From Undibacterium hunanense (GTDB lineage: Bacteria; Pseudomonadota; Gammaproteobacteria; Burkholderiales; Burkholderiaceae_D), in contig NZ_JACOGF010000002.1 of assembly GCF_014284335.1 (NCBI RefSeq), positions 1 through 64,000 on the forward strand: DNA of 64,000 bases, given 5' to 3'. This document shows, in pieces, positions 1 to 64,000 of the stretch. The stretch's first letter is position 1. The number at the start of each line of letters is the position of its first letter. The notes beneath the pieces are model-generated. The model was not told the origin of the DNA, did no database searches, and was given only the letters and a program-made list of their open reading frames with translations. A program made the position numbers and the translations under genes.

Positions 1-148
1 CTGCGTATTCTTTCTGAACGGAGAAGCTTTGCGCGATGTCTTTGAGGGACAGGTTGGACGCTGTCCAATAAGCCAAACCCAGTGGGTCCGCTGGACGATT
101 GAAATAAGCGATGTAAAGCTTTTGGATGTCTGCAGCGGTATTGGCCAT
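1..148 (-). CDS. DUF4214 domain protein, N-terminal fragment (cut by window edge)
   Basis: Reading leftwards from an ATG at 146-148, the open frame runs off the window after 49 codons. The peptide begins MANTAADIQKLYIAYFNRP and continues with GLAYW and an SVQKEYA-like stretch, which is the repeat-like signature of DUF4214 (tyrosine/tryptophan-rich helical repeats of S-layer, RTX and adhesin-type secreted proteins). The same motif type occurs near the C-terminus of the protein at 6950-8209. Having DUF4214 at the extreme N-terminus, with no signal peptide, fits proteins secreted by type I systems with C-terminal signals; that is inference because the rest of the gene is missing. A palindromic CRP-like site lies about 104 bp upstream of the start. 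Confidence 0.75.
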   Translation of the reverse strand, partial: MANTAADIQKLYIAYFNRPADPLGLAYWTASNLSLKDIAQSFSVQKEYA

Positions 149-486
149 TTAAATTTCCTAACTTATTGATTTGAAAGTGTGAACTACTAAAGATTCACGC
201 AATTACCCAGATTTTAGCGAACTGAGGTTAGCACACACTTTTTAACAAAGATGTGATTTTAATCACAAAAAGTGAATTAATTTCAATAAGTTGTTAATTT
301 GCAATATCAATTAATGCTTCACAAGCATTTTTGCATCAGAAATCAATACGGCTTGGGGCGCTCAAACGGATATGCTTACAATCTGGCTTAGCGCACCATT
401 GCATCACCGCCTGTATTTCGTTTTTGCTGATGCAGCGATGTGTAGCAATGTGCAGCAATATATATTGCAGGCCGTCACTATCAACA
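149..486. other. AT-rich intergenic region upstream of the DUF4214 gene
   Basis: No convincing gene in this 338 bp stretch. It holds the CRP-like palindrome at 252-267 and a 14-bp self-complementary GCAATATATATTGC at 455-468, which has no T-tract and was not called a terminator. The left part is likely the promoter region of the leftward DUF4214 gene; the right part is the 3' side of the LytTR regulator. Confidence 0.5.
252..267. promoter_or_regulatory. CRP/FNR-type palindromic operator
   Basis: The 16-mer TGTGATTTTAATCACA is a perfect palindrome matching the CRP consensus TGTGA-N6-TCACA. It sits about 104 bp upstream of the DUF4214 gene start at 148, in an AT-rich gene-free stretch, so it probably controls that gene. 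Which CRP-family protein binds is not shown by the sequence. Confidence 0.55.
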
Positions 487-1227
487 TCAAATCGACATAT
501 CCCGCAACATCCTCGACGCTTCCCGGTTGGCCAGCAGGACACTGCCATCGCGCATGTGCAGACGCAGTTGCGATTGTTCGTCGGCTTTCATGGATTCGAC
601 AAAATCCAGGTTTACCAGCAGCGAACGATGTATGCGTATGAAACGCGCAGGATCAAGCCGGGTTTCCAGTTCTGAAATACCCAGCCTGACCAGATGGGTC
701 TTGTCACCGACAATGATGGCGGTGTATTTGGCATCGGCTTTCAGGTAAGCGATATCGTTCACATTCACCGGAAAGATATGACCACGGTCACGCACCAGTA
801 TTCTTTCCAGACGCCCTACGTCACGACCAGCGGCCAGGTTCAGTGCATGTTCCATGGCTTGCAGGGATGGCGGTGCCTCCAGCAGGCGATCTACCGCGGC
901 TTCAAAACGCTCTTGCGAAAACGGCTTGAGCAGGTAATCAACGGCATGCAGTTCAAAGGCGGTCACCGCATACTGGTCATACGCCGTGGTAAAAATGATC
1001 TCCGGCAAATGGCTCAGGCGACGCAAGACTTCCAGCCCTGTCATTTCTGGCATCTGTATATCCATGAATACGACATCGGGCTTCAGCAAATTGATCTGGG
1101 TCAGCGCGCTGACGCCATCGGCGGCTTCACCGATGAGGCTGAGTTCCGGGCGGTTGCAAATGGCATCGCGCAAGACTTCTCTTGCCAGTGGTTCATCTTC
1201 TGCAATAAAGACGGTTTTCTGTTTCAT
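487..1227 (-). CDS. LytR/AlgR-type response regulator (REC-LytTR)
   Basis: 246 aa. The N-terminal receiver domain shows the acidic pair E10/D11, phospho-acceptor D56 in FMDIQMPEM and the conserved K101 in YLLKPF. From about residue 143 a LytTR DNA-binding domain follows (ILVRDRGHIFPV ... FIRIHRSLLVNLDFVE). Known LytTR regulators bind direct repeats upstream of cell-envelope, virulence or metabolic genes. It lies 34 bp downstream of the histidine kinase gene on the same strand and is almost certainly its cognate regulator in one operon. The target genes cannot be read from the sequence. Confidence 0.93.
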   Translation of the reverse strand: MKQKTVFIAEDEPLAREVLRDAICNRPELSLIGEAADGVSALTQINLLKPDVVFMDIQMPEMTGLEVLRRLSHLPEIIFTTAYDQYAVTAFELHAVDYLLKPFSQERFEAAVDRLLEAPPSLQAMEHALNLAAGRDVGRLERILVRDRGHIFPVNVNDIAYLKADAKYTAIIVGDKTHLVRLGISELETRLDPARFIRIHRSLLVNLDFVESMKADEQSQLRLHMRDGSVLLANREASRMLRDMSI

Positions 1228-1261
1228 GGTGCATTCAAGGTATGGGAGTAGATAGTGAAGC

Positions 1262-2326
1262 TCAAATCGAAGTCAGCGGCACGGTCAGGCATATTTCAAA
1301 GCCTTGCCCCGGTGCCGTCTGTATCTTGAAGCTGGCGCGCTTGCCGTATTCAAGCTGCAGGCGTCTTTCCACGGTTTTGACTCCGATGCCGCTGGATGCC
1401 TGCACCAGTGCCATGTCAGCTCCAGGGCCATCGTCCCTGATGGTGATATCGACTTCGCTTTGCAGCGCCCTGAGTTTGGTACGTATCAGCAGATTGCCGG
1501 GCTGGCTGCGCGGATTAAAGGCGTGCTTGATGCTGTTTTCCACCAGAGGTTGTATGCTCAGGGCCGGGACGCCATAGCCGGCTGCGGCTTCATCCAGCGA
1601 CCAGCTCACATTCAGTCTTGGCCCCAGGCGCAGGGCTTCCAGATTCAGGTAATCGCGCACGAAATTCAATTCTTCTTCCAGCGTCACATGGGTAATGCCG
1701 GTTTTTTCTGTATCCAGCACATAGCGCAGCATATCGGAAAAACGGAATAGCGCCGCCTCTGCCGCTTTGCCATCCTTGCGCATCAGGGCGATGATGGAAT
1801 GCAGGGTATTGAACAGGAAATGCGGATTAAGCTTGTTGCGCAGGCTGGCCAGTTCCACCTGTACCAGCAGGTTCTGGGCCTGGCTGGCCGCCAGCACCTG
1901 CAAGCGCCTGCCTTCGCTGGAGCGCACGGTATGAAAAATACTGGCGACCACTCCATACATCATCAGGCTATACAGGAAGGGCCAGATAGCCACGCTTAAG
2001 GGGCGGTCAGCTGACAGGTAGTCAATGTGCACAATGGTACGCATGAAAAAAGTCACCAGCAGATGCCAGAAAACCCCAAACACCAGCGACAGCAAGACAT
2101 GGATGGTGGCAATAGTGAGAGGCCGGTATTTCTTGCTTTCTATCAGGCCGGTCAGAGGCCAGATAAATGCCAGCAACACTGCTGCTGGCACCGTGCTGAT
2201 TTCTGACATCAGCGCCACTTTGAAATCGAACTGGGCCTTCGATAATCCATCTATCTGTACGACAAAACCGATAAGTATGGAATAGGCAAGCCAGGCCAGC
2301 GTATAGAAAAGCCACATGCGACGCAT
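1262..2326 (-). CDS. LytS/YpdA-family sensor histidine kinase
   Basis: 354 aa. Four hydrophobic segments in the first ~135 residues form a membrane sensor without a large periplasmic loop. They are followed by a short coiled linker and a His_kinase (PF06580-type) domain: H169 in NKLNPHFLFNTLHSI is the expected phosphorylation site, followed by an ATPase with the N-box QPLVENSIKHA and the glycine box DDGPGADM. This family pairs with LytTR regulators, as here. First gene of a two-gene leftward operon. Confidence 0.92.
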   Translation of the reverse strand: MRRMWLFYTLAWLAYSILIGFVVQIDGLSKAQFDFKVALMSEISTVPAAVLLAFIWPLTGLIESKKYRPLTIATIHVLLSLVFGVFWHLLVTFFMRTIVHIDYLSADRPLSVAIWPFLYSLMMYGVVASIFHTVRSSEGRRLQVLAASQAQNLLVQVELASLRNKLNPHFLFNTLHSIIALMRKDGKAAEAALFRFSDMLRYVLDTEKTGITHVTLEEELNFVRDYLNLEALRLGPRLNVSWSLDEAAAGYGVPALSIQPLVENSIKHAFNPRSQPGNLLIRTKLRALQSEVDITIRDDGPGADMALVQASSGIGVKTVERRLQLEYGKRASFKIQTAPGQGFEICLTVPLTSI

Positions 2327-2485
2327 CCACTATCCTTTCCCTGTGAGTGATGCAATGCCTGAAGTATCCGGTAAATCAGGCATGTCGGGGGTGGATATGT
2401 CACCAAATGAGGAAACAGGAACCCGGATTGTCAAAATAATGACCATCTGTCACTTGCTTACCTGGTCGCATGGCGCCGTCGCGCA

Positions 2486-2986
2486 TCAGTCCTTTTCGGC
2501 TTCCCAGTATTCCATGGTGGCTGACTTGTTATAGCCTTCACCCGTCAGACGCACGCTGACGCGGTTGCCGTCGGGATAGACAATCACGTCATGCGGATTG
2601 CGTTCGCCGATGACCAGATAGCGACAGGGAGCGTCGGTATGGTTGTACAGGCTGTGCCCGGCTTTTTGACCAGCAGGAAAGACCACATAACTGCCAGCCG
2701 TCATGATATAGGTCTGCTCGCCCAGGCGCAGGGTAAGGCTGCCTTCCAGCAGCATCATTTGCTCTTCTTCCAGATGATGATAATGGTTGGGGCAGGCTTG
2801 TTTGCCGGGTGCCAGTTCTTCCATGCAGACCCCTATGTGTTTACTACCGCCATATTCACCCAGTTGCTGGTAACGGGAACCGAAACTTTGGCCGTGTTCA
2901 TAGCCGTCCCAGGGTACGTCCTTGATCTCAAAGGGCTTGGTGATGCCCTCTTCAGTTAATGCAACAGCTTTGCTGGCTTCAGTCAT
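2486..2986 (-). CDS. Cupin-domain protein
   Basis: 166 aa. A single cupin barrel is visible with the metal-binding first motif CPNHYHHLEEEQMMLLEG (two His, Glu, later His in AGHSLYNH), followed by a strand-rich C-terminus ending AEKD. Small cupins of this kind act as metal-dependent sugar-modifying enzymes, dioxygenases or ligand-binding proteins; the substrate cannot be assigned. It stands between the two-component pair and the carboxymuconolactone-decarboxylase-like gene on the same strand, about 100 bp from the latter. Confidence 0.8.
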   Translation of the reverse strand: MTEASKAVALTEEGITKPFEIKDVPWDGYEHGQSFGSRYQQLGEYGGSKHIGVCMEELAPGKQACPNHYHHLEEEQMMLLEGSLTLRLGEQTYIMTAGSYVVFPAGQKAGHSLYNHTDAPCRYLVIGERNPHDVIVYPDGNRVSVRLTGEGYNKSATMEYWEAEKD

Positions 2987-3090
2987 GGCGGGCTTTCACT
3001 TGTGGATAAATGTCATGGTGACAAGCATGATTTTTGCACATCTTTAGCATCCACGCTGCTTTCCACTCTGTCTATGCCAGCTACGCTACA

Positions 3091-3477
3091 TCAGGCCTCA
3101 TCTATCTTGCCCATTTCCTGCAAAACTTCATGGGCTGAACGGAATGCGTCTATCGCCAGCGGCATGCCGCAATACACGCTGGCATGCAGCAAGACTTCCT
3201 GGATTTCCTGCATGCTGGCACCGTTGTTCACGGCACCGCGTACATGCCCCCGAATTTCTTGCGCACGGCCCATGGCAGTCAGCATGGACAGGGTAATCAG
3301 GCTGCGGGTTTTTAAATCCAGGCCGGGCCGGCACCAGGTGGTACCCCAGGCATTGCGGGTCACAAATTCCTGTAGCGGTGCAGTGAAGGCATCGGTATTA
3401 CTGAAGGCTTTTTCGACAAAAGCCTCACCCATGACTTGCTTGCGTATCTGCAAGCCTGCTTCAAATTGCTGATCCAT
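3091..3477 (-). CDS. Carboxymuconolactone decarboxylase family protein (PcaC-like)
   Basis: Starting at the ATG at 3475-3477 the product is 128 aa and begins MDQQFEAGLQIRKQVMGEAFV, the normal N-terminus for PcaC-like proteins. The open frame extends 66 codons further upstream but that extension is Cys-rich and unlike the family. The core HVRGAVNNGASMQEIQEVLL and H-x-x-VYCG region matches the CMD domain. True PcaC decarboxylates 4-carboxymuconolactone in protocatechuate degradation; no other pca gene is nearby, so the role may be a related alkylhydroperoxidase-like or decarboxylase function. Confidence 0.85.
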   Translation of the reverse strand: MDQQFEAGLQIRKQVMGEAFVEKAFSNTDAFTAPLQEFVTRNAWGTTWCRPGLDLKTRSLITLSMLTAMGRAQEIRGHVRGAVNNGASMQEIQEVLLHASVYCGMPLAIDAFRSAHEVLQEMGKIDEA

Positions 3478-3760
3478 GTTCCGGCTCCCATATGTGTGAA
3501 AAAACATGCTAGCCAGATAGTAGCCCGGGGTCAATGCAGGCCAGGGACAAATGAACCGGCCTTTCACCAGATCACGGGGATGTTGTTTTTTGTATGAAGA
3601 CAGCTTGCAGCTAGGCATATCTTTCAGGCAACAAGTCTGATAACAGACTACGATGCAGGCTACAATAAACAGCACGGCAGGTTACATTCATTTACAGAAA
3701 TAGGCTGCTTATTTACGATGGGTAACATTGATTTGAAGAGCGAAGCGCTTATGATGGGTG

Positions 3761-3788
3761 TGAAAAACGCTGCATGAAAAACGCTGCA
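3761..3788. repeat. Tandem 14-bp duplication
   Basis: The 14-mer TGAAAAACGCTGCA occurs twice head to tail (3761-3774 and 3775-3788) in the leader region of the thioredoxin-like gene that starts at 3884. It may be a replication-slippage product or a paired regulator site. Confidence 0.6.
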
Positions 3789-3883
3789 TTAATGAGCCCC
3801 GCTCAAGAGCAATGCTCATACATGCTGCCGATGCTACTGATTTTATCAAGGCTTTTTATTCAGGTTTAATTGAGGCTGATTTC

Positions 3884-4438
3884 ATGATCTATGCACGTCC
3901 GCTACCGCATTACCGCAAGACATACGCACCGGCATGGCTGGCCACGTCTGTCACTGTCGCACTGGTGGTCGCCCTCGGCTGCTGGCATCTGCCGGCACAT
4001 GCGCTGGATGCTGGCAAACCCGCGCCGGAATTTTCGGTGCAGGGTGGCAGCGGCCCCGGCCCCATACAACTGGCGGATTACAAGGGCAAGCTGCTGTACC
4101 TGGATTTTTGGGCATCCTGGTGCGGGCCCTGCAAGCAGTCTTTTCCGTGGATGAATAGCCTGCAATCGAAATATGCTGCACAGGGTCTGCAAGTGCTGGC
4201 CGTCAATCTGGACAGCAAGGCGGAAGACGCCGCCGTGTTTTTGAAGTCCGTTCCGGCCAGTTTCCAGATCGGCTATGACCCCAAGGGTGTCACACCACGA
4301 CTATATGATGTCAAGGGTATGCCCAGCAGTGTGTTGATAGACAGGGATGGCAAAGTCCTGTCGCTACATGCGGGCTTCAATGAAGGCAGCAAGGCAAAAA
4401 TCGAGCAAGCCATCGTGGCTGCTCTGGGAGGAAAATAA
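3884..4438 (+). CDS. TlpA-like periplasmic thioredoxin
   Basis: From the ATG at 3884 (MIYARPLPHYRK) the protein is 184 aa; an upstream in-frame ATG at 3812 is possible but would put an odd 24-residue extension before the basic n-region. A membrane/signal segment covers about residues 17-40, cleavage near AHA-LD. The thioredoxin fold carries the redox pair C80-GP-C83 in FWASWCGPCKQSF and the cis-proline loop GMPSSVLIDRDG. TlpA/ResA proteins reduce periplasmic disulfides or deliver reductant to metallocentres. The stop codon overlaps the next start by one base (TAATG), giving translational coupling with the Cys-ended DUF4266 lipoprotein, a plausible substrate. Confidence 0.9.
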   Translation: MIYARPLPHYRKTYAPAWLATSVTVALVVALGCWHLPAHALDAGKPAPEFSVQGGSGPGPIQLADYKGKLLYLDFWASWCGPCKQSFPWMNSLQSKYAAQGLQVLAVNLDSKAEDAAVFLKSVPASFQIGYDPKGVTPRLYDVKGMPSSVLIDRDGKVLSLHAGFNEGSKAKIEQAIVAALGGK

Positions 4439-4689
4439 TGAAGCATGGCAATCTGTGGATATCTGCTCGCCTGCTGGGCCTGGTGTTGCTGGCATCGGCC
4501 TGTTCTGCCTGTAGTGTCATGAACGTGATACAGCCGGTACAGGCCTGGGAAAAAGGCAAGCTGGCAAAAAAGGAAATGACGTTTGATGGCGATCCGCTGG
4601 AAAACAAATATGCAGAACATACTTATTCCAGCAAAGAATCTGCGTTTGGTGGTGCTGGTGTAGGTGGTGGTGGCTGTGGCTGCAACTGA
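4438..4689 (+). CDS. DUF4266 small Cys/Gly-tailed lipoprotein
   Basis: 83 aa. A hydrophobic signal sequence ends in LASAC, so C22 is the probable lipidation site. The mature region carries VMNVIQPVQAWEKGKLAKKEMTFDGDP, the conserved DUF4266 core, and ends in a glycine-rich tail GGAGVGGGGCGCN with C80 and C82. The tail looks built for disulfide, metal or covalent-modification chemistry. It is translationally coupled to the thioredoxin gene and followed by DUF3570 and ApbE genes, a recurring neighbourhood. Molecular function is unknown; a redox or flavin-linked role is inference from context. Confidence 0.85.
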   Translation: MKHGNLWISARLLGLVLLASACSACSVMNVIQPVQAWEKGKLAKKEMTFDGDPLENKYAEHTYSSKESAFGGAGVGGGGCGCN

Positions 4690-4745
4690 AATTGTACTGA
4701 AGTTGAAAAAGCAGCCTGTGATGGATAAGGGATAAGGACCGCAGA

Positions 4746-5885
4746 ATGAAATCAGCCAGCACTCGTCCGGCACGCAATAACGAGCATCTTGGTTCAGCCT
4801 TGCTGGCCGCGGCACTGGCTTTGCCGGTCGCTGGCGTGGTGCATGCCGAATCAGCGCCAGACAAAGGATCAATCAGCCTGAAAGTACTGGATTATCAGGA
4901 TAGCCAGCCTGGCGAAGACCGCGTCAAGGTCAAGGCCAATGCCTTGAAGATCATGACACCGATAGGCGATGAATGGTCAGTCGGTGGCAGCTTCATCACC
5001 GATAGCATATCCGGAGCATCGCCCGCGTTTCACAGCTATGCGTTGAGCAAGCTCAGGGATTTCCGGCGTGCCATGGATGCCGAAGTGACGCGTTATCTGC
5101 CGCACCACACAGTGACCCTGGGTGCCAGTTATTCCACCGAGGCTGACTATATCTCGCGCGGCGTATCGGTGCAGGGCAGTCAGTTCAGTGAAGATAAAAA
5201 TACTACCTGGACTGCAGGTATGGGCTTTGCCAATGACACCGTGAGTGCCTCCACCGGCAGGGTCAAAGGTGAAAACAAGCAGGTATTTGATGCCTTGCTG
5301 GGTGTGACCCAGGTACTGACGACGAATGATATCGTGCAATTGAATGCCAGCCTGGCACGCGGGCGTGGTTACCTGTCTGACCCTTACAAGGTGCTGGACA
5401 AGCGCCCCGGCGAACGCAACAGTTATACCCTGCTGGCACGCTGGAACCATCATTTCGACGCCACTGGAGGCAGTAGCCGCCTGAGTTACCGTTATTTTGC
5501 AGATTCGTGGAAGATACGTGCACATACCTTCAGTGCCGAATATACGCAACCCTTTGCGCAGGGCTGGAGCATTACGCCGGTGCTGCGTCTGTACACACAA
5601 AGCGCGGCCAGTTTTTATGTTGACGCTGATCCTTCCATCTATCCGTTTGCCCCCAATCCACCGGCTGGTGCCTTGAATTACTCCGAGGATCAGCGCGTGT
5701 CTGCCTATGGTGCGCACACTATCGGCATCAAGCTGGCGAAACAGATAGGGGAAGACTGGCAGGCCGATATCAAGCTGGAAGAATATGAACAAAGGGCATC
5801 ATGGAGATTGTTCGGCAGTGGCAGCCCGGGCTTGCTGCCTTTCCGTGCGCGCAGCATACAGCTGGGAATTTCAAAGCAGTTTTAA
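4746..5885 (+). CDS. DUF3570 outer-membrane beta-barrel protein
   Basis: 379 aa. An N-terminal signal peptide is visible (LAAALALPVAGVVHA-ES). The mature part is made of alternating amphipathic strands (for example SYRYFADSWKIRAHTFSAEYTQPF) and ends in a strand with terminal Phe (SIQLGISKQF), the usual outer-membrane barrel-assembly signal. DUF3570 has no established activity. It sits 56 bp after DUF4266 and 77 bp before apbE on the same strand and is probably cotranscribed. It may be a pore or a surface anchor for the lipoprotein. Confidence 0.88.
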   Translation: MKSASTRPARNNEHLGSALLAAALALPVAGVVHAESAPDKGSISLKVLDYQDSQPGEDRVKVKANALKIMTPIGDEWSVGGSFITDSISGASPAFHSYALSKLRDFRRAMDAEVTRYLPHHTVTLGASYSTEADYISRGVSVQGSQFSEDKNTTWTAGMGFANDTVSASTGRVKGENKQVFDALLGVTQVLTTNDIVQLNASLARGRGYLSDPYKVLDKRPGERNSYTLLARWNHHFDATGGSSRLSYRYFADSWKIRAHTFSAEYTQPFAQGWSITPVLRLYTQSAASFYVDADPSIYPFAPNPPAGALNYSEDQRVSAYGAHTIGIKLAKQIGEDWQADIKLEEYEQRASWRLFGSGSPGLLPFRARSIQLGISKQF

Positions 5886-5962
5886 AAATCCGTTTTGAAA
5901 GCCGGTTTAAAAATAAGCATGCCTGGTTTGCCTTACAAAACTGGGCACTGATGTGAGCAATT

Positions 5963-6883
5963 ATGCAGATTTACCGTATTCCTTTTCAAGCCATGGCCTG
6001 TGCCTGCGAAGTTGTCATCGCGGCAGAGGAAGAACAGGCCATGTTTGTCATCGCGCAGGAAGCGATTGCTGAAGTCAAAAGGATAGAGAGTACCTATTCG
6101 CGTTACCGGGCGGACAGTATCGTGTCCCGAATCAATGCGCAGGCGGGTGGTGAAGCCGTGGTCTGTGATGCAGAAACAAATTCCCTGCTCGATTATGCGC
6201 AGGCCCTGCATGCTGCCAGCGATGGCCTGTTTGATATTACCGCCGGCATCTTGCGCCGTGCCTGGGATTTCAAACGGGCACAGGTACCGGCAGCGGCTGA
6301 TCTGGCTGCGCTGTGTGCGCTGACAGGCTGGCACAGGGTAGAACGCGGAGCAGACAGCATACGTCTGCCACTAGCGGGCATGGAGATTGATTTTGGTGGC
6401 TTTGGCAAGGAATATGCCGCTGACCGCGCCGCTGCGCTGTTGCTGGAACGCGGCGCCACCCATGGTTATGTGAATCTGGGCGGAGATATCCGCGTACTTG
6501 GCCCCAAGCCGGATGGACAAGCCTGGATCATGGGCATACAGGACCCCAGGCAGCAGGAAAAAATCGTCGCCAGTATCCCGGTACCGGAAGGTGCGCTGGC
6601 CACCAGTGGCGATTATGAAAGATATATTGAAGTGGCTGGTCAGCGTTATTGCCATATCCTCAATCCACGTACCGGCATGCCGGTGCAGTACTGGCGCAGC
6701 ATCAGTGTGCGCGCACCGCTGGCTTCACTGGCGGGCAGTTGCACCACCATCGCCATGCTGAAAGAAGAGCAGGGCCTGGCTTACCTGAAAGCGGCAGGCG
6801 TGGCTTACCTGGCGATAGACCAGCAGGGTGAAATGCATATGCATGCACCACCGCGTGTAGCAGATGCAATAGTTGCCCGGTAG
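5963..6883 (+). CDS. ApbE-family FAD:protein FMN transferase
   Basis: 306 aa. ApbE enzymes transfer FMN from FAD onto a Thr/Ser of extracytoplasmic redox proteins. Visible family features: the FDITAGILRRAWDF region, IDFGGFGKEYAADRAA, GYVNLGGDIRVLG, ATSGDYERY and the metal/flavin motif HILNPRTGMPV. Unlike most proteobacterial ApbE proteins it shows no signal peptide or lipobox, the domain starting directly at MQIYRIPFQAMAC; it may act in the cytoplasm or lack the exported form. Last gene of the TlpA-DUF4266-DUF3570-ApbE cluster. No obvious flavinylation target of the NqrC/RnfG FMN-binding type is in the window. Confidence 0.9.
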   Translation: MQIYRIPFQAMACACEVVIAAEEEQAMFVIAQEAIAEVKRIESTYSRYRADSIVSRINAQAGGEAVVCDAETNSLLDYAQALHAASDGLFDITAGILRRAWDFKRAQVPAAADLAALCALTGWHRVERGADSIRLPLAGMEIDFGGFGKEYAADRAAALLLERGATHGYVNLGGDIRVLGPKPDGQAWIMGIQDPRQQEKIVASIPVPEGALATSGDYERYIEVAGQRYCHILNPRTGMPVQYWRSISVRAPLASLAGSCTTIAMLKEEQGLAYLKAAGVAYLAIDQQGEMHMHAPPRVADAIVAR

Positions 6884-6949
6884 TGACAATAGCGGTAACG
6901 ATGGCAATGGCAAAACAAAGAATCAAGTGATTTACCTGGAGAACACATC

Positions 6950-8209
6950 ATGGCAACTATATCCGGCACCGACGGCAATGATACCTGGACCGTCGTCAAC
7001 CCCTCGACCTTCACACTCGATGGAAAAGGGGGCACCGATACGCTGAACCTGGGTACGTCGCTGCGTTCCAGCTACCTCATCACCCGGGATGCGGATGGTA
7101 CCGTGCATGTGGACAGTATCTCCAGCGCCAGTGGTGCCTTGCATGCCACCCTGATCAATATGGAGATACTGGTATTCAACAATGGCCAGGACGTGCTGAA
7201 CCTGCTCAGTTATTTTGGCGATACCACACCGCCGACAGTGATCAGCTTCAGCCCGGCAACGCTGGCGACCAGTGTTGCTACCGGCAGTGATATCGTGCTG
7301 ACATTCAGCGAACCGGTGGCAGCTGGTAGCGGCGTCATCAATTTGCAGAGTGCCGATGGCACCACCGTTGCCAGTTATGACATCAGCAAAAGCAGCAATG
7401 TCACCATATCCGGCAGCAAAGTCACCATCAACCCTACCAATGACCTGAGCAACGGCACCACCTATAAACTGTCGATACCATCCGGTGCCATCAAGGATAT
7501 CGCTGGCAACAGTTTTGTCGGCACCAGCAGTTATTCCTTCACCACGGTCGCCAAAACCACCGTGGGCGGCATCGTCGGTACGACCGGCAATGACACCCTC
7601 ACCGGCACCAGTGGCAATGATATATTCACCGGCCTGGCCGGAAACGACACCATCAATGGCGGCGCTGGCCTGGATACCGCCGTGTATGCCGGCAAGCGTG
7701 CCGATTTTACGATTACGGCATCGGGTTCGAATTTTACCGTGCAGGATAAAACCGGGGCAGAAGGCACGGATACCGTCAACCAGGTTGAACGCCTGCAGTT
7801 TGCCGACATGTCGGTGGCGCTGGACATCAGCAGCACCGCCGGAGTCGCTTACCGTATCTACCAGGCGGCATTTAACCGCACGCCAGATCTGGCAGGGCTG
7901 GGCTACTGGATAGGGCAGATGGACAAAGGGCAAACCCTGGGGGATGTCGCCAAAAGCTTTGTCGCTTCAGCCGAGTTTCATACCCTGTATGGCAATAACC
8001 CCACCAATCAGCAGGTGATCACCGCCTATTATCAAAACGTCTTGCACAGGGCACCTGACCAGGCCGGCATGGATTACTGGCTGGGACAACTGGCAAGCGG
8101 CAAAGATACCCAGGCAACAGCGCTGGCCGGTTTCAGTGAAAGCGCAGAAAACCAGGCGCAGGTGATAGCCAAAATCCAGAATGGTATTGATTTCATACCG
8201 TTTGGCTGA
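6950..8209 (+). CDS. Secreted-type protein: Ig-like + RTX-like repeats + DUF4214
   Basis: 419 aa, no N-terminal signal peptide. Order of parts: a Gly/Asp-rich start (GTDGNDTWTV), a Big/SbsA-type Ig-like domain at about 88-200 (PPTVISFSPATLATSV ... YSFTT), hemolysin-type calcium-binding nonapeptide repeats at about 207-240 (GNDTLTG, GNDIFTG, GNDTINGG), and a DUF4214 region at about 300-415 (VAYRIYQAAFNRTPDLAGLGYW and a second copy). This architecture is typical of type I-secreted adhesins or S-layer-associated proteins, but no T1SS genes are nearby. A good RBS (CTGGAG) precedes the ATG. Confidence 0.85.
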   Translation: MATISGTDGNDTWTVVNPSTFTLDGKGGTDTLNLGTSLRSSYLITRDADGTVHVDSISSASGALHATLINMEILVFNNGQDVLNLLSYFGDTTPPTVISFSPATLATSVATGSDIVLTFSEPVAAGSGVINLQSADGTTVASYDISKSSNVTISGSKVTINPTNDLSNGTTYKLSIPSGAIKDIAGNSFVGTSSYSFTTVAKTTVGGIVGTTGNDTLTGTSGNDIFTGLAGNDTINGGAGLDTAVYAGKRADFTITASGSNFTVQDKTGAEGTDTVNQVERLQFADMSVALDISSTAGVAYRIYQAAFNRTPDLAGLGYWIGQMDKGQTLGDVAKSFVASAEFHTLYGNNPTNQQVITAYYQNVLHRAPDQAGMDYWLGQLASGKDTQATALAGFSESAENQAQVIAKIQNGIDFIPFG

Positions 8210-8322
8210 GTGGTTGAGCCGGACTGCTGACGCGTGCTAACAACACGGATTACGAATATTTGCAGGCGTATAAGTCAGGAATTATTAACAAGCTTGTTGT
8301 TTGAGGGGCAATACGCGAGGTC

Positions 8323-8580
8323 TTAGTTGGACTTTTCCTGCTTGGCTTCCATATACACGCGCAATAGCTTGTTAATGCGTGTCTGGTAACCCTGACCTTG
8401 CTCCTTGAACCATTCCAGCACGTCACTATCCAGACGAATCGTCACGGCCTGCTTGGGTGGCATGCGCAATTCTGCGTTCTGGAAAAATTCATCTCCCAAT
8501 TCAGCAATATCGCTGGTATCGATATCTTTATCCTTCATCGCAGTCAGGCGTTTCCAATCTGTTTTAGATGCTTTGTTCAT
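8323..8580 (-). CDS. brnA: BrnA-type antitoxin
   Basis: 85 aa. The C-terminal half PPKQAVTIRLDSDVLEWFKEQGQGYQTRINKLLRVYM is the ribbon-helix-helix DNA-binding domain of BrnA; the N-terminal part is the toxin-binding segment. BrnA neutralises BrnT and represses the operon. It lies downstream of brnT with a 17-bp overlap, the normal toxin-first order of this system. RBS GAGGTG precedes the ATG. Confidence 0.92.
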   Translation of the reverse strand: MNKASKTDWKRLTAMKDKDIDTSDIAELGDEFFQNAELRMPPKQAVTIRLDSDVLEWFKEQGQGYQTRINKLLRVYMEAKQEKSN

Positions 8581-8836
8581 AGCGTTTCACCTCATTTTTG
8601 GTTGCCTTACGAGCAGAGATAATGCGAATAACATCTTCATTCCGCTCCACATAGACCACTACTCCTATCGTGCTCTTAATCCACCCAAGTGCAATCCAGC
8701 GATCTTCACCGTAATCTTCTCTTCCATCATGGAACGTCAGCATTGGATGCTTAAAAATATCTGCCGCATCGCTAAAATCGATGCCGTGCTTGCGGATGTT
8801 GATTTGGTTTTTTTGTTCATCCCAATCGAAGCGCAT
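8564..8836 (-). CDS. brnT: BrnT-type ribonuclease toxin
   Basis: 90 aa. The sequence MRFDWDEQKNQINIRKHGI followed by DFSDAADIF, EDRWIALGWI and VIRIISARKATKNEVKRYE is characteristic of BrnT, a RelE-fold mRNA interferase. Length and key basic/acidic residues look intact, so the toxin is probably active. A TATAAT -10 element on the minus strand at 8878-8883 and reiterated TGTAT-type half sites between it and the start suggest autorepression by BrnA. Confidence 0.92.
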   Translation of the reverse strand: MRFDWDEQKNQINIRKHGIDFSDAADIFKHPMLTFHDGREDYGEDRWIALGWIKSTIGVVVYVERNEDVIRIISARKATKNEVKRYEQSI

Positions 8837-8890
8837 CGTCCACCTGTATCTATATTTGTATTTACACTTGTATTGACATTATAGAGTATC
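8837..8890 (-). promoter_or_regulatory. brnTA promoter/operator region
   Basis: On the minus strand a TATAAT box (8878-8883) lies about 42 bp upstream of brnT. Between the box and the gene are repeated TACA/TGTA-type half sites (around 8846-8874), as expected of a ribbon-helix-helix operator. The assignment is inferred from position and symmetry. Confidence 0.45.
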
Positions 8891-9042
8891 ACTAAATTTC
8901 CTACTTGGATTTAATGTCTTTTTCGTTGCAGAAATAATGATGGTATTTTTTAAAGCATTGAATCTCAATATGAAAAAAATAATCCTTTTAAGAATCGAGT
9001 TTATTAAGATTTCTATGTGCTTTGAACTACACAATCTGTCAA

Positions 9043-10872
9043 TCAACGTTTATATACGGCTTTCATATCTTCCTCAAAATACGCCAGCAGGTTATTGCGC
9101 TTGAGTTTCAGGGTAGGCGTGATGAGGGTGTTTTCGACGGTCCATGGTTCCAGCGTCAGAACTGCCGCACGTGGTTGTGCATAGTAAGGGAAATTGCTGG
9201 TCAGTCCATGTATGCGTTTGACCACGGCGGCCACGGCTTCTGGCGATTTCAGGCTGGCCTTGTCGTCCGGATTCAGGCCCAGTGAACGCGCCAGTTCCCG
9301 CCAGTACACCCGGCTCAATACGACCGCACAGGCGATGAAGGGTGAGTTTTCACCGAAGGCATAGGCCTGTTCAAATACGGCATCATTGGTGATCGCCAGT
9401 TCCAGGTCGACAGGGGCAATTTTTTCACCGGTCGAGGTGACGATGATTTCTTTCACCCGTCCCAGAATACGTACGCGCCCCGCCACGATCGACGCCTGAT
9501 CACCGGTACGCAACCAGCCATCAATAAAGGTTTTGGCAGTGTCTTCTTCACGCTTCCAGTAACCACGCATGACGTTCGGGCCACGTACCTGCAATTCTGC
9601 ATTTTCGCCGATGCGGACTTCAACCCCGTCCACGGCGCGGCCTACGGTGGCCGGGTCATTGTCATCGGGTGCATTGAAGGCGACTACAGGTGCGGTCTCT
9701 GTCATGCCATAACCCTGGACGATGGGTATACCCAGGCCAAGGAAGCATTGGGAAATCGCCTGTGACAGCGCAGCGCCACCACTGACGGCGACCCGCAGGC
9801 GGCCACCAAACTGGTTTTTCAATTTGCTGGCAATCAGCGGTTCCAATACCAGCCAGCGCAAGCTGTCCATGAACGCTGTCATGCCATCCCCTTTCAGCAA
9901 ACCCTGGCTGCGGCTGAAACGACGCCAGCCGGTGGCGATGGCGAGATTGAAAAGGTTTGCCTGAAATGCGGATGCAGACAGCCTGGTCTGAATCACACCA
10001 TACACACGCTCATAAATGCGCGGCACGGAAATCAAAATGGTAGGCCGTACTTCCAGCAAGTCTTGCGGCAATTGCTTGACCGAGCGCGAAAACGCGACGC
10101 AGGCACCGGCGGCAATCGGCAGGTAATAACCGGCAGTGCGCTCGAAGGTATGCGACAGCGGCAGGAAGGATAAAAATACATCTGTGATCACCGGCGACAC
10201 GCGCGACACCACCGCCTTCACATTCGACATCACATTGGTATGCGTGAGCATGACACCCTTGGGTTTGCCGGTGGTACCCGATGTGTACACCAGCGCCGCC
10301 AAGTCATCTGCCTGCGGTCCTTTTGGATTCACCTGCAAATGCGCTGCGCCGGATAGCCATTCGTCGATATGCATTACCGGGCAACTGGCTGGTAATGCAG
10401 TGGCATCCAGTGTTTTTTGCAAAACTACGACCTGGCGCAAGGCTGGCAGATCAAGACCCGCAGCAGCAATTTCTTTCCATTGCTGATCGGTCGCCGCGAT
10501 TAAAAACGAGGCATCGCTGTCACACAGGATGTAGGCAATACTGGCAGGATTATCCAGCGCATGCATGGGCACCGGTACAAAGCCACAAGCCTGGGTAGCC
10601 TGGTCCATGCACACGGCATGCAAGCCATTCGGCAGCAGGATGGCAATACGCGAGCCATGTTCCAGCGCCAGTGGCGACAGGGCTTTGACAAAGCCTGTGA
10701 CGCGCTCCTGTGTCTGTTGCCATGAATAGGATGTCCACTGTCCAGCCACATCATCGAACTGACGATAGGCTTCGGCATCAGGTGTTTGTGCTACCCGCCA
10801 GGCAAATAATTCTGCCAGGGTTTGCACTGTGGATAAGTCGGGAGGTATTGCTGTTTGCGCAGAGGTAGACAT
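9043..10872 (-). CDS. AMP-forming long-chain acyl-CoA synthetase family protein
   Basis: 609 aa from the ATG at 10870-10872 (MSTSAQTAIPPDLSTVQTL); a 15-codon upstream extension is open but less likely. Adenylation motifs are intact: phosphate-binding loop LVYTSGTTGKPKGVMLTH, VQGYGMTETAPVVAF, DGWLRTGDQA and GRVKEIIVTSTGEKIAP. The protein belongs to the FadD15/long-chain fatty acid ligase branch, activating fatty acids to acyl-CoA for beta-oxidation or lipid synthesis. It is monocistronic and flanked by gene-poor stretches. Confidence 0.9.
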   Translation of the reverse strand: MSTSAQTAIPPDLSTVQTLAELFAWRVAQTPDAEAYRQFDDVAGQWTSYSWQQTQERVTGFVKALSPLALEHGSRIAILLPNGLHAVCMDQATQACGFVPVPMHALDNPASIAYILCDSDASFLIAATDQQWKEIAAAGLDLPALRQVVVLQKTLDATALPASCPVMHIDEWLSGAAHLQVNPKGPQADDLAALVYTSGTTGKPKGVMLTHTNVMSNVKAVVSRVSPVITDVFLSFLPLSHTFERTAGYYLPIAAGACVAFSRSVKQLPQDLLEVRPTILISVPRIYERVYGVIQTRLSASAFQANLFNLAIATGWRRFSRSQGLLKGDGMTAFMDSLRWLVLEPLIASKLKNQFGGRLRVAVSGGAALSQAISQCFLGLGIPIVQGYGMTETAPVVAFNAPDDNDPATVGRAVDGVEVRIGENAELQVRGPNVMRGYWKREEDTAKTFIDGWLRTGDQASIVAGRVRILGRVKEIIVTSTGEKIAPVDLELAITNDAVFEQAYAFGENSPFIACAVVLSRVYWRELARSLGLNPDDKASLKSPEAVAAVVKRIHGLTSNFPYYAQPRAAVLTLEPWTVENTLITPTLKLKRNNLLAYFEEDMKAVYKR

Positions 10873-11182
10873 GAAATGCTTAGAAAATGAAATCAATAGC
10901 CCGTCACCGTACTTCACACTCTTGCCCTACGAGAAGAAAAGTCACGGTATTTTTGGATTTACCAGAAAATAAGGGCTAAAAGCATCATTATGCAACAAAT
11001 TAGAGAAAGACTTATTGCGTGAAGACAAATTGACCACGTCATCCTGCTGCTATGAACTTCAGGAATGCGGCGATGACATCGCATAAGCGTCCTAAGCTAT
11101 CGATTCCTTGCTACTAAACTGTAGGGTGCACCATGTGCACCATCTACTATAAATTTGAACGACACCAGGCAAAAAATTTAAT
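10873..11182. other. Intergenic region with short inverted repeat
   Basis: No gene seen in this 310 bp stretch between the acyl-CoA ligase and the phosphatase-like gene. It contains the inverted repeat GGTGCAC-cat-GTGCACC at 11125-11141, part of a longer imperfect hairpin beginning GTAGGG and ending CTAC, reminiscent of dispersed repeats of the GTAGGGTGCACC type. Confidence 0.4.
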
Positions 11183-12037
11183 TCACCATTCCTGCCAACT
11201 CAACATCGCCACCGTAGCATCATCCGCCTTCTTCACCGCCATGCCACCAGACTTGCCAACTTCATGTTCACGCAATTCCTGCATCAGGGCTGGCAGCCCG
11301 CGTCTCGCACAGGCTTGCATCAAACCTGCCGTGTCGTACAGGTGGTAGCTATCAACAAGCCGATAAAAACCATCGGTCATGATCAGCACGCGGTCAGACT
11401 GTTTTAACTTGATGTGATGTTCTCGTGCAGCGAAACGGCCCTGTGGATAAAGGCAGAGTATCGATGGCTGCGGGTGCATGTTTTGCGATACCCGGCGTTC
11501 TCTTAACATGGGTAAGAGCCTGGCCCAGCGCGCCTGTTCATCCAGGCCTTCCTGCTGCAATGCTTCTATCGCGGATTTGAGTATGCCTTCTTGTGGATTG
11601 TCATAGGGATCAAGATCACTCACTTTTGCATGAGCATCCAGCAAGAAGCTTTTGCAATCACCCAGGGCATAGATGCTGACATCTTCGCCATTGGCATGAA
11701 CACGCAACCAGGTCAGCGCGGCAATCGGCCAGGCGTGGCAGGGGATGGCGGCGACCTGTAGCAGGGAATTGTGCTGTTCACGCAGGGCTTGCAGGGCGAG
11801 CTGCATACTGTCGGCCTGGCTGAGTAGCGGTGTGGCGACTTGTTTCAACGCAGCAGAAAATTGCAGGACAAACCAGGCCGGATCGCCGAGACCGGTATCC
11901 AGGTAATTGCGGTCCGACACCGAACTGGCGCCGTCAAATACCAGCAGTTCCAGCGTGCCATCCGGATGAGTGAAGCTGGTTACCAGGTCTTCGTTTATAT
12001 TCGTACTGGCGGCAGTGGAGAGGGAATCGATGAGCAT
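11183..12037 (-). CDS. PP2C-like serine/threonine phosphatase
   Basis: 284 aa. PPM/PP2C landmarks are visible in order: NINEDLV near residue 14 (metal-binding acid), VFDGASSV near 33, IYALGDCKSFL, VLIMTDGFYRL and ADDATVAML at the C-terminus. The usual GG of the DGVGG/DGMGG motif is replaced by DGASS, so it is a divergent member. No kinase, FHA or type VI secretion gene is next to it; it is probably a single-gene regulator of unknown target. The C-terminus ends SWQEW. Confidence 0.82.
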   Translation of the reverse strand: MLIDSLSTAASTNINEDLVTSFTHPDGTLELLVFDGASSVSDRNYLDTGLGDPAWFVLQFSAALKQVATPLLSQADSMQLALQALREQHNSLLQVAAIPCHAWPIAALTWLRVHANGEDVSIYALGDCKSFLLDAHAKVSDLDPYDNPQEGILKSAIEALQQEGLDEQARWARLLPMLRERRVSQNMHPQPSILCLYPQGRFAAREHHIKLKQSDRVLIMTDGFYRLVDSYHLYDTAGLMQACARRGLPALMQELREHEVGKSGGMAVKKADDATVAMLSWQEW

Positions 12038-12231
12038 GGGTGCCGGTGCTTAATGATGATGCGTGATGATGCGTGGAGGGTGATTGCAGAATATAGCATT
12101 GGCATATTGCAGGAAAATTTCGTTTTTCCAAAATCGGTGCGCGGGGCACACGCTACCAGTCGGCGGGCAGCTCGAATGCCCATTATAATCAAACCCTTGT
12201 CCGCACTATTGTTCAACTCAGGAGCCTCGCC

Positions 12232-12870
12232 ATGTTTGGCACACAAGATCTCACCCAGTTCATTATCGCCGGAATATTACTGAATATCGCCCCTGGTCCT
12301 GATTCTTTATTGATCATGACGCGCAGCGCGACGCAGGGGTGGCGTGCCGGGTCAGCAGCGGCACTGGGCATAGGTGCGGGTACGCTGGTGCATATCATGG
12401 CGGCGGCACTGGGTTTGTCAGCCTTGCTGGCGACGTCTGCCACGGCGTTCACCATCGTCAAGCTGGCAGGTGCGGCTTATCTTTTGTATGTGGGCGTGTC
12501 GCTCTTGCTGAGCAAGGCAAAAACAAATACCAGCAAAGAAACCACGCCCTTGCCTGCGTTGAGTCATGGGAAAATTTTTGCCCAAGGGTTTTTGACGAAT
12601 GTGCTGAACCCCAAGGTGGCGATCTTCTTTCTGGCGTTTGTGCCGCAGTTTATCGCCGCAGATGCCAGCAATAAACCACTGGCGCTGATTGTCCTCGGTT
12701 GCATCTTCAATTTCAACGGCATGCTGTGGTGCCATTTGCTAGCGGTGTCGACGGCATTTGCCAGACAGCGGGTACGCATCAGCCAGGCTGTCACGCTGTG
12801 GCTGAACCGTTTTATCGGTATGATGTTTATTTCTTTTGGGATCAAGCTGGCGCTGGCCAACAAGCATTAA
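12232..12870 (+). CDS. LysE/RhtB-family amino acid exporter
   Basis: 212 aa, six hydrophobic segments. The N-terminal signature LLNIAPGPDSLLIMTRSATQGWRAG is diagnostic of LysE/RhtB translocators that export amino acids. Central loop with Lys-rich SKAKTNTSKETTP, then GFLTNVLNPKVAIFFLAFVPQF. It converges with an Lrp-family regulator gene; such pairs are common in amino acid homeostasis but usually divergent. Confidence 0.92.
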   Translation: MFGTQDLTQFIIAGILLNIAPGPDSLLIMTRSATQGWRAGSAAALGIGAGTLVHIMAAALGLSALLATSATAFTIVKLAGAAYLLYVGVSLLLSKAKTNTSKETTPLPALSHGKIFAQGFLTNVLNPKVAIFFLAFVPQFIAADASNKPLALIVLGCIFNFNGMLWCHLLAVSTAFARQRVRISQAVTLWLNRFIGMMFISFGIKLALANKH

Positions 12871-12895
12871 AAGCACAGGTTTATTCACAGCCAGC

Positions 12896-12928
12896 AAAAA
12901 AACAAGGCACTGACTTGAGGTCAGTGCC
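12896..12928 (-). terminator. Rho-independent terminator of the Lrp-type gene
   Basis: Reading leftwards, stem GGCACTGA/TCAGTGCC with a seven-base loop (12906-12928) is followed by a T-rich tract with TTGTTTTTTT. It lies 44 bp past the stop of the Lrp-family gene at 12972. Confidence 0.75.
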
Positions 12929-12971
12929 AGATTATTGCCAAGCCTGTCTTTAAAACAGCGATAACGCGTTT

Positions 12972-13430
12972 TTACTTGATTGGCAGGCAGCTGGTATTTT
13001 TAACTTCTTCCATTACTGCATAGGTATGCGTTTCACGCACGCCATTCAATTGCAGCAGGGATTTGCCGAGGAAATCGCGGTAGGCATTCATGTCCTTGAC
13101 CCGCGCCTTGACGAGATAATCAAAACCGCCGGCCACCATATGGCATTCAAGCACTTCGGGGATGGCTTGTACGCCTCGCCGGAAGGCATCGAAGACATCA
13201 GGCGTGGTGCGGTCAAGCACTACCTCAATGAACACCAGCAGGGCCACATCCAGAAGATGGGGATTGAGCTGGGCTGTATATCCTAGTATGTAGCCGGACT
13301 CTTGCAGCTTACGCACGCGCTCCAGGCAGGCAGCAGGGGACAGATTGACCCTTGTTGCCAGTTCTACATTACTGATACGGCCGTCGTTTTGCAATTCGGC
13401 CAGAATTCTTTTACTGATTTTGTCGAGCAT
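12972..13430 (-). CDS. Lrp/AsnC-family transcriptional regulator
   Basis: 152 aa. N-terminal winged HTH (DKISKRILAELQNDGRISNVELATRVNLSPAACLERVRKL) and C-terminal RAM ligand-sensing domain (FIEVVLDRTTPDVFDAF ... YLVKARVKDMNAYRDFL). It is divergent from putA with a 165-bp intergenic region. In Alpha- and Betaproteobacteria such regulators (PutR/BkdR-like) activate the proline catabolic gene in response to proline; this role here is inferred from position and from the lack of a DNA-binding domain in the PutA. Confidence 0.9.
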   Translation of the reverse strand: MLDKISKRILAELQNDGRISNVELATRVNLSPAACLERVRKLQESGYILGYTAQLNPHLLDVALLVFIEVVLDRTTPDVFDAFRRGVQAIPEVLECHMVAGGFDYLVKARVKDMNAYRDFLGKSLLQLNGVRETHTYAVMEEVKNTSCLPIK

Positions 13431-13595
13431 AAGAAGTCAGAAATCGTCGATGGGGTGATTAATAATATTCGGCATAATTTTCTCACAAAATAGAAAATTT
13501 CGATATATGTTCTGATTTCCAGAATTAATCCTCGAAGAGCATCTATACAATGAAATCTAATTTGTTTTGATTATTTCTCTAGGATTGCAACTATC

Positions 13596-16500
13596 GTGCC
13601 AACCAACAACCTCCCATTTTCTGCCTTGCAGGCTGAACTCCTGAGCCCTGCTACGCCCTTGAGAACTGCCATTACGCAAGCATACCGCCGATCAGAGACA
13701 GAAGCTGTGCAATGGTTGCTGGGACAGGTTGATCCGCATGAAGATCAGCAAAACAGTGTTGCGGAACTGGCACACCGGCTGGTCACCAATGTCCGTCAGC
13801 AGCGCACCCGCGCTTCGGGCGTTGATGCGCTGATGCATGAATTTTCCTTGTCTTCAGAAGAAGGTGTGGCATTGATGTGTCTGGCCGAGGCGCTGTTGCG
13901 CATCCCCGATCACCAGACGGCTGACCGCCTGATTGCCGACAAGATCAGCAAGGGCGACTGGCGCAAGCATCTGGGTGAATCACCATCGCTGTTTGTGAAT
14001 GCTGCCACCTGGGGCTTGCTGGTGACTGGCAAACTGGTCAGCACCAATAGTGAGCAGGGCCTGGGTTCGGCCCTGACACGCCTGATCGCCAGGGGTGGCG
14101 AACCGCTGATACGCAAGGGTGTGGACCTGGCCATGCGCATGCTGGGGAATCAGTTTGTCACTGGCCAAACCATAGAAGAAGCCCTGAAAAACAGCCAGGA
14201 CAATGAAAAACGCGGCTATCGCTATTCTTATGACATGCTGGGTGAAGCCGCGCTGACCGCCAAGGATGCGGCTTTTTATTACCAGGCTTATGAAACTGCC
14301 ATTCATGCCATAGGCAAGGCATCCAACGGACGAGGCATTAAAAACGGCCCCGGCATTTCAGTCAAACTGTCGGCCCTGCACCCACGTTATTCACGCGCCC
14401 AGCGTGAGCGCACGATGACGGAATTGCTGCCGTTGCTGAAGAAACTGCTGCTGCTGGCCAAGCAATACAATATCGGCCTGAACATCGATGCCGAAGAAAC
14501 CGACCGGCTGGAACTGTCGCTGGACCTGATGGAAGCGCTGGCCTTTGATGCCGATCTCAAGGGCTTTGAAGGCATAGGTTTCGTCGTGCAAGGCTACCAA
14601 AAGCGCTGCCCGTTTGTGATCGACTACCTGGTGGATCTGGCGCGCCGCAGTGGCAGCAAGTTCATGGTGAGGCTGGTCAAGGGTGCGTACTGGGATGCGG
14701 AAATCAAGCGTTCACAGGTGGATGGCATGAGCGGCTTCCCGGTCTACACGCGCAAGGTCTATACCGATCTGTCTTACCTGACCTGTGCACAAAGACTGCT
14801 GGCGGCGACTGATGTGATTTATCCACAGTTTGCCACCCACAATGCGCTGAGCTTATCCACCATTTATACCTGGGCACAAAAAGCCGGTATCACGGACTAT
14901 GAATTCCAGTGCCTGCATGGCATGGGAGAAACTTTGTATGACCAGGTGGTAGGCAAAGACAAGCTGGACAAACCTTGCCGTATTTATGCACCAGTTGGGT
15001 CACATCAGACTCTGCTGGCTTATTTGGTGCGCCGTTTGCTGGAAAATGGTGCAAATTCATCCTTCGTGAATCAGATCGTGGATGAGAATGTGTCCATCGC
15101 ATCCATGCTGGCTGATCCTATTGCTGTTTCGCGTGAACTGGGTGGTTTGGCGCATCCTGGCATTGCCTTGCCCAGGGATTTGTTTGGCAAGGAAAGAAAA
15201 AATTCTGCCGGACTGGATTTTTCCAATGAACTGGAACTGCAACACATAAGCGCCCGCTTTGCTGAGAGCAGCCAGCAGACATTGACTGCCGGCCCCATCC
15301 TGCATGGCCAGGTATCGGCCAGCCAGACCCGGCCTGTGAATAACCCGGCAAACCAGCTCGATGTGGTCGGTCATGTCACTGAAGCCGATGCCCAGGATGT
15401 GGAAACGGCCTTGCATGCAGCCGAACAATATGCGATGGACTGGCAAACCACGCCGCCGGTAGAACGTGCCGCCGTATTGAAAAAAGCGGCTGATTTGCTG
15501 GAAACGCAAACCCTGGATTTCATGGCCCTGGCCATACGCGAAGCCGGCAAATCCTTGCCGAATGCCCTGGCAGAAGTACGTGAGGCAGTCGATTTCCTGC
15601 GTTATTACGCCGCCCAGGTAGAAGGCCTGCCGAATACCCAGGCACTGGGCCCGGTGGTCTGTATCAGTCCATGGAATTTCCCGCTGGCGATTTTCATTGG
15701 TGAAGTCAGTGCAGCACTGGCGGCTGGCAATGTGGTGCTGGCCAAACCGGCAGAACAGACACCCCTGATCGCCTATCGCGCCATCCAACTGCTGCATGAA
15801 GCTGGCGTGCCGCGAGGTGCAGTGCAATTCTTGCCGGGTACGGGCGAAGTGGTCGGTGCGCAACTGGTGGCAGACCGTCGCGTCAAGGGCGTGATTTTCA
15901 CCGGTTCTACCGAAGTGGCGCAAATCATCAACCGCACCCTGGCCAAACGTGCAGTGACGGAAGGCATAGACATTCCCCTGATCGCTGAAACCGGTGGCCA
16001 GAATGCCATGATCGTTGACAGCAGCGCCCTGCCTGAACAGGTAGTCAATGACGTGCTGTCATCCGCCTTTGACAGCGCCGGCCAGCGTTGTTCTGCCCTG
16101 CGCATACTCTGCTTGCAGGAAGATATTGCCGACAAGACCATAGAAATGCTGCACGGTGCCATGCAGGAATTGCGCATAGGTCAGCCAGGCCGCCTGGCCA
16201 TCGATATCGGCCCGGTGATTGATGCTGAAGCACAAAACAATCTGCTCAGCCACATCAACACCCTACGCGGCAAGGCCAAGTCCTTCTACACGCTGGATTT
16301 GTCCAGCAGCTGCCGCAGCGGCACGTTTGTGGCACCGACGGTATTGGAAATTGCCAACCTGGCGGACCTGAAAAAAGAAGTATTCGGCCCGGTACTGCAT
16401 GTCTTGCGCTACCGGCGTGATGACTTGCCGCAATTGATAGATCAGATCAATGGCACCGGTTTTGGCCTGACCCTGGGCATCCATTCACGCATAGATGAAA

Positions 16501-17240
16501 CCATCAACTTCATCACTGATCGCGCCCATGTCGGCAATATCTATGTGAACCGGAACATCGTCGGTGCCGTGGTGGGCGTCCAGCCCTTTGGTGGTGAAGG
16601 CAAATCCGGCACCGGCCCCAAAGCCGGCGGCCCGCTGTACCTGAAACGCCTGCAACGCACACCTGTGGTTGGTCTGGGTGGCCATACCGTGTATGAACGC
16701 CAGTCACCACCAGCACTGGAAGCCTTGCTGGTATGGGCCAAAACCCATGGCCACCAGCGCATAGCCGAACTGGGCGAACATTATGCCCATACCAGCCCTT
16801 ACAAACTGACCCAGGTTTTGCCTGGCCCTACGGGGGAACGCAATACCTTGTCTTTTGCCCCGCGTGGTCGCATTTTCTGCGCTGCCAACAGCATCAATTG
16901 TCTGATCAACCAGTTGGCAGCCACACTGGCCACCGGCAATACCCCGGTGTTGCCAGCACAAACCCTGGCCATGCTGCCAGGCGGCCTGCCGTTGGAAGTC
17001 AGCAAACTCATCGTCGCTGCCGAAGCCGACCAGTGTGGTGCCCAGTTGGCCCTGATAGAAGGTGCCTTGCTGGCCCACTACAAGTTGCTGTTTGCAGCTC
17101 AGGATGAAGCCATCGTGTCTGTGCTTGAAACCCAGGACCATGTAGAAATTCCGCTATGGCGCCTGGTAGCTGAACGTGCGCTGTGCGTGAATACCACGGC
17201 AGCAGGTGGGAATGCGAGTTTGATGACTTTGGAGGGATGA
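13596..17240 (+). CDS. putA: Bifunctional proline dehydrogenase / glutamate-semialdehyde dehydrogenase PutA
   Basis: 1214 aa, GTG start (AGGATT upstream). It oxidises proline to pyrroline-5-carboxylate with FAD and then to glutamate with NAD. The N-terminal half holds the PRODH barrel (GPGISVKLSALHPRY, GLNIDAEETDRLELSLD, YLVRRLLENGANSSFVNQI). The second half is an aldehyde dehydrogenase (GPVVCISPWNFPLAIF, ETGGQNAMIVDSSALPEQV, catalytic Cys in DSAGQRCSALR, VGVQPFGGEGKSGTGPKAGG), and a C-terminal vestigial domain follows. There is no ribbon-helix-helix domain at the N-terminus, so it is not the self-repressing trifunctional form; the divergent Lrp-type protein probably takes that role. Confidence 0.97.
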   Translation: MPTNNLPFSALQAELLSPATPLRTAITQAYRRSETEAVQWLLGQVDPHEDQQNSVAELAHRLVTNVRQQRTRASGVDALMHEFSLSSEEGVALMCLAEALLRIPDHQTADRLIADKISKGDWRKHLGESPSLFVNAATWGLLVTGKLVSTNSEQGLGSALTRLIARGGEPLIRKGVDLAMRMLGNQFVTGQTIEEALKNSQDNEKRGYRYSYDMLGEAALTAKDAAFYYQAYETAIHAIGKASNGRGIKNGPGISVKLSALHPRYSRAQRERTMTELLPLLKKLLLLAKQYNIGLNIDAEETDRLELSLDLMEALAFDADLKGFEGIGFVVQGYQKRCPFVIDYLVDLARRSGSKFMVRLVKGAYWDAEIKRSQVDGMSGFPVYTRKVYTDLSYLTCAQRLLAATDVIYPQFATHNALSLSTIYTWAQKAGITDYEFQCLHGMGETLYDQVVGKDKLDKPCRIYAPVGSHQTLLAYLVRRLLENGANSSFVNQIVDENVSIASMLADPIAVSRELGGLAHPGIALPRDLFGKERKNSAGLDFSNELELQHISARFAESSQQTLTAGPILHGQVSASQTRPVNNPANQLDVVGHVTEADAQDVETALHAAEQYAMDWQTTPPVERAAVLKKAADLLETQTLDFMALAIREAGKSLPNALAEVREAVDFLRYYAAQVEGLPNTQALGPVVCISPWNFPLAIFIGEVSAALAAGNVVLAKPAEQTPLIAYRAIQLLHEAGVPRGAVQFLPGTGEVVGAQLVADRRVKGVIFTGSTEVAQIINRTLAKRAVTEGIDIPLIAETGGQNAMIVDSSALPEQVVNDVLSSAFDSAGQRCSALRILCLQEDIADKTIEMLHGAMQELRIGQPGRLAIDIGPVIDAEAQNNLLSHINTLRGKAKSFYTLDLSSSCRSGTFVAPTVLEIANLADLKKEVFGPVLHVLRYRRDDLPQLIDQINGTGFGLTLGIHSRIDETINFITDRAHVGNIYVNRNIVGAVVGVQPFGGEGKSGTGPKAGGPLYLKRLQRTPVVGLGGHTVYERQSPPALEALLVWAKTHGHQRIAELGEHYAHTSPYKLTQVLPGPTGERNTLSFAPRGRIFCAANSINCLINQLAATLATGNTPVLPAQTLAMLPGGLPLEVSKLIVAAEADQCGAQLALIEGALLAHYKLLFAAQDEAIVSVLETQDHVEIPLWRLVAERALCVNTTAAGGNASLMTLEG

Positions 17241-17243
17241 ATC

Positions 17244-17279
17244 AGCTTGTAATTTAGCTTGTAACTTAGCTTGTAATTT
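17244..17279. repeat. Three tandem 12-bp repeats after putA
   Basis: The unit AGCTTGTAATTT occurs three times head to tail (middle copy AGCTTGTAACTT), starting four bases after the putA stop codon and ending before the terminator. Confidence 0.75.
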
Positions 17280-17311
17280 AGTCAGGCGTATTACGCTGAT
17301 TACACTGATAC

Positions 17312-17346
17312 AAAGAGGCCTCGCAAAAATGCGAGGCCTTTGTTTT
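17312..17346 (+). terminator. Rho-independent terminator of putA
   Basis: Stem AAAGGCCTCGC-type: GAGGCCTCGC and GCGAGGCCTT enclose an A-rich loop, followed by TTTGTTTTT. It could also serve the leftward gene ending at 17396, since the stem is preceded by CAAAGA only, so it is better oriented for putA. Confidence 0.85.
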
Positions 17347-17395
17347 TAAACTGCCGTCAATTGCTTGTCTCAGGTATCCATTCTCAGGTGTCCAT

Positions 17396-18259
17396 CTATG
17401 CAGCAAACGCTGTCATTGCGGAGCTTCCACTACTTGCAGCATCAGCGATGAGCGTACGAATCCGGCTGGCGTCTGCACTGGTGCTTGGGTTATACACAAC
17501 CATACCCAAATCGGGACGACCATCGACAGCAAACCCTGAATATTCCAGCTCTATAAGTCCTATGCTTGCATGGTTCAGGCGTTTGATACCTTCTCCATAG
17601 ACACGAACATCCTTGTCTTTCCATAAGGCTTCAAACTCCGGGCTGAGTTTGATCAATTCTTCTACCAGTCGCTGAACTTCAGCGCTCGCTCCTGCGCGCG
17701 TCACGTCAGTCCTGAAAGTGCTGACCACAAAGCGGGCGACGCCTTCCCAGTCTGTCTGTGCACGACGAACACGGGCGTTGCAAAAGATAAGGCGCAGGAT
17801 GTTTCTCTCTTCGGGCGGCAAGCTGCCGTAATCCGTCAGCACCGCTGCTGCGGCCCGGTTCCACGCCACGACATCCCAGGTCGCAGTCCTGATAAAAGCC
17901 GGACTGACTTCCAGCGCATCAAGCAAGCGCTGCAATCGCGGTGTTACCCCTTCGGTGGGCCTGTATTTCACGTCAGGCGGGTGGCCACGGGCAAGCATGA
18001 AAAGATGTTCCCGCTCCTGTTCCGTCAGCATCAGTCCGGCAGCGATACGATTGAGTACATCGACCGATGGTGCGCCTCCCCGACCTTGCTCCAGCCAGGT
18101 ATACCAGGTTGGGCTGATGTTTGAGAGTTGCGCAACTTCTTCCCGTCGCAGCCCTGAAGTACGGCGCCGGATTGTTGAAAAGCCGAAAGTGGCGGGGTCA
18201 ATGCGACTTCTGCGGTCCTTCAGGTAAGACCCGAGTGCACTCTCCGTTTTTTCTGTCAT
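17396..18259 (-). CDS. XRE-family regulator with MmyB-like ligand-binding domain
   Basis: 287 aa. HTH_XRE/HTH_31 in the first ~80 residues (RTSGLRREEVAQLSNISPTWYTWLEQGR), then the PAS-like MmyB ligand-binding domain (TATWDVVAWNRAAAAVL, ERNILRLIFCNARVR). Related proteins bind fatty acyl ligands and repress a divergent oxidoreductase gene. Here the divergent neighbour is an SDR-type enzyme, starting 97 bp away, which is the likely target. Confidence 0.9.
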   Translation of the reverse strand: MTEKTESALGSYLKDRRSRIDPATFGFSTIRRRTSGLRREEVAQLSNISPTWYTWLEQGRGGAPSVDVLNRIAAGLMLTEQEREHLFMLARGHPPDVKYRPTEGVTPRLQRLLDALEVSPAFIRTATWDVVAWNRAAAAVLTDYGSLPPEERNILRLIFCNARVRRAQTDWEGVARFVVSTFRTDVTRAGASAEVQRLVEELIKLSPEFEALWKDKDVRVYGEGIKRLNHASIGLIELEYSGFAVDGRPDLGMVVYNPSTSADASRIRTLIADAASSGSSAMTAFAA

Positions 18260-18356
18260 CGCTATCCAGTTGGTGTTTATACCCCTATAAGGACACTACT
18301 TTAACATAATAGATTGTTGCTGCATGATGGAAACCTGACAACCAAGGAGAACTAAC

Positions 18357-19241
18357 ATGCGTATCTTTCTGACAGGCGCAACCGGATTTATCGGTTCAAA
18401 AATTATCCCTGAACTTATTAACGCGGGACATCAGGTTCTTGGTCTGACCCGTTCCGATGCTGGCGCGCTGGCACTTGCAGAAGCAGGGGCAACAGTACAT
18501 CGCGGCGATATTGAAGACCTGGACAGCCTGCGTGCCGGGGCCGACAAATGTGATGGCGTGATTCACACGGCTTTCGATCATAACTTCCAGCACTTTGTTG
18601 CCAATTGCGATAAAGATCATCGTGTCATCATGGCACTGGGCGAAGTATTGGACGGGTCTGAACGTCCGCTGGTTATTACCTCGGTGACACCGGTAGGTAT
18701 GGCAATCCCTGGCCAGGCTGCCATAGAAGATTATTTCAATCCCGCACACCCTAATCCGCGTAAGGCATCAGAACTGGCAGCGTGGGAATTGCTGCAGCGT
18801 GGAATTCATGTTTCAGCAGTGCGCCTGTCTCAAATACATGATGCGGACAAGCAAGGCCTGGTGACCAGCATGATTGCACTGGCACGCGAAAAGGGGGTGT
18901 CGGCTTACGTAGGCGAAGGACTGAATTGCTGGTCTGCCGCGCATGTTTCAGACACCAGCCGGCTTTACAGACTCGCTCTCGAAAAAGGACAAGCCGGTGC
19001 GCGATATCACGCAACGGCAGAAGAAGCTATCAAGTACAGAGACATTGCAGAAACCATAGGCGAACGCCTTGCCATTCCAGTGCTGAGTCTGTCTAAAGAG
19101 GAGGCTCCCGGACATTTCGGATGGCTGTCAATGTTTGCTGACAAGGACATGTCTGCTACGAGTACAAAAACACGTGAGCTGTTGCAATGGCATCCTACTG
19201 GCCCGGGTTTACTTGAAAGCATCAGGCAAATCAGTCTGTGA
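18357..19241 (+). CDS. SDR-family NAD(P)-dependent epimerase/reductase
   Basis: 294 aa. Extended/atypical SDR with nucleotide-binding motif LTGATGFIGSKI at the N-terminus and DGVIHTAFDH. The usual YxxxK is replaced by a region around HPNPRKASELAAW, as in NmrA/YwnB or dihydroflavonol-reductase-like subgroups. The substrate is unknown. Its start is divergent from the XRE/MmyB regulator and it has a good RBS (AAGGAG). Confidence 0.88.
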   Translation: MRIFLTGATGFIGSKIIPELINAGHQVLGLTRSDAGALALAEAGATVHRGDIEDLDSLRAGADKCDGVIHTAFDHNFQHFVANCDKDHRVIMALGEVLDGSERPLVITSVTPVGMAIPGQAAIEDYFNPAHPNPRKASELAAWELLQRGIHVSAVRLSQIHDADKQGLVTSMIALAREKGVSAYVGEGLNCWSAAHVSDTSRLYRLALEKGQAGARYHATAEEAIKYRDIAETIGERLAIPVLSLSKEEAPGHFGWLSMFADKDMSATSTKTRELLQWHPTGPGLLESIRQISL

Positions 19242-19301
19242 CGGTAAAGTGTGCTTGATGTATGACGTGATATGAAATTTCCTTGAAGGATGAATACCAG
19301 G

Positions 19302-19336
19302 AAAAAGGTCTGTGAATACCATTTCACAGACCTTTT
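19302..19336. terminator. Strong hairpin after the SDR gene, possible terminator
   Basis: Perfect 14-bp stem AAAAGGTCTGTGAA / TTTCACAGACCTTTT with a five-base loop. The A-rich left and T-rich right flanks allow termination on the plus strand. It lies between the SDR gene and the TetR-type gene and overlaps the unneeded 5' extension of the latter's open frame. Confidence 0.75.
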
Positions 19337-19466
19337 GATCAAATGTACTGCATTTTTTGCTGAGTTAAAATACGATGAACTCGTCAGATGCAAGAGTACA
19401 TACAGCCCGGTTCTATTTTATTTTCTGGCGCGTTTTTCTTCCATGCATTCACGGTTTCATACTCTC

Positions 19467-20141
19467 ATGAGCAAACGTCAAAACACCCCTGTTTCTTCAA
19501 GAAAACGGCCGCAACAAAGCCGTTCGGCGGATCTGGTTGCCACTATCCTGGAAGCTGCCCTTCAGGTGTTGCAGCGGGAAGGAGCACAAAAATTTACCAC
19601 GGCCCGGGTGGCAGAAAGAGCAGGCGTCAGCATAGGTTCGGTATATCAATATTTCCCGAATAAAGCGGCGATACTTTTTCGGCTGCAAAGTGATGAATGG
19701 CGGCAGACCGGAGGCATGTTGCGTAATATTCTTCAGGATGCGCAACAGGCACCACTGGAACGGTTGCGTACGCTGGTGCATGCCTTCATCCGTTCAGAAT
19801 GTGAAGAAGCTGATATCCGTGCCGCGCTCACGGATATCGCACCGCTGTATAACGATGATCCGGAAGCACAGGAAGCATGGCTATCCTGGGATCGCACCGT
19901 GCAGATTTTTATTGAAGAATTGCTACCTGCCGCATCCGCTGCCACACGTTCAATTGTTGAAGAACTGATTTCCACTACGCTTAGCAGTGCAGGCGAATAT
20001 GTTTCAGCAAATGGCTATCCTGCTTCCAGGATAGATGCATATGCGGATGCCCTGGCAGACATGTTTTGTGCCTACCTGAGCAATGTCAAAGACAATAATG
20101 AATCAACGATAGCTGTAAACGAAGATCAGAAGCCAGCATGA
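19467..20141 (+). CDS. TetR/AcrR-family transcriptional regulator
   Basis: 224 aa from the ATG at 19467 (MSKRQNTPVSSRKRPQQSRS); a start at 19443 is a close alternative, and the open frame extends to 19290 through a terminator-like hairpin, which argues against the longer form. N-terminal HTH: ADLVATILEAALQVLQREG, FTTARVAERAGVSIGSVYQYFPNKAAIL. The C-terminal ligand domain has the TetR_C type of all-helical composition. It converges with an MFS transporter gene. Confidence 0.9.
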   Translation: MSKRQNTPVSSRKRPQQSRSADLVATILEAALQVLQREGAQKFTTARVAERAGVSIGSVYQYFPNKAAILFRLQSDEWRQTGGMLRNILQDAQQAPLERLRTLVHAFIRSECEEADIRAALTDIAPLYNDDPEAQEAWLSWDRTVQIFIEELLPAASAATRSIVEELISTTLSSAGEYVSANGYPASRIDAYADALADMFCAYLSNVKDNNESTIAVNEDQKPA

Positions 20142-20192
20142 CCGGCCTGATCATTTTTCTTGCAAAGATGAGTAACAAGACAGCAGAGAAAA

Positions 20193-21419
20193 TTAGCTGA
20201 TTTTTTCACCTGCCGATGGTTTCCCCAGCAGACGCACTGCTACCAGCAAAGATAAACCAACCGCAACACCAGCCGCCAGAAACACTGTATGCACGCCCCA
20301 TTGGCCCGCGATGACACCCGCCAGCGGGCTGGCAATACCCAGCGAGATATCCAGAAATGCGACGTAGGCACCCATGGCAACACTGCGGCTTTGTGGTGGT
20401 GCACGACGTGCAGCTTCGACACCAAAACCCGGAAAAGCCAGCGAATAACCAAATCCGCCAAGGGCAACACCTGTGTAGGCAATAGTTGAAGTATCAGCCG
20501 ACCATATCAGCAATAATCCAGCTGCTTCAATCGCGACACTGACCATTGCCACCTTTGCGCCGCCGAGTTTGTCTGGCAGATGTCCAAATAAAAGTCGCGC
20601 AGCGATGAAAGCCAGGCCAAAAGCAGTAAAGGCAAGCGAAGAATTACCCCAGTTCTTTGCAGCAAACAACAATGCAATGAAACCTGTAATCATGCCAAAA
20701 CCTATACTGGCCAGGGCCAAACCCATGCCAGGAATCAATACCAGAGCGAATACTTTATAAAAAGGAATACGCTTGCTTGCCAGTGGTGCTACTGCTGGTA
20801 CAAGGGCTACCATCGCCAGGGCTACAAACGGTATCAAGATCGTGGCAACTGCTATGCCGGCAAACCCAAAATTACCATTCACGACAATACCTGCAGGTGC
20901 ACCCAATGCAAATGCAGCGTACATGGCAATACCAACCCAGGCCATCACCTTGCCAGCGTTTTGTGGGCCCACTAATCCTATTCCCCAACCCAGTGATCCG
21001 GTGACAACCAGGCTTTCGCCTATGGCGAGCACTATACGCCCGGTCAATAATATCCAGACCGATATTGCGGGTGTTGTCACAAAGGGCAGTGATGCCAGAT
21101 AAGCCAGGCCAGAACTGGCGACGATCAATAGCCCAGCAACCACGGCACGCCTGGCACCACGACTATCTGCAAAGTTGCCAGCCCAGGCACGTGACAGCAG
21201 AGCAACTACGAATTGTGCGCCTATGACCAGGCCCACGACCAGAGTACTCATGCCCAGGGTTTCATGCAGGTACAGCGGCAGTACAGGCAACTGCATGCCA
21301 ATGGTCAGAAAACCGATAAAAACGGACAGAGCAAGCGTAAGCAGTTTAAGAAAAACATTGCCGCCAGCTACTGCCTTTGCGGCAGACAAAGGCGACGAAG
21401 ATTGAGAATGTAAAGACAC
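20193..21419 (-). CDS. MFS transporter (YhhS/YfcJ-like)
   Basis: 408 aa, 12 hydrophobic segments. The sequence FIGFLTIGMQLPVLPLYLHETLGMS and GARRAVVAGLLIVA in loop 2-3 (motif A region AGNFADSRGARR) match the YhhS/YfcJ branch of the major facilitator superfamily, annotated as arabinose or drug efflux type. Substrate unassigned. Its promoter must lie in the 21420-21890 region. Confidence 0.88.
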   Translation of the reverse strand: MSLHSQSSSPLSAAKAVAGGNVFLKLLTLALSVFIGFLTIGMQLPVLPLYLHETLGMSTLVVGLVIGAQFVVALLSRAWAGNFADSRGARRAVVAGLLIVASSGLAYLASLPFVTTPAISVWILLTGRIVLAIGESLVVTGSLGWGIGLVGPQNAGKVMAWVGIAMYAAFALGAPAGIVVNGNFGFAGIAVATILIPFVALAMVALVPAVAPLASKRIPFYKVFALVLIPGMGLALASIGFGMITGFIALLFAAKNWGNSSLAFTAFGLAFIAARLLFGHLPDKLGGAKVAMVSVAIEAAGLLLIWSADTSTIAYTGVALGGFGYSLAFPGFGVEAARRAPPQSRSVAMGAYVAFLDISLGIASPLAGVIAGQWGVHTVFLAAGVAVGLSLLVAVRLLGKPSAGEKIS

Positions 21420-21889
21420 GGGAAACTCCAGACATAAAAAAGTAATTAATGCTGGATATAATAAAAGTCTTCATTCGGGTCGAATAGTCGCGTAAGCCAG
21501 GCAGTACAGAACAGCCTTGAAAGCTATGCTGGATGCGGCTTTGCACATTTTTTCATGATCAATTTCGGGGCTTTGTACAACAGCTAGTCGCGTTTTAAAA
21601 GATTGCCAAAATCAGCTATGGACTTGTGTATAAATTTGAAATTTTGATGTGAGGCAGGGTATGGTTTGTTGAAGCTTGTTGATCTGAGCAGATCTGGTTT
21701 GTAAAAAAACAAGAACTTATTTACCTGGTTTTGCCCGGCACTTTAAGCTATGAGCGCCATACGTAAGAAAGATTTTTTACGACATGCATCTAACTGATAC
21801 CTGGTCGTAGCTGTTGATATCTTTCATTTTTTCCACAGACCTGAAGCCATTTCAGGAGGATTCAGGTCTGTCTGGAACTTATACAAAGC
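21420..21889. other. Intergenic region without recognisable gene
   Basis: 470 bp of AT-rich sequence between two leftward genes. I see no conserved ORF. An inverted repeat CAGACCTGAA / TTCAGGTCTG spans 21836-21871 near the 3' end of the DUF2059 gene; it lacks a T-tract, so terminator function is uncertain. Confidence 0.4.
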
Positions 21890-22396
21890 TTACTTTTTGT
21901 TTGCTTTGCCCATATCTTCATCCAGTTCTTTGCCGGCCTGTATTATTTTTTCCATCATGGGGCCCATCAATTTTTGCATGGATGCCATGGATTGCTGCAT
22001 CATCGCCGGCATTTTGCTGACGTAGGATTTACCGGCAGGTGATTTGTAAAAAGCAATAATGCCGTCTACATCTTCCTGGGTCAGGGATTTGCTGTAAATA
22101 TCGATGAACAGGGGTTCCAATTTGTCCCATCCAAATTGTTCCTTGTGGATAATCCGGACTTTATCCCTGAATTTATCCAGCGCTTTTTGACTTTCTGCGT
22201 TCAGTGGCCGGTCTTTGGTTGTCTGTTCCAGCACATTTTTCATCAAACCATCAACCTGTGCTTCGACAGCTTTCAGTATCTGCTGGCTATTTGTCACTAC
22301 CAGCAATTCTTTCAATGAGGCATCAGTCGGTTTTTCTGCATGGGCAGATCCACAAACCAGCAATGCCGACAACAATAATTTTGACCAGAGTTTCAT
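21890..22396 (-). CDS. DUF2059 domain periplasmic protein
   Basis: 168 aa. Signal peptide MKLWSKLLLSALLVCGSAHA-EK. The mature protein is helical with the DUF2059 core around LEPLFIDIYSKSLTQEDVDGIIAFYKSPAGKSYVSKMPAMMQQSM, ending Lys-rich. The family is periplasmic and of unknown function. It forms the left border of the candidate replication origin. Confidence 0.9.
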   Translation of the reverse strand: MKLWSKLLLSALLVCGSAHAEKPTDASLKELLVVTNSQQILKAVEAQVDGLMKNVLEQTTKDRPLNAESQKALDKFRDKVRIIHKEQFGWDKLEPLFIDIYSKSLTQEDVDGIIAFYKSPAGKSYVSKMPAMMQQSMASMQKLMGPMMEKIIQAGKELDEDMGKANKK

Positions 22397-22491
22397 GGAA
22401 ATCTCTTTGTGATTGAACGAGTTACGAATTCTACGGTAGTTCTGGCAAATTGTTTTTTCGATTTTTTTTGCCTGTGGATACCCTTAAATTG

Positions 22492-22582
22492 AATAACTTT
22501 ATATATACATGGTAGTGATTGTTAACGCAGTCACCTGTCTGTGGATAAGTCGGTAAACATCCACAGAATCAAAAGTTTAAGC
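22492..22582 (+). repeat. Origin-module copy 1
   Basis: About 90 bp sharing a block order with copy 2 at 23114-23203: AATAACTT, TATATATACAT, GTAGT-type bases, GTTAACG, TGTGGATAAGT, then TCCACAGAATCAAAAG. Divergence is in the spacers while boxes are kept. Confidence 0.7.
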
Positions 22583-23113
22583 AAATGATAAGGCGGTGAT
22601 AAACCTCTGTATATCCACAGGACAAAATCTGAACAGTAAACCTTGCAGTGAATAATTTCTGGCTTACACACAATGCATACAGTGGATATCAGATGAGTTA
22701 TCCACAAAGTTTTTTTATATTTTGTGGTTTTTCCGCTGAATTTTTTGCAAAAAGACCTGAAATACGGCGTCGCTGAGGAAAATTCTTGATGTAAGCCTGT
22801 TCAATTCCTGGTCAGTGATGCTTTTTGAATAGCAAAAATCGCTTGCATGTCTTCAACGCCAGTCGCTTGTGACCATTTGCTGTGCTGGCAGCTGTTTTTT
22901 TTAGTTTCATCCAGAAGTAAAAACAAGTTTTGGAAAAATTTATCTGAAAATTTGTAAAAGCCTATTTTTTAAGCAGAGGTTTATTCAAATGATGAACAGC
23001 TTTTTTGACTGACTGTTTTGGTTTGTGGAAGAGCTGATTTTTTTATTCAAAGCCCAGGTGTGTTTTTGAAAAAATAAAAAAATATCTCCGGGATGCTTAA
23101 GGCCGTTCAATTA

Positions 23114-23203
23114 AATAACTTAGTTTATATATACATAGTAGTAGTAGTTAACGTCGCGATTTTTTGTGGATAAGTCTGTATTTGTCCACAGAATCAAAAG
23201 CTT
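23114..23203 (+). repeat. Origin-module copy 2
   Basis: Second copy of the module described at 22492-22582, offset by about 622 bp in the same orientation, with the GTA triplet expanded (GTAGTAGTAGTTAACG) and a TTGTCCACA in place of ACATCCACA. Confidence 0.7.
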
Positions 23204-23401
23204 AGTCCATGTATAGATGTTCTTATAAGTCTTGTATGAAAGAAGAACAGTTTTGGGATAAAAATCGGCAGTGGATAAGTAAGGGTGGTTTTGCACAGTT
23301 CATCCTGGGGATATACATAGACTTGTCCACAGGGTTTTTATTGTGTGCTTATTATGTTTACAGTTTTTTTGCGTACTTCAGACTTGTGATCTTGCTACAA
23401 A

Positions 23402-24526
23402 TTACAAATGGTCAGCACGTTTCAGGATAGCCGGGGCACAGTTTTGTAGAATACTGGCAAACAGGCGGGTGGATTGATGGCTGGAGGTGGGCAGGTGCTG
23501 GCTGTAGACCGCTGCATATTCAAGATGGGGGAGACCACCGCGTGCCCGTTTGAACTGGCTGGCACCAGAGCTATAGTGCAGTTTAAGTTGTTTTTCTTTC
23601 GCTTTATGTAATAACAAGGCCATGAGGCGGCGGTATAAACCCAGTTCTTGCGGCAGGCTGGTGTCATAGCCTATCAGTGGTGTAGTGATACAGCCGCTAT
23701 CTGGATGGGCATATAAGCCTATGACGCCGACCAGTTTGCCTTGCCAGCGCAGGGCAAACAATTCGAGAAACCGGGTTTCCAGGCAAAGTTCAAAGAATGC
23801 AAGGCTGAAATCCGGGTTCAGGCAAGAATGCTTATCGATAAACAATTGCCGGAACAACTCGCGCAAAACAGGTAAATCCTGGATCTGTATGGCTTCATGC
23901 GGCAGGATTTCTACCTCGTTATCAGCAAGCAGGCGTGCATCCTGTTTGACGTGATTATGTTTCCAGACTGATTTTTCTTGCGGATCACACAGATATACCA
24001 TGCGCGATGGCAGCATTTGCCAACCGTTGTGGATAAGTTCTTGCGCCAGTGCCGGGTGTAATGCCGGGCAGATATTGCGCATCATTAATGGGCGCTGTGG
24101 ATATTTTTGCAGCAGGTTGTCTGTGGTTTGTTGTACCGCAGTTGCTGACCAGTCCGGATACAGGTTGGTGGATATAAGGTGATTGCCGCAGATGGCTGCC
24201 TGGTCCAGTTTGCTGGCATTCAGCAATGCCGACATGGGGCCGAACAGGGCGCAGGAGAGAAGTTGACCCAGTGCCGCCAGACCAGGGCTTAGCTGGCGCA
24301 GCATTTCCTGGCGGGCATAGCGCAACCAGGTGGAACGCGGGCTGGCGACATAACTGTCTTGCCAGTTGCTGTGGTCAAGCACGCTGACTGGCTGGCTGTG
24401 ACCGGCAATCTCGATTGCATCTATGGCGCAATCGGTATTGCTGACCCAGTGCTGGCCACCCCGGGAACGGGCAGTCAGCAGCCACAGGGCATCAGCCACC
24501 ACATGCGGTGGTAGGGATGTATTCAA
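23402..24526 (-). CDS. GNAT-like acyltransferase-fold protein paired with DUF3419
   Basis: 374 aa. No sharp family signature, but the C-terminal half (FRQLFIDKHSCLNPDFSLAFF, RFLELFALRWQGKLVGVIGLYAH, GLYRRLMALLLHKAKEKQLKLHYSSGASQFKRARGG) follows the pattern of FemAB/GNAT-type N-acyltransferases. It lies 9 bp downstream of the DUF3419 gene on the same strand, so the two are likely translated from one message. Function unknown; a role in modifying the product of the DUF3419 enzyme is inference. Confidence 0.65.
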   Translation of the reverse strand: MNTSLPPHVVADALWLLTARSRGGQHWVSNTDCAIDAIEIAGHSQPVSVLDHSNWQDSYVASPRSTWLRYARQEMLRQLSPGLAALGQLLSCALFGPMSALLNASKLDQAAICGNHLISTNLYPDWSATAVQQTTDNLLQKYPQRPLMMRNICPALHPALAQELIHNGWQMLPSRMVYLCDPQEKSVWKHNHVKQDARLLADNEVEILPHEAIQIQDLPVLRELFRQLFIDKHSCLNPDFSLAFFELCLETRFLELFALRWQGKLVGVIGLYAHPDSGCITTPLIGYDTSLPQELGLYRRLMALLLHKAKEKQLKLHYSSGASQFKRARGGLPHLEYAAVYSQHLPTSSHQSTRLFASILQNCAPAILKRADHL

Positions 24527-24535
24527 GTCTGAAAA

Positions 24536-25750
24536 TCAGTATTTGGTGTACAGGTGCATGCCGCCATAGATGGCGGACCGGTCTGTCTGGTACAGCTTGC
24601 GGTTATGTTCAGCGTCTGTATGCCAGGCGGCCAGTATCTCAGCCGGTAATTGCGCCTCCAGCGGTGATTCGCTGCCGCCGGTACGGAATACGACTTTGGC
24701 ACCCGGTGCTGCCGTGCGGGTGACTTCTTTCCACAGTTCTGTCAGTTGTTGTTGATCCATCCAGTCTTGCGCATCGAGGAAGAGATAGGCATCCATCGAG
24801 CCGCGTGGCTGGCCGAGCAGGAAATCGGTCAGGGTGGTGTGATGTGCATGCAGCCTGTCGATGTTCTGACGCAGGCTGCTGAAATGCTGTTGCTGCAAGT
24901 ACAGGGGCAAAGCAGTTTGCTGCCTGGTGTCATAGCGGCGGCCAAAGGCTTGCTGGGCAAAACAGTTGTGATCCAGCGGGAAATCACAGGCCAGATGGCG
25001 CATTCTTTCCTTGAACAGGACATGCAGCCCTTCCTTGGCATCTTTTTTCAGGGTTTCGAATTGAGATGGCGGAATACCCAGGCTGTACAGGGCCAGTGGC
25101 TGGCTGGCAATCAGACGGAACAGGCGGGTTTCAAATACCGGTGCCACGTGTTGTTCAAACAATTCTGCCTGTTCTTGCAGGTTGCGCGCTTGCATGAGCT
25201 GGCTCATGTCGCCACCCATCAGGCGTACAAAGAAATGAGCAAAACCGATGAAGTTGCCCAGCAGACCATGCTGATAGGCTTCACTGGCAAAGTAATGGTA
25301 ACGTGCCTTGCCGGACAAGGAACGGCTTTCCCAGAAATTGCTGGCATCGTCGGACAGATGATTGCGGATATGTCGCTTATAGCGTTTCAGGTTATCGGCC
25401 TGGTTGGCATTGCCAAGATAGGCCAGTACTGCCTGGTAGTCGGGCAAATGCTTGATAGCCATTTGCTTCATATTGAGCATGGCCAGATGGGCTGCATTCA
25501 GGTCAACGGCATGTACGGCAGCCGGTTCGGCAGACAGATAAGCCAGGGCATTGCAGCCGCCGGAAGAGATGGTCAGGATATTTGCACCTGGCTTGAGTTG
25601 CAGAGCATCCAGATCAGATTGCGGATCTTCCCAGATCTGGGCGTACACCAGGCGGCTGAACCAGTGGGCGAACAGCTTGTCTGCCAGACCTTTGCGGCCG
25701 GACGTGGTGGAATTGAAAACGGCGCTGTCTATCAGGGCTTTGGTGGACAT
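24536..25750 (-). CDS. DUF3419 (BtaA-like) 3-amino-3-carboxypropyl transferase
   Basis: 404 aa from the ATG at 25748-25750, preceded by GGAG; a GTG four codons upstream is open. SAM-binding region ILTISSGGCNALAYL followed by VHAVDLNAAHLAMLNMK. Family hallmarks RLVYAQIWEDPQSDLDAL and DCASNFW-like SDDASNFWESRSLSG are present. BtaA makes diacylglyceryl-homoserine from SAM and diacylglycerol, the first step of betaine lipid synthesis. A BtaB N-methyltransferase is not nearby; instead a GNAT-like gene follows. Confidence 0.82.
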   Translation of the reverse strand: MSTKALIDSAVFNSTTSGRKGLADKLFAHWFSRLVYAQIWEDPQSDLDALQLKPGANILTISSGGCNALAYLSAEPAAVHAVDLNAAHLAMLNMKQMAIKHLPDYQAVLAYLGNANQADNLKRYKRHIRNHLSDDASNFWESRSLSGKARYHYFASEAYQHGLLGNFIGFAHFFVRLMGGDMSQLMQARNLQEQAELFEQHVAPVFETRLFRLIASQPLALYSLGIPPSQFETLKKDAKEGLHVLFKERMRHLACDFPLDHNCFAQQAFGRRYDTRQQTALPLYLQQQHFSSLRQNIDRLHAHHTTLTDFLLGQPRGSMDAYLFLDAQDWMDQQQLTELWKEVTRTAAPGAKVVFRTGGSESPLEAQLPAEILAAWHTDAEHNRKLYQTDRSAIYGGMHLYTKY

Positions 25751-25930
25751 GCTGGTCTCCACTTATGGTTTAGATAAGGAAGACTGTAGGATGTGCAGGT
25801 GACAGGCTGGTGACAGGGAGATGAATTTTCAATGAAAAACAACTAACCATATAAGGATTTGTCACTAAACCACTCCACAGATGTTGTGGTTTCAGTACAG
25901 TTGTTTTTACAGGCCATTTGACCTGTTTTT

Positions 25931-26314
25931 TTAACTGCCACGTTCTGTGGATAACCTGCGGCGGCGTGCCTTGATGAACATCAGTAACTGATAGGCAAAG
26001 TACAGTGAAGCCAGCACCGGCATGGAAGCAACCAGTATCCACAGGCCGCCCGCCAGTGGCACTGGGCCGGACCAGACCTGGATGGCGACATCGGGTTTAT
26101 TGCTTTTTGCTATGGCTTTTTGTTTGGGGGCGTCGATTTGCACACCGCTATTTTGCTTGGGCAGATCTTCCGGGGCGACCACAAAGACGGCCTGGGTGCC
26201 CTGGTTAGCCTTGGCGGGAGGGGCAGCTTTGCCGGCTTCAGCAGCAAAAACGGATACACCTGGCAATGCGGTCAGCAGTGGCAAGGCCAGGATCAGGGCA
26301 AACTTGAGTTTCAT
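25931..26314 (-). CDS. Small exported protein with C-terminal membrane anchor, unknown
   Basis: 127 aa. Signal peptide LILALPLLTALPGVSVFA-AE, a Pro/Ala/Lys-rich middle (GKAAPPAKANQGTQAVFVVAPEDLPKQ), a transmembrane helix around residues 88-112 (GGLWILVASMPVLASLYFAY) and a basic cytoplasmic tail KARRRRLSTERGS. Topology would be periplasmic loop with the tail in the cytoplasm. Not a family I recognise. Confidence 0.65.
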   Translation of the reverse strand: MKLKFALILALPLLTALPGVSVFAAEAGKAAPPAKANQGTQAVFVVAPEDLPKQNSGVQIDAPKQKAIAKSNKPDVAIQVWSGPVPLAGGLWILVASMPVLASLYFAYQLLMFIKARRRRLSTERGS

Positions 26315-26356
26315 TGATGCAATCGGATTAGGGGGATTCTTTACAAGCTGACTATG

Positions 26357-26890
26357 TCAGGTCGTCTTTTCAGCCAGTTTTTTTAAGTTAGCCAGACCAG
26401 CTTCAAAGTCGGGACCCACCATTTTATCCATAAATGGGGCAAATAGCTTCATCATCAGGTTTCCCTCGCTGCTGCCATGCATATCCCAGGTGACTTTGGT
26501 ACCGCCAGCCTGTACTTCCAGCAGCATTGCACCGACTGAGGGTTTGCCCATGCCTTCGAAGTGCAGTTCGTATTCCAGTTTCTGGTCAGTCTGTACCTGG
26601 CTGAACTTCATGCCGCCGTTGCCCTGGCTTTTGCTTTTCCAGTCCCAGGCAGCGCCGGGGCCGGATTCTGGTCCGGAATACTGCATTTCCATGGAAGGAT
26701 CACGCTGATTCCATACGGACCAGTTTTTCCAGGCCTTGGGTGCAGCGATGAGCGGGAAAATTTTGGCGGGCGGGGCCTGGATGACGATACTGCGGCTGAT
26801 GTTATATTCATTCGGCAGGGAATAGGCAATACCGAGCAGGACGACGACCAGGGTGACAAGAATACCGGCTATCCATTTGATGATTTTCAT
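26357..26890 (-). CDS. SRPBCC/polyketide cyclase-like protein with N-terminal anchor
   Basis: 177 aa. An N-terminal hydrophobic segment (IAGILVTLVVVLLGIAYSLP) is followed by a START-like SRPBCC domain: ISRSIVIQAPPAKIFPLIAAPKAWKNWSVWNQRDPSM ... GTKVTWDMHGSSEG ... MDKMVGPDFEAGLANLKKL. Such proteins bind hydrophobic ligands or act as cyclases; the membrane anchor places it in the periplasm. Ligand unknown. Its upstream region holds the phased DnaA-box-like array. Confidence 0.85.
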   Translation of the reverse strand: MKIIKWIAGILVTLVVVLLGIAYSLPNEYNISRSIVIQAPPAKIFPLIAAPKAWKNWSVWNQRDPSMEMQYSGPESGPGAAWDWKSKSQGNGGMKFSQVQTDQKLEYELHFEGMGKPSVGAMLLEVQAGGTKVTWDMHGSSEGNLMMKLFAPFMDKMVGPDFEAGLANLKKLAEKTT

Positions 26891-26963
26891 TTTCTGCTCC
26901 TGTAAGGGGAAGGTAAAAATGCCACGACCGTTATAGCCGTAAATCTAAAGCAAATTCAGTCGC

Positions 26964-27074
26964 TTATCTATCACTTATCTATCATTTATCCACAGCTTAT
27001 CCACATGTTATTCATGGCTTATTGGTAGCTTACTCACAGCTTGTCCACACACATTATCAAGCTATTTATCAACG
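26964..27074 (+). repeat. Phased array of DnaA-box-like 9-mers, 11-bp period
   Basis: Ten 9-mers related to TTATCCACA start at 26964, 26975, 26986, 26997, 27008, 27019, 27030 and 27041 (exact 11-bp steps), then 27054 and 27066. The third and fourth are perfect TTATCCACA; the eighth is TTGTCCACA, the seventh TTACTCACA, the first two TTATCTATC. Two-base linkers are mostly GC. All face the same way, and the last overlaps the 3' end of glpK. An 11-bp pitch puts the boxes on nearly one face of the helix, so a cooperative DnaA filament or titration site is plausible. Confidence 0.7.
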
Positions 27075-28538
27075 AATGCGGCCTACGGCAATTTCCCATT
27101 CGCGCATGAGGCTGGCTGCCTGGTCCCTGCTCATGGTGGGGAAAAACTGTCTGTCCATTTGCCATAATGCAGCACATTCATCGGTACTTTGATAAATCCC
27201 TGTTCCCAGCCCGGCCAGGTAGGCCGCGCCAAGTGCTGTAGTTTCTGTCACTTTGGGGCGTATCACGGGTATGCCCAGCAAATTCGCCTGGAATTGCAGC
27301 AAGAGATTATTGGCTGCTGCACCACCGTCCACCCTTAGTTCACTGATGGGGGAAACGGCATCCCTGGTCATGGCTTGCAACAGGGCGGTGCTTTGGAAGG
27401 CAATCGATTCCAGGGCGGCGCGGGCAATGTGTCCAACGGTACTGCCGCGGCTAAGGCCCAGTATGGCACCCTTGGCGGACGGCACCCAGTAAGGTGCACC
27501 CAGACCGGTGAAAGAGGGTACAAAGACCACGCCGCCAGAATCCGGCACGCTGGCTGCCAGTTCTTCGACATCGGTGGAATGCTGTATGGCTTTTAAACCA
27601 TCGCGCAACCACTGCACGACGGCACCGCCAATAAATACACTGCCCTCAAGGGCATACTGGGGTCGCGTGTCTGTCTGGCAGGCAGCGGTGCTGATCAGGC
27701 CATTTTGCGATACCGGGCAATTATCACCTGTATGCATGAGCATGAAACAGCCGGTGCCATAGGTATTTTTTGCCATGCCGGGGGTAAAACAGGCCTGGCC
27801 GAACAAGGCTGCCTGCTGGTCACCTGCGATACCGGCGATGGGAATACTGTCGCCCAGCAGGCTGGTTTCACCAAAGCGGTGGCTGGACGGCAGGACTTGT
27901 GGCAATAGCGATGGCGGGATATCAAACCAGTCCAGCAGATCCTGATCCCATTCACCGCGATGGATGTTGTACAGCATGGTGCGTGAAGCATTGCTGACAT
28001 CGGTGACATGCAGTTTGCCGGCACTGAGTTGCCAGGCCAGCCAGCTATCAACGGTACCAAATGCCAGTTCACCGGCATCGGCACGGCGTCTGGCACCGGG
28101 AATCTGGTCCAGCAGCCATTTCAGCTTGGTGGCAGAAAAATAGGGGTCAAGTATCAGGCCGGTCCTGGCCTGTATCTGTTCAGCTTTGCCTTGTTGCCGC
28201 AGTTGTTCACAATAGGATTCGGTGCGGCGGTCTTGCCAGACAATGGCATTGGCCAGGGGTTGGCCGGTTTTTCTGTCCCACAGTATGGTGGTTTCGCGCT
28301 GGTTGGTAATACCCAGGGCAGCAATGTTACTGGCTTGCAGGCCGGCATTTTGCAATACCTGTCTACAGGTGGCGAACTGGGTTTGCCAGATTTCGGTGGC
28401 ATCATGCTCTACCCATCCTGGTTGCGGAAAAATCTGGCGGAATTCTTGCTGAGCGGATGCGATCAACTGGCCGCGTTCATCGAAAATGATACTGCGTGAA
28501 CTGGAAGTGCCCTGGTCTAAAGCGAGCAGATAAGTCAT
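27069..28538 (-). CDS. glpK: Glycerol kinase
   Basis: 489 aa, normal length. FGGY-kinase features: N-terminal ATP loop [83 protein letters not shown] and [10 protein letters not shown]. It phosphorylates glycerol to sn-glycerol 3-phosphate. No glpF, glpD or glpR is adjacent, so it is monocistronic here. No terminator hairpin follows it; the DnaA-box-like array occupies that place. Confidence 0.97.
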
Positions 28539-28765
28539 GGAAGATCCTGATTTGTCCCGGTGGCTGCAATAAACAACGGTTTATATGGTATCTGGTGTGA
28601 TGTTTTGCTTGGTGTTCTTGCCCTGCTTCAGCTTATTGGTGCTGACATCTGCTTACAAATTCTTTACTTCGGGACACAGGCAAATATATTGGTATTTGTT
28701 ATAGTTGAAATAGTAATTAAAATTCGGCATATGTCGCATTTATAAAATGCAGAAAAGGTCAGTTT

Positions 28766-29038
28766 GTGCCCGGTCTCATCAATTTTTCATTGTCTTTACT
28801 TATACTGATCCTGATCGCTTTTGGCACCATGCGCAAGAGCCGTCGCCTGATTATGCTGGCGTTTTTTTTCATGGTGGTGCTCACCTTGCTGGGCTGGTAC
28901 CAGTATATTTTTCCAACCGGACTAAGTGCCCTGTTCATCACCGGAACCCTGGCTACCGTACTGGTCATCTGTAGCTTTTTCTATGCGGTGTATTCGAATG
29001 AAACGGTGTGGTTTGATGTTCAGGACAAGGATAAGTAG
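28766..29038 (+). CDS. Small three-helix membrane protein, unknown
   Basis: 90 aa with a GTG start (AAAGGTCAGTTT upstream). Three hydrophobic segments (LSLLILILIAFGTM, LIMLAFFFMVVLTLLGWYQYIF, ALFITGTLATVLVICSFFYAVY) and a short acidic tail WFDVQDKDK. No family recognised. It is divergent from glpK. Confidence 0.6.
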   Translation: MPGLINFSLSLLILILIAFGTMRKSRRLIMLAFFFMVVLTLLGWYQYIFPTGLSALFITGTLATVLVICSFFYAVYSNETVWFDVQDKDK

Positions 29039-29075
29039 GGCAACACAAACCGGTGTTTCTTTGCCCTGACTTGCC

Positions 29076-29555
29076 TTATTTCACGTCCAGCAATTCAATA
29101 TCAAAAATCAGTTGTGCGTTTGGCGGTATCAGGCCATTGCCTGCCCCTTTGGCACCATACGCCAGTTCTGGTGGAATGATCAGTGTGCGTTTGCCGCCGA
29201 CCCGCATTCCGGCCACGCCTTGTTCCCAACCCTTGATCACACGGCCAGCACCGAGGACAAAGCTGAATGTTCCACGGCCTTTTGAACTGTCGAACAGCTT
29301 GCCACGTTCCTGCTTGGCGAATGGGTCATGCAGCCAGCCGGTGTAATGCACGACTACGTTGCGGCCAGCTATGGCTTCAAATCCCTTGCCGACTACCAGG
29401 TCAATCTTTTGTACGCTGGGTCCTTCTGCCGGTGCTGGCACACTTGCTTCTGTTGCCTGGCTCTGGGCAGGCGTTTCCGGGGCAGGGTTTGCATGTACGG
29501 GTAATGCCTGCAAAAGACTGGTTGCCAGGAGGCTGATGAGCAGACGAGACTTCAT
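29076..29555 (-). CDS. FKBP-type peptidyl-prolyl isomerase, exported
   Basis: 159 aa from the ATG at 29553-29555 (MKSRLLISLLATSLLQALPVHA), which gives a proper signal peptide; the open frame extends 26 codons upstream without one. The FKBP domain is complete: VVVHYTGWLHD, GKLFDSSKGRGTFSFVLGAGRVIKGWEQGVAGMRVGGKRTLIIPPELAYGAKGAG, LIFDIELLDVK. It catalyses cis-trans proline isomerisation in periplasmic or outer-membrane protein folding. Confidence 0.93.
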   Translation of the reverse strand: MKSRLLISLLATSLLQALPVHANPAPETPAQSQATEASVPAPAEGPSVQKIDLVVGKGFEAIAGRNVVVHYTGWLHDPFAKQERGKLFDSSKGRGTFSFVLGAGRVIKGWEQGVAGMRVGGKRTLIIPPELAYGAKGAGNGLIPPNAQLIFDIELLDVK

Positions 29556-29632
29556 TCTTTTATCCTTATGGTTGCTGGAAGTGGGTGGAAGTATGTGCAA
29601 TAAGCAGATGAAAGAAGTAGATGAAGCGGGCA

Positions 29633-29914
29633 TCAGCTGTTTTTGTCTTTGGATGCCTGAATTTTTTTCTCAAACGCAATATCAAGCTTGCTGGCTTTTT
29701 TGGGAGCCTGCTTGTGCACATTATTGACGTAGGCAACAAATTCATCCATTTCCATGGGTTCGCCCAGCACTTGCGGTGCAGCATCTTCATCCTCGGTGTT
29801 TGCCAGGGTCAGGTAAAACCGGCCATCGGCCATGCTGACCATGGAATAGGGGGCATTGTTGCTGCGTTCACGCAGGCGGTTGACGGCATAGCTGGCTTTG
29901 GTGGAGCGTGCCAT
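29633..29914 (-). CDS. Small conserved-looking hypothetical protein
   Basis: 93 aa, no signal or membrane segment. Begins MARSTKASYAVNRLRERSN, then a strand-rich middle (YSMVSMADGRFYLTLANTED) and a Lys-rich C-terminus. Its ATG overlaps the stop of the upstream binding-protein gene by one base, so it is translationally coupled to it. No function recognised. Confidence 0.65.
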   Translation of the reverse strand: MARSTKASYAVNRLRERSNNAPYSMVSMADGRFYLTLANTEDEDAAPQVLGEPMEMDEFVAYVNNVHKQAPKKASKLDIAFEKKIQASKDKNS

Positions 29915-30696
29915 TATTTCAATCCATATTTACGCATGATTTTTTCCATGGTGCCGTCATTATCCAGTTCTTTGTTGAGCTTGTTGTATAACTCTATACG
30001 TTGTTTGTCCATACGGCTATTGCACAGCATGTTCAGTTCCATGGTTTTATATTTAACGGCACGCACAATATCATTTCCATAGCCTTGCTGCTGGGCCAGA
30101 ACCATGCCGTGCGATTCTGACACGATCCAGTAATTAAGCCTGTTGTTGACCAGCAGGCGCGGATTGTCTTCATCCTGGTTGGAAAATTCTATCTTGTAAC
30201 CCTGCTCACTCAGTTGTGTACCGGTAGCGGCATTCTTGTAGGAGCCTATGGAATAGGGTTTGGCATCTTCCAGGGTTTTTAATACCCGGGTGTCGGTTTT
30301 GCGCGCGTACAGTACCCAGGTGTCATTGGTCAGCGGACCTACCCATTTATACAGGTTCTCGCGATCAGCAGTACGGCGAAAGCCGAACAGACAGGTATTG
30401 TCTTCATTCAGGGTGGAATTGAGGCCACGGGCCAGCGAGGTAATGCTGATGGTGGAGGTATCACCTGCACGCTTCAGGATTTCCTGTATTTTTTCAGTCA
30501 ATATGCCCTGGATTTCACCGCTTTTGGGATCTGTGTGAGTGAAGGGTGCATACTCCTGTATCAGCAGTTTGATGGTTTCTGCGCGGCTTAGCTGTGGGGT
30601 AAGCGTCAGGCAAAATACGAAGCAAGGTACGAACAATTTCACGACTAGGGTCCCGGTATATTTTTTTAGTGTTGGAAATATACCGCTGAATTTCAC
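29914..30696 (-). CDS. Periplasmic solute-binding protein, family 3 type
   Basis: 260 aa. N-terminal export signal (VVKLFVPCFVFCLTLTPQLSRA-ET). Mature start IKLLIQEYAPFTHTDPKSGEIQGILTEKIQEILKRAG is the usual SBP_bac_3 opening; later CLFGFRRTADRENLYKWVGPLT and GTMEKIMRKYGLK at the C-terminus. Proteins of this type without adjacent ABC permease genes are common in Betaproteobacteria and may act as sensors or orphan binders. Coupled to the small hypothetical gene. Confidence 0.85.
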   Translation of the reverse strand: MKFSGIFPTLKKYTGTLVVKLFVPCFVFCLTLTPQLSRAETIKLLIQEYAPFTHTDPKSGEIQGILTEKIQEILKRAGDTSTISITSLARGLNSTLNEDNTCLFGFRRTADRENLYKWVGPLTNDTWVLYARKTDTRVLKTLEDAKPYSIGSYKNAATGTQLSEQGYKIEFSNQDEDNPRLLVNNRLNYWIVSESHGMVLAQQQGYGNDIVRAVKYKTMELNMLCNSRMDKQRIELYNKLNKELDNDGTMEKIMRKYGLK

Positions 30697-30795
30697 GATT
30701 TGGCAGTTATTTAGCAGCTATTTTCACTACATGACGTGGCAATTCCCTACATCTGTCTCTTTATCAGGACTTGGGTGACATGGTCCGCACGAGCA

Positions 30796-31680
30796 TTATT
30801 TCCAGATGGCATTCAATAAGGCAAAGCTGGCGGCAATCATGGCTTCGTGCTGACGTTTTTCCTGACAGATGAAACTGAGTTCAGTCGGTACGCTGACTGC
30901 ATCAGCAATAACCAGGCCATGAGCATGAGCTTCCCGGATGGCGATGGAATCGCGTATCAGGCTGAGGCCGACGCCGGATTTGACCAGATCGAGCATGGAT
31001 GGCTCCTGATCCACCAGGGCGACGATATTGGCGCTGACGCCGTGTTCATTGAAAATCTTGCTCAGCAGGCGGTGATGGGCCGATTCTGGCGGCGTCCATA
31101 GCCAGGGCAGGCGGGCAAGACTGGGCCAGCCCTGGCCTGCTACCCGGTTTTTCCAGCCGCTGGGGGCTACCACGCGGTAATTGAAAGTGGTCAGCGCGAG
31201 GCTGTGGCAGGGAGTTTTGCCATCGTCTGGCGGTTGCCCCAGATAAAAGCCGACATCCAGCGTGCCGGCACGGATTTGTTGCAGTACCGTACCCGACATG
31301 CCTTGCTGCAACTTTGTGGATAACTGTGGATAAGTCTCAACCAGGCGCTTCAAAAATACCCCCAGGCGGGTGAATTCGGGGTCGAGTATGGTGCCTATTG
31401 CCAGCTCACCCGAAATGGTGCTGTGCAAGGCGTAGGCGGCCTGGCGAAACTCGCTCATGCCAGCCAGTACTTTCTCTGCATAAGGCAGCAGTTTTGCACC
31501 ATCATTACTGAGGCGCATGCCGCTGGCGCTGCGTGTGAATAACTGTAGTTGCAGGTAATCCTGCAAGGCCTTGATCTGCAGGCTGACCGCCGGTTGTGTC
31601 ACATGCAATTGTTCCGCCGCCCGGGTCAGGTTGCCTTCTTTGGCCACAGCAACAAAAGCACGGAGTTGTGTCAAGTCCAT
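30796..31680 (-). CDS. LysR-type transcriptional regulator
   Basis: 294 aa. N-terminal HTH MDLTQLRAFVAVAKEGNLTRAAEQLHVTQPAVSLQIKAL, and a periplasmic-binding-like effector domain (GTLDVGFYLGQPPDD). It is divergent from mmsA with 113 bp between the starts; regulation of mmsA is likely by LysR convention but not shown. Confidence 0.93.
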   Translation of the reverse strand: MDLTQLRAFVAVAKEGNLTRAAEQLHVTQPAVSLQIKALQDYLQLQLFTRSASGMRLSNDGAKLLPYAEKVLAGMSEFRQAAYALHSTISGELAIGTILDPEFTRLGVFLKRLVETYPQLSTKLQQGMSGTVLQQIRAGTLDVGFYLGQPPDDGKTPCHSLALTTFNYRVVAPSGWKNRVAGQGWPSLARLPWLWTPPESAHHRLLSKIFNEHGVSANIVALVDQEPSMLDLVKSGVGLSLIRDSIAIREAHAHGLVIADAVSVPTELSFICQEKRQHEAMIAASFALLNAIWK

Positions 31681-31793
31681 TATTAGTAATCCTTATATTG
31701 CCATTGATAATAACTCATTGGATTTACGATGAAGAGTGAATTAATCTCATCGGCACCAAGGCACAAACATCAATTTACCTCTAAGGTTTACTT

Positions 31794-33290
31794 ATGACAT
31801 CCACACTATCGAATTATATGAATGGGCAGGCTTATGCCTCCAGCAGCGGCCGCCAGCAGGATGTGTTCAATCCTGCCACGGGCGAGGTCACGGCCCGCGT
31901 TGCCCTGGCCAGTCTGGATGAAGTACATGCCGTTATCGCTGCCGCCAAGGCAGCCGCACCGGCCTGGGCAGAAACTGCACCGTTGCGGCGTGCCCGTGTG
32001 ATGTTCAAGTTCAAGGAATTGCTGGACCAGCATCACAAGGAAATGGCTACCCTGATCACCCGTGAACATGGCAAGGTCTTGTCGGATGCCATGGGTGAAG
32101 TCACGCGCGGCATAGAAATCGTGGAATTTGCCTGCGGCATGCCACAACTGCTGAAATCGCAATTTTCTGACAATATCGGTGGCGGCATAGATAATTACAA
32201 CTTGCGCCAGCCGCTGGGTGTGACGGCCGGCATCACACCTTTCAACTTCCCCTTCATGGTGCCGATGTGGATGGCACCGCTGGCGATTGCGACCGGCAAT
32301 ACTTTCATTTTGAAACCGTCCGAGCGCGATCCTTCCTGCTCTTTGCTGATTGCCGATCTGCTTAAAAAAGCCGGTTTGCCAGATGGTGTTTTCAATGTCG
32401 TGCAAGGCGATAAAGTGGCGGTTGACGCCTTGCTCCAGCATCCGGATGTGTCTGCAATTTCTTTCGTTGGTTCCACGCCGATTGCCGAATACATCTATAG
32501 CGAAGGCACCCGCATGGGCAAACGCGTGCAGGCTTTGGGCGGTGCAAAAAATCACCTGGTGGTGATGCCCGACGCCAATCTGGAACAGGCCGTGGATGCC
32601 CTGATGGGTGCTGCCTATGGTTCTGCCGGTGAACGCTGCATGGCGATCTCAGTGGCTGTCGCAGTGGGCAATGTCGCGGACAAACTGGTGGAAGCCCTGG
32701 TGCCACGTGTACAGGCCCTGAAGATCAAAAACGGCATGGAAGCCGATGCCGAAATGGGCCCGGTGGTGACCGCACAACACAAGGCGAAAATTGAATCTTA
32801 TATCGCTGAAGGCATAGCCGAAGGCGCACAGTTGCTGGTTGATGGCCGTGACCTGACAGTGCCTGGTCATGAAGGCGGTTTTTTCCTTGGCGGCTGTTTG
32901 TTTGATCATGTCAGAGAGGGCATGAAAATCCATCGCGAAGAAATTTTTGGCCCGGTGTTATGCGTAGTCCGCGTGCCTGATTTTGCGTCTGCAGTAGAAC
33001 TGATCAACCGCCACGAATTTGGCAACGGCGTTTCCTTGTTCACCGCAGACGGCAACACCGCCCGCGAATTTTCCCGCCGCATCCAGGTTGGCATGGTAGG
33101 CATCAATGTACCAATTCCTGTGCCGATGGCCTGGCATTCTTTTGGCGGCTGGAAGCGCTCGCTGTTTGGTGATGTGCATGCGTATGGTGAAGAGGGGATA
33201 CGGTTTTATACGCGTTATAAATCGATTATGCAGAGGTGGCCGGATAGCATAGGGAAGGGTGCGGAGTTTACGATGCCGGTGGCGAAGTAA
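31794..33290 (+). CDS. mmsA: CoA-acylating methylmalonate-semialdehyde dehydrogenase
   Basis: 498 aa. Aldehyde dehydrogenase fold with [33 protein letters not shown], and catalytic Cys in [11 protein letters not shown]. The C-terminal [23 protein letters not shown] is the MmsA signature. It converts (methyl)malonate semialdehyde to propionyl-/acetyl-CoA in valine, pyrimidine or inositol breakdown. No mmsB or other valine genes adjoin it. The LysR-type gene upstream is divergent. Confidence 0.95.
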
Positions 33291-33297
33291 TGGCGTG

Positions 33298-33345
33298 CAT
33301 TGCTCCTTCTCCTTCAAGGAGAAGGGTGGGATGAGGATGGGGTTC
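33298..33345. repeat. REP-like palindromic element, half copy
   Basis: The stretch CTTCTCCTTCAAGGAGAAGG followed by GTGGGATGAGGATGGGGTT is the same hairpin-plus-tail unit found as a full inverted pair at 47961-48072 and as a half copy at 36991-37031. Confidence 0.6.
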
Positions 33346-33448
33346 TGTCGATACACGACAATCACAAATTCGTCGCTCCAGCGAAGGCTGGAGCCTAGTG
33401 TCTGTCGTAGTATGCCGTGTCGTTAATTAAAACGATTGCCCTTCGTGG

Positions 33449-34025
33449 ATGCAAGCCGGGACTCGGCCCGGCGGCCGAATTCCTTTCTTTGCTTCGCCAA
33501 AGAAAGGAATCAAAGAAAGGCGACCGCAGACTCGCCCTACGGGTGCTTACGCTGCGCTTCAGCATAATTTGTGCATCACAAAAAATGGGAAGATCCGCAA
33601 CTCGCTTCGCTCAGACATCGGATCTTCTTTCTCCATTTTCTGTGACGCACAAATTACATTGTCCCAAGCGGTTGAAGGTCAAAAGCAAAAGCAGAGTCAA
33701 AAGCAACAGCAACACCAACGGCAATGCGACCGAAACTTAAATTGTGATGAATACCGTTAATTAATTTGGGTTTTTGGGGTTGCCGTTGCTTTTGATTTTG
33801 CTGTTGTTTTTGACCTTCGCAGTTCCGCTGTGGCGATGCCGTTTGTGCGGTACAGAAAATGGAAAAAGAAGGGCCGGTGTCTGAGCGAAGCGAGTTTCGG
33901 ACCTTCCCATTTTTTGTACCGCACAAACGGGGACCCCGAAGGGGCATCGACGCCGCGGGCGCCTTCTTTGCCCCTACTTTCTTGGCAAGACAAGAAAGTA
34001 GGGTAGCTGTCGGGCTACCCCCGAC
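33449..34025. repeat. Head-to-head pair of structured intergenic elements
   Basis: Two inverted copies of one ~270-bp element (about 33449-33735 and 33765-34025). In each, a hairpin based on TTTCTTTG / CAAAGAAA or CTTTCTTG / CAAGAAAG lies outermost, followed by a long ~90-bp palindrome (33558-33654 and 33848-33933) with GTGC...GCAC ends and the central CTCGCTTCGCTCAGAC, then a Lys/Gln-codon-like AAAAGCAACAGC stretch innermost. Paired differences between copies (GCATCAC/GTGACGC against GCGGTAC/GTACCGC) preserve base pairing. The frames here (KNGK-RNSLRSD-type peptides) are not believed to be genes. Confidence 0.7.
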
Positions 34026-34155
34026 CTGCAATCGTAATGCAGTGACAGAAGTGAATAAATGAGTTAGCGTACAAATACGAAAATCGTACGGCAATTAAGA
34101 AAGCTTGATTTCCCTAACCCAAATCATTCGATCAACACCCAACCCGGAGCCCCCC

Positions 34156-35196
34156 ATGTTATCCATGCAAACCCTCTGCCCCCACCCCATCATCCAGGCC
34201 CCCATGGCCGGTGGTGCCACCACGCCCGAGCTGGTGGCGGCAGTGTCGAATGCGGGTGGCCTGGGCTCTCTCGCTGCCCCCTTGCTGACTCCACTGGCCA
34301 TCATAGAACAGGCTGAACACATCAGAAGACTGACGGACAAGCCCTTCGCCATTAACCTGTTTGTACAAACCCGGCCACAAGTCGATTTTGCGGCACTGGA
34401 AGCGGCCAAGCTGTTGTTGCAGCCGGTTTGTCAGGAACTGGGCTGGGATAGCTTGCCGACGCCGACACGCTGGTGTGAAGACTTTGAAGCTCAGCTTGAT
34501 GCCCTGATTACGGCGCGGCCAGCGGTGGCCAGTTTTACCTTTGATGTATTGCATGGCAGCCAGCTGCAACGCTTGCATGATGCGGGCATTCTGGTGGTCG
34601 GTACTGCCACCAATCTGCAGGAAGCCATCGTCTGGCAAGCCATGGGGGCGGATGCGGTGTGCCTGCAAGGGGTGGAAGCGGGTGGCCACAGGGGGACCTT
34701 CATCGGCGCGCAAAAGGATTCGACCCTGGGCCTGTTTGCTTTGCTGGAAGCCTGTAAAGCACATATCGAGGTGCCTTTGATCGCGGCTGGCGGCATCATG
34801 GATGGCAAACAGATCAAGCAGGCGTTGCAGGCGGGGGCGCAATGGGTGCAGATGGGGACGGCATTTTTGACGACGAAGGAATCGGCCATCCACCCGGCCT
34901 ATAAACAGCGTCTGCTGGAAAGCAGCAGCGATACCACGCGTCAGACCCGAGCTTTTTCCGGACGTATTGCGCGTGGTCTGGACAATCATTACATGCAGAC
35001 CATGGCAGTCGTGGCCGACAAGGTACCTGCTTACCCGATACAGAATGCACTGACTGGCGCCATACGGGCAGCAGCGGCAAAAGCAGGCAATACCGGCCTG
35101 ATGTCGATGTGGGCCGGGCAGGGCGTGGCAGCAGCAAGGGATTTGACGGTCAGTGAACTGATGGCCGCACTCGTCGCAGAAATGCAGGACTCATGA
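34156..35196 (+). CDS. FMN-dependent nitronate monooxygenase family protein
   Basis: 346 aa from the ATG at 34156 (GGAG six bases upstream). TIM-barrel flavoenzyme with PIIQAPMAGGATTPELVAAVSNAGGLGSLAAPLL, the catalytic-His-region GVEAGGHRGTFIG and IAAGGIMDGKQIKQALQAGAQWVQMGTAFL. Such enzymes oxidise alkyl nitronates such as propionate 3-nitronate, or act as 2-nitropropane dioxygenase-like reductases. The stop overlaps the GMC oxidoreductase start by 4 bp, so the two form an operon. Confidence 0.9.
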   Translation: MLSMQTLCPHPIIQAPMAGGATTPELVAAVSNAGGLGSLAAPLLTPLAIIEQAEHIRRLTDKPFAINLFVQTRPQVDFAALEAAKLLLQPVCQELGWDSLPTPTRWCEDFEAQLDALITARPAVASFTFDVLHGSQLQRLHDAGILVVGTATNLQEAIVWQAMGADAVCLQGVEAGGHRGTFIGAQKDSTLGLFALLEACKAHIEVPLIAAGGIMDGKQIKQALQAGAQWVQMGTAFLTTKESAIHPAYKQRLLESSSDTTRQTRAFSGRIARGLDNHYMQTMAVVADKVPAYPIQNALTGAIRAAAAKAGNTGLMSMWAGQGVAAARDLTVSELMAALVAEMQDS

Positions 35197-36833
35197 ACCA
35201 CAAGGAAAACGGTATGGAAGCAGCAGGACAATATGATTACATCGTCGTCGGTGCCGGTACGGCAGGCTGCGTGCTGGCGAACCGCCTGAGCAAAAACCCG
35301 GACAACAGGGTCTTGCTGATCGAGGCCGGTGGCAAGGATGATTATGTGTGGATACATATCCCGGTTGGTTATCTGTACTGCATCAATAATCCCCGTACCG
35401 ACTGGATGTTACGCACCGAGGCAGAAGCGGGCCTGAATGGCCGCAGCCTGATCTATCCGCGTGGCAAGGTGTTGGGTGGCAGTTCATCCATCAATGGCAT
35501 GATCTACATGCGTGGGCAAGAGAGGGATTACCAGCAGTGGGCAGATATGACAGGTGACGATAGCTGGCGCTGGGAGCATGTCTTGCCGCTGTTTAAACTG
35601 AGTGAAGACCACTACAGCGGTAATACAGAATTCCATGGCAGCGGCGGTGAGTGGCGGGTGGAAAAACAAAGGCTGTCATGGGAAATCCTGGATGCCTTCC
35701 GCGAGGCAGCGGCCGAAGTTGGCATACCCAAAAGCGATGACTTCAACCGTGGCAATAATGAAGGCTGTGGTTATTTTGATGTGAACCAGAAACGTGGTGT
35801 GCGCTGGAATGCATCGAAGGCATTTCTGAAACCGGCAGCGACAAGGCCCAACCTGACCATCATGACCGGTTGCCAGGTGCAAAAGCTGTGCATCAAGGAT
35901 ACGGAGCAGGGCAAGCGTTGTACGGGAGTTGAATTTATCGGCGGTGGCCGTAGCTGGTTTGCTGAATCCGTGAAAGAAACGGTGTTGGCGGCAGGGGCCA
36001 TCGGTTCGCCACAGATCCTGCAATTGTCAGGCATAGGAGATGGGACACATTTACAACAGGCTGGTGTTGCTGTTGTGCATGACTTGCCGGGTGTGGGTGC
36101 TAATCTGCAAGACCATTTGCAGATTCGTTCTGCATTTAAAATCAGTGGGGCCAAAACCCTTAACAAGATGGCCAACAGCTTGCTGGGCAAGGCGCGCATA
36201 TGCCTGGAATATGCACTGTTCCAGAGCGGCCCGATGTCGATGGCACCGTCGCAACTGGGTGCGTTTACCCGTTCGGATGCCAGCCAGGCGACCCCTAACC
36301 TGCAATACCATGTACAGCCTTTGTCACTGGAAAAATTTGGTGATCCCCTGCATGATTTTCCGGCGTTTACCGCCAGTGTCTGCAATCTGCGCCCTACTTC
36401 CCGTGGCCATGTGCGCATCGCCAGCAATGATGCTTCTGCGGCACCGAAAATCGTACCGAATTACCTGACGACACCGGAAGACCGCAAGATAGCTGCGGAT
36501 TCTCTGACGCTGACGCGCAAGATCATAGCTGCACCGTCCCTGCAAAAATACAAACCTGAAGAAATGAAGCCAGGCGTGCAGTTCCAGACGGAAGAAGAAC
36601 TTGCCAGGGCTGCGGGTGACATAGGGACGACGATTTTCCATCCGGTCGGTACTTGTAAAATGGGCCGTGTAGACGATACTGGGGCAGTAGTCGATAGCGC
36701 CTTACGGGTGATCGGTATTGCCGGCCTGCGCGTGGCAGATGCTTCCATTATGCCAACCATAACCTCAGGTAATACCAACTCACCGACTGTGATGATTGCG
36801 GAGAAGGCAGCGAGGAGTATATTGGGAAAATAG
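35193..36833 (+). CDS. GMC-family FAD oxidoreductase (choline-dehydrogenase-like)
   Basis: 546 aa. FAD-binding YIVVGAGTAGCVLANRLS, GMC signature 1 PRGKVLGGSSSINGMIYMRG, signature 2 AGAIGSPQILQLSGIG, and catalytic His-Pro region TIFHPVGTCKMG with the second His replaced in TSGNTNSPTVMIAEKAA by Asn. It oxidises an alcohol to an aldehyde; the substrate is not readable. An alternative ATG at 35214 has an AAGGAAAA RBS. No betaine aldehyde dehydrogenase or BetI regulator adjoins it, so choline is not indicated. Confidence 0.88.
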   Translation: MNHKENGMEAAGQYDYIVVGAGTAGCVLANRLSKNPDNRVLLIEAGGKDDYVWIHIPVGYLYCINNPRTDWMLRTEAEAGLNGRSLIYPRGKVLGGSSSINGMIYMRGQERDYQQWADMTGDDSWRWEHVLPLFKLSEDHYSGNTEFHGSGGEWRVEKQRLSWEILDAFREAAAEVGIPKSDDFNRGNNEGCGYFDVNQKRGVRWNASKAFLKPAATRPNLTIMTGCQVQKLCIKDTEQGKRCTGVEFIGGGRSWFAESVKETVLAAGAIGSPQILQLSGIGDGTHLQQAGVAVVHDLPGVGANLQDHLQIRSAFKISGAKTLNKMANSLLGKARICLEYALFQSGPMSMAPSQLGAFTRSDASQATPNLQYHVQPLSLEKFGDPLHDFPAFTASVCNLRPTSRGHVRIASNDASAAPKIVPNYLTTPEDRKIAADSLTLTRKIIAAPSLQKYKPEEMKPGVQFQTEEELARAAGDIGTTIFHPVGTCKMGRVDDTGAVVDSALRVIGIAGLRVADASIMPTITSGNTNSPTVMIAEKAARSILGK

Positions 36834-37299
36834 CGTCAAATCCCTCTCTTTCGAGGGGATGTTGTCGGGATTTCACAAAGCATGTTTTGGACTGACGGCA
36901 TCTAAGCCGCCTGCAAGCGGTGTGGTGGATGGAAGGTGAGTGGGAGGTGGAGATGGGTCTTGGTTGATTTAAATGCCAGTGTATTTGCTTCAGAAACCCA
37001 TCCCCGCCTTCCCCTTGAAGGGGAAGGAGCTTAAGGCAGGTATTTGTGCTCGCTACTCGAAATTTGAAACCAGCACATTTGATGTGATAGTGAAGAAAAT
37101 TCTCATGAATAAATTGGGAAAACAAAAACTTTCAAGTCCTGCGTGGTTTTACTTACAGTAGTTATACCGTATTGTTTAGAAATTGATTTGCTGGTTACTA
37201 TGAAAAGCTAATATAAAAAAACTTCCGGATAGTAAAGGAAGAGTTGTCGCATTGGACGTAGTGGATTACACACCATAAGCCAGACAATAAGGAGAAGAG
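36834..37299. other. Intergenic region before the ABC operon, with REP-like half copy
   Basis: 466 bp without a recognisable gene. A REP-like hairpin unit (AAACCCATCCCC then CCTTCCCCTTGAAGGGGAAGG) spans 36991-37031, with a related GAGATGGGTCTTGG to its left at about 36951. The segment from about 37130 to 37299 is AT-rich and likely carries the promoter of the ABC operon (start GAAGAGATGACC). Confidence 0.5.
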
Positions 37300-38073
37300 A
37301 TGACCGACGTCATCCTGGAGACAAAGCGCCTGACCAAAGAGTTCAAGGGCTTTACAGCTGTAAGCGAAGTGAATTTGCAGGTGCAGCGTGGGCATATCCA
37401 CGCCCTGATCGGCCCTAACGGTGCCGGCAAGACTACCTGTTTCAATTTGCTGACCAAATTTCTTGTCCCGACTTCGGGACAAATTCTGTTCAATGGCCGC
37501 GATATCACCTCGGCCAAACCGGCCCAGATTGCGCGGCAGGGGATCATACGTTCATTCCAGATATCAGCCGTGTTCCCGCACCTGACGGTGATGGAAAACG
37601 TACGCATAGGCCTGCAAAGAAAACTGGGTACATCCTTCCATTTCTGGAAAAGCGAACAATCACTGAATCAGCTCAATGCCCGTGCCATGGAATTGCTGGC
37701 CGAGGTTGACCTGACTTCGTTTGCTGATACGGTGACCGTGGATTTGCCGTATGGCCGCAAGCGTGCCCTGGAAATCGCCACCACGCTGGCCATGGAACCC
37801 GAAATGATGTTGCTGGATGAACCCACGCAAGGCATGGGCCATGAAGATGTGCACAGGGTGACCGAACTCATCAAGAAGGTGTCGGCGGGCCGCACCATAC
37901 TCATGGTGGAACACAATATGAATGTGGTGTCGGGTATTTGCGACAAGATTTCTGTCTTGCAACGCGGTGCCATGCTGGCCGAAGGTACTTATACAGAAGT
38001 ATCGACCAATCCCAAAGTCATGGAAGCCTATATGGGCAGCACCAGCGGCGAACTGGAAGGAGCGCACGCATGA
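37300..38073 (+). CDS. livG: Branched-chain amino acid-type ABC transporter ATPase
   Basis: 257 aa. Walker A GPNGAGKTTCFNLLTKFL, LivG-specific IRSFQISAVFPHLTVMENVRIGLQRK, signature and Walker B LDEPTQGMGHED, H-loop EHNMNVVSGICDKISVLQ, and a C-terminal NPKVMEAYMG. One of two ATPase subunits of a HAAT-family importer. Stop overlaps the livF start by 4 bp. Confidence 0.92.
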   Translation: MTDVILETKRLTKEFKGFTAVSEVNLQVQRGHIHALIGPNGAGKTTCFNLLTKFLVPTSGQILFNGRDITSAKPAQIARQGIIRSFQISAVFPHLTVMENVRIGLQRKLGTSFHFWKSEQSLNQLNARAMELLAEVDLTSFADTVTVDLPYGRKRALEIATTLAMEPEMMLLDEPTQGMGHEDVHRVTELIKKVSAGRTILMVEHNMNVVSGICDKISVLQRGAMLAEGTYTEVSTNPKVMEAYMGSTSGELEGAHA

Positions 38074-38789
38074 GCGCTGCAAATGTTGCCGCACTGGAAA
38101 TTACCGGCCTGCAAGCCTGGTATGGCGAATCCCATATCCTGCATGACGTAAACCTGAAGGTGAACCAGGGCGAAGTCGTGACCATACTTGGTCGCAACGG
38201 TGCTGGTCGCACCACCACCATGCGCGCCATCGTCGGCCTGACGGGGGCACGCAAGGGGTCGATCAAGATCAATGGGCAAGAAGCCATCCACCTGCCTACC
38301 CACAAGGTGGCACATCTGGGCGTCGGCTATTGCCCGGAAGAACGGGGGATATTTTCATCCTTGTCCACAGAAGAAAACCTGATGCTGCCGCCGTCTGTGT
38401 CGAAAGATAACAAGGGCATGTCGGTTGCCGAGATTTACGAGATGTTTCCGAATCTGGCGGAGCGTAAAAACAGCCAGGGCACGCGCCTGTCTGGTGGCGA
38501 ACAGCAGATGCTGGCGGTAGCGCGCATCTTGCGCACGGGCGCCCGCCTGTTGCTGCTGGATGAAATTTCTGAAGGTCTGGCACCGGTCATCGTGCAGGCT
38601 TTGGCACGCATGATCACAACCCTGAAAGCCAAGGGTTATACCATCGTCATGGTGGAACAGAATTTCCGCTTTGCTGCTCCGCTGGCGGACAGGTTTTACG
38701 TCATGGAGCACGGTCAGATCGTGGAGAATTTTGCGGCTGCCCAATTGCAGGAAAAAATGCCGGTCTTGAATGAGTTGTTGGGTGTGTAG
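38070..38789 (+). CDS. livF: Branched-chain amino acid-type ABC transporter ATPase with Arg in Walker A
   Basis: 239 aa from the ATG at 38070, which overlaps the livG stop by 4 bp (a longer open frame begins in livG and is a shadow). Walker A reads GRNGAGRTTTM, with Arg where Lys is standard. The rest is intact: Q-loop region, signature LSGGEQQMLAVARIL, Walker B LLLLDEISEGLAP, H-loop VMVEQNFRFAAPL. Many LivF proteins of Burkholderiales carry this K-to-R form, so it is probably functional and partnered with LivG. Confidence 0.92.
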   Translation: MSAANVAALEITGLQAWYGESHILHDVNLKVNQGEVVTILGRNGAGRTTTMRAIVGLTGARKGSIKINGQEAIHLPTHKVAHLGVGYCPEERGIFSSLSTEENLMLPPSVSKDNKGMSVAEIYEMFPNLAERKNSQGTRLSGGEQQMLAVARILRTGARLLLLDEISEGLAPVIVQALARMITTLKAKGYTIVMVEQNFRFAAPLADRFYVMEHGQIVENFAAAQLQEKMPVLNELLGV

Positions 38790-38873
38790 GTGTGCCTGGT
38801 TTTAGTCTGTAAAGTGACTGCCTCGCTGTCTTGGTGAAGCAGGGTTGAATAAAAATATGATTGGAGAAGACGC

Positions 38874-40094
38874 ATGAAAGCAACATTCACAAAATTAAAA
38901 GTAGCAAGTCTCGCTGTTTCTGCTGCACTGGCTGGCTTTGCGCTGAATGCAAATGCGCAGGTTTCTGGTGATGTGGTTAAAATCGGTTTCATCACCGATA
39001 TTTCCGGCCTGTATTCTGATATTGACGGCAAAGGCGGTGCCGAAGCCATACGCATGGCGATTGCCGATTTTGGCGGTACAGTACTGGGCAAGAAAATTGA
39101 ACTGGTCACTGCGGATCATCAAAACAAGGCGGATATCGCCTCTGCCAAAGCGCAGGAATGGTTTGACCGTGACGGCGTTGACATGCTGATAGGCGGTACC
39201 AATTCAGGCACATCGTTGTCCATGTCCAAAGTGGCCAATGAAAAGAAGAAAGTCTTTATCTCTATCGGTGCCGGTTCTGCACGTCTGACCAATGAAGAAT
39301 GCACCCCACATACTGTTCACTACGCGTATGACACGGTGGCGCTGGCCAAGGGCACAGGTTCAGCAGTGGTCAAACAGGGTGGCAAGAGCTGGTATTTCCT
39401 GACTGCCGATTATGCGTTTGGTGCGTCGTTGGAAAGTGATACCGCAAACGTGGTGAAAGCCAATGGCGGCACGGTGGCAGGTTCGGTCAAACATCCTTTG
39501 TCGGCGTCTGATTTCTCTTCCTTCCTGTTGCAGGCGCAGGCATCCAAGGCACAGATCCTGGGTCTGGCCAATGCCGGTGGTGACACCATCAATGCAGTCA
39601 AGGCAGCGAATGAATTCGGCATAACCAAGACCATGAAACTTGCTGGCTTGCTGATGTTTATCAATGACATCCATTCTCTGGGCCTGAACGCCACCCAGGG
39701 CATGTACCTGACCGATAGCTGGTACTGGAACCAGAACGAAGAAGCGCGCAAATGGTCACGCCGCTATTTCGAAAAAATGAAGAAAATGCCTTCCAGCCTG
39801 CAGGCCGCAGATTATTCCGCCACACTGACTTACCTGAATGCAGTCAAGGCTGCCGGTACCGACGATACCAACAAGGTCCTGGCGCAATTGAAGAGCATGA
39901 AGGTCAATGACATGTATGCCAAAAACGGCTACATCCGCGGCGACGGCAGCATGATTCATGACATGTATCTGATGCAGGTGAAATCGAATGCCGAATCCAA
40001 GGAACCATGGGATTACTACAAGGTAGCGCAGACTATTCCGGGTGAACAGGCGTTTACCACTAAGGCCGAATCCAAATGCGTCCTCTGGAAATAA
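38874..40094 (+). CDS. livK: Branched-chain amino acid-type periplasmic binding protein
   Basis: 406 aa. Signal peptide VASLAVSAALAGFALNANA-QV. Mature VVKIGFITDISGLYSDIDGKGGAEAIRMAIADFGG is the Peripla_BP_6 opening; later DMLIGGTNSGTSLSMSKVANEKKK and KSWYFLTADYAFG. HAAT binding proteins also bind urea, amides, aromatic acids or short-chain compounds, so the ligand is not fixed. It sits between the ATPases and the permeases. Confidence 0.9.
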   Translation: MKATFTKLKVASLAVSAALAGFALNANAQVSGDVVKIGFITDISGLYSDIDGKGGAEAIRMAIADFGGTVLGKKIELVTADHQNKADIASAKAQEWFDRDGVDMLIGGTNSGTSLSMSKVANEKKKVFISIGAGSARLTNEECTPHTVHYAYDTVALAKGTGSAVVKQGGKSWYFLTADYAFGASLESDTANVVKANGGTVAGSVKHPLSASDFSSFLLQAQASKAQILGLANAGGDTINAVKAANEFGITKTMKLAGLLMFINDIHSLGLNATQGMYLTDSWYWNQNEEARKWSRRYFEKMKKMPSSLQAADYSATLTYLNAVKAAGTDDTNKVLAQLKSMKVNDMYAKNGYIRGDGSMIHDMYLMQVKSNAESKEPWDYYKVAQTIPGEQAFTTKAESKCVLWK

Positions 40095-40198
40095 TTGAAA
40101 TCCAATTCTCGGGCGCATAGCGGCGTTGCAAAGCCTCGCAATACTTATGTATTGCTGCGTTTTGCGCCTTGCTCTGCATCCCGATAATTGAATTTCAA
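40095..40198. repeat. Dispersed repeat-like element with 19-bp imperfect terminal inverted repeats
   Basis: 104 bp bounded by TTGAAATCCAATTCTCGGG and CCCGATAATTGAATTTCAA (17 of 19 complementary), immediately after the binding-protein stop. The middle contains GCAATAC-ttat-GTATTGC and related GCG-rich half sites. It looks like a mobile, MITE-like or REP-type insertion between livK and livH. Confidence 0.6.
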
Positions 40199-40217
40199 AA
40201 TTGCCGTTGATTCACGT

Positions 40218-40243
40218 GAAGCATCGTTTAAAAACGATGCTTC
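40218..40243. other. 12-bp-stem hairpin between livK and livH
   Basis: GAAGCATCGTTT and AAACGATGCTTC form a perfect stem with a two-base loop. No T-tract follows, so it is more likely an mRNA stabiliser or attenuator than a full terminator. Its left flank overlaps a degenerate parS-like 16-mer at 40208-40223. Confidence 0.6.
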
Positions 40244-40261
40244 AACTTTGTAAAAAGTAGA

Positions 40262-40372
40262 GATTGTCTTATCGAGAGACACAGAGGATTTGATGAGAAT
40301 ACGGTTAAAGAGAATTTGGTTTTCTCTTTGCTTTTCTCTGTGACTCCGTGTCTCTGTGTTGAGAGGTCTTCG
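40262..40372. repeat. Degenerate repeat of the CACAGAG-type
   Basis: A pair of inverted CACAGAGA/TCTCTGTG stretches (GAGACACAGAGG near 40275 and TCTCTGTGACTCCGTGTCTCTGTG near 40336) resembles a widespread intergenic repeat that often gives spurious leftward ORFs. It separates livK from livH. Confidence 0.5.
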
Positions 40373-40429
40373 CCTTCTTTCCATCCGCCCGCATATATCC
40401 AAAATACGGGTCATTTTATTTAGAGTGCC

Positions 40430-41314
40430 ATGGAAATATTTGGTATTCCGCTACAGGCGATGCTAAGCCAGCTGTTGCTGGGCTTGGTCAACGGCTCGTT
40501 TTACGCGATGCTGTCTCTTGGGCTGGCCGTGATTTTCGGCTTGCTGAATGTGATTAACTTTGCCCATGGTGCGCTATACATGATGGGGGCCTTCCTTGCG
40601 TGGATGGGCATGAATTATTTTGGCATCAATTACTGGGTGATGCTGATTGCTGCACCTTTGCTGGTTGGGCTGTTAGGCATCGTCATAGAAAAAACCATGC
40701 TGCGTTGGCTGTACAAGCTTGATCACCTGTATGGCTTGTTACTGACTTTCGGTATCACCCTGTTGCTGGAAGGTTTGTTCCGCTCGGTGTATGGCGTATC
40801 AGGTCAGCAGTATTCCGTGCCTGAAGCACTGACAGGGGCGACCAATCTGGGTTTCATGATCTTGCCGAATTACCGTGCCTGGGTAGTGGTGGCTTCGCTG
40901 GTGGTGTGCTTTGCGACCTGGTTTGTCATCGAAAAAACCAAGCTTGGCGCCTACCTGCGTGCCGGTACTGAAAATCCAAAACTGGTGGAAGCCTTTGGTG
41001 TCAACGTGCCGCTGATGGTCACCCTGACCTACGGTTTCGGCGTGGCACTGGCGGCCTTTGCCGGCGTGCTGGCAGCACCGGTGATACAGGTGTCGCCGCT
41101 GATGGGTTCCAACCTCATTATTACCGTCTTTGCGGTGGTGGTGATCGGCGGCATGGGTTCGATACTGGGTTCGATACTGACCGGTCTTGGCCTGGGCATT
41201 ATCGAAGGACTGACACGGGTGTTTTATCCCGAACTGTCGGCCACCGTGGTATTTATCGTCATGACTATCGTGCTCATGATCCGCCCTGCCGGCCTGTTCG
41301 GTAAAGAAAAATAA
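40430..41314 (+). CDS. livH: Branched-chain amino acid-type ABC permease
   Basis: 294 aa, eight hydrophobic segments. LivH features: LVNGSFYAMLSLGLAVIFGLLNVINFAHGALYMMGAFLAW near the N-terminus, GTENPKLVEAFGVNVPLMVTLTYGFGVALAAFAGVLAAP (EAA-like loop) and GGMGSILGSILTGLGLGIIEGL. Inner-membrane subunit of the importer encoded with livGFKM. The 335-bp gap to livK contains repeats and a hairpin, so expression may be set separately. Confidence 0.93.
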   Translation: MEIFGIPLQAMLSQLLLGLVNGSFYAMLSLGLAVIFGLLNVINFAHGALYMMGAFLAWMGMNYFGINYWVMLIAAPLLVGLLGIVIEKTMLRWLYKLDHLYGLLLTFGITLLLEGLFRSVYGVSGQQYSVPEALTGATNLGFMILPNYRAWVVVASLVVCFATWFVIEKTKLGAYLRAGTENPKLVEAFGVNVPLMVTLTYGFGVALAAFAGVLAAPVIQVSPLMGSNLIITVFAVVVIGGMGSILGSILTGLGLGIIEGLTRVFYPELSATVVFIVMTIVLMIRPAGLFGKEK

Positions 41315-41324
41315 GGGAGCACCC

Positions 41325-42308
41325 ATGATGAATAAAAAGATCGGTTACGGTATCGCGTTTGCGTTGTTGCTGGCCGCACCGTTTGTGGTGTATCCCGTGT
41401 TCCTGATGAAGTTATTGTGCTTTGCCCTGTTTGCCTGTGCCTTCAATTTGCTGATCGGTTTTACCGGTTTGCTGTCGTTTGGTCATGCAGCGTTTTTCGG
41501 TGGTGCCGGTTACATTACCGGCTGGGCATTGCGTGACGCTGGTTTGCCGACCGAATTGGGCATCCTGCTGGGAGTAGGGGCAGCGGCGCTGATCGGTTTG
41601 TTGATGGGCATGCTGGCTATACGGCGCCAGGGTATTTACTTCACCATGATTACGCTGGCGCTGGCGCAGATGCTGTATTTTGTGTTTTTACAGGCCAAGT
41701 TTACCGGCGGTGAAGATGGCTTGCAAGGCATACCGCGTGGCAAGCTGCTGGGCATGATTGATCTGAGCGTGGACCTGAATCTGTATTACCTGGTGCTGGC
41801 CATAGCCGTTGGCGGTTTCGTCATCATCATGCGCACGGTGCAGTCACCGTTTGGCCAGGTATTGAAGGCGGTGAAGGAAAATGAACCACGTGCCATCTCG
41901 CTCGGTTATGACGTTGATAAATACAAATTGCTGGCCTTTGTCCTGTCTGCCGCACTGGCCGGTCTGGCAGGTGCTACCAAAACGCTGATATTCAGCTCAG
42001 AGACGCTGACGGATGCACACTGGTCCATGTCAGGCCTGGTGGTCCTGATGACCCTGGTGGGCGGTCTGGGCACGCTGGTGGGCCCTATCGTTGGTGCCGT
42101 CATCATCATCGCCCTGGAAAACAAGCTGGGCGAACTGGGCAACCTGCTGGCAGATGTGACGACGGTGGAATGGTTCCGCAGTATCGGTGATTCTGTCACC
42201 ATCGTCACCGGCCTGATTTTCATCGTCTGCGTACTGGCTTTCCGGCGCGGTATTGTGGGGGAACTGATCGCTTTTGTCGGACGGACTGCCAAGACCAAGA
42301 CAAGTTGA
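41325..42308 (+). CDS. livM: Branched-chain amino acid-type ABC permease
   Basis: 327 aa, about ten hydrophobic segments. LivM features: FNLLIGFTGLLSFGHAAFFGGAGY, RRQGIYFTMITLALAQMLYFVF, GQVLKAVKENEPRAISLGYDVDKYKLLAFVLSAALAGLAGATK, and GGLGTLVGPIVGA. Ten bases separate it from livH. A strong terminator follows. Confidence 0.93.
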   Translation: MMNKKIGYGIAFALLLAAPFVVYPVFLMKLLCFALFACAFNLLIGFTGLLSFGHAAFFGGAGYITGWALRDAGLPTELGILLGVGAAALIGLLMGMLAIRRQGIYFTMITLALAQMLYFVFLQAKFTGGEDGLQGIPRGKLLGMIDLSVDLNLYYLVLAIAVGGFVIIMRTVQSPFGQVLKAVKENEPRAISLGYDVDKYKLLAFVLSAALAGLAGATKTLIFSSETLTDAHWSMSGLVVLMTLVGGLGTLVGPIVGAVIIIALENKLGELGNLLADVTTVEWFRSIGDSVTIVTGLIFIVCVLAFRRGIVGELIAFVGRTAKTKTS

Positions 42309-42328
42309 TTCTGGAAACTTTTCAATGT

Positions 42329-42363
42329 AAGCCCCGCAATGCAAATTGCGGGGCTTTTGTTTT
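42329..42363 (+). terminator. Rho-independent terminator of the liv operon
   Basis: Stem AAGCCCCGCAAT / ATTGCGGGGCTT with a GCAA loop, followed by TTGTTTTC, 20 bp after the livM stop. Confidence 0.9.
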
Positions 42364-42431
42364 CTTGCTCAGGGATTTATTTATGCAAGAATGTGCACAC
42401 AGATATTATTTTTGATTGATGCTCTTTTCTC

Positions 42432-42842
42432 ATGATAGACCCAGATTTCATAGACGAGCTTAGCGTTGACTACTGGTACGACGAAGGCTTCCAATTTTCT
42501 ATACATACTTTGCAGAATTTTGATGAATGTGAATGGCAAGAACTCTCAGTTCTCTGGAATTCGCAAAGCATAGAATGGCAAGAGAGACTTGCGTATATCC
42601 TGGGAGATGGTGCTGTAGAGCGCGAAGCAAACTTGTTGATTAATATGTTTTGCAGGGCAGACAAACAAGTATCTTTGGGGGCCGCAGAAAGTTTACGTGG
42701 CATGGATTTTATATTGATCAAACAGGCCGCGCAGTATTTGACATATGGCGACTCTTTATCCATCGAACTTGCAAAATGCGAAAGCACCAATGAATTGCTG
42801 AAGATGCTTGCACAAGCTGCTGGTTTTCATAAAAAGCGATAA
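42432..42842 (+). CDS. Hypothetical protein, possibly helical-repeat
   Basis: 136 aa, soluble, acidic N-terminus (MIDPDFIDELSVDYWYDEGFQF). Middle part LAYILGDGAVEREANLLINMFCRADKQVSLGAAESLRGMDF resembles a HEAT-like pair of helices, as in some immunity or scaffold proteins. No close family recognised. It stands alone between the liv operon and the methyltransferase gene, with AT-rich codon use compared with its neighbours, hinting at recent acquisition. Confidence 0.6.
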   Translation: MIDPDFIDELSVDYWYDEGFQFSIHTLQNFDECEWQELSVLWNSQSIEWQERLAYILGDGAVEREANLLINMFCRADKQVSLGAAESLRGMDFILIKQAAQYLTYGDSLSIELAKCESTNELLKMLAQAAGFHKKR

Positions 42843-43011
42843 CAATAAATCGATTACTTGTTTTCTGAGGTAAGAGAAATTTTTGTCCTGCTTGTTTTAC
42901 CCGCATTCGTTATACAGGTTTGTGCTGAACGCACTCCGTTTTATTGGGGCTTTTTTCCGACGCCGCTGATTTATGCCAGAATATGTTTCCCATCACTCAC
43001 ATGTATCGACT

Positions 43012-43680
43012 ATGAACCAAGCCACCTGGTCTGCTGTTGACAATTATTTCTGTGACTCCCTGATCCCCACCGACACTACGCTGACGCAGGCGCTGCTGGA
43101 CAGTGATGCTGCCGGTTTGCCGCAACATCATGTGGCACCCAATCAGGGCAAGTTCTTGCACCTGCTGGTAAAGATGCAGGGAGCACGCAAGATCCTCGAA
43201 TTTGGCACCCTGGGCGGCTACAGTACCATCTGGCTGGCGCGTGCCCTGCCTGAAGGCGGACGTGTCATCACGCTGGAAGCGAATCCGCAGGCAGCCGCAA
43301 TTGCTGCGGCAAATATTGCCAGGGCGGGGGTGTCGCATCTGGTCGATATCCGTATCGGCAAGGCGCTTGATACTCTGCCTTTGCTGGAGCAGGAAGGGCT
43401 TGGCCCTTTCGATTTTATTTTTATCGATGCCGACAAACCGAATAACCCGCATTACCTGGAATGGTCGCTGAAACTGTCACGCCCCGGCACCGTCATCATC
43501 GGTGACAACGTGGTGCGCAATGGCGCGGTGGCTGATGCGGAAAATCAGGATGCGAATGTGCAGGGCGTGCGCCGCTTCTTTGAACTGATGGCCGCCAACC
43601 CGCGTTTGTCGGCAACCGCCATACAGACCGTAGGCAGCAAAGGCTTTGATGGTTTTTCCATGGCGATTGTTACGGCCTGA
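43012..43680 (+). CDS. SAM-dependent O-methyltransferase (class I, COMT-like)
   Basis: 222 aa from the ATG at 43012, which starts MNQATWSAVDNYFCDSLIP, the usual N-terminus for this bacterial family; a start at 42973 is possible but adds 13 residues unlike it. Methyltransferase_3 motifs: VAPNQGKFLHLLVKMQGARKILEFGTLGGYSTIWLARAL, VITLEANPQAAAIA, FDFIFIDADKPNN. It would methylate catechol-like or caffeoyl-CoA-like hydroxyls; the natural substrate is unknown. Confidence 0.88.
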   Translation: MNQATWSAVDNYFCDSLIPTDTTLTQALLDSDAAGLPQHHVAPNQGKFLHLLVKMQGARKILEFGTLGGYSTIWLARALPEGGRVITLEANPQAAAIAAANIARAGVSHLVDIRIGKALDTLPLLEQEGLGPFDFIFIDADKPNNPHYLEWSLKLSRPGTVIIGDNVVRNGAVADAENQDANVQGVRRFFELMAANPRLSATAIQTVGSKGFDGFSMAIVTA

Positions 43681-43708
43681 ACTGGAATCACAGCTTATGG
43701 ATGTTTAA

Positions 43709-45112
43709 TTATTTTCCCGGAAACTCCAGCTTGAAACAGATGCTATTTTCCCGCGCAAGATAAGTCACACTGGCCGTGCCATGATGCAGATGCATGATGG
43801 CGCGGACGATGGATAAACCCAGACCATTCGATTCTGTGTACGCGCTGCGCGAGGCGTCACCGCGATAAAAACGGTCGAACATGCGATCGGTATCCACAGG
43901 CATTGATGCCTCGCATTGATTGATGACAGAGAGTGTGCCAGCCTCTTCATTTTGCTCGCTGATCAGTTGAATTGTCGTACCGGATTTGCCGTAGCGTATG
44001 GCATTCAATACCAGGTTGTTGACAGCGCGACGCCACATGATGAGATTGGCAAATATGTTGCCAGTCGCCGTGACTACAAAACGCATCTGTCTTTCTTCTG
44101 CCAGTGGTTCGAAATATTCGGCGATCTTTTCCAGCTCAGTGATCAGATCAATTTCTACCCTGTCTGCGACGACGGCTTCCTGATCGGCATTGGCCAGAAA
44201 CAGGATGTTTTCTATGATGCGTGCCAGGCGCGACAATTCTTCTACATTGGATTCAAGCACCTGCTCATATTCCGCAGCGCTCCTGGCCTGGCGCAGCGCG
44301 ACTTGTGACTGGCCCATCATGATGTTGACGGGGGTACGTACTTCGTGGGCGAGATCAGCAGAAAACTGGTTCAGATGCTGGTAGCCTTTTTCCAGCCTGT
44401 CCAGCATGGCGTCAAATGCCTCAGTCAGTGAACGCAGTTCCGGTGGGGCGTCTTGCATACCAAAACGCGCCGACAATTTGGCCGGTGTTATTTCTGCTGC
44501 TTTGTCATACATGAGTTTGATTGGCCGCAATCCACGCTGCAAGATGATAAAAGCCAGTGCCGTGGTCAGCAGGGCGGTCAGGGCGATTGCGGCCATGACG
44601 CGGTACAGATAGGTGGACAGAACCCTGGATTCCTGCGTCATGACATAGGCTGCCGTGATCTCTATCGTGTCCTTGTTGGTACCCAGCCTGGCCAGCGCAG
44701 ACACCCAGCGTACGCGCACGCCATCGTCGGCTTGCCCGGTACGCAGCGCGTCTATGCCTATGGCTGTTCCTACCGGTACCGCAGACATGGCTGGCGGGGT
44801 CAGCTTGCCAGGGTTCACCTGTATAAACGGTGCGTCACCAACACGCTTGAAAATGCGCACGTCCTGTTCATTGCCGAGCATGCTTTCGAACAAGCCCGGG
44901 CGTTCTTCCATCTGTTTGATGTCGTACAGATCATGGAAGAGATTGCGGAAGTGTTCCACCCTGCCGATGAGAGTGTAGTCGGCGCGCATTTCCATGGCTT
45001 GTCTGACTGAGGCATACAGGTAGAAACCCAGTCCGGCCATGACCAGACAGGCCACCAGTCCAAACAGCGCGGCGACGCGGTAGCGCAGTTCCCAGTTGTT
45101 CCAGAACTTCAT
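43709..45112 (-). CDS. Heavy-metal (copper) sensor histidine kinase, CusS/CopS-like
   Basis: 467 aa. N-terminal membrane segment ([24 protein letters not shown]), periplasmic loop to about 165, second membrane helix ([19 protein letters not shown]), HAMP-like [20 protein letters not shown], phosphorylatable His in [24 protein letters not shown], and ATPase with [14 protein letters not shown] and [16 protein letters not shown]. Overlaps the response-regulator gene by 4 bp, second in the leftward operon. Metal specificity is inferred from regulator and operator. Confidence 0.9.
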
Positions 45113-45795
45113 GGCTGGTCCGAAAACATATAACCTACGCTGCGCACGGTGTGTATGAGTTTTTGTTCAAAGGGGGCATCTAATTTTGCGCGCAGACGTT
45201 TGACGGCCACGTCGACGACATTGGTATCGCTGTCAAAATTCATGTCCCATACCTGGGATGCAATGACGGAACGGGACAGGGCTTCACCCTGCCGCTTGAT
45301 GAGCAAATGCAGCAGCATGAATTCTTTTTTGGTCAGCACGATCTGCACACCTTGCCGCGTGACCTTGTGTTTGATGGCGTCAAATTGCAGATCGCCGATC
45401 TGGAAGATGTCGGCATCACGGGCATCCTTTGCTACGCCGCGCCGCAGTATGGTGCGTACACGCAACAGCAGTTCGGCAAATGAAAATGGCTTGACCAGAT
45501 AATCATCCGCGCCCAGTTGCAGGCCTTTGATCTTGTCTTCGAGCCTGTCTTTGGCGGTCAGGAAAATCACTGGCACATCGCGCTTCGCCCGTAGCGCACT
45601 GATCAATGTCCAGCCATCCATACCAGGCATCATCACGTCCAGAATAATCAGTTCATGCTCGCCTTCCAGTGCCAGGTGCAATCCGTCGATACCGTTGCGG
45701 GCCAGATCCACGGTATAGCCGGATTCCTGAAAACCTTTCTTCAGGTACTCACCGGTTTTTTGATCATCTTCAATGACGAGAAGGGTCATTTGCAT
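45109..45795 (-). CDS. OmpR-family heavy-metal response regulator, CusR/CopR-like
   Basis: 228 aa. Receiver domain with phospho-acceptor Asp in [14 protein letters not shown] and [21 protein letters not shown], then winged HTH ([35 protein letters not shown] ... [30 protein letters not shown]). The length and domain join match CusR/CopR-type copper regulators. A CusR-box palindrome lies 63 bp upstream in the divergent intergenic region, so autoregulation is likely. Confidence 0.92.
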
Positions 45796-45857
45796 TCCTG
45801 TTGTTGCTGCTGTACACCTGTCCTGAAATCGATTTTACATCTTCGCCCTGCTTTACA

Positions 45858-45877
45858 GGATGACAAATTTGTCATCC
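45858..45877. promoter_or_regulatory. CusR/CopR-box-like palindrome
   Basis: A perfect 20-bp palindrome whose core ATGACAA-AT-TTGTCAT matches the known CusR box core ATGACAA-NN-TTGTCAT. It lies between the leftward regulator operon (start 45795) and the rightward DUF305/YncE genes (start 45949), 62 bp and 71 bp away, so it probably serves both. Confidence 0.8.
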
Positions 45878-45948
45878 AAAAGACATGAGAATTTCAGCAT
45901 CTGCCTTTTAAGATGCGAGTCAGTTTTCAATCTCTGAAAGGGTTTCTC

Positions 45949-46386
45949 ATGCCGGACTTAATTTCCAGACGCGTATCCAGCTTCAAGTGGCAACTTCCTG
46001 CTGTATGTTGTCTTGGCCTTTTTGTTGCTGCTGCCAGCGCTCAGGAAGCACATCATCATCACGGCTCTGCCACAACTTCAGGCCCACCGCCCGTGTTTGT
46101 CGCCAGCACCGCCAAGCCTTTCGCCAGGCTCATGGAAGATGCCATGGCTGTCATGGATGACGGTATGCAGCGCGCCTATATGAATGGTGTACCGGAACAT
46201 GATTTCATCACCATGATGATCCCACATCATCAGGGCGCGGTGGATATGGCGAAGGGCATGCTGTTGTACACCAGGGACCCGGAAATCCGCAATCTGGCGC
46301 TGGGCATTATCACGGAACAGCAAAACGAAATTCGCCTGATGCAAGCGTGGTTGAAGCATCACGCTGATGCGCCAGAGAGCAAATAA
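45949..46386 (+). CDS. DUF305 periplasmic protein, copper-associated
   Basis: 145 aa from the ATG at 45949 (GAAAGGG upstream; an ATG 36 bases earlier is in frame but gives an untypical n-region). Signal LPAVCCLGLFVAAASA-QE, followed by HHHHG. DUF305 core VPEHDFITMMIPHHQGAVDMAKGMLLYTRDPEIRNLALGIITEQQNEI has the His/Met pattern (HDF, MMIPHHQ, HH near the end) of metal-binding periplasmic helices. The copper regulator and palindrome next door support a copper role. Confidence 0.9.
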   Translation: MPDLISRRVSSFKWQLPAVCCLGLFVAAASAQEAHHHHGSATTSGPPPVFVASTAKPFARLMEDAMAVMDDGMQRAYMNGVPEHDFITMMIPHHQGAVDMAKGMLLYTRDPEIRNLALGIITEQQNEIRLMQAWLKHHADAPESK

Positions 46387-46416
46387 GTTTCCCCTTCCTG
46401 TTTTCCTTATTTAGAA

Positions 46417-47814
46417 ATGAATCTCATGAAAAATACTCGCTATTTATTGCTTGCCTCTGCGATGGGCTTGCTATTGTCATCGGCGCATGCCTTGCCGCCG
46501 GCGCAAGACAGGGTGTACACCGCAGACCAGAACAGCAATACGGTGTCAGTGTTCAATCCCGCCACGAATATGCTGGTAGGGCAGATTCGCCTGGGCAATG
46601 CGCGTCCAGATGTGCTGTCTCCTTTGTACAAGGGGCAGATCAATGTGCATGGCCTTGGTTTTTCTCCGGATCATAAAACCTTGCTGGTGATTTCCAATGG
46701 CTCGAATGCGGTGAGCTTTATCGACACCGCCACCAACAAGGTCAAAGGCACGACTTATGTGGGGCGTTCACCACATGAAGGTTTCTTCAGCGCCGATGGC
46801 AAAGAGGTCTGGGTGGTCGTGCGCGGTGAAGATTACGTGTCTGTGATTGACCCCGTCAGTTTCAAGGAAACCCGCCGCATCCAGACCGGTCTGGGTCCGG
46901 GCATGGTGCAGTTTCATCCTGATGGCAAACTGGCCTTTGTGATCTCCAGCTTTACTGCGGCTGTCGATGTGGTGGATGTCAAGTCGCATGAAGTGATCAG
47001 GAAGATTCCTGTCGTCAGTCCGTTTTCACCTTTCCTGCAATTCACGCCAGATGGCCGTGAAGTATGGATGACGCATAAGGATGTCGGCAAGGTCACGCGT
47101 ATCGATACCAAAACCCTGGAAGTCTTTAACGTGTTTGATACCGGCTTTATTACCAACCATATTGCCTTTGCTAAAGTTGGCGGCAAGGTGCTGGCCTATG
47201 TGAGTATAGGCGGCGAGAATGTGGTCAAGGTCTATACGACTGACAAGAATGCGGAACTGCTGACGACGATTCCTACCGGTGCCTTGCCACATGGCATCTG
47301 GGCTTCTGATGACAGCAGCCGGGTGTATGTCGGCCTGGAAAATGGAGACGGTGTAGAAGTCATCGATGCCGCAAGCAATAAAGTCATTGCCCATATGGGC
47401 GGTGGCCAGGCACCGCAGGCACTGGTGTATTTGTCGCATGTGGTGGAAAGCGGCGATGGCAGTGCCAATCTGCTGCCGCGTGGAAATGGCGAACCCGGCA
47501 ATATCCGCTTGCAGTCAGTCAAGGGCGATGCCCGTGGTTTTGTGGTCTTGCGCAATCTGGGTGTGGTGGATGCGCTCGAGGTATCGCTGTTCAAGTTGAA
47601 ACCGGCCACGACTTATAGCGTGTACGTGAATGGGCAAAGCAGTGTCAGTGGTGTGTTCAGGACAGATGCGAAGGGGGCAGTCAATGGCACGATGATAGGG
47701 CCGGTCAGGGAGTTGGCTGCTTCCGATGGTAAAAATGCTGGCACCATCAATCACATTGTCGTCATGGAAGGCAGTGCGCCTGCTGACAAGGCCAATGCGG
47801 TGTTGGTTGATTGA
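46417..47814 (+). CDS. YncE-like beta-propeller protein, secreted
   Basis: 465 aa. Signal peptide LLLASAMGLLLSSAHA-LP. YVTN-type beta-propeller repeats: RVYTADQNSNTVSVFNPATNML, TLLVISNGSNAVSFIDTATNKVKGTTYVGRSPHEGFFSADGKEVWVVVRGEDYVSVIDP, and so on to about residue 345, then a C-terminal domain of unknown type (GNIRLQSVKGDARGFVVLRNLG). A 30-bp gap to DUF305 implies cotranscription, and therefore control by the copper two-component system. Confidence 0.88.
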   Translation: MNLMKNTRYLLLASAMGLLLSSAHALPPAQDRVYTADQNSNTVSVFNPATNMLVGQIRLGNARPDVLSPLYKGQINVHGLGFSPDHKTLLVISNGSNAVSFIDTATNKVKGTTYVGRSPHEGFFSADGKEVWVVVRGEDYVSVIDPVSFKETRRIQTGLGPGMVQFHPDGKLAFVISSFTAAVDVVDVKSHEVIRKIPVVSPFSPFLQFTPDGREVWMTHKDVGKVTRIDTKTLEVFNVFDTGFITNHIAFAKVGGKVLAYVSIGGENVVKVYTTDKNAELLTTIPTGALPHGIWASDDSSRVYVGLENGDGVEVIDAASNKVIAHMGGGQAPQALVYLSHVVESGDGSANLLPRGNGEPGNIRLQSVKGDARGFVVLRNLGVVDALEVSLFKLKPATTYSVYVNGQSSVSGVFRTDAKGAVNGTMIGPVRELAASDGKNAGTINHIVVMEGSAPADKANAVLVD

Positions 47815-48149
47815 GAAATTGAAATCGTTGTGAAATCGTCGGCAGATAAATACTGATCCCAGTTTTTGGGGCAGACTTTCTTTTTCAATTTTGGGCGGAA
47901 TGACTGGAGCGATTATGCGTCGGTCATTTACATGGCAATCTTTGTTGTAACCGGAAGCGCCTTCCCCTTCAAAGGGAAGGTTGGGATGGGGATGGGTTTC
48001 CCGCGTAAAGTCATTTATCGTTAATTGACCGAAACCCATCCCCACCCTATCCCTCCCCTTGAAAGGGAGGGGATTTAAAAGTCATTCTGTTTTAAGCAAA
48101 TTATTCTGGTCCGCTATACGTAGCATATGGCATTTTCAATTATGTTGAC
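47815..48149. other. Intergenic region with full REP-like element
   Basis: 335 bp without a recognised gene between convergent yncE-like and alcohol dehydrogenase genes. Contains the paired REP-like element at 47961-48072; no standard T-tract terminator was seen, so the paired structure may terminate both. Confidence 0.5.
47961..48072. repeat. REP-like inverted pair
   Basis: Left arm CTTCCCCTTCAAAGGGAAGG then TTGGGATGGGGATGGGTTTC; right arm GAAACCCATCCCCACCCTATCC then CTCCCCTTGAAAGGGAGGGG. Each arm has its own small hairpin and the two arms are mutually complementary. Half copies occur at 33298-33345 and 36991-37031. Confidence 0.75.
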
Positions 48150-49307
48150 TTACAAAGCCGCCGCGTAAATTGCCCGCGCATCTTCCTTCGTCACTTCACG
48201 TGGATTATTCCCCAGCAGACGCGTTTGCAGCATGGCGTCACTGGCGAGTTGGTCCAGGTCTTTCTCAGTGATGCCTACCTGGCTCAGGCGGGTTTCTATG
48301 CCTACTCTTACTGCCAGGTCTTCCATGGCCTTGATCATGGCGTGGCAACGTTGTTCTGCTGTGCCTGTGGCTTCTGGTGCGATGATGTCTGCCAGTTCTG
48401 CATACAGTTCTGCTGCATGGCTGGCATTGAAGCGCAGCACGTGCGGCAAGACCAGGGAATTGGATAAACCATGTGGGACATGGAAGATGCCGCCTACCGG
48501 ATAGGCCAGTGCATGCACTGCTGCGCAGGGGGCATTGGCAAAGGATTGCCCGGCCAGCATGGCACCAAGCAACATGGCCTGGCGTGCTGCCAGGTTGCTG
48601 CCGTTGGTACAGGCTTCGTCGATGTTGTTCCACAGCAATTTCAAAGCCTGCACTGCCAGCATGTCCGACAGCGGATTCTTTTTATGCTTGGTCGTATAGG
48701 CTTCTATCGCATGCACCATGGCATCGATGCCGGTGGCAGCAGTGACCTTGGGCGGCAAGCCGGTAGTCAGTTGCGCATCGAGGATGGCGATGTCAGCATA
48801 CAGTTGTGGTGCGACTACGCCCATTTTGGTGGTGGCACCGGTGGTGACGATGGAGATGGGCGTGACTTCAGAACCGGTACCAGCCGTGGTCGGGATTTGT
48901 ATCAGTGGCAGGCGTTTGCCTTTGACATTGCCTATGCCATACATGGTGGACAGACTCTGGTCGCTGCCGGCCAGGATGGCAATGAGTTTGGCCACGTCCA
49001 TGGAACTGCCGCCACCCAAGCCGACGACCAGTTCGACCTGCAAGTCACGGGCATTGTCTACGGCTTGCAAGACGACTGCTTCTGGCGGATCGGCAATCAC
49101 GTCGGAGAAAATGCTGACTTTGAGTTGTTCCGTTTCCAGGCTATCGATGACAGGCTGGACCAGGCCGGTACGCAGGAACCCGGCATCGGTCACCAGCAGT
49201 ACGTGGCTAATCGCTGGAAATTCCTGGCGTATGATTTTGCCCAGGCGCGCTGCTGCACCGGTTTGGCTGATCAGGCTGGGGACGGTTCTGAATTCAAAGT
49301 CGTTCAT
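48150..49307 (-). CDS. Iron-containing alcohol dehydrogenase
   Basis: 385 aa. Group III ADH: NAD site ELVVGLGGGSSMDVAKLIA, IPTTAGTGSEVTPISIVT, metal-binding GIDAMVHAIEAYTTKHKKNPLSD and CAAVHALAYPVGGIFHVPHGLSNSLVLPHVLRFN. It oxidises an alcohol or reduces an aldehyde; the substrate is not readable. Monocistronic and leftward. Confidence 0.93.
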   Translation of the reverse strand: MNDFEFRTVPSLISQTGAAARLGKIIRQEFPAISHVLLVTDAGFLRTGLVQPVIDSLETEQLKVSIFSDVIADPPEAVVLQAVDNARDLQVELVVGLGGGSSMDVAKLIAILAGSDQSLSTMYGIGNVKGKRLPLIQIPTTAGTGSEVTPISIVTTGATTKMGVVAPQLYADIAILDAQLTTGLPPKVTAATGIDAMVHAIEAYTTKHKKNPLSDMLAVQALKLLWNNIDEACTNGSNLAARQAMLLGAMLAGQSFANAPCAAVHALAYPVGGIFHVPHGLSNSLVLPHVLRFNASHAAELYAELADIIAPEATGTAEQRCHAMIKAMEDLAVRVGIETRLSQVGITEKDLDQLASDAMLQTRLLGNNPREVTKEDARAIYAAAL

Positions 49308-49388
49308 TTTTATCTCATTTTCATTAAGATCGTAAGCACGTTCTTAGCTCGTTGTTGGGATATCTACCTTAGCACAAGCCGGCATTTT

Positions 49389-50264
49389 CTATTTATCCAG
49401 CAATTTCAAGTCGCGCATCCAGTCGGCGTACAGGCTGGTCCAGTTGCGTACGCTGCCGCTGGCAGGTGTCATGCCAAAGCCATGGTCGCCGCGACGGAAG
49501 GCATGCAGTTCAGCCGGAGCACCGGCTTCCAGCAATTGCTGATAGATTTTGGCGGCAACCACTGGTACTGCCTTGGGGTCATCGGAGGCGTGGACGATAA
49601 ATACGGGAGGTGTGTTCTTGCTCATCTTTGGCATTTTATTGCCAGGCAGACCGGTGTAGACCAGGGCGATGAAGTCGGCCCGGTTGCTTATCTGCTCTAC
49701 AGTGTCGGTGGCACTGCTATCACCGTCATTCTGGTCCATCAATAATTGCAGGGCCATGACGCCGCCAGCAGAAAAGCCGAGCAGGCCTATCTTCTTGCTG
49801 TCGATTTTCCATTCACTGGCGTGCTGGCGCAATACACGCATGGCGCGGCTGGTGTCCGCTGTCAGCGGCTGGATGGATTTCCAGTTGCGGTCACCGTCTG
49901 GTGCCAGCGTGCGGTATTTCAGTACGGCTGCGGTAATGCCTTGGGTATTTAGCCAGTGCGCGGCTTCTATGCCCTCCTTGTCTATGCAGACATAACGAAA
50001 GCCACCACCGGGTACCACCAGTACGGCGGTACCAGTTGCCTTGTCGGCAGGAGCAGGGTAGATCGTCAAAGTCGGTTTGCTGACATAGCTGATGTATCTG
50101 TCCAGGCGACCAGTTTCATGTCTGTCTTCTGCCGTTTCGGCATGTTCATGTTGCAGGCCGGGCGCGCCGTTTTGCCACAGGGGGATTTCAATTTCGGCTT
50201 GCGCTGAACAGGTGCTGCTAAGGAAGATCAGGCTGGCAAAGAGGGACGACAGGCAAATTTTCAT
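49389..50264 (-). CDS. Exported alpha/beta-hydrolase (esterase/acetylxylan esterase-like)
   Basis: 291 aa. Signal peptide SLFASLIFLSSTCSAQA-EI. Oxyanion region VLVVPGGGFRYVCIDKEGIEAAHWLNTQGI, nucleophile Ser in IGLLGFSAGGVMALQL, Asp in VHASDDPKAVPV, His in RGDHGFGMTP. It belongs to the BD-FAE/xylan-esterase-like branch with a secreted hydrolytic role; the substrate is unknown. Confidence 0.9.
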   Translation of the reverse strand: MKICLSSLFASLIFLSSTCSAQAEIEIPLWQNGAPGLQHEHAETAEDRHETGRLDRYISYVSKPTLTIYPAPADKATGTAVLVVPGGGFRYVCIDKEGIEAAHWLNTQGITAAVLKYRTLAPDGDRNWKSIQPLTADTSRAMRVLRQHASEWKIDSKKIGLLGFSAGGVMALQLLMDQNDGDSSATDTVEQISNRADFIALVYTGLPGNKMPKMSKNTPPVFIVHASDDPKAVPVVAAKIYQQLLEAGAPAELHAFRRGDHGFGMTPASGSVRNWTSLYADWMRDLKLLDK

Positions 50265-50525
50265 TGTTAATTCCTAAGGATGGGAATGCAGTGTAAATCG
50301 ACAGGTGCTGGCGGACGAGGATGGATGTCATCAGCCGGATTTGCATGTTGTCTGATTTGTAGCTGCTAGTCAAACAGGCAGCGAGGCTTTACAACTGTTA
50401 TGGCATAGGCTGTACCTTGTTGACGACAGCAGGCTTCTGTATAAAGGTCTGTGCTGCATTTTGCTCGTATTGTCTTGCCGGGCTGCAATAGCGCAATCTC
50501 TAAAACAAATCAAATAAAACTCAAT

Positions 50526-51284
50526 ATGGATATTTTTCTGTTAGCACTGGCAGCTTTTTTTGCCGGTTTTGTGGACTCGATCGTTGGTGGTGGCGGGCTG
50601 ATACAGGTACCGGCCTTGTTCTCTTTCATGCCAGGAACCGTGCCTGCGACGCTGTTGGGCACCAATAAAATGGCCGGTATCTGGGGGACGACGGTAGCGG
50701 CGGCGCGCTATATGAGGACAGTCAGCCTGCGCTGGAACATGGTTGCTCCGGCTGCCTTGATGGCGTTCATGTTTTCTTTTGCCGGAGCTTTCCTGGTGAC
50801 ACATATCCCGCCTACCTATTTGCGCAAGGCTTTGCCTTTGATCTTGCTGGGTGTTGCCATCTATACCTTCAAGAAAAAAGAGTTCGGTGCAGACAATACA
50901 CCTGTGTTTGCTGGCAGCAAAGAGACTTATATGGCCATGCTGGTTGGCGCGGGGATAGGTTTCTACGATGGCTTCTTTGGCCCGGGCACGGGTAGCTTTT
51001 TCATGTTTTTGTTTGTGCGCTTCTTTGGCTATGACTTCCTGCGAGCCTCTGCCGTTGCCAAGGTATTGAATGTTGCCTGCAATACGGCGGCCCTGATCTG
51101 GTTTGGATATAGCGGTCACGTACTGTGGATGCTGGGTTTGACGATGGCAGTATGCGGCGTCGGTGGCTCTATTTTAGGTAGTCATTTAGCAATAAAACAC
51201 GGTACCTCATTTGTACGCAAGATGTTCCTTGGCGTGGTTGTGGCCTTGATCTGCAAGACTACCTATGACGGCTTCTTCAAATGA
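50526..51284 (+). CDS. TSUP-family (TauE/SafE) membrane permease
   Basis: 252 aa from the ATG at 50526, with a further open 25-codon extension upstream judged non-coding. About eight hydrophobic segments and duplicated family motif: AFFAGFVDSIVGGGGLIQVPALFSFMPGTVPATLLGTNKMAG and MLVGAGIGFYDGFFGPGTGSFFMFLFVRFFGYDFLRASAVAKVLNVACN. Putative sulfite, sulfonate or sulfur-compound exporter. Its 3' end is 3 bp from the first parS. Confidence 0.9.
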   Translation: MDIFLLALAAFFAGFVDSIVGGGGLIQVPALFSFMPGTVPATLLGTNKMAGIWGTTVAAARYMRTVSLRWNMVAPAALMAFMFSFAGAFLVTHIPPTYLRKALPLILLGVAIYTFKKKEFGADNTPVFAGSKETYMAMLVGAGIGFYDGFFGPGTGSFFMFLFVRFFGYDFLRASAVAKVLNVACNTAALIWFGYSGHVLWMLGLTMAVCGVGGSILGSHLAIKHGTSFVRKMFLGVVVALICKTTYDGFFK

Positions 51285-51286
51285 AC

Positions 51287-51302
51287 TGTTTCACGTGAAA
51301 CA
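51287..51302. other. parS centromere site 1
   Basis: TGTTTCACGTGAAACA, a perfect 16-bp match to the chromosomal ParB-binding site consensus, three bases after the TSUP permease stop. Confidence 0.95.
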
Positions 51303-51313
51303 ATCCAGTGGGT

Positions 51314-51340
51314 AAAAATGGGGCTTCGGCCCCATTTTTT
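51314..51340 (+). terminator. Rho-independent terminator between the parS sites
   Basis: Stem AAAAATGGGGC / GCCCCATTTTTT with a TTCG tetraloop and run of T; ends the TSUP permease transcript between the two parS sites. Confidence 0.9.
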
Positions 51341-51355
51341 ATGTCTTGATGCCTG

Positions 51356-51371
51356 TGTTTCACGTGAAACA
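51356..51371. other. parS centromere site 2
   Basis: Second perfect TGTTTCACGTGAAACA, 69 bp after the first and about 100 bp upstream of mnmG. Confidence 0.95.
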
Positions 51372-51407
51372 TAGATCTAAATGAAAAGAGAATCTTTAGT
51401 TGGCTAA

Positions 51408-51433
51408 AGTTTGTTCGCAAAACAAACTATAAT
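51408..51433 (+). promoter_or_regulatory. mnmG promoter region with inverted repeat
   Basis: A TATAAT -10 box lies at 51428-51433, 37 bp before the mnmG start. Directly in front is a perfect inverted repeat AGTTTGTT-cgcaa-AACAAACT (51408-51428) that would cover the -35 spacing; no good -35 is apparent. It may be an operator. Confidence 0.5.
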
Positions 51434-51469
51434 CGTGCCTCCCAGATCCAAGTTTCTCAGAAATCCATC

Positions 51470-53413
51470 ATGTTTTATCCTAAAGAATTCGATGTTATCG
51501 TCGTCGGCGGCGGTCACGCCGGTACCGAAGCCGCCCTGGCTGCCGCCCGTATGGGGCAGACTACTCTATTGTTGACCCATAATATTGAGACTCTTGGTCA
51601 GATGTCCTGCAATCCATCCATAGGTGGAATAGGTAAGGGACACCTGGTCAAAGAGGTTGATGCCATGGGTGGTGCCATGGCGATTGCCACGGATGAGGCT
51701 GGCATACAGTTTCGTATCCTGAATTCATCCAAGGGGCCGGCAGTGCGCGCTACTCGCGCCCAGGCGGACCGTATCCTGTACAAGCAAGCCATACGCAGTC
51801 GCCTCGAAAATCAGCCTAATCTGTGGCTGTTCCAGCAGGCTGTTGATGATTTGCTGGTTGAAGGCAATCGTGTCGTCGGTGCAGTGACACAGGTTGGTAT
51901 CAAGTTTCGCGCCCGCGCTGTCGTGCTGACAGCAGGTACTTTCCTGGATGGGAAGATCCACGTGGGCTTGAATAATTACTCGGCAGGCCGTGCCGGTGAT
52001 CCACCAGCCATATCCCTGTCTGCCCGTTTGAAAGAATTGGCACTGCCGCAGGGGAGGTTGAAGACAGGTACGCCACCACGTATTGATGGCCGCAGCATCG
52101 ATTTTTCGCAGATGCAAGAGCAGCCGGGTGATCTGGACCCGGTGCCAGTGTTCTCATACATGGGCAATACCAGCATGCATCCAAGGCAATTGCCATGCTG
52201 GATTACCCATACCAATGAAAAAACCCACGATATTATTCGTGCTGGTCTGGACCGCAGCCCCATGTACACCGGGGTTATTGAAGGGGTAGGGCCACGCTAT
52301 TGTCCATCGATAGAAGACAAGATACACCGTTTCGCCAGCAAGGAATCGCACCAGATTTTCCTGGAGCCAGAAGGCCTGACGACGAATGAGTTTTACCCCA
52401 ATGGTATCTCTACCAGCCTGCCTTTTGATGTGCAGCTGGACCTGGTACGCTCCATGCGCGGTATGGAAAACGCTTACATCCTGCGCCCTGGTTATGCGAT
52501 TGAATATGATTACTTTGACCCGCGCGGTTTGAAATCCTCACTGGAAACCCGTCAGATCGAGGGTCTGTTCTTTGCCGGACAGATCAATGGTACGACTGGT
52601 TACGAAGAGGCGGCGGCACAGGGTATGTTGGCTGGCCTGAATGCAGCACTGAAAACCCAGGGCAAAGAAGCCTGGGTGCCGCGCCGTGATGAAGCATATC
52701 TGGGCGTGCTGGTGGATGACCTGATTACCAAGGGTGTGCAGGAACCCTATCGCATGTTCACCAGCCGTGCTGAATTCCGCCTTAGTCTGCGTGAAGATAA
52801 TGCCGATATGCGCCTGACCGAGATAGGTCGCAAGCTGGGCTGTGTCAGCGATGCGCAGTGGCAGCAGTTTGAAGAAAAACGTGAAAGTGTTTCACGTGAA
52901 ATGGAAAGGCTGCGCTCGACCTGGGTCAACCCGCGCATCCTGACAGATGTTGAAGCCGAGCGTGTTGTTGGCAAGGCTCTGGAGCGTGAGTATTCCCTGG
53001 CTGATTTATTGCGTCGCCCGCAAGTGACCTATGAAAGCCTGATGAGTCTGCATGGTGTGGAAGGGCAGGCGCTGGCTGGCCCGGGTGTGCTCGATCCGCA
53101 TGTGCGCGAACAGGTTGAGATACAGGTTAAATATGCCGGTTATATCGACAGGCAGGCCAAAGAGGTCGAACGCCATGCGCATTATGAAAACCTGAAAATG
53201 CCGGTCGCTTTTGACTATATGGAAGTGAACGGCCTTTCTATCGAAGTCAGGCAAAAACTCAATAAACACCAGCCCGAAAGCCTGGGTCAGTGTGGCCGTA
53301 TTTCTGGCGTGACGCCAGCGGCGATTTCCCTGCTTTTGGTACACCTGAAAAAACGCGGTTTTAAAGAATTTATGGTGAATACGGATGTTTTAGTCGAGGG
53401 CCAGGCGGAATGA
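51470..53413 (+). CDS. mnmG: tRNA uridine-5-carboxymethylaminomethyl modification protein MnmG (GidA)
   Basis: 647 aa. FAD-binding [68 protein letters not shown] and C-terminal [25 protein letters not shown], all family hallmarks. With MnmE it modifies U34 of certain tRNAs. The stop overlaps the rsmG start by 4 bp. A degenerate parS lies inside at 52888-52903. Confidence 0.98.
52888..52903. other. Degenerate parS-like site in mnmG
   Basis: TGTTTCACGTGAAATG, 14 of 16 positions match the consensus, about 1.5 kb from the perfect sites; the core TTTCACGTGAAA is intact. It lies inside the mnmG reading frame. Confidence 0.6.
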
Positions 53414-54063
53414 TTCACGTGGAACATGCACTGACAGACATGCTTAAAAGCGGCATTCAGGAATTACAACTGGATATCTCAGATGAGCAAATAGCTAAAA
53501 TGATTGCTTATTTGTCATTATTATCAAAATGGAATTCAGTTTATAATTTAACATCAATTCGCGATCCCAAAGACATGGTCAGGCAGCATTTGCTGGATTC
53601 ACTGTCAGCAGCGCCAGCCTTTAAGGACGCCAAAAATGTGCTGGACGTGGGTGCAGGTGGTGGCTTGCCCGGCATGATGCTGGCTATCGCCTACCCGGAA
53701 ATCAGGATTTCCATGATCGATACCGTCAGTAAAAAGACGGCTTTTCTGACCCAGGCCAAGACCGAGCTGGGTTTGAAAAACGTGACGGTGCATACTGGCA
53801 GGGTAGAAGCGCTACAGGTAAAAGAGCCATTTGATGTCATCACGTCGCGGGCTTTTTCTGAACTCTGCAATTTCATCAACTGGTCAGGCCATCTGCTTGC
53901 CGATGGTGGACAGTTCATTGCCATGAAAGGCATCGCCCCGAATCAAGAGATAGAACGTCTGCCAGATGGCTGGCAGGTAGAAAAAATGCAAGCCCTCACG
54001 GTGCCAGGTCTACAGGCCGAACGCCACCTCGTCTTTATCAAAAAACAGCTGGCCCCGGCTTGA
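53410..54063 (+). CDS. rsmG: 16S rRNA (guanine527-N7)-methyltransferase RsmG
   Basis: 217 aa. GidB signature [24 protein letters not shown] site [21 protein letters not shown] and [12 protein letters not shown]. The ATG overlaps the mnmG stop by 4 bp. A parS-like TGATTCACGTGGAACA overlaps its start codon (53411-53426, 14 of 16). Confidence 0.96.
53411..53426. other. Degenerate parS-like site at rsmG start
   Basis: TGATTCACGTGGAACA matches the parS consensus at 14 of 16 positions and overlaps the translation start of rsmG. Confidence 0.5.
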
Positions 54064-54080
54064 TCCTACGGAAATCTTTT

Positions 54081-54857
54081 ATGGCAAAAATCTTTTGTGT
54101 TGCAAATCAAAAAGGTGGCGTGGGCAAAACCACGACCACTGTCAATCTCGCCGCAGGGCTGGCACAACTTAATCAACGCGTCTTGCTGGTGGATCTCGAT
54201 CCTCAGGGTAATGCCACCATGGGCGCGGGTATCAACAAGTCAAAACTGACTGCTTCCATCTATGAAGTGTTGCTGGGCATGTCGGACGTGACAACGGCGA
54301 AACTGCGTTCCGAATCCGGTCGTTTCGATGTCTTGCCGGCCAACCGCGAGCTGGCTGGTGCCGAAGTCGAAATGGTGTCCCTGGACAACCGCGACAAGCG
54401 CCTGCGTGAAGCGCTGTCCAAGGTGGATGCAGATTATGACTTCATCCTCATCGATTGCCCACCGGCTTTGTCCTTGCTGACACTGAACGGCCTGTGCGCT
54501 GCCCATGGCGTAATCATCCCCATGCAATGCGAATACTATGCGCTGGAAGGCTTGTCTGATCTGGCCAATACCATCAAGAAAGTCTCTGCCAACCTGAACC
54601 CGGATCTGAAAATTGTTGGTCTGTTGCGCGTGATGTTTGACCCGCGCATGACGCTGTCGCAACAAGTGTCTGATCAGCTGGAACAGCATTTTGGCGACAA
54701 GGTGTTCAAGACCCTGATCCCGCGCAATGTCCGTTTGGCGGAAGCACCTTCCTACGGTATCCCTGGCGTAGTGTTTGACCCGGCATCCAAGGGGGCGCAA
54801 GCGTATATCGCTTTTGGCGCGGAGATGGTGGAAAGAATTAAACAACTGGATAAATAA
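54081..54857 (+). CDS. parA: Chromosome partitioning ATPase ParA (Soj)
   Basis: 258 aa from ATG 54081. Deviant Walker A NQKGGVGKTTTTVNLAAGLA, VDLDPQGNATMG, DFILIDCPPALSLLTLNGLCA (Walker B) and NVRLAEAPSYGIP. No N-terminal HTH, so it is the chromosomal Soj-type. It forms ATP-dependent gradients that move ParB-parS complexes. Two bases separate its stop from parB. Confidence 0.98.
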   Translation: MAKIFCVANQKGGVGKTTTTVNLAAGLAQLNQRVLLVDLDPQGNATMGAGINKSKLTASIYEVLLGMSDVTTAKLRSESGRFDVLPANRELAGAEVEMVSLDNRDKRLREALSKVDADYDFILIDCPPALSLLTLNGLCAAHGVIIPMQCEYYALEGLSDLANTIKKVSANLNPDLKIVGLLRVMFDPRMTLSQQVSDQLEQHFGDKVFKTLIPRNVRLAEAPSYGIPGVVFDPASKGAQAYIAFGAEMVERIKQLDK

Positions 54858-54859
54858 GT

Positions 54860-55753
54860 ATGTCGATCAAAAAACAAAAAGGCCTGGGCCGTGGCCTCGA
54901 CGCCCTGCTCGGCAACGCCGCTGACTTTGCAGAAGCCGTACCAACCGTGACCGGTGCACCTACCAGTCTGAACGTAGCCCACATGCAGGCCGGTAAATAC
55001 CAGCCGCGTACCCGTATGGACGAAGGCGCGCTGGCCGAGCTGGCTGCGTCCATCAAGGCCCAGGGCCTGATGCAACCCATTCTGGTACGGCCAGTAGGGC
55101 AGAACAATGGCGTAACCCGTTACGAAATCATCGCCGGTGAGCGCCGTTTCCGCGCTTCCCAAATGGCAGGTCTGGAAGAAGTGCCGGTACTGGTCAAGGA
55201 TGTGGATGACCAGGCCGCCGCCGCCATGGCCCTGATTGAAAACATCCAGCGTGAAGATCTCAATCCGCTGGAAGAAGCGCAGGGCATACACCGCCTGATC
55301 ACGGATTTTTCTTTTACCCATGAACAGGCGGCCAATGCCGTGGGCCGTTCACGCAGTGCGGTGTCGAATCTGCTGCGTTTGCTAAACCTGGCAAAGCCGG
55401 TGCAGACCATGCTGATGGCTGGCGACATCGACATGGGCCATGCCCGTTCGCTGCTGGTGACAGATGCCGCCACCCAGATACAGCTGGCCAACCAGATCGT
55501 TGCCAGACGCATGTCGGTGCGAGAAGCAGAAAAGCTGGTGGCAAAAACCACGGCTGAAATGAGTGCCACCGGCAAGCCGCGTGACAAGGCAGAAAAATCA
55601 CGCGACATCACCCGCCTGGAAGAAGAGTTGTCCGATTTGCTGGCGACCCAGGTCAGCCTGAAGCTGGGTAGCAAGGGCAGGGGGCAGATGCTGATCGACT
55701 TTGCTGATCTCGATAGCCTGGATGGCATCATCCTGAAAATACGCGGACAGTAA
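54860..55753 (+). CDS. parB: Chromosome partitioning protein ParB (Spo0J), CTPase
   Basis: 297 aa. N-terminal KKQKGLGRGLDALLGNAA (basic ParA-interacting start), CTP/parS-binding domain with YEIIAGERRFRASQMAGLEEVPVLVK and ALIENIQREDLNPLEEAQGI, HTH FTHEQAANAVGRSRSAVSNLLRLLNL, C-terminal dimerisation helix LGSKGRGQMLIDFADLDSLDGIILKI. Binds the parS sites upstream. Confidence 0.98.
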   Translation: MSIKKQKGLGRGLDALLGNAADFAEAVPTVTGAPTSLNVAHMQAGKYQPRTRMDEGALAELAASIKAQGLMQPILVRPVGQNNGVTRYEIIAGERRFRASQMAGLEEVPVLVKDVDDQAAAAMALIENIQREDLNPLEEAQGIHRLITDFSFTHEQAANAVGRSRSAVSNLLRLLNLAKPVQTMLMAGDIDMGHARSLLVTDAATQIQLANQIVARRMSVREAEKLVAKTTAEMSATGKPRDKAEKSRDITRLEEELSDLLATQVSLKLGSKGRGQMLIDFADLDSLDGIILKIRGQ

Positions 55754-55755
55754 AC

Positions 55756-56562
55756 ATGCCGGCAGTACCGCATGTCACCGAGCTTGTCCATCCATTTGAA
55801 AAACTGTCTAACTTCCGCGATGTTGGCGGTTGCCATACTGCGGATGGACATCGCTTGCGGACAGGCATCCTGTACCGCTCGGAAGAACTGTCCCGTTTGA
55901 CCAGGCAGGACCAGATCAAATTTCAAGCCCTGGGTATTCGCCTGATTTGTGATCTGCGTTCGCCTGAAGAATCGCGCAAGCGACAGGCACGTCTGTCACA
56001 AACAGACATGGCAGACTTGACCATGGTCAATATACCCCTTCACCAGACGACAAGTCAGGACGGCAGCCGTCGTCGCATACTTGGTTTCGTATTTGGCAAG
56101 TCTGGTGGTGAGCAGTTTATGGATTTCAGCCGCACATATTACGAGCAACTGGCTTTCGGGCAGGCAGGGCCACTGCGTGAGATCATTTGCAGGCTGGCGC
56201 AAGAGCGTAATTTGCCTGCTCTGATCCATTGCACGGCGGGTAAGGACCGTACCGGTTTTGTCGTTGCCTTGATACAATTATTGGTTGGGGTTCCATATCC
56301 TGTTGTGATGCAGGATTATCTGCGCACCAACGATTACTTTACCTTGCGTCTGGCGGGTTTCATCCGCATGGTAAGAACCTTGACGCTGGGGCAGGTATCG
56401 GCAGAGCGGCTTAAGCAAATTTTGATGGCACATCCAGAATCGCTTGATACGGTATACCAGGAGATATTGAAACGTCACGGCAGCGTTGAGTGCTATTTGC
56501 GTGAAGCTTGTGGCATCGGGAACGAGACATTGCAACAACTAAAACAAAGGCTGCTGGCCTGA
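55756..56562 (+). CDS. Tyrosine/lipid-type protein phosphatase
   Basis: 268 aa. N-terminal SNFRDVGG element and active-site loop IHCTAGKDRTGFVVALIQ with catalytic Cys and Arg mark the Y_phosphatase3 group (related to MptpB/IphP). Two bases after the parB stop, so likely cotranscribed with parAB. The last residues contain Gln/Leu-rich helix. A link to partitioning is not implied beyond position. Confidence 0.88.
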   Translation: MPAVPHVTELVHPFEKLSNFRDVGGCHTADGHRLRTGILYRSEELSRLTRQDQIKFQALGIRLICDLRSPEESRKRQARLSQTDMADLTMVNIPLHQTTSQDGSRRRILGFVFGKSGGEQFMDFSRTYYEQLAFGQAGPLREIICRLAQERNLPALIHCTAGKDRTGFVVALIQLLVGVPYPVVMQDYLRTNDYFTLRLAGFIRMVRTLTLGQVSAERLKQILMAHPESLDTVYQEILKRHGSVECYLREACGIGNETLQQLKQRLLA

Positions 56563-56621
56563 CGGACAAAAGCGGGAATGAGAGTTTTCAAAAACTGGGA
56601 TGACCAAGACAGGAGTGATGC

Positions 56622-57179
56622 GTGCAGATACTGATTTTACCTGGCCTGTATAACTCCGGCCCCGGCCACTGGCAAACGCTTTGGGAAGCCGAATTGCCGG
56701 ATGTCAAAAGAGTAGAGCAGCAAGACTGGGATCATCCGGTCAAGGATGCATGGGTTGCCACTTTGTCAGCGGCAGTGGATGCGGTCGATGATGACGTGGT
56801 GCTGGTCGCTCATAGCATGGGGTGTGCACTGACGGCCTGGTGGCTGGCTTCCGGCATGCCGGGCTTGTTGCATAAGAGTAAGGTTCGGGCAGCATTTCTG
56901 GTGGCACCGCCGGATGTGGGCCGGGCAGATTTTCCTGCGCCGAGTTTTAGTCCCATGCCTCTAATACCTTTTCCTTTCCCTGTTGCGGTAGTGGCATCCA
57001 GTGATGACCCCTGGTGTGATTTGTCAGTTGCACAAGATTGGGCAAAGGCCTGGGGTGCCGAAATGCACATTATTGGTGCGGCAGGACATATTAATGGCGA
57101 ATCTGATCTGGGCAGCTGGAAGCAAGGCCAGGACTGGCTCAACGCATTAGTTGCAAAAACGGAAAAAACGAAACAATAG
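56622..57179 (+). CDS. RBBP9/YdeN-family alpha/beta hydrolase
   Basis: 185 aa with a GTG start. GLYNSGPGHWQTLWEAELPDVKRVEQQDWDHPV is the family N-terminus; nucleophile Ser in LVAHSMGCALTAWW, Asp in VVASSDDPWCDLS, His in GAAGHINGESDLGSW. Typically a serine hydrolase of unknown substrate. It is the last gene before the atp operon. Confidence 0.92.
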   Translation: MQILILPGLYNSGPGHWQTLWEAELPDVKRVEQQDWDHPVKDAWVATLSAAVDAVDDDVVLVAHSMGCALTAWWLASGMPGLLHKSKVRAAFLVAPPDVGRADFPAPSFSPMPLIPFPFPVAVVASSDDPWCDLSVAQDWAKAWGAEMHIIGAAGHINGESDLGSWKQGQDWLNALVAKTEKTKQ

Positions 57180-57215
57180 TAAAATAAGCACCAAAATGTT
57201 GCATTTTTATGCAAT

Positions 57216-57252
57216 GCACCAAACGTATGACCTTATGCATCAAACGTTTGAC
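57216..57252. repeat. Direct repeat pair overlapping the atp -35 box
   Basis: GCACCAAACGTATGAC (57216-57231) and GCATCAAACGTTTGAC (57237-57252) match at 14 of 16 with a 21-bp period, two helical turns. The second copy ends inside the -35 hexamer, so a regulator site is possible. Confidence 0.55.
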
Positions 57253-57277
57253 GTTACAACGCACTACCACGTATAAT
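57248..57277 (+). promoter_or_regulatory. sigma-70 promoter of the atp operon
   Basis: TTGACG at 57248-57253 and TATAAT at 57272-57277 with an 18-bp spacer, about 200 bp before atpI. The -10 is perfect. Confidence 0.8.
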
Positions 57278-57363
57278 TCCGTGGTTTTGATCGGCGAGGA
57301 TTTGCGCTGCCCGGTTATATCGTGGCAAGCCAGACAAATTCAACGGTCTCATGAATAAATATT

Positions 57364-57464
57364 AGGACTTACGCAAAATTGTCCCCCGCATAGCCAGGTA
57401 AAGGCGACGGTAGCCAGGTCGGACCTGCGGCTTGACCAAGCCGGCGAAATTTTGCGTAAGTCCT
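57364..57464. mobile_element. Small element with 17-bp perfect terminal inverted repeats, MITE-like
   Basis: AGGACTTACGCAAAATT (57364-57380) and its exact complement (57448-57464) bound 101 bp with no gene. The ends resemble IS-type termini of the GGACTTACGCA kind. It lies between the atp promoter and atpI, so the atp mRNA reads through it. No clear target-site duplication could be fixed. Confidence 0.65.
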
Positions 57465-57481
57465 GGATAAATGAGGGAAGC

Positions 57482-57820
57482 ATGACACGCATCATACTGC
57501 TGCAACTGGTGGCAGCGCTGGTCGCGGGCTTGCTGGCTGGAATTTTTGGCAATATTTCTTACGGCCTCTCCGCCCTGTTTGGGGGATTGTCCTGTGCGAT
57601 TCCAAATGCCTTGTTCGCGTTGCGCCTGACCATGAGCGCCCGGAGGCCCGGAGGAGCAAATCCGATGAGTTTTTTTATCGGGGAATTTTTCAAAGTTATA
57701 TCGACAGTCGCGCTGATGGCAGCGGTTGTCTTCTGGTACCCCGATGTCAACTGGCCGGCCTTTTTGATCGCCTTCATCGTTGTACTGAAAAGCTATTTCA
57801 TTTTACTCTTTAGGCACTGA
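57482..57820 (+). CDS. atpI: ATP synthase assembly protein AtpI
   Basis: 112 aa from ATG 57482 (GAGGGAAGC upstream); a 10-codon extension upstream overlaps the inserted element. Four hydrophobic segments with FKVISTVALMAAVVFW and DVNWPAFLIAFIVVLKSYFILLF. It assists c-ring assembly in the F0 sector. Two bases separate it from atpB. Confidence 0.88.
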   Translation: MTRIILLQLVAALVAGLLAGIFGNISYGLSALFGGLSCAIPNALFALRLTMSARRPGGANPMSFFIGEFFKVISTVALMAAVVFWYPDVNWPAFLIAFIVVLKSYFILLFRH

Positions 57821-57822
57821 TC

Positions 57823-58653
57823 ATGAGCTCAGCTGAACAAGTCACTCCGTCAGAATATATTACCCATCACCTTGGGCATCTGACTAACCATGGCCACCAT
57901 GCGCAAACCTCATTGTGGGATATGTCGTATCTGAATATTGATACGGTTATCTGGTCCGTCGTTTGCGGCTTGCTGGGTTCCATCATTATGTACATGGCAG
58001 CACGCAAGGCCACTTCCGGTGTGCCAGGTCGTTTCCAGTGCGCAGTTGAAATGCTCATCGAAATGGTGGACAACAATGCAAAAAGCATAGTCCACGGCAA
58101 CACCAGCTTCATCGCTCCTATGGCCCTGTCCGTATTTGTCTGGGTATTGCTGATGAACTCCCTGGATTTCCTGCCAGTTGACCTGTTTTCCCAATGGTTG
58201 TTCCCTGTTCTGGGTCTGGACCATGAAATGCCACACCGCGTGGTTCCTACTGCTGACTTGAATGGTACTCTGGGTATCTCCATCGGTATCTTCGGCCTGA
58301 TGATGTACTACAGCTTCAAGATCAAAGGCGTAGGCGGCTTCATCAAAGAATTGTTCAGCGCACCGTTTGGTCCAATGATGTTCCCGTTCAATTTTATGTT
58401 GAACGTCGTTGAATACGCAGCCAAGACTTTCTCACTCGGTATGCGGTTGTTCGGTAACATGTTCGCCGGTGAATTGTTGTTCCTGTTGATCGCAGCTTTG
58501 CTGGGTGCCTCTGGTTCTCTGTTCGGCGGTATTGGTCATCTGGTACTGGGCTCTGCCTGGTCCATCTTCCACATCCTGATCGTACCTCTGCAAGCGTTTA
58601 TTTTCATGATGCTGACACTGGTTTACATGGGTCAGGCTCACGAAGCGCATTAA
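57823..58653 (+). CDS. atpB: ATP synthase F0 subunit a
   Basis: 276 aa, five to six hydrophobic segments, with an extended N-terminus rich in His. The essential Arg lies in NVVEYAAKTFSLGMRLFGNMFAGELLFLLIAALLG, forming the proton half-channel interface with the c ring. Confidence 0.96.
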   Translation: MSSAEQVTPSEYITHHLGHLTNHGHHAQTSLWDMSYLNIDTVIWSVVCGLLGSIIMYMAARKATSGVPGRFQCAVEMLIEMVDNNAKSIVHGNTSFIAPMALSVFVWVLLMNSLDFLPVDLFSQWLFPVLGLDHEMPHRVVPTADLNGTLGISIGIFGLMMYYSFKIKGVGGFIKELFSAPFGPMMFPFNFMLNVVEYAAKTFSLGMRLFGNMFAGELLFLLIAALLGASGSLFGGIGHLVLGSAWSIFHILIVPLQAFIFMMLTLVYMGQAHEAH

Positions 58654-58981
<328 letters not shown>

Positions 58982-58998
58982 TAGCTTTCCTTTTTCTA

Positions 58999-59019
58999 CC
59001 GCAGGCCCAGTGCCTGCGG
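58999..59019 (+). other. Hairpin between atpE and atpF
   Basis: CCGCAGGC-ccagt-GCCTGCGG, an 8-bp perfect stem without T-tract, in the 65-bp gap; likely protects or partitions the atpE message rather than terminating it. Confidence 0.6.
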
Positions 59020-59046
59020 AACGATTAATTTGATAAGGAAACTAAA

Positions 59047-59517
59047 GTGAATCTGAATCTATCCATGTGGTACCAGGCAGGGGTGTTTATCATCCTGGCC
59101 TTGTTTACTGCAAAATTCATCTGGCCACCAGTTATTGGTGCGATCGATGAGCGCATGAAGCGCATTGCAGACGGTTTGGCTGCAGCTGACAAGGGCAAGG
59201 CTGAACTGGTCTTGGTCCAAAAGCAAATGCAAGCTGAATTGGCAAAAGCTGGTGAAGAGAGCAAAACACATATCATCAACGCAGAAAAACGCGCTGCTCT
59301 GATTGTTGAAGAAGCTCGCAACACTGCTGCTGCTGAAGCTGCCCGCATTATTGCTACAGCAAAAGCTGATGCTGACAATCAAGTAACCAAGGCACGCGAA
59401 GAATTGCGCGACCAGGTTGCTGCGCTGGCAGTCAAAGGTGCAGAACAAATTCTGAAACGTGAAGTTAATGCATCTGCTCACGCTGATCTGTTGACCCAAC
59501 TGAAAACCGAGCTGTAA
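59047..59517 (+). CDS. atpF: ATP synthase F0 subunit b
   Basis: 156 aa. GTG start; N-terminal membrane helix ([23 protein letters not shown]) and a long Ala/Lys/Glu coiled coil ([46 protein letters not shown]). Peripheral stalk linking F0 and F1. Two bases separate its stop from atpH. Confidence 0.96.
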
Positions 59518-59519
59518 TC

Positions 59520-60053
59520 ATGGCCGAAATCGCAACGATCGCTCGTCCTTACGCAGAAGCGCTGTTTCGTGTTGCCCAAACCGGTAACCTGTCCGCCTGG
59601 TCGGAACTGGTTACCGAGATGGCACAGGTAGGTGCGCATTCCGATGTACAAGCTCTTGCACACAACCCCAAAGTCTCGGCTGATCAAAAAGCTGAGATTT
59701 TCTTGTCTGCGATCAAATCTCCAGTGACTGCTGAAGCGAAAAACTTCATCAACACACTCGCTGATTATGACCGCCTGACTTTGCTGCCGGAAATCGCTTT
59801 CCAGTTTCACGCTCTGAAAAACGCCCTCGAAGGCGCTGCAGATGCTGAAGTAACTAGCGCATTTGAAATCTCGGCAGCTCAGTTGAGCGAGCTCTCAGCG
59901 CTGTTGGAAAAGAAATTTGGCCGCAAGTTGCACCCTACAGTCAAAGTGGATTCCTCTTTGATCGGTGGTGTACGCATCGTGGTTGGTGATCAGGTGCTCG
60001 ACACGTCGGTACGCGCGAAGCTGCAGAAAATGCACGTCGCCCTGACCGCGTAA
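59520..60053 (+). CDS. atpH: ATP synthase F1 subunit delta
   Basis: 177 aa. [25 protein letters not shown] is the delta N-terminus; C-terminal [27 protein letters not shown] is the conserved delta signature. Peripheral stalk cap of F1. Confidence 0.96.
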
Positions 60054-60079
60054 GAACGTAATAAATATTAGGAGTTAGT

Positions 60080-61621
60080 ATGCAACTCAACCCATCTGAA
60101 ATCAGCGAGCTGATCAAGAGCCGGATTCAAGGCCTTGGCGACACAGCTGAGATTCGCAATCAAGGTACGGTTATCTCCGTTACCGACGGTATCTGCCGCA
60201 TTCACGGTCTGTCTGACGCGATGCAAGGCGAGATGCTGGAATTCCCAGGCAATACATTTGGTCTGGCACTGAACCTGGAACGTGATTCCGTTGGCGCCGT
60301 TATTTTGGGTGACTACGAGCACATCTCCGAAGGCGATACAGTTAAATGTACCGGCCGTATTCTGGAAGTGCCTATCGGTCCTGAACTGCGTGGTCGTGTA
60401 GTTAACGCGCTGGGTCAGCCTATCGACGGCAAAGGTCCTATCAATGCAAAACTGTCCGCGCCGATCGAAAAAATCGCGCCTGGCGTTATTGCACGTCAAT
60501 CCGTTTCTGAACCTATGCAAACTGGCCTGAAGTCTATCGACTCCATGGTTCCGGTTGGTCGTGGTCAGCGCGAATTGATCATTGGCGATCGTCAAACTGG
60601 TAAAACAGCTGTTGCGATCGATGCCGTGATCAATCAAAAAGGTCAAAACGTTACATGTATCTATGTAGCGATTGGTCAAAAAGCATCTTCCGTTAAAAAC
60701 GTTGTGCGCGCTCTCGAAGCCCACGGCGCCATGGAATACACCATCGTTGTTGCTGCTACTGCTGCTGAATCTGCAGCGATGCAATACGTATCCGCCTACT
60801 CCGGTTGCGCGATGGGTGAATATTTCCGTGACCGCGGTCAAGATGCACTGATCATTTATGATGATCTGTCCAAACAAGCTGTTGCTTACCGTCAGGTATC
60901 CCTGTTGCTGCGCCGCCCACCAGGCCGCGAAGCTTACCCAGGTGACGTATTCTATTTGCACAGCCGTTTGCTGGAACGTGCAGCTCGCGTGAATCCAGAC
61001 TACGTTGAAGCTTTCACCAAAGGTGAAGTTAAAGGTAAAACAGGTTCCTTGACAGCATTGCCTATCATTGAAACCCAGGCTGGTGACGTTTCCGCTTTCG
61101 TTCCTACCAACGTAATTTCGATTACTGACGGTCAGATCTTCCTGGAAACATCCTTGTTCAATGCAGGTATCCGTCCAGCGATTAACGCTGGTATCTCGGT
61201 TTCCCGCGTTGGTGGTGCTGCGCAGACTAAAGTCATCAAAAACTTGTCCGGCGGTATCCGTAATGACTTGGCACAGTACCGTGAACTGGCAGCGTTTGCC
61301 CAGTTCGCTTCTGACCTCGATGAAGTAACACGCAAGCAGCTCGATCGTGGTGCCCGCGTTACTGAATTGTTGAAGCAAGCTCAATATGCTCCACTGTCTA
61401 TCTCCCTGATGGCCGTTACATTGTTCTCCGTGAACAAAGGCTTCCTGGATGATGTACCGGTCAAGCAAGTGCTGGCATTCGAAGCAGGCGTGCACAATTT
61501 CATGAAAACGAGCCATGCAGCATTGCTGCAGAAGATCGAAGAAACCAAGCAACTGGACAAAGATGGCGAAGCTGCCATGGCTGCCGCAATTGCTGATTTC
61601 AAAAAATCCGGCGCCTATTAA
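60080..61621 (+). CDS. atpA: ATP synthase F1 subunit alpha
   Basis: 513 aa. Walker [16 protein letters not shown], alpha-type arginine-finger region [24 protein letters not shown] and [24 protein letters not shown]. Non-catalytic nucleotide-binding subunit. AGGAG upstream. Confidence 0.98.
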
Positions 61622-61650
61622 TTTACTGTAGCTAGAAGGAGTCAATACTC

Positions 61651-62520
61651 ATGGCTGCAGGCAAAGAGATACGTGGCAAGATCAAAAGCGTAGAAAATAC
61701 GAAGAAGATCACGAAGGCGATGGAAATGGTCGCTGCATCCAAAATGCGTAAAGCGCAAGACCGGATGCGTGCGGCTCGCCCGTACAGTGAAAAAATTCGT
61801 ACGATTACGGCTAACTTGTCACAGGCCAACCCAGAGTACACGCATCCTTTTATGGTGCAACAAGATCTGTCCAAGAAAGTTGGCGTGATTGTTGTAACGA
61901 CAGATAAAGGTTTGTGTGGCGGTCTCAACACTAACGTGTTGCGTCTGGTCACCAGCAAAATGCGTGAACTCGAGGGCAAGGGTTCAAAGATAGAAGCAGT
62001 CGCAATTGGTAATAAAGGTCTCGGCTTCCTGAATCGCGTAGGTGCGCAAGTGGTTTCCCATGTCACACAATTGGGCGACACTCCTCACCTCGACAAACTG
62101 ATAGGTCCAGTCAAAGTTTTGCTGGATGCGTATCAGGAAGGCAAGCTGGACGCGGTTTACCTGAGTTATACCAAGTTCATCAACACCATGAAGCAAGAGC
62201 CGGTGATGGAGCAGTTGTTGCCCCTGACAGCGGACAAACTGGCGACAGATAAAAATGCCCATACCTGGGATTATCTGTATGAGCCAGATGCTGCAACGGT
62301 CATTGATGAATTGTTGATACGTTATGTAGAAGCACTGATTTTCCAGGCCGTAGCGGAAAACATGGCATCTGAACAATCGGCCCGTATGGTGGCGATGAAA
62401 TCAGCAACTGATAACGCAGGTAACGTGATTGGCGAACTGAAACTGGTTTATAACAAAACCCGTCAAGCCGCCATTACCAAAGAGCTCTCCGAGATCGTCG
62501 CCGGCGCGGCAGCGGTCTAA
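61651..62520 (+). CDS. atpG: ATP synthase F1 subunit gamma
   Basis: 289 aa. N-terminal [32 protein letters not shown] and C-terminal [48 protein letters not shown] form the coiled-coil rotor; the central [17 protein letters not shown] is diagnostic. Confidence 0.97.
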
Positions 62521-62538
62521 ACTGAATTTAAATATTAA

Positions 62539-63957
<1,419 letters not shown>

Positions 63958-63975
63958 TTAATTAAGCGCACTGGC

Positions 63976-63997
63976 GGTGCGGCTGAAAGGTCGCACC
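63976..63997 (+). other. Hairpin after atpD
   Basis: GGTGCG-gctgaaaggt-CGCACC, six-bp stem without T-tract in the atpD-atpC gap; probably a stability element, like the one between atpE and atpF. Confidence 0.45.
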
Positions 63998-64000
63998 ATA

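Follow-up and report, generated by a model that had tools for sequence, protein, structure and literature searches.

A row of regularly spaced DnaA-box-like 9-mers lies near the candidate replication origin (oriC) of Undibacterium hunanense, within the 64,000-nucleotide stretch of DNA analysed here (the window). This raises the question of what such a row does outside the origin: whether it withholds DnaA from oriC, changes the nucleotide state of DnaA, controls a neighbouring gene, serves as a second origin or is a tandem repeat without function.

Anatomy and setting of the array

As described in the original prediction, eight 9-mers follow one another on the plus strand at exact 11-bp steps, with every start at its predicted position, and two more are present behind them, at steps of 13 and 12 bp and not 11 (Table 1). 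All ten units share one orientation and two of the ten match the DnaA box TTATCCACA perfectly; the distance to the oriC candidate (22.47–23.34 kb) is 3.6 kb, in agreement with the predicted value. The mismatches to TTATCCACA number 3, 3, 0, 0, 3, 4, 2 and 1 for the eight 11-bp-spaced units in order, and 3 and 2 for the units at 27054 and 27066. The periodicity is real and far beyond chance. The match sum of the eight units at the 11-bp step is 56 out of 72, against a top sum of 37 for the remaining periods between 9 and 15 on both strands, and Markov controls reached a maximum of 39, both in 100 first-order sequences of the whole window and in 2000 of the intergenic stretch. Scored as a ten-unit chain of canonical boxes, the array reaches 58.1 bits. 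Boxes with no more than one mismatch number 38 across the entire window, where 13.9 ± 3.8 are expected.

Table 1. Array units, adjoining genes and the two oriC copies in the window
Feature	Position	Strand	Remarks
oriC copy 1	22473..22720	+	DnaA boxes; IHF consensus at 22567
oriC copy 2	23115..23340	+	TAGTAGTAGTAG at 23136–23147; box pair 23165/23182; IHF consensus at 23192
SRPBCC/polyketide-cyclase-like gene	26357..26890	-	Downstream neighbour of the array; glpK–SRPBCC order kept in relatives
Core array	26964..27049	+	Eight head-to-tail DnaA-box-like 9-mers, 11-bp steps (2-bp spacers); position check, period scan, TRF rows
Perfect DnaA box TTATCCACA	26986..26994	+	Candidate anchor; box scan
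Perfect DnaA box TTATCCACA	26997..27005	+	Candidate anchor; box scan
One-mismatch box TTGTCCACA	27041..27049	+	Box scan; variant also in oriC at 23182 and 23323
Two extra box-like units	27054..27074	+	Steps of 13 and 12 bp; last unit overlaps the glpK stop codon
glpK (FGGY kinase)	27069..28538	-	PF00370, PF02782; upstream neighbour of the array on the minus strand

The name glpK, given in the original prediction, fits the domain content of the kinase gene, and the overlap of the last unit with its stop codon bears out the proposed position of the array after this gene. On the other side, the array starts 74 bp past the start codon of the SRPBCC-like gene. Judging from its sequence, the array is probably noncoding, since the step length of 11 bp cannot be divided by three and none of the open reading frames of at least 80 amino acids runs across it; two plus-strand frames are open through the array and are absent from the list of open reading frames.

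Conservation downstream of glpK in relatives had been named beforehand as a check, and it is absent. Relatives retrieved with the SRPBCC neighbour protein are mostly Undibacterium species, and the SRPBCC gene comes next after glpK in 20 of 21 relative loci, although L032, one of the 20, has only a stretch of it; in the remaining locus, L014, the contig ends too early. The two genes are less than 100 bp apart in 16 of the 20 loci. The chain scan found an array in the spacer of none of the 20 loci, and of none of 22 further loci, whose genomes are partly the same. The best spacer chain in a relative has two boxes and 17.0 bits, as compared with ten boxes and 58.1 bits in the window, and the spacer of some relatives contains a single box-like word. 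The array is thus, as far as these genomes indicate, lineage-specific, and this copy would have arisen in, or been retained only by, the U. hunanense lineage.

Box arrays around oriC in Undibacterium and beyond

A 1-kb oriC piece (22400–23400) matches 41 of the 43 genus genomes and does so in at least two places in 35 of them, which reflects the make-up of oriC from two diverged copies. These copies (22473–22620 and 23115–23200) are identical at 78 of 103 positions (76%), and an IHF consensus as well as a pair of boxes is present in each. The box pair of either copy is inverted, with 17 bp from start to start, a spacing that occurs 59 times in 18 oriC regions, and only copy 2 contains TAGTAGTAGTAG, which we take to resemble a DnaA-trio. 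GC skew shows a weak sign change at oriC, too weak to serve as proof of its position. The first 73 kb of the contig at oriC hold 18 of the 69 perfect boxes of the genome, where 0.8 would be expected. Two perfect boxes 10 bp apart lie inside a LysR-type gene (31315–31333); this pair is kept in six relatives in near-identical context (the window flank being compared with that of G026), and six 10-bp chain matches represent this one pair. The dnaA gene is located 333 kb from oriC in the U. hunanense genome. The encoded DnaA carries RDHTTV near its C-terminus, presumably the DNA-binding motif, and a second, shorter PF00308 match in the genome, of 265 codons, may be Hda, a name given provisionally.

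Arrays comparable to the one in the window were sought by scanning for chains built from the canonical box alone (period 10–13 bp, with a minimum of four boxes and 26 bits). The 730 kb surrounding oriC in 41 genomes (40 plus the window) yielded 15 chains, six of them within oriC itself. The only chain in 800 kb of U. hunanense chromosome arms, at C75:3.3 kb, is itself another array, and even at 24 bits none was found in a further 440 kb, of which other genomes supplied 420 kb. These 440 kb comprise 400 kb from six other genomes, where oriC is 137 kb or more away, and 40 kb at 37–61 kb from oriC in G026 and in the U. hunanense genome (G000). Five permuted consensus sequences gave 0–1 chains in the oriC set and 0–2 in the 800 kb. 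Among the chains above 35 bits, nine of ten, from six genomes, belong to the oriC set (p 0.0009), and eight of nine if the window is left out (p 0.002). The head-to-tail arrays of Undibacterium genomes comprise 5 to 18 boxes. Among the nine strongest, 18 and 14 units flank oriC on both sides in G066, and G064 has 13 and 14 units that resemble the G066 arrays in both sequence and location; the window has 10, G015 has 8, G005 has 7 and 8, and G020 has 5. Steps inside the 15 arrays, within the 10–13 bp to which the scan was limited, are 11 bp in 72 of 139 cases, 12 bp in 54, 10 bp in 12 and 13 bp in one. A preference for 11 bp among box pairs near oriC in relatives was considered and rejected, direct pairs at 12, 18, 22 and 10 bp (18, 13, 13 and 10, respectively) being more frequent than those at 11 bp (7).

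A strict two-box pattern and a three-box pattern with one mismatch matched only 4 and 3 of the 43 genus genomes, respectively. Both were judged too strict, and a four-unit profile was therefore built from 14 stretches of ten arrays and run on the 43 whole genomes. With E-values that are rough, it matches 33 genomes at E ≤ 0.1 and 13 at E ≤ 0.001, and ten have no match even at E 0.1. After neighbours had been merged by hand, 32 loci remained at E ≤ 0.01. Nineteen are no more than 50 kb from oriC (the distance being measured for 17 and deduced from synteny for 2), a figure biased by profile training arrays that were partly found near oriC; six represent a single conserved locus some 0.7 Mb away, a distance measured in G063 and G026 and deduced from synteny in the remaining genomes; one lies at 101 kb, and six lie elsewhere or at unknown distance. 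Among the 22 loci outside the training set, 11 lie within 50 kb of oriC (9 measured). The figure to trust is obtained by counting orthologous loci once and unknown distances as outside, whereupon 6 of 13 loci lie within 50 kb of oriC, with p about 1e-6 against a 3.1% target. The U. hunanense genome itself has at least three arrays (the window, C20:71.9 kb and C75:3.3 kb). From these comparisons, the window array is probably a member of a class of oriC-linked arrays that recur in Undibacterium in differing places. Two matches look unlike this class: G022 C18, with five near-identical TTATCGACT units, and G014 C2, in which no chain of four boxes was found. The profile matches in G014 C2 (L298:3900–4000) are on a 171-kb second contig and possibly mark the origin of a second replicon.

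In an order-wide profile search (150 genomes drawn), 11 of 149 other genomes match at E ≤ 0.001, the matches in G103 and G147 having only 3–4 boxes. The array and dnaA are on the same contig at 18 kb in G076, 22 kb in G129 and 37 kb in G183. In G067, a single contig with dnaA at 424, a seven-unit array at 5,123,207 of about 5.2 Mb would also lie near dnaA if the contig is circular. In the other seven of the 11 matching genomes, dnaA and the array are on different contigs. Outside the genus, the use of dnaA as oriC marker is an assumption, dnaA not being located at oriC in Undibacterium, and some of the order-wide matches may be oriC itself. G136, from another Burkholderiales family, contains divergent arrays of perfect DnaA boxes (L302:1377–1543), possibly its oriC, and its dnaA is on a different contig.

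Conserved array loci and the slippage alternative

A locus about 39 kb from oriC holds an array of 8–11 units in matching sequence context in G026, G063, G034, G065, G018, G031 and U. hunanense (C20:71.9 kb), the seven genomes with a profile match there. It is 35–42 kb from oriC in four genomes, 101 kb in G018, and on a contig other than that of oriC in G031 and U. hunanense. The steps are mostly 12 bp and the array lies within the signal-peptide-like start of a small protein; it is coding, and protein constraint can contribute to its conservation. The array-coded protein has repeats such as LSTG and LSTY (L282:5884–6080, in G000 C20, and L283:5688–6302). Identity over all pairs is 84% for boxes, 70% for spacers and 64% for flanks, and for G026–G000, the most distant and most relevant pair, 70% for boxes and 68% for spacers. 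The best-kept box positions are 8 and 9 (97%), 2 (95%) and 7 (91%), and the least-kept 3 (70%), 5 (73%) and 6 (74%). Because position 9 falls on the wobble base of codons, the protein does not call for its conservation; positions 3–6 are not particularly well kept. Within the first 50 codons of the C20 array, Leu is encoded by TTA in 6 of 10 cases and Thr by ACA in 7 of 7; the respective counts for two genes next to it are 6 of 279 and 12 of 121. Since boxes exceed spacers in identity, wobble position 9 is kept and rare codons are imposed, the locus suggests DNA-level constraint, or at least common descent of the units.

The ABC permease–HlyD locus, at a distance of about 0.7 Mb, has an array downstream of the permease gene in six of seven genomes examined (U. 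hunanense, G063, G026, G031, G018 and G065); none was found in G034. The array is 690 kb from oriC in G063 and 701 kb in G026 (10.5 and 10.8% of the contig); the U. hunanense copy is L156:3228–3313 (G000 C75). Identity is 66% for boxes, 51% for spacers and 63% for flanks, and 57% for boxes and 59% for spacers in the pair G063–G000. Boxes thus exceed spacers over all pairs, but no conservation of boxes over flanks was found here.

The composition of the units bears on the main rival explanation for the window copy, a neutral minisatellite, in which replication slippage in a free intergenic spacer would have multiplied a DnaA box, a common motif near oriC, and the copies would now be decaying. 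In a pooled set of 141 units with at least 5/9 matches, from 15 arrays of which some are orthologous, T2, A7 and C8 are most constant and positions 5 and 6 least (T2 137, A7 127, C8 121, T4 120, T1 118, A3 110, A9 100, C6 88 and C5 82); the units were phased on TTATCCACA, which raises all nine columns alike, so that only differences among columns are meaningful. Spacer-column identity within arrays is mostly 0.2–0.5, and 0.71 in the permease array of G065. The window array shows no variation at T1 and T2, an identity of 0.8 at A3, T4 and A7, 0.53 at position 5 and 0.22–0.36 in all other columns; the poor preservation of positions 8 and 9 (0.36 and 0.31) counts against the functional reading. 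Its spacer columns are near random (0.22 and 0.29) next to the kept T1, T2, A3, T4 and A7, a pattern that may speak against slippage, although the phasing favours box columns and two adjacent unit pairs are near-identical. Box-unit arrays also recur around oriC in other species, and the boxes of the 39-kb locus are on the whole more alike than its spacers, an effect that slippage alone would not produce.

The slippage explanation draws on the absence of the array from this place in all 20 relative loci and on the near-identity of window units 1–2 and 3–4, as slippage would leave them. Furthermore, of 50 tandem arrays in 884 kb of the genome, 8 have an 11-bp unit (the C75 box array is among them) and 11 a 12-bp unit, and unrelated 11- or 12-bp repeats occur elsewhere, for instance at C32:266.4–266.8 kb. 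Other short repeats are visible by eye in the same spacer of relatives (L012 and L034). The C32 region (L145:2414–2805) has two near-perfect 11-bp minisatellites in TRF, ATACTGCGTTT with 14 copies and TACTGCGCTTA with 12.5, which share only TTAT with the DnaA box. Taken together, a neutral origin of the window copy appears rather unlikely.

Proposed DnaA binding and titration near the origin

We hold with moderate confidence that the window array is a lineage-specific member of an oriC-linked, probably DnaA-binding class, and that it is a cooperative array acting as a DnaA sink. An origin-linked, titration-like DnaA array is best supported because similar arrays recur around oriC and one locus carries signs of DNA-level constraint; for the window copy, we infer DnaA binding, cooperativity and the sink role. 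DnaA would bind the strong boxes at 26986, 26997 and 27041, and ATP-DnaA would spread head-to-tail onto the weak neighbouring boxes, in the manner of the low-affinity arrays in E. coli oriC, because the boxes face the same way and are 2 bp apart. Since the array lies 3.6 kb from oriC, a replication fork moving at the usual speed would copy it within seconds of initiation, and its copy number would double at once. The doubled array would then draw free DnaA from the new origins and help to prevent re-initiation.

The original prediction knew of no named element with this layout, but the geometry has precedents. In E. coli oriC, low-affinity sites form clusters of four, 2 bp apart, that are filled cooperatively from a strong box (PMC6070618), and two protomers of Thermotoga DnaA bind same-direction boxes best at 2 bp, head-to-tail oligomers being formed on inverted boxes as well (PMC10316083). 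The Undibacterium array is similar to the DnaA-oligomerization region of E. coli oriC in its 2-bp spacing, in having one orientation, as each half of that region does, and in the loading from strong boxes proposed for it (PMC6070618, PMC10316083). However, it lies outside oriC, has 8–10 units with the strong boxes inside the row, and is found without an unwinding element or IHF consensus. No report of such arrays was found in the literature on oriC and DnaA boxes of Undibacterium and Burkholderiales, as covered by titles and the beginnings of abstracts with few subscription papers; for Undibacterium and oriC together, the abstract beginnings yielded only ushA-like genes and no such arrays.

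The datA-like titration site of the original prediction is supported in its titration part, whereas a strict datA fails on the IHF site, no IHF consensus and no conserved place among relatives (0 of 20 loci) having been found. In E. coli datA, the essential boxes share one direction and an IHF site is essential (PMC5742627). A datA- or DARS-like array would assemble DnaA into an oligomer and thereby alter the protein's nucleotide state, and not merely sequester it. All boxes of the window array face the same way, as do the essential boxes of datA (PMC5742627), and like datA the array is noncoding; moreover, the sister array at the permease locus, present in six of seven genomes examined, lies 10.5–10.8% of the chromosome from oriC in G063 and G026. 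In contrast to datA, the window array itself is only 3.6 kb from oriC, its sister being about a tenth of the chromosome away, and it is not kept in place. The consensus for IHF is WATCAANNNNTTR. A search for this word, which would miss a diverged site, did not find it within 250 bp of 22 of the 23 arrays covered, the window array among them, whereas both oriC copies have one. Overall, we regard a datA- or DARS-like function as improbable. Local regulation, in which DnaA or another factor bound 74–184 bp upstream of the SRPBCC gene would control its transcription, fits the placement of the array upstream of this gene; however, a simple consensus scan found no sigma-70-like promoter in 26850–27150, the arrays of other species adjoin different genes or even lie within a signal-peptide coding region, and the SRPBCC orthologues scanned have no array upstream, which makes such a role very improbable. 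The second initiation element of the original prediction resembles oriC in box density and in a GC content of 35%, but is disfavoured and a most remote prospect, as there is no stretch as AT-rich as that of oriC (the lowest-GC 60-mer within 500 bp of the array has 0.30, against 0.20 in oriC), no TAGTAG repeat and no IHF consensus near the array, and a conserved oriC, to which 41 of the 43 genus genomes have a match, lies 3.6 kb away.

Titration by box arrays, the reading we prefer, has parallels in other bacteria. In Bacillus subtilis, removal of six DnaA-box clusters (DBCs) leads to early initiation, which one re-introduced cluster partly relieves (PMC5295017, PMC4585315); elsewhere, the same review denies these clusters a significant role (PMC5295017), and their known role is debated. 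Like the DBCs, the window array is a DnaA-box cluster outside and close to oriC (3.6 kb). In contrast to them, in a comparison that leaves the DBC spacing aside, the Undibacterium rows are head-to-tail, mostly with 2–3 bp spacers and up to 18 units, and array positions differ between species. In E. coli, DnaA boxes accumulate towards oriC, which has been argued to favour titration (PMC12371093); there the difference from Undibacterium is that box density is raised, and the word tandem occurs 0 times in the main text (PMC12371093).

More tentatively, we propose that Undibacterium, and perhaps other Burkholderiales, may employ distributed DnaA buffering by arrays that shift their place, with several per genome in about 50 kb around the duplicated oriC and one conserved distal array at about 0.7 Mb. 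Presence and geometry of the arrays would be selected, and exact place and sequence would not, and the arrays could dictate the codons of a signal peptide. The share of titration in the timing of initiation, beside the DnaA nucleotide-state switch, is a current question, and experimental evidence for titration was called still lacking before work published in 2025 (PMC12371093). Discrete, deletable arrays with a known geometry, of which there are at least three in the U. hunanense genome, would make titration directly testable, and the array class, with 5 to 18 units at 11- or 12-bp steps, would be a natural series for cooperative DnaA spreading outside the origin.
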